From SAR324 cluster bacterium (lineage in GTDB: Bacteria; SAR324; JACQKK01), in contig JAPUJL010000154.1 of assembly GCA_027296185.1 (NCBI GenBank), forward strand, positions 1 through 5,652: a stretch of DNA of 5,652 nt, read 5' to 3'. Position 1 is the stretch's first letter; each line of letters begins with the position of its first letter. Shown one piece after another: positions 1 through 5,652 of this stretch. Position numbers and translations under genes: made by a program. The notes below the pieces were generated by a model. That model did no database searches. It saw only the letters and a list, made by a program, of their open reading frames with translations, and had not been told where the DNA came from.

Positions 1-147
1 CAGGGTGCCCCCGCGCTTCGGCTCGGCGGCTCCGGCGGAATCGGCCACCGCCGGCAAAAGGATTGCCACAAATATCGCCAGCGTAATTCCAGCGATTCTG
101 CCAAACGGATTGGGCAACGGGGTCCCGGTGGCTTCAGCGAGTCTCAT
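1..147 (-). CDS. Family-5 extracellular solute-binding protein (ABC importer), N-terminal fragment
   Basis: The first 49 codons of a gene that continues past the left edge. Translation from the ATG at 147-145 gives a polar start, a hydrophobic core at about residues 18-31 (IAGITLAIFVAILL), a small-residue stretch suited to signal peptidase I near residues 35-41, and then AEPKRGGTL. A signal peptide followed by K-R-G-G-T-L is the typical start of mature periplasmic binding proteins of the peptide/nickel/opine type (SBP_bac_5), which deliver substrate to an ABC permease. A strong Shine-Dalgarno GGGAGG (155-160 read on minus) lies 7 bases before the ATG and fixes the start. The gene is transcribed divergently from the aminotransferase at 389. 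Secretion is well supported. The family rests on a short motif, and the substrate cannot be told because the binding domain is outside the window. Confidence 0.62.
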   Translation of the reverse strand, partial: MRLAEATGTPLPNPFGRIAGITLAIFVAILLPAVADSAGAAEPKRGGTL

Positions 148-388
148 GATTCGGCCTCCCAATTGGATCGGCGTGGAATTCCCTCGCGTACCCCATACCA
201 TCAATCGGCCAAAGAAAAACCCCCTCCGCGGCCGGCATCGCTTTGTCTCCAGCCAGGGACTGGGGGAGGACATCCGTTGTCAAAGACCCTGGGCATTCGC
301 GAGCCGAGTCTGCCGCTTGATATCCGGGAGCAGATCGGCAAGGCTGGCGGAACCTTCACCAGCGACGCTCTAACGCAAAGGAACGCAG
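148..388. promoter_or_regulatory. Divergent intergenic region between the binding protein and aminotransferase genes
   Basis: This gap must hold promoters for both flanking genes, since they diverge. At 278-283 the minus strand reads TTGACA, a perfect -35 box, and the plus strand reads TTGTCA at 277-282. In neither direction is there a convincing -10 at 16-18 bases, so exact promoters are not called. Ribosome binding sites are clear at both ends: GGGAGG (155-160, minus) for the binding protein and AAAGGA (377-382, plus) six bases before the aminotransferase ATG. No small gene or strong hairpin was seen. Confidence 0.4.
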
Positions 389-1336
389 ATGGATGAGATT
401 ACCTATTGGGTCAACGGGGAATTCGTGCCGGCCAGCCGGGCGGTGATGCCGCTGAACAACCGGGGTTACCGGCTGGGGGACGGGGTGTTCGATACGGAGC
501 GCACCTTCAACGGCAAGCTGTTCAAGCTGGACACCCATCTGGAGCGGTTGGGGCGCTCCCTGAAAATGCTGCGCATCGACCTGGGGATGTCCCTGGAGGA
601 GCTGGGCCGCTGCGCCGAGGAGACCGTCGAGCGAAACCTGCACCGGCTGGAGCACGACGGCGACTGGTGGGTTACCCAGACCATTCACCGGGGCGACGGC
701 GGCAACCCGCTCAATCCCGCGCCGCCTTTCATCTCGATCATCGTCGAGCCGCTGGCCTTCGCCCGCTTTGCCCCCTACTACACGAAAGGGGCGCACCTGG
801 TGATCCCCTCGGGCCGCTCCAGCGCCCGCACGGGGATGGATCCCAAGCTGAAGGCGGTGAGCCGGCTGGCCATGGTGCTGGCGGATCTCGAGACCAAGCG
901 GATGGACGAGGATGCCTGGAGCCTGGTGCTGGACGAGGAGGGCAACCTGGCCGAGGTGTTCTACGGCAACCTGTTCCTGGTTCGGGAAGGGGCGATCCGC
1001 ACGCCGACGCCCCGCGCCATTCTGGAAGGGATCACCCGCGCCACGACCATTGGGCTGGCGCGGGAGGCGGGCTACGAGGTGATCGAGCAGAATCTGCAGC
1101 CTTACGACCTCTACACCGCCGACGAGGCGTTCATCACGACGACCAGCTATTGCATCCTGCCGGTGAGCGAGCTCAACGGCGCCCCCATCGGCGAGGCGGT
1201 GCCGGGTCCCGTCACCCAACGGCTCACCGAGGCCTGGAACGGCGTCGCCGGCCTCGACGTCGCCGAGCAGATGCGCCGCTACGCCGGCCTCGCCGGCCCC
1301 ACCCGGGCGGCCCAGCCGATCACCGCGGCGCGCTGA
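389..1336 (+). CDS. Class IV (fold-type IV) PLP-dependent aminotransferase
   Basis: A complete 315-residue cytosolic enzyme of the branched-chain/D-amino-acid aminotransferase superfamily, which moves amino groups between amino and keto acids through pyridoxal phosphate. Visible marks in order: the N-terminal lobe with NNRGYRLGDGVFDTERTF (23-40) and LDTHLERL (47-54); the Schiff-base lysine, most likely K155 in KLKAVSRLAMVLA; the PLP-contacting glutamate E189 in GNLAEV; GNLFLV with N194; the TP...ILEGITR phosphate-binding segment (205-217); and TADEAFITTT (243-252) followed by PVSELNG. Length is normal for the family. The ATG has AAAGGA six bases upstream. The N-terminal motif is closer to D-amino-acid or R-amine transaminase-like members than to IlvE, but the specificity residues do not give a safe substrate call. 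ADC lyase is an alternative within the same fold. The family call is firm; the substrate is unknown. Confidence 0.93.
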   Translation: MDEITYWVNGEFVPASRAVMPLNNRGYRLGDGVFDTERTFNGKLFKLDTHLERLGRSLKMLRIDLGMSLEELGRCAEETVERNLHRLEHDGDWWVTQTIHRGDGGNPLNPAPPFISIIVEPLAFARFAPYYTKGAHLVIPSGRSSARTGMDPKLKAVSRLAMVLADLETKRMDEDAWSLVLDEEGNLAEVFYGNLFLVREGAIRTPTPRAILEGITRATTIGLAREAGYEVIEQNLQPYDLYTADEAFITTTSYCILPVSELNGAPIGEAVPGPVTQRLTEAWNGVAGLDVAEQMRRYAGLAGPTRAAQPITAAR

Positions 1337-1419
1337 GGTTCCGGGCGGCCGACGGACATCGGATATTCCGGGGAGCTCGGCGGCCTGGGTTTCCGGCGTC
1401 CGCTCCTGGCCATGGCCCC

Positions 1420-1478
1420 CGGCACCGGTTTCGGGCAGGATAGCCTCCAGGGGCCGGCGGCGGTTGCTGCCGGTGCCG
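1420..1478 (+). repeat. 9-bp inverted repeat between the aminotransferase and DedA genes
   Basis: CGGCACCGG (1420-1428) and CCGGTGCCG (1470-1478) are perfect reverse complements separated by 41 bases. They lie in the 151-base gap after the aminotransferase stop and end 9 bases before the chosen DedA ATG. No T-run follows, so this is not a classic intrinsic terminator. It could be a leader structure affecting DedA initiation, or chance in GC-rich DNA. The rest of the gap shows no gene or clear promoter. Confidence 0.3.
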
Positions 1479-1487
1479 CGAATCGTC

Positions 1488-2255
1488 ATGGAAACCGCAT
1501 CCAATTCCGGCCGGGGCGGCGGGTGGCTCCGCCGAACCCTCCAAGCCGCGGCGCTGATCGTGGTCCTGGGCGCATTGGGCTACGGGGCGGTGTGGGCGCT
1601 CCAGCACGATGGACTGCTCTGGCTGGCCGCGGCCAACAGCTGGCTGGCGGACAATCTCATCGCCGTGCTCGGCTATGGCGGGGTGTTCGTGCTAATGGCC
1701 ATCGAGTCGAGCTTCATTCCCTTTCCTTCCGAAATCGTGATCCCGCCCGCGGGGGATCTGGCGCGGCGTCTGCCCGACTGGAGCTTGACCGGCGTGATCG
1801 TGGCGGGCATCGCCGGTTCCTTGGTGGGGGCGTTGATCAACTACGGCCTGGCGCGCTACCTGGGCCGTGCGGCGATCGTGGGACTCATCGGCCGCTACGG
1901 GCGGTACGTCCACATCTCGGTGAAGGCCTACGACCGCAGCGAGGCGTTCTTCCACCGGCACGGGGAGATCGCCACCTTCACGGGCCGGCTGATTCCAGGC
2001 ATCCGCCAGATCGTCTCCCTGCCGGCGGGGCTGGCGCGGATGAACCTGGCCGTGTTCTCGCTGCTTACCGCCCTCGGCGCGGGGCTGTGGGTGGCGATGC
2101 TGGCCGTGGTGGGTTACCGATTCGGCCAGGACGCCGAACGGGTGTCCGGGGCGTTGGCCACCTATTCGGTCTGGCTGGTGGGCGGGGCGCTGCTGCTGGT
2201 CGCCGCCTATGTGGCCTTCCATCGCCTGAGGCGCCGGACACGGGAATCGTCGTGA
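1488..2255 (+). CDS. DedA/VTT-family inner-membrane protein
   Basis: A 255-residue polytopic membrane protein of the DedA (SNARE-associated/VTT) family. Members act in the inner membrane in lipid-carrier or phospholipid translocation and envelope homeostasis. Hydrophobic segments lie near residues 18-38, 56-72, 101-118, 188-208 and 223-243. Family marks are IESSFIPFPSEIVIPPAG (72-89), with acidic E73 and E82, and the GRLIPGIRQIVSLPAG segment (166-181), whose R167 and R173 have the six-residue spacing of the essential arginines in E. coli YqjA/YghB. The C-terminus is basic (HRLRRRTR). The ATG at 1488 is chosen; a TTG at 1464 would add eight residues and neither has a strong Shine-Dalgarno. The TGA stop overlaps the GTG start of the acylphosphatase, so the two genes are very likely one operon. 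The transported substrate is not predictable. Confidence 0.9.
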   Translation: METASNSGRGGGWLRRTLQAAALIVVLGALGYGAVWALQHDGLLWLAAANSWLADNLIAVLGYGGVFVLMAIESSFIPFPSEIVIPPAGDLARRLPDWSLTGVIVAGIAGSLVGALINYGLARYLGRAAIVGLIGRYGRYVHISVKAYDRSEAFFHRHGEIATFTGRLIPGIRQIVSLPAGLARMNLAVFSLLTALGAGLWVAMLAVVGYRFGQDAERVSGALATYSVWLVGGALLLVAAYVAFHRLRRRTRESS

Positions 2256-2548
2256 GCAGACACGGCTTGAAGGAGGTGGTCCACGTCGTCGTGCGGGGAC
2301 GCGTGCAAGGCGTCGGCTTCCGCTACCACGCCGAGACGGTGGCCCGGCGGCACGGTGTGGCGGGCTGGGTGCGTAACCTGCCGACGGGAGAGGTAGAAAT
2401 TCTGGCCCGCCTCGATGACGCCCGTAAGGCCGGTTTCCTGGCCGAGATCCGCCAGGGGCCGCCCGCCGCACGGGTCACGGGGATGGAGGTGGGGCCGGCT
2501 CCCCCCGGCATGACGCCTCCGGCGGCGGGGTTCTCCGTCCGGTTTTGA
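2252..2548 (+). CDS. acyP: Acylphosphatase
   Basis: A 98-residue cytosolic enzyme that hydrolyses the carboxyl-phosphate bond of acyl phosphates (EC 3.6.1.7). The whole fold is present: beta strand EVVHVVVRG, the signature GRVQGVGFR (16-24) holding the phosphate-binding catalytic R24, then helix 1, then GWVRNLPTGEVEI (38-50) with catalytic N42, and a C-terminal GFSVRF strand. Length matches the usual 90-100 residues. The start is GTG at 2252, overlapping the DedA stop by four bases (GTGA), which points to translational coupling. Starting at the GTG at 2291 would remove the first beta strand, so that start is disfavoured even though a perfect AAGGAGGT lies at 2270-2277. No other domain is attached, so it is not a HypF-type protein. 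Confidence 0.94.
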   Translation: MSRHGLKEVVHVVVRGRVQGVGFRYHAETVARRHGVAGWVRNLPTGEVEILARLDDARKAGFLAEIRQGPPAARVTGMEVGPAPPGMTPPAAGFSVRF

Positions 2549-2668
2549 TCCCACGATCCAGGCCACCGTGGCAAACGCCGGGCTTCGCGGAGCGGATCGC
2601 CCAGCCCCCGGCCCGCCCGGCAAGGGTTGGCAGTCGCAATTCGAGCACACCAGGGAAAGCAAATTTGT

Positions 2669-2697
2669 TTGACATCCCCCCGAATATCGGGGATTTA
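2669..2697 (+). promoter_or_regulatory. Candidate sigma-70 promoter for HU
   Basis: A perfect -35 hexamer TTGACA (2669-2674) sits in an AT-rich patch (AAATTTGTTTGACA). At 17 bases spacing the -10 position reads GATTTA (2692-2697), a poor match to TATAAT. This combination suggests a promoter that needs an activator or is otherwise regulated. A start near 2704 would give a leader of about 139 bases before the HU ATG. Inferred from sequence only. Confidence 0.45.
2678..2692. promoter_or_regulatory. Perfect inverted repeat in the HU promoter spacer (operator-like)
   Basis: CCCCGA (2678-2683), three bases ATA, then TCGGGG (2687-2692): a perfect dyad filling the space between the TTGACA box and the expected -10. 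A dimeric regulator bound here would cover the promoter, or could re-align a promoter with a weak -10. No specific regulator family is recognised from the half-site. Confidence 0.4.
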
Positions 2698-2719
2698 GAG
2701 GGGGCATCCGTCGGGGAGC

Positions 2720-2743
2720 GGCTTCCGCGCCCCTGCGGAAGCC
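2720..2743 (+). promoter_or_regulatory. Strong stem-loop in the HU leader
   Basis: GGCTTCCGC (2720-2728) pairs perfectly over 9 bp with GCGGAAGCC (2735-2743) around the six-base loop GCCCCT. It lies 100 bases before the HU start, within the leader if transcription begins at the TTGACA promoter. There is no U-tract after it (TGGGCGATGG follows), so it is not a standard terminator. It may be an mRNA-stabilising or regulatory leader element, or the 3' stem of a short RNA. Confidence 0.45.
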
Positions 2744-2842
2744 TGGGCGATGGACAGTATCCAGCTATTCCTCGTACCGTCCGATATCTAGATCTCGCAG
2801 GAGTTGGTCCTCGTAAATTCCGACGCGAAAAAAGGAGACTCC

Positions 2843-3121
2843 ATGACGAAAGCTGAGTTGATCGACAAAGCAGCAGCCCAATCCAAAATCAGCAAAGCGG
2901 AGGCGGGGCGGGTGCTCGACAGCCTGATCGGTTCCGTCACGCAGGCGCTCGCCAAGGGCGAATCGGTGACCCTCGTCGGGTTCGGCACGTTCTCCGTCAG
3001 CAGCCGGGCGGCGCGCCAGGGACGTAATCCACAAACCGGCAGCCCCATCTCCATTGCGGCTTCCAAAGTCCCGCGCTTCAAGGCCGGCAAGAGCCTGAAG
3101 GACGCCGTCAACCACCGCTAG
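2843..3121 (+). CDS. hup: DNA-binding protein HU (nucleoid-associated)
   Basis: A 92-residue HU/IHF-family histone-like protein. It acts as a dimer that bends and compacts DNA without strong sequence preference and supports replication, repair and transcription. It begins [21 protein letters not shown], the helical dimer core. The family signature [13 protein letters not shown] (46-58) is followed by the DNA-inserting beta arm with GRNPQTG (60-66), where P63 is the intercalating proline, and the C-terminal [13 protein letters not shown] (77-89). Length is canonical. The ATG at 2843 is preceded by AAAGGAG (2831-2837) at five bases, which rules out the longer in-frame start at 2804. The sequence pattern favours HU over IHF. 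It stands alone behind its own regulatory region and not next to a visible lon gene, although more distant context is outside the window. Confidence 0.96.
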
Positions 3122-3208
3122 GCCGAGTCCCGGCCATCCGCTGCTGGAAACCATGCTCCGAGGTGCCTCGCCGCGCGCTCCAAACCCGCGGGCGGGGGGC
3201 ACCCTAAG

Positions 3209-3237
3209 ATGACAAGCGCACAGGCGTGTGTTAACTT
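3209..3237 (+). promoter_or_regulatory. Possible promoter of the dksA-like gene
   Basis: ATGACA (3209-3214, five of six matches to TTGACA) is followed 17 bases later by TAACTT (3232-3237, weak -10). This would start transcription near 3245 and give a leader of about 44 bases. It lies in the 167-base gap between HU and the dksA-like gene, in a locally AT-richer patch. The -10 is weak, so the call is tentative. Confidence 0.3.
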
Positions 3238-3288
3238 GCACGTCTCGCAAGAGCCGATTTGGCGCTATCGTCGGAAGAGGTTATTGCA

Positions 3289-3660
3289 GTGGGCATCAAT
3301 CGGGCGACCCTGGGACGGATCGGAAAAAAGCTCAACGGCATGCTCGCCGATCTGGAAGCGGAAGTGGCGAGCACGGTAGGCGGAATGCGTGGCGGCACCG
3401 GCGCCTTTCCCGACCCGACGGATCGCGCGTCGCTCGAATCGGACCGCAACCTGACCCTGCGCATCCGCGACCGGGAGCGCATGCTGAAGAAAAAGATCGA
3501 GGATGCCATCGCACGCATCGAAGACGGGACGTTCGGCTTGTGCGAGGTGTGCGGCGAGCAGATCGGTATCGAGCGGCTGGAAGCCCGGCCCGTGACAACT
3601 CTGTGTATCGACTGCAAGGAATCTCAAGAAGAGGATGAATCCCGCTTGAAAACCGGGTGA
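3289..3660 (+). CDS. dksA: DksA/TraR-family zinc-finger RNA polymerase regulator, short form
   Basis: A 123-residue homologue of DksA, which inserts a coiled coil into the RNA polymerase secondary channel and, with ppGpp, retunes rRNA and amino-acid promoters in the stringent response. The coiled-coil tip motif FPDPTDRAS (40-48) keeps both key aspartates (D42 and D45, matching D71/D74 of E. coli). A charged coiled-coil arm follows (RIRDRERMLKKKIEDAIARIED), then FGLCEVCGEQIGIERLEARP with C85 and C88, and LCIDC with C106 and C109, so the four-cysteine zinc finger is complete. Compared with E. coli DksA (151 residues) the N-terminal region is shorter by about 30 residues. The GTG at 3289 is chosen because GGAAGAGG (3273-3280) lies eight bases upstream; a TTG at 3259 would add ten residues. 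It could be the main DksA or a second, shorter paralogue. Confidence 0.9.
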   Translation: MGINRATLGRIGKKLNGMLADLEAEVASTVGGMRGGTGAFPDPTDRASLESDRNLTLRIRDRERMLKKKIEDAIARIEDGTFGLCEVCGEQIGIERLEARPVTTLCIDCKESQEEDESRLKTG

Positions 3661-3696
3661 TCCCTTCCTTCCCACATCCCGTGTAGCGCCAACCGT

Positions 3697-3720
3697 CCTT
3701 GGCCGGTGCGCCGGCCCTGG
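3697..3720 (+). terminator. GC hairpin between dksA and dcd
   Basis: GGCCGG (3701-3706), loop TGCG, CCGGCC (3711-3716) forms a perfect 6-bp stem with a tetraloop, and the outer CC/GG (3697-3698 with 3719-3720) can add pairs across a 2x2 internal loop. It starts 36 bases after the dksA stop and ends 50 bases before the dcd ATG. No T-run follows, so it may be a weak or Rho-assisted terminator, an attenuator, or an mRNA 3'-end stabiliser. Confidence 0.35.
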
Positions 3721-3770
3721 TACGGATCGGGCTCCGCGGCCCGCCGTCGAGGCCTGGGCGGAACCTTGCG

Positions 3771-4340
3771 ATGATTCTCTCCGACTCGACCCTGAAACGG
3801 ATGCTCGCCTCGGGCGAGCTCATCGTGGAACCGCTGGCAGAGCACCAGCTTCAGCCGGCTTCCATCGACTTGCGGTTGGGGAAGCACTTCCTCAAGCTGG
3901 ACGAGAACGACGTGGATCTGATCCGCATGGATCGGCCTCTGCGCTATACCGAGCTAACTCAGGACGAGATCGTGATTCCGGCCCACTCGTTCCTGCTCGC
4001 CTCCACCCAGGAATACATCCGACTGCCCGACGACGTCACGGCGTTCGTGGAAGGCCGCAGCTCGATCGGCCGCATCGGCCTGTTCGTACAAAACGCCGGG
4101 TGGGTGGACCCGGGGTTCGAGGGGGAACTGACGCTGGAGCTCTACAACGCCAACCGCCTGCCCATCAAGCTCGTGGCGGGGCGGCGCATCTGCCAATTGG
4201 TGTTCGCGCGGATGGATGCCCGGGCCGCTGCGCCCTACCGGGGCAAGTACCAGGGCCAGCGCAAGCCGGTCGGGAGCCGCATCTTTCTCGACACCGAGCC
4301 GGAAATCACCCCGCAAACCTCGCCGGAGCCTGTCACCTGA
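3771..4340 (+). CDS. dcd: dCTP deaminase, possibly bifunctional dCTP deaminase/dUTPase
   Basis: A 189-residue cytosolic enzyme of the trimeric dUTPase/dCTP-deaminase fold that supplies dUTP (or dUMP) for thymidylate synthesis. Visible marks: MILSDSTLKRML start; QPASIDLRLG (28-37); FVEGRSSIGRIG (92-103), with the phosphate-binding GRSS; QNAGWVDPGF (107-116); LTLELYNANRLPI (120-132), with the catalytic glutamate E123; RICQLVF; and the C-terminal KYQGQ (159-163) that closes over the triphosphate. A glycine follows the alanine in NAGWVDPG. As I recall, deaminase-only E. coli Dcd has histidine there (TAHRIDPG), whereas bifunctional enzymes of Methanocaldococcus and Mycobacterium have AG. The sequence also resembles the Bacillus-type enzyme. 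So dUTPase activity is a real possibility, but it is inferred. The ATG at 3771 is chosen over longer starts because MILSD is the family start; the Shine-Dalgarno (GGGCGGAA) is weak. Confidence 0.93.
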   Translation: MILSDSTLKRMLASGELIVEPLAEHQLQPASIDLRLGKHFLKLDENDVDLIRMDRPLRYTELTQDEIVIPAHSFLLASTQEYIRLPDDVTAFVEGRSSIGRIGLFVQNAGWVDPGFEGELTLELYNANRLPIKLVAGRRICQLVFARMDARAAAPYRGKYQGQRKPVGSRIFLDTEPEITPQTSPEPVT

Positions 4341-4382
4341 AGCGGGCTTCCAGAAAACGGGAAAAGGCGGGAACCGATGCTC

Positions 4383-4403
4383 CAGGGCCCCCTGGGGCCC
4401 CTG
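4383..4403. terminator. GC-rich hairpin between convergent dcd and the DUF3179 gene
   Basis: GGGCCC (4385-4390) pairs with GGGCCC (4395-4400) around CCTG, and CA/TG can extend it past one bulged C (4401). It lies in the 73-base gap between two converging genes, where a bidirectional terminator is expected. Neither side has a T-run, so termination efficiency is doubtful. Immediately beside it is a perfect 12-bp palindrome AGCGCCGGCGCT (4404-4415) that runs into the last bases of the minus-strand gene. Confidence 0.4.
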
Positions 4404-4413
4404 AGCGCCGGCG

Positions 4414-5433
4414 CTACTCGGCAGCCAGCTTGTAAATCGGCCCTTCCGGATAGAAGACGCGAAAGCGGTCGTTGCGGATAGGGTTGTAGCGCAGTTGCTT
4501 CAACTCCCTGCCGCGAAGCTCGCCTTCCACCGCCTCCCCCGTGAGCCAGGACCAGCGGCTGCCGGTCTGCTCGTCCCGCAGCCCTTCCCCGCCGTCTCCC
4601 GAGCCTTCGCTTCGGAAGGTCAGCACCCGCCCGTCCAGCGTGCGGCTCCAGGCGGTGGCGGTGCCGGAGTCCCGCGAGTAGTAGACCAGGAGCTCCTCGC
4701 CGTTGAAGCGGTCGTTAACCACGTTCCGCTCCTCGAGCACCCGAAATGGGTAGAGCTTGCCCTCGAAGCGCACCACCACGGCCAAGCCAATGCGGCGGCT
4801 TCCGCCCAGCCCCCGGTAAGTGCCCATGAACCCGCGGGTGCCGAACCCGGGCAGAACGAGGGTGTTGGGGTGGGAGCGTTTCCACTGGGACCAGGAGGTG
4901 AGGGTGGAGGGCATGAAGGTCAGCTGCGCCCCTTTCAGCGGGCCGGTTTCCGCGCGCCCCGTCACATGCACCCAGAGGGACTCCGTTTGGCGGTCGTACA
5001 TGACGAAGGAATTTTCGTAGAGTATCCCCTCGTGGCCGAAGCTCAGCACCCGGCCGTTCAATGTGCGCTCATACACGATGGGCGTCTGGCAGAGCGGTCA
5101 CCACGAGACCGCGATGGGCACACCCCCGATCGTGTCGTTGCCCAACTCGTGAAGCCCCATCACCGAGATGGGGTAAGCCTTGGCCTCGCCCCGGTGGGCC
5201 ACGCCGATCACGGCGTCCCTGGGGTGAATCCAGCCGTTCCGCTCGGCTTCCTCGGCGCTGGCCATCTTGGGATCGTCGAAAACGGGGAATGCATCCCGGG
5301 GCACCGCCCGGTACCCGAAGGGCGCCTCCTCGGAACCTCCCAACTGGCAGAAGGCGAGACAGCCGCCGACGGCCAAAACCAGCAGAATCGCCGCCGTCGG
5401 GAGCAATCGCTTCCAGTTCTCGCTGATTCGCAC
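4414..5433 (-). CDS. DUF3179-family protein with in-frame UGA, predicted selenoprotein
   Basis: One 339-residue product in a single frame, interrupted only by a UGA at codon 112 (5098-5100), read as selenocysteine. The N-terminus has a basic start and hydrophobic stretch (residues 10-29) with VGGC (22-25), a possible lipobox, so it is exported and perhaps lipid-anchored. Then come RDAFPVFDDPKMASAEEAE, VIGVAHRGEAKAYPI (75-89), HELGNDTIGGVPIAVSW (95-111), U112-P-L-C115, and NGRVLSFG...LVMYDRQTESLW-like text, the order found in DUF3179 proteins, whose motif is usually Y-C-P-L-C. The UGA therefore replaces the first conserved cysteine. A second copy of the domain (about 214-314) has serines at these positions. 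The GTG at 5433 is chosen because AAAGGA (5438-5443) lies four bases upstream; an ATG at 5481 would add 16 residues. The family's biochemical function is unknown to me. The alternative is a nonsense mutation or sequencing error. Confidence 0.82.
5059..5088 (-). promoter_or_regulatory. Candidate bacterial SECIS element
   Basis: Reading the mRNA from the U of UGA as base 1, bases 17-19 (CGC) pair with 33-35 (GCG), a C.A mismatch follows (20/32), and bases 21-23 (CAU) pair with 29-31 (AUG), closing the five-base loop CGUGU (24-28; window 5073-5077). Below it, bases 13-15 (CAG) can pair with 40-42 (UUG) across an internal loop. The apical loop starts 20 nt after the UGA and has G at its second position. 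These features fit the known bacterial SECIS model (short upper stem, G in the first two loop bases, about 16-37 nt from UGA), which recruits SelB. The lower stem is weak and the fold was done by eye. Confidence 0.6.
5098..5100 (-). other. Predicted selenocysteine codon (UGA)
   Basis: The minus strand reads GTC TCG TGG TGA CCG CTC TGC, giving V-S-W-U-P-L-C. The reading frame is open for at least 150 codons upstream and 227 codons downstream, and both sides match the same protein family continuously. UGA serves as an ordinary stop in the aminotransferase, DedA, acylphosphatase, dksA and dcd genes here, so this is not a genome-wide recoding of UGA. Confidence 0.8.
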
Positions 5434-5469
5434 GGCGTCCTTTCTGTCGTCGGGTTCCCGGCGGCGCGG

Positions 5470-5504
5470 GGGGCGCGCCATCTCCCGGGCAGCCTGCGCG
5501 CCCC
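5470..5504 (-). repeat. 9-bp perfect inverted repeat in the leader of the selenoprotein gene
   Basis: GGGGCGCGC (5470-5478) and GCGCGCCCC (5496-5504) are exact reverse complements with a 17-base loop. The loop contains CCCGGGAGATG on the minus strand, which places the alternative ATG (5479-5481) inside the hairpin. No U-tract follows. The structure would occlude the upstream ATG and leave the AAAGGA/GTG start at 5433 free, which supports the GTG start. It could also be a terminator-like remnant after the upstream gene, or a leader regulator. Confidence 0.4.
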
Positions 5505-5574
5505 GGCCCGGCCTCGGATGTGAAGTGGACCACAAAGCCGTCGGCGCTGCTCCGGCGGGCATGGTACGCCGATC

Positions 5575-5652
5575 CTACCCGCGCTCCGCGATGGCCACCC
5601 GCGGCCGGCCCGCCAGATCGTTGCGAATCTCCCGGAACTGGAGGCCGGGTTG
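5575..5652 (-). CDS. prmC: C-terminal fragment, probably PrmC-type release factor glutamine methyltransferase
   Basis: The last 25 codons of a gene entering from the right edge, ending in TAG (5575-5577). The tail reads LQFREIRNDLAGRPRVAIAERG. The pattern of a short beta strand, then R-x-D-L-A-G-R-x-R-V and a small basic end, is the common C-terminus of PrmC/HemK, the SAM-dependent enzyme that methylates the GGQ glutamine of release factors RF1 and RF2. Only this tail is visible: no SAM-binding motif or NPPY catalytic motif is in the window, so the assignment is by similarity of a short segment. The stop lies 141 bases before the DUF3179 GTG on the same strand, so co-transcription is possible. 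Confidence 0.45.
   Translation of the reverse strand, partial: QPGLQFREIRNDLAGRPRVAIAERG

What the first reader, a model, noticed from the sequence alone, without database searches (positions are those of the whole stretch)
4414..5433. Probable new selenoprotein: DUF3179 protein with selenocysteine in a U-P-L-C motif
Two adjacent minus-strand open frames are in the same frame and separated by a single UGA. Upstream text (HELGNDTIGGVPIAVSW) and downstream text (PLC...NGRVLSFG, MYDRQTESLW) are contiguous parts of one DUF3179 domain. The UGA falls exactly on the first cysteine of the family's Y-C-P-L-C motif, and the partner cysteine (C115) is kept. A random stop would be unlikely to hit a Cys codon of a redox-like CxxC and leave hundreds of codons intact on both sides. 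Cys-to-Sec exchange in CxxC/UxxC motifs is the classic signature of bacterial selenoproteins. I do not recall DUF3179 among the classic bacterial selenoprotein families. If confirmed, it would suggest that this domain of unknown function is a thiol/selenol redox enzyme in the cell envelope.
Basis: partly seen in the sequence, partly recalled or inferred. Interest (0 to 1): 0.95.

Follow-up and report, generated by a model that had tools for sequence, protein, structure and literature searches.

The report
Selenocysteine protein of DUF3179 family
An in-frame UGA in this bacterial gene is predicted to code for selenocysteine, because 35 of 68 compared gene copies carry UGA at that codon and the other 33 carry cysteine; the protein belongs to DUF3179, a family already listed as containing selenoproteins, so this is a well-supported new member rather than a new family.

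Summary
In detail: one minus-strand frame (GTG 5433 to TAG 4414) is broken only by TGA 5098-5100, and DUF3179 matches on both sides. The selenocysteine reading is strongly supported. In 68 loci read (window included), the column is TGA (35) or TGC/TGT (33); dropped loci are listed. A hairpin 20 nt past the UGA fits the published bacterial SECIS model, covaries, and reaches six of seven pairs in 27 of 35 TGA loci and 0 of 33 Cys loci. The genome has tRNA-Sec; relatives carry selA and selB. selA, selB and selD were not found in the window's own 73.6%-complete assembly. The claim of a new selenoprotein family is wrong: two reviews list DUF3179 (UxxC/T), citing a 2007 study, and one database relative is named "DUF3179 domain-containing (seleno)protein". 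Not found in print in the library searched is the predicted fold: two homologous halves shaped like Rieske ferredoxin domains but without conserved Rieske ligands, with U-P-L-C only in the first. One relative fuses DUF3179 to a TlpA/thioredoxin-like domain. I infer a selenol/thiol redox protein of the cell envelope. Known family, new member; interest modest.

The parts
4414..5433 (-). DUF3179 selenoprotein gene, 339 codons, GTG start, TAG stop
5438..5443 (-). Shine-Dalgarno-like AAAGGA, four bases before the GTG
   Evidence: the near-identical end of contig C319 (L062) has a one-base indel here, so the frame is not kept upstream of the GTG (by eye)
5359..5433 (-). signal segment ending in a lipobox-like VGGC (predicted lipoprotein or membrane anchor)
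   Evidence: simple pattern, no signal predictor run
5098..5100 (-). UGA, predicted selenocysteine codon 112
5089..5091 (-). Cys 115 codon, partner in U-P-L-C
5066..5084 (-). predicted bSECIS hairpin: 7 stem positions (6 paired, one C.A), loop CGUGU at 5073-5077
4849..5316 (-). first DUF3179 half, carries U-P-L-C; predicted Rieske-like fold
4417..4860 (-). second DUF3179 half, homologous to the first, S-R-D-S in place of U-P-L-C

Best explanation
The UGA at 5098-5100 is predicted to be read as selenocysteine, giving a 339-residue DUF3179 protein that is likely exported and would work as a selenol/thiol redox protein through its U-P-L-C motif. Shown: the frame, the TGA/Cys column, purifying selection on both sides, the covarying hairpin, tRNA-Sec in the genome. 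Inferred: SelB reads the hairpin as SECIS; Sec forms a selenenylsulphide with Cys 115; a thioredoxin-like protein of the envelope recycles it. Predicted: two homologous halves with a Rieske-like shape and no iron-sulphur ligands, only the first half carrying the active pair.
For: Column census: 35 TGA, 33 TGC/TGT of 68 loci. In 98 genomes the 11 matches above 360 bits (one is the window itself; 7 genomes) each hold exactly one TGA; in 145 genomes around G100 so do the 10 matches above 450 bits (9 genomes). Hairpin: 5.94 of 7 pairs in 35 TGA loci against 4.17 under synonymous recoding; 2.48 against 2.79 in 33 Cys loci; covariation score and share of paired cells above all 500 shuffles and all slides. 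It fits the published model: loop 3-9 nt, G in the first two places, 16-37 nt from UGA. tRNA-Sec 64 bits, anticodon tca. selB over cut-off in 4 of 4 genomes of the first loci found; selA in 13 of 14 relatives, own genome not counted. dN/dS after the UGA 0.06-0.39 in nine pairs. Fusion of DUF3179 to a TlpA/redoxin-like domain, P0167. Two Cys-lettered proteins close to this subfamily, P0133 and P0136.
Against: Own assembly: selA none; the best selB and selD matches are below cut-off and are EF-Tu and ThiL; it is 73.6% complete. The hairpin is the minimum-energy fold in 3 of 8 short stretches and not in the window (z -0.54). The number of stem positions with changes on both sides (4) is no higher than in shuffles (3.6; 312 of 500 reach it). 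72 of 98 genomes sampled have selB over cut-off, so co-occurrence is weak evidence. Some dS values are near saturation. No selenium measurement. The redox function rests on motif, analogy and one fusion.
Confidence: 0.85

Rival explanations
1. The UGA is a nonsense mutation or assembly error in a decaying gene.
For: Single assembly of a metagenome; one distant relative, L049, does look decayed (several stops).
Against: Same TGA at the same codon in many genomes; dN/dS below 0.4 after it.
Confidence: 0.02
2. The UGA is a true stop and the gene is split into two separately translated proteins, as gene callers annotate it.
For: Databases hold the halves apart: nine aligned C-terminal fragments start with Met in place of Val 163 of the frame; P0169, P0170, P0175 and P0179 end at the W before the UGA column. 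Their DNA was not read.
Against: No TAA or TAG in 68 loci; alternates with Cys only; the split would cut the first half-domain; the SECIS-like hairpin is kept in TGA forms only.
Confidence: 0.03
3. UGA is reassigned or read through as another residue (Trp, Cys) without selenium.
For: The Sec machinery is only partly found in this assembly.
Against: Five of six neighbouring genes in the window end in TGA, so UGA is a normal stop here; tRNA-Sec is present; the column alternates with Cys, not Trp.
Confidence: 0.03
4. It is a selenoprotein but not a redox enzyme: the U-P-L-C motif binds a metal or cofactor, for instance as a variant of a Rieske-type centre.
For: Rieske-like shape of both halves.
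Against: No conserved Cys/His set of a Rieske centre among 33 aligned proteins; U-P-L-T variants exist (L034, L094); fusion to a thioredoxin-like domain.
Confidence: 0.15

Closest known systems
DUF3179 (PF11376) selenoproteins listed in PMC9312934 and PMC13188914, both citing Zhang and Gladyshev 2007 (Olavius algarvensis symbiont)
   Same: Pfam family, Sec at first position of UxxC
   Different: Lineage: the window's genome family includes G002, which is the record titled SAR324 cluster bacterium KW1-S08_229; other near relatives are records titled Deltaproteobacteria and Candidatus Binatia. The 2007 paper was not held, so no residue-level comparison was made.
Cys-form DUF3179 proteins, e.g. 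L001 in the same genome
   Same: Domain and C-P-L-C motif; signal-like segment
   Different: Cys codon, no six-pair hairpin, 35-41% identity
Rieske [2Fe-2S] ferredoxins (e.g. 2qpz, 8hn2)
   Different: No conserved Rieske ligands, no sequence signal against the genome's own Rieske domain
NirD, small subunit of nitrite reductase (3c0d, 4aiv)
   Same: Among the top rows for both halves; recalled as a Rieske fold that lacks the cluster, so the idea of a ligand-free Rieske fold is not itself new
   Different: No UxxC motif (recalled)
TlpA/ResA thiol-disulphide oxidoreductases
   Same: Exported CxxC logic (recalled); fused to DUF3179 in P0167
   Different: Thioredoxin fold (recalled)

Membership tests
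DUF3179 (PF11376) | Pfam profile above gathering score | tested here: met
   233.9 bits, cut-off 27
Bacterial selenoprotein | in-frame UGA aligned with Cys of homologues | tested here: met
   35 TGA, 33 Cys of 68 loci
Bacterial selenoprotein | SECIS hairpin downstream: loop 3-9 nt, stem 4-16 bp, G in first two loop positions, 16-37 nt from UGA | tested here: met
   geometry and covariation; the model's free-energy criterion was not tested, and the hairpin is not the minimum-energy fold in the window
Bacterial selenoprotein | tRNA-Sec in the genome | tested here: met
Bacterial selenoprotein | selA, selB, selD in the genome | tested here: inconclusive
   none over cut-off in the 73.6% complete assembly; selA and selB in relatives; selD not searched in relatives
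Bacterial selenoprotein | selenium in the protein | not testable with these tools
   needs 75Se labelling or mass spectrometry
Rieske protein | Rieske fold | tested here: inconclusive
Rieske protein | two Cys and two His cluster ligands (C-x-H, C-x-x-H; recalled) | tested here: not met
   of 33 aligned proteins the invariant columns hold one Cys (the Sec/Cys column), the near-invariant ones one more Cys and one His
Thiol/selenol oxidoreductase | redox activity | not testable with these tools
   inferred from UxxC and fusion P0167

The most novel reading that the evidence does not exclude
DUF3179 is a Rieske fold without iron: a duplicated Rieske-like domain that carries a selenocysteine-cysteine pair instead of a cluster, making a metal-free selenol electron carrier of the cell envelope that exchanges electrons with TlpA-type thioredoxins.
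Probability: 0.25. Interest if true: 0.6.

Novelty: new member of a known kind. Interest (0 to 1): 0.35.

Why it matters
It supports a little-studied selenoprotein family in a group of bacteria known here from metagenome assemblies, where database proteins hold the two sides of the UGA apart. The predicted Rieske-like fold and the thioredoxin fusion turn a domain of unknown function into a testable redox protein.

Tried and rejected
Rejected: pseudogene, split gene, UGA-as-Trp (see rivals). Rejected: 'Sec-only subfamily'. The tree has an all-Sec branch of 30 rows (support 100/94), but a search with the first half alone found P0133 and P0136, 332-residue proteins with the same flanking text and Cys at the column (W-C-A-L-C-Q), so Cys forms seem to exist near it. 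Their DNA was not read.

No lead: gene neighbourhood is not conserved among the ten neighbours scanned in four loci (RodZ-like downstream in L017 and L018, pentapeptide repeats in L016, CinA in L058). No relative of solved structure by sequence. No sequence signal between the first half and the genome's own Rieske domain. No NCBIfam model hits the window protein or five relatives scanned over their DUF3179 part. Viral fold library: one match with E below 0.001, an uncharacterised Indivirus protein, not followed. PMC5029168 holds both 'selenoprotein' and 'SAR324'; I saw one table passage naming two SAR324 cells and no DUF3179. The blastn of the window against contig C319 ran on a wrong record (211 letters) and says nothing; the overlap rests on the letters printed there and.

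Dropped before the count of 68 loci: copies of loci already counted (L002, L016, L017, L018), L019 (TGA; left out with them though no copy of it had been fetched), L062 (contig ends before the column), L063 (distant match with CAT at the column) and loci fetched for other genes. L049 is among the 35 TGA but looks decayed; it was left out of the tree and of the hairpin alignment. Only fetched loci were counted, not every match row. One search scored only the 7993 candidates sharing most words and takes no protein under 0.55 of the query's length.

Full report
What is there. The window is a whole contig (C62, 5652 bases) of a 2.73 Mb assembly, 73.6% complete. On its minus strand a single frame runs from 5562 to 4414 with one internal stop, TGA at 5098-5100. 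The likely start is GTG 5431-5433, with AAAGGA four bases before it. The frame then gives 339 residues with the UGA at 112 and Cys at 115. Pfam DUF3179 scores 233.9 bits. The other genes identified in the window are ordinary: class IV aminotransferase, VTT-domain protein, acylphosphatase, HU-like, DksA-like and dCTP deaminase; five of these six end in TGA, so UGA is a normal stop in this genome.

Is the UGA selenocysteine? A scan of public genomes found four relatives at 66-68% identity, all four with TGA at the same codon; three of the four were found again as loci of the later searches. Among 98 genomes (the window's and relatives), 33 had a match; the 11 matches above 360 bits, one of them the window itself, in 7 genomes, each hold exactly one TGA, and the next best (170 bits) has none. 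Among 145 genomes around G100, 44 had a match and the 10 matches above 450 bits, in 9 genomes, each hold one TGA. I read the codon in 68 fetched loci, window included: 35 TGA, 33 TGC or TGT, no other. The motif is W-U-P-L-C, once W-U-P-I-C, in the near group; U-P-L-T, U-T-L-C and, in the decayed-looking L049, U-P-L-E occur further off. A tree of 67 loci puts 30 of 34 Sec rows on one branch (100/94) and needs at least four changes of state; strongly supported branches force two. dN/dS is 0.06-0.39 after the UGA and 0.03-0.20 before it in nine pairs, some with dS near saturation.

SECIS. Beginning 13 nt after the UGA there is a seven-position stem with loop C-G-U-G-U; 20 nt lie between UGA and loop. 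The published bacterial model asks for a 3-9 nt loop, 4-16 bp stem, G in the first two loop positions and 16-37 nt spacing (PMC13188914, passages seen). On 34 TGA loci (29 distinct), 83.7% of cells pair, against 70.7% in shuffles and at most 46.3% when slid; the covariation score is 0.357 against 0.139, reached by 0 of 500 shuffles. The count of pairs with changes on both sides (4) does not exceed the shuffles (3.6), and further pair types (10) are reached by 22 of 500. Recoding each locus synonymously gives 4.17 pairs expected against 5.94 seen in 35 TGA loci, and 2.79 against 2.48 in 33 Cys loci; 27 of 35 and 0 of 33 reach six pairs. For the window alone: six of seven, reached by 2.1% of 2000 recodings. 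Limits: I chose the register by looking at these same sequences; they are related; the fourth stem position from the loop fails in 17 of 29; and the hairpin is the minimum-energy fold in 3 of 8 stretches, not in the window.

Machinery. The genome has tRNA-Sec (64 bits, cut-off 47; ARAGORN tRNA-SeC, anticodon tca). It has no selA match; its best selB and selD matches are EF-Tu and ThiL. selA is over cut-off in 13 of 14 relatives searched. Of the seven genomes with near UGA forms, tRNA-Sec is over cut-off in seven and selB in six, all but the window's own. As 72 of 98 genomes have selB over cut-off, this shows that the trait is usual in the sample, not a specific link. I read the gaps in the window's assembly as incompleteness.

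How databases show it. Of 572 proteins found, the 120 listed are 210-234 residues long and cover 54-58% of the query (shorter ones are not searched); the nine that I aligned start downstream of the UGA. Four others end at the W before the column (P0169, P0170, P0175, P0179). P0179 and P0194 carry consecutive numbers, a planctomycete name and the same longest-contig length, as expected of the two sides of such a gene. One relative is named 'DUF3179 domain-containing (seleno)protein' (P0156). The DNA of these proteins was not read.

Is it new? No. Of three papers in the library that hold the word DUF3179, two are reviews whose tables list DUF3179 as a selenoprotein family, UxxC/T, citing Zhang and Gladyshev 2007 (passages seen). 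The third lists a DUF3179 protein in a table (passage seen). None of the three holds the word Rieske in the main text, and a search for 'Rieske-like' with 'selenoprotein' found no paper. Searches with the Pfam number gave the same two reviews.

Noticed in passing
L062 (G000:C319) 1-300 and window 5340-5652: A second contig of the same assembly overlaps the window's right end at high identity with small differences and an indel, so the assembly probably broke on strain variation just upstream of this gene.
   Followed up: partly
G008 loci L023, L059, L060, L061: One genome carries four different UGA-type DUF3179 genes plus a Cys form (L064).
   Followed up: no
P0169, P0179 (and P0170): DUF3179 first halves behind an N-terminal part with a trypsin-like domain match (P0169, P0179), ending at the W before the UGA column: probably further Sec forms with another domain arrangement.
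   Followed up: partly
BFVD A0A1V0SD44 (Indivirus ILV1): A giant-virus protein of unknown function matches the DUF3179 model (E 3e-8, TM 0.53 by target length).
   Followed up: no
L060, stem after its UGA: This locus has a perfect six-pair hairpin CGATCG/CGATCG in a shifted register, so it fails the common stem but keeps a SECIS-like shape.
   Followed up: no
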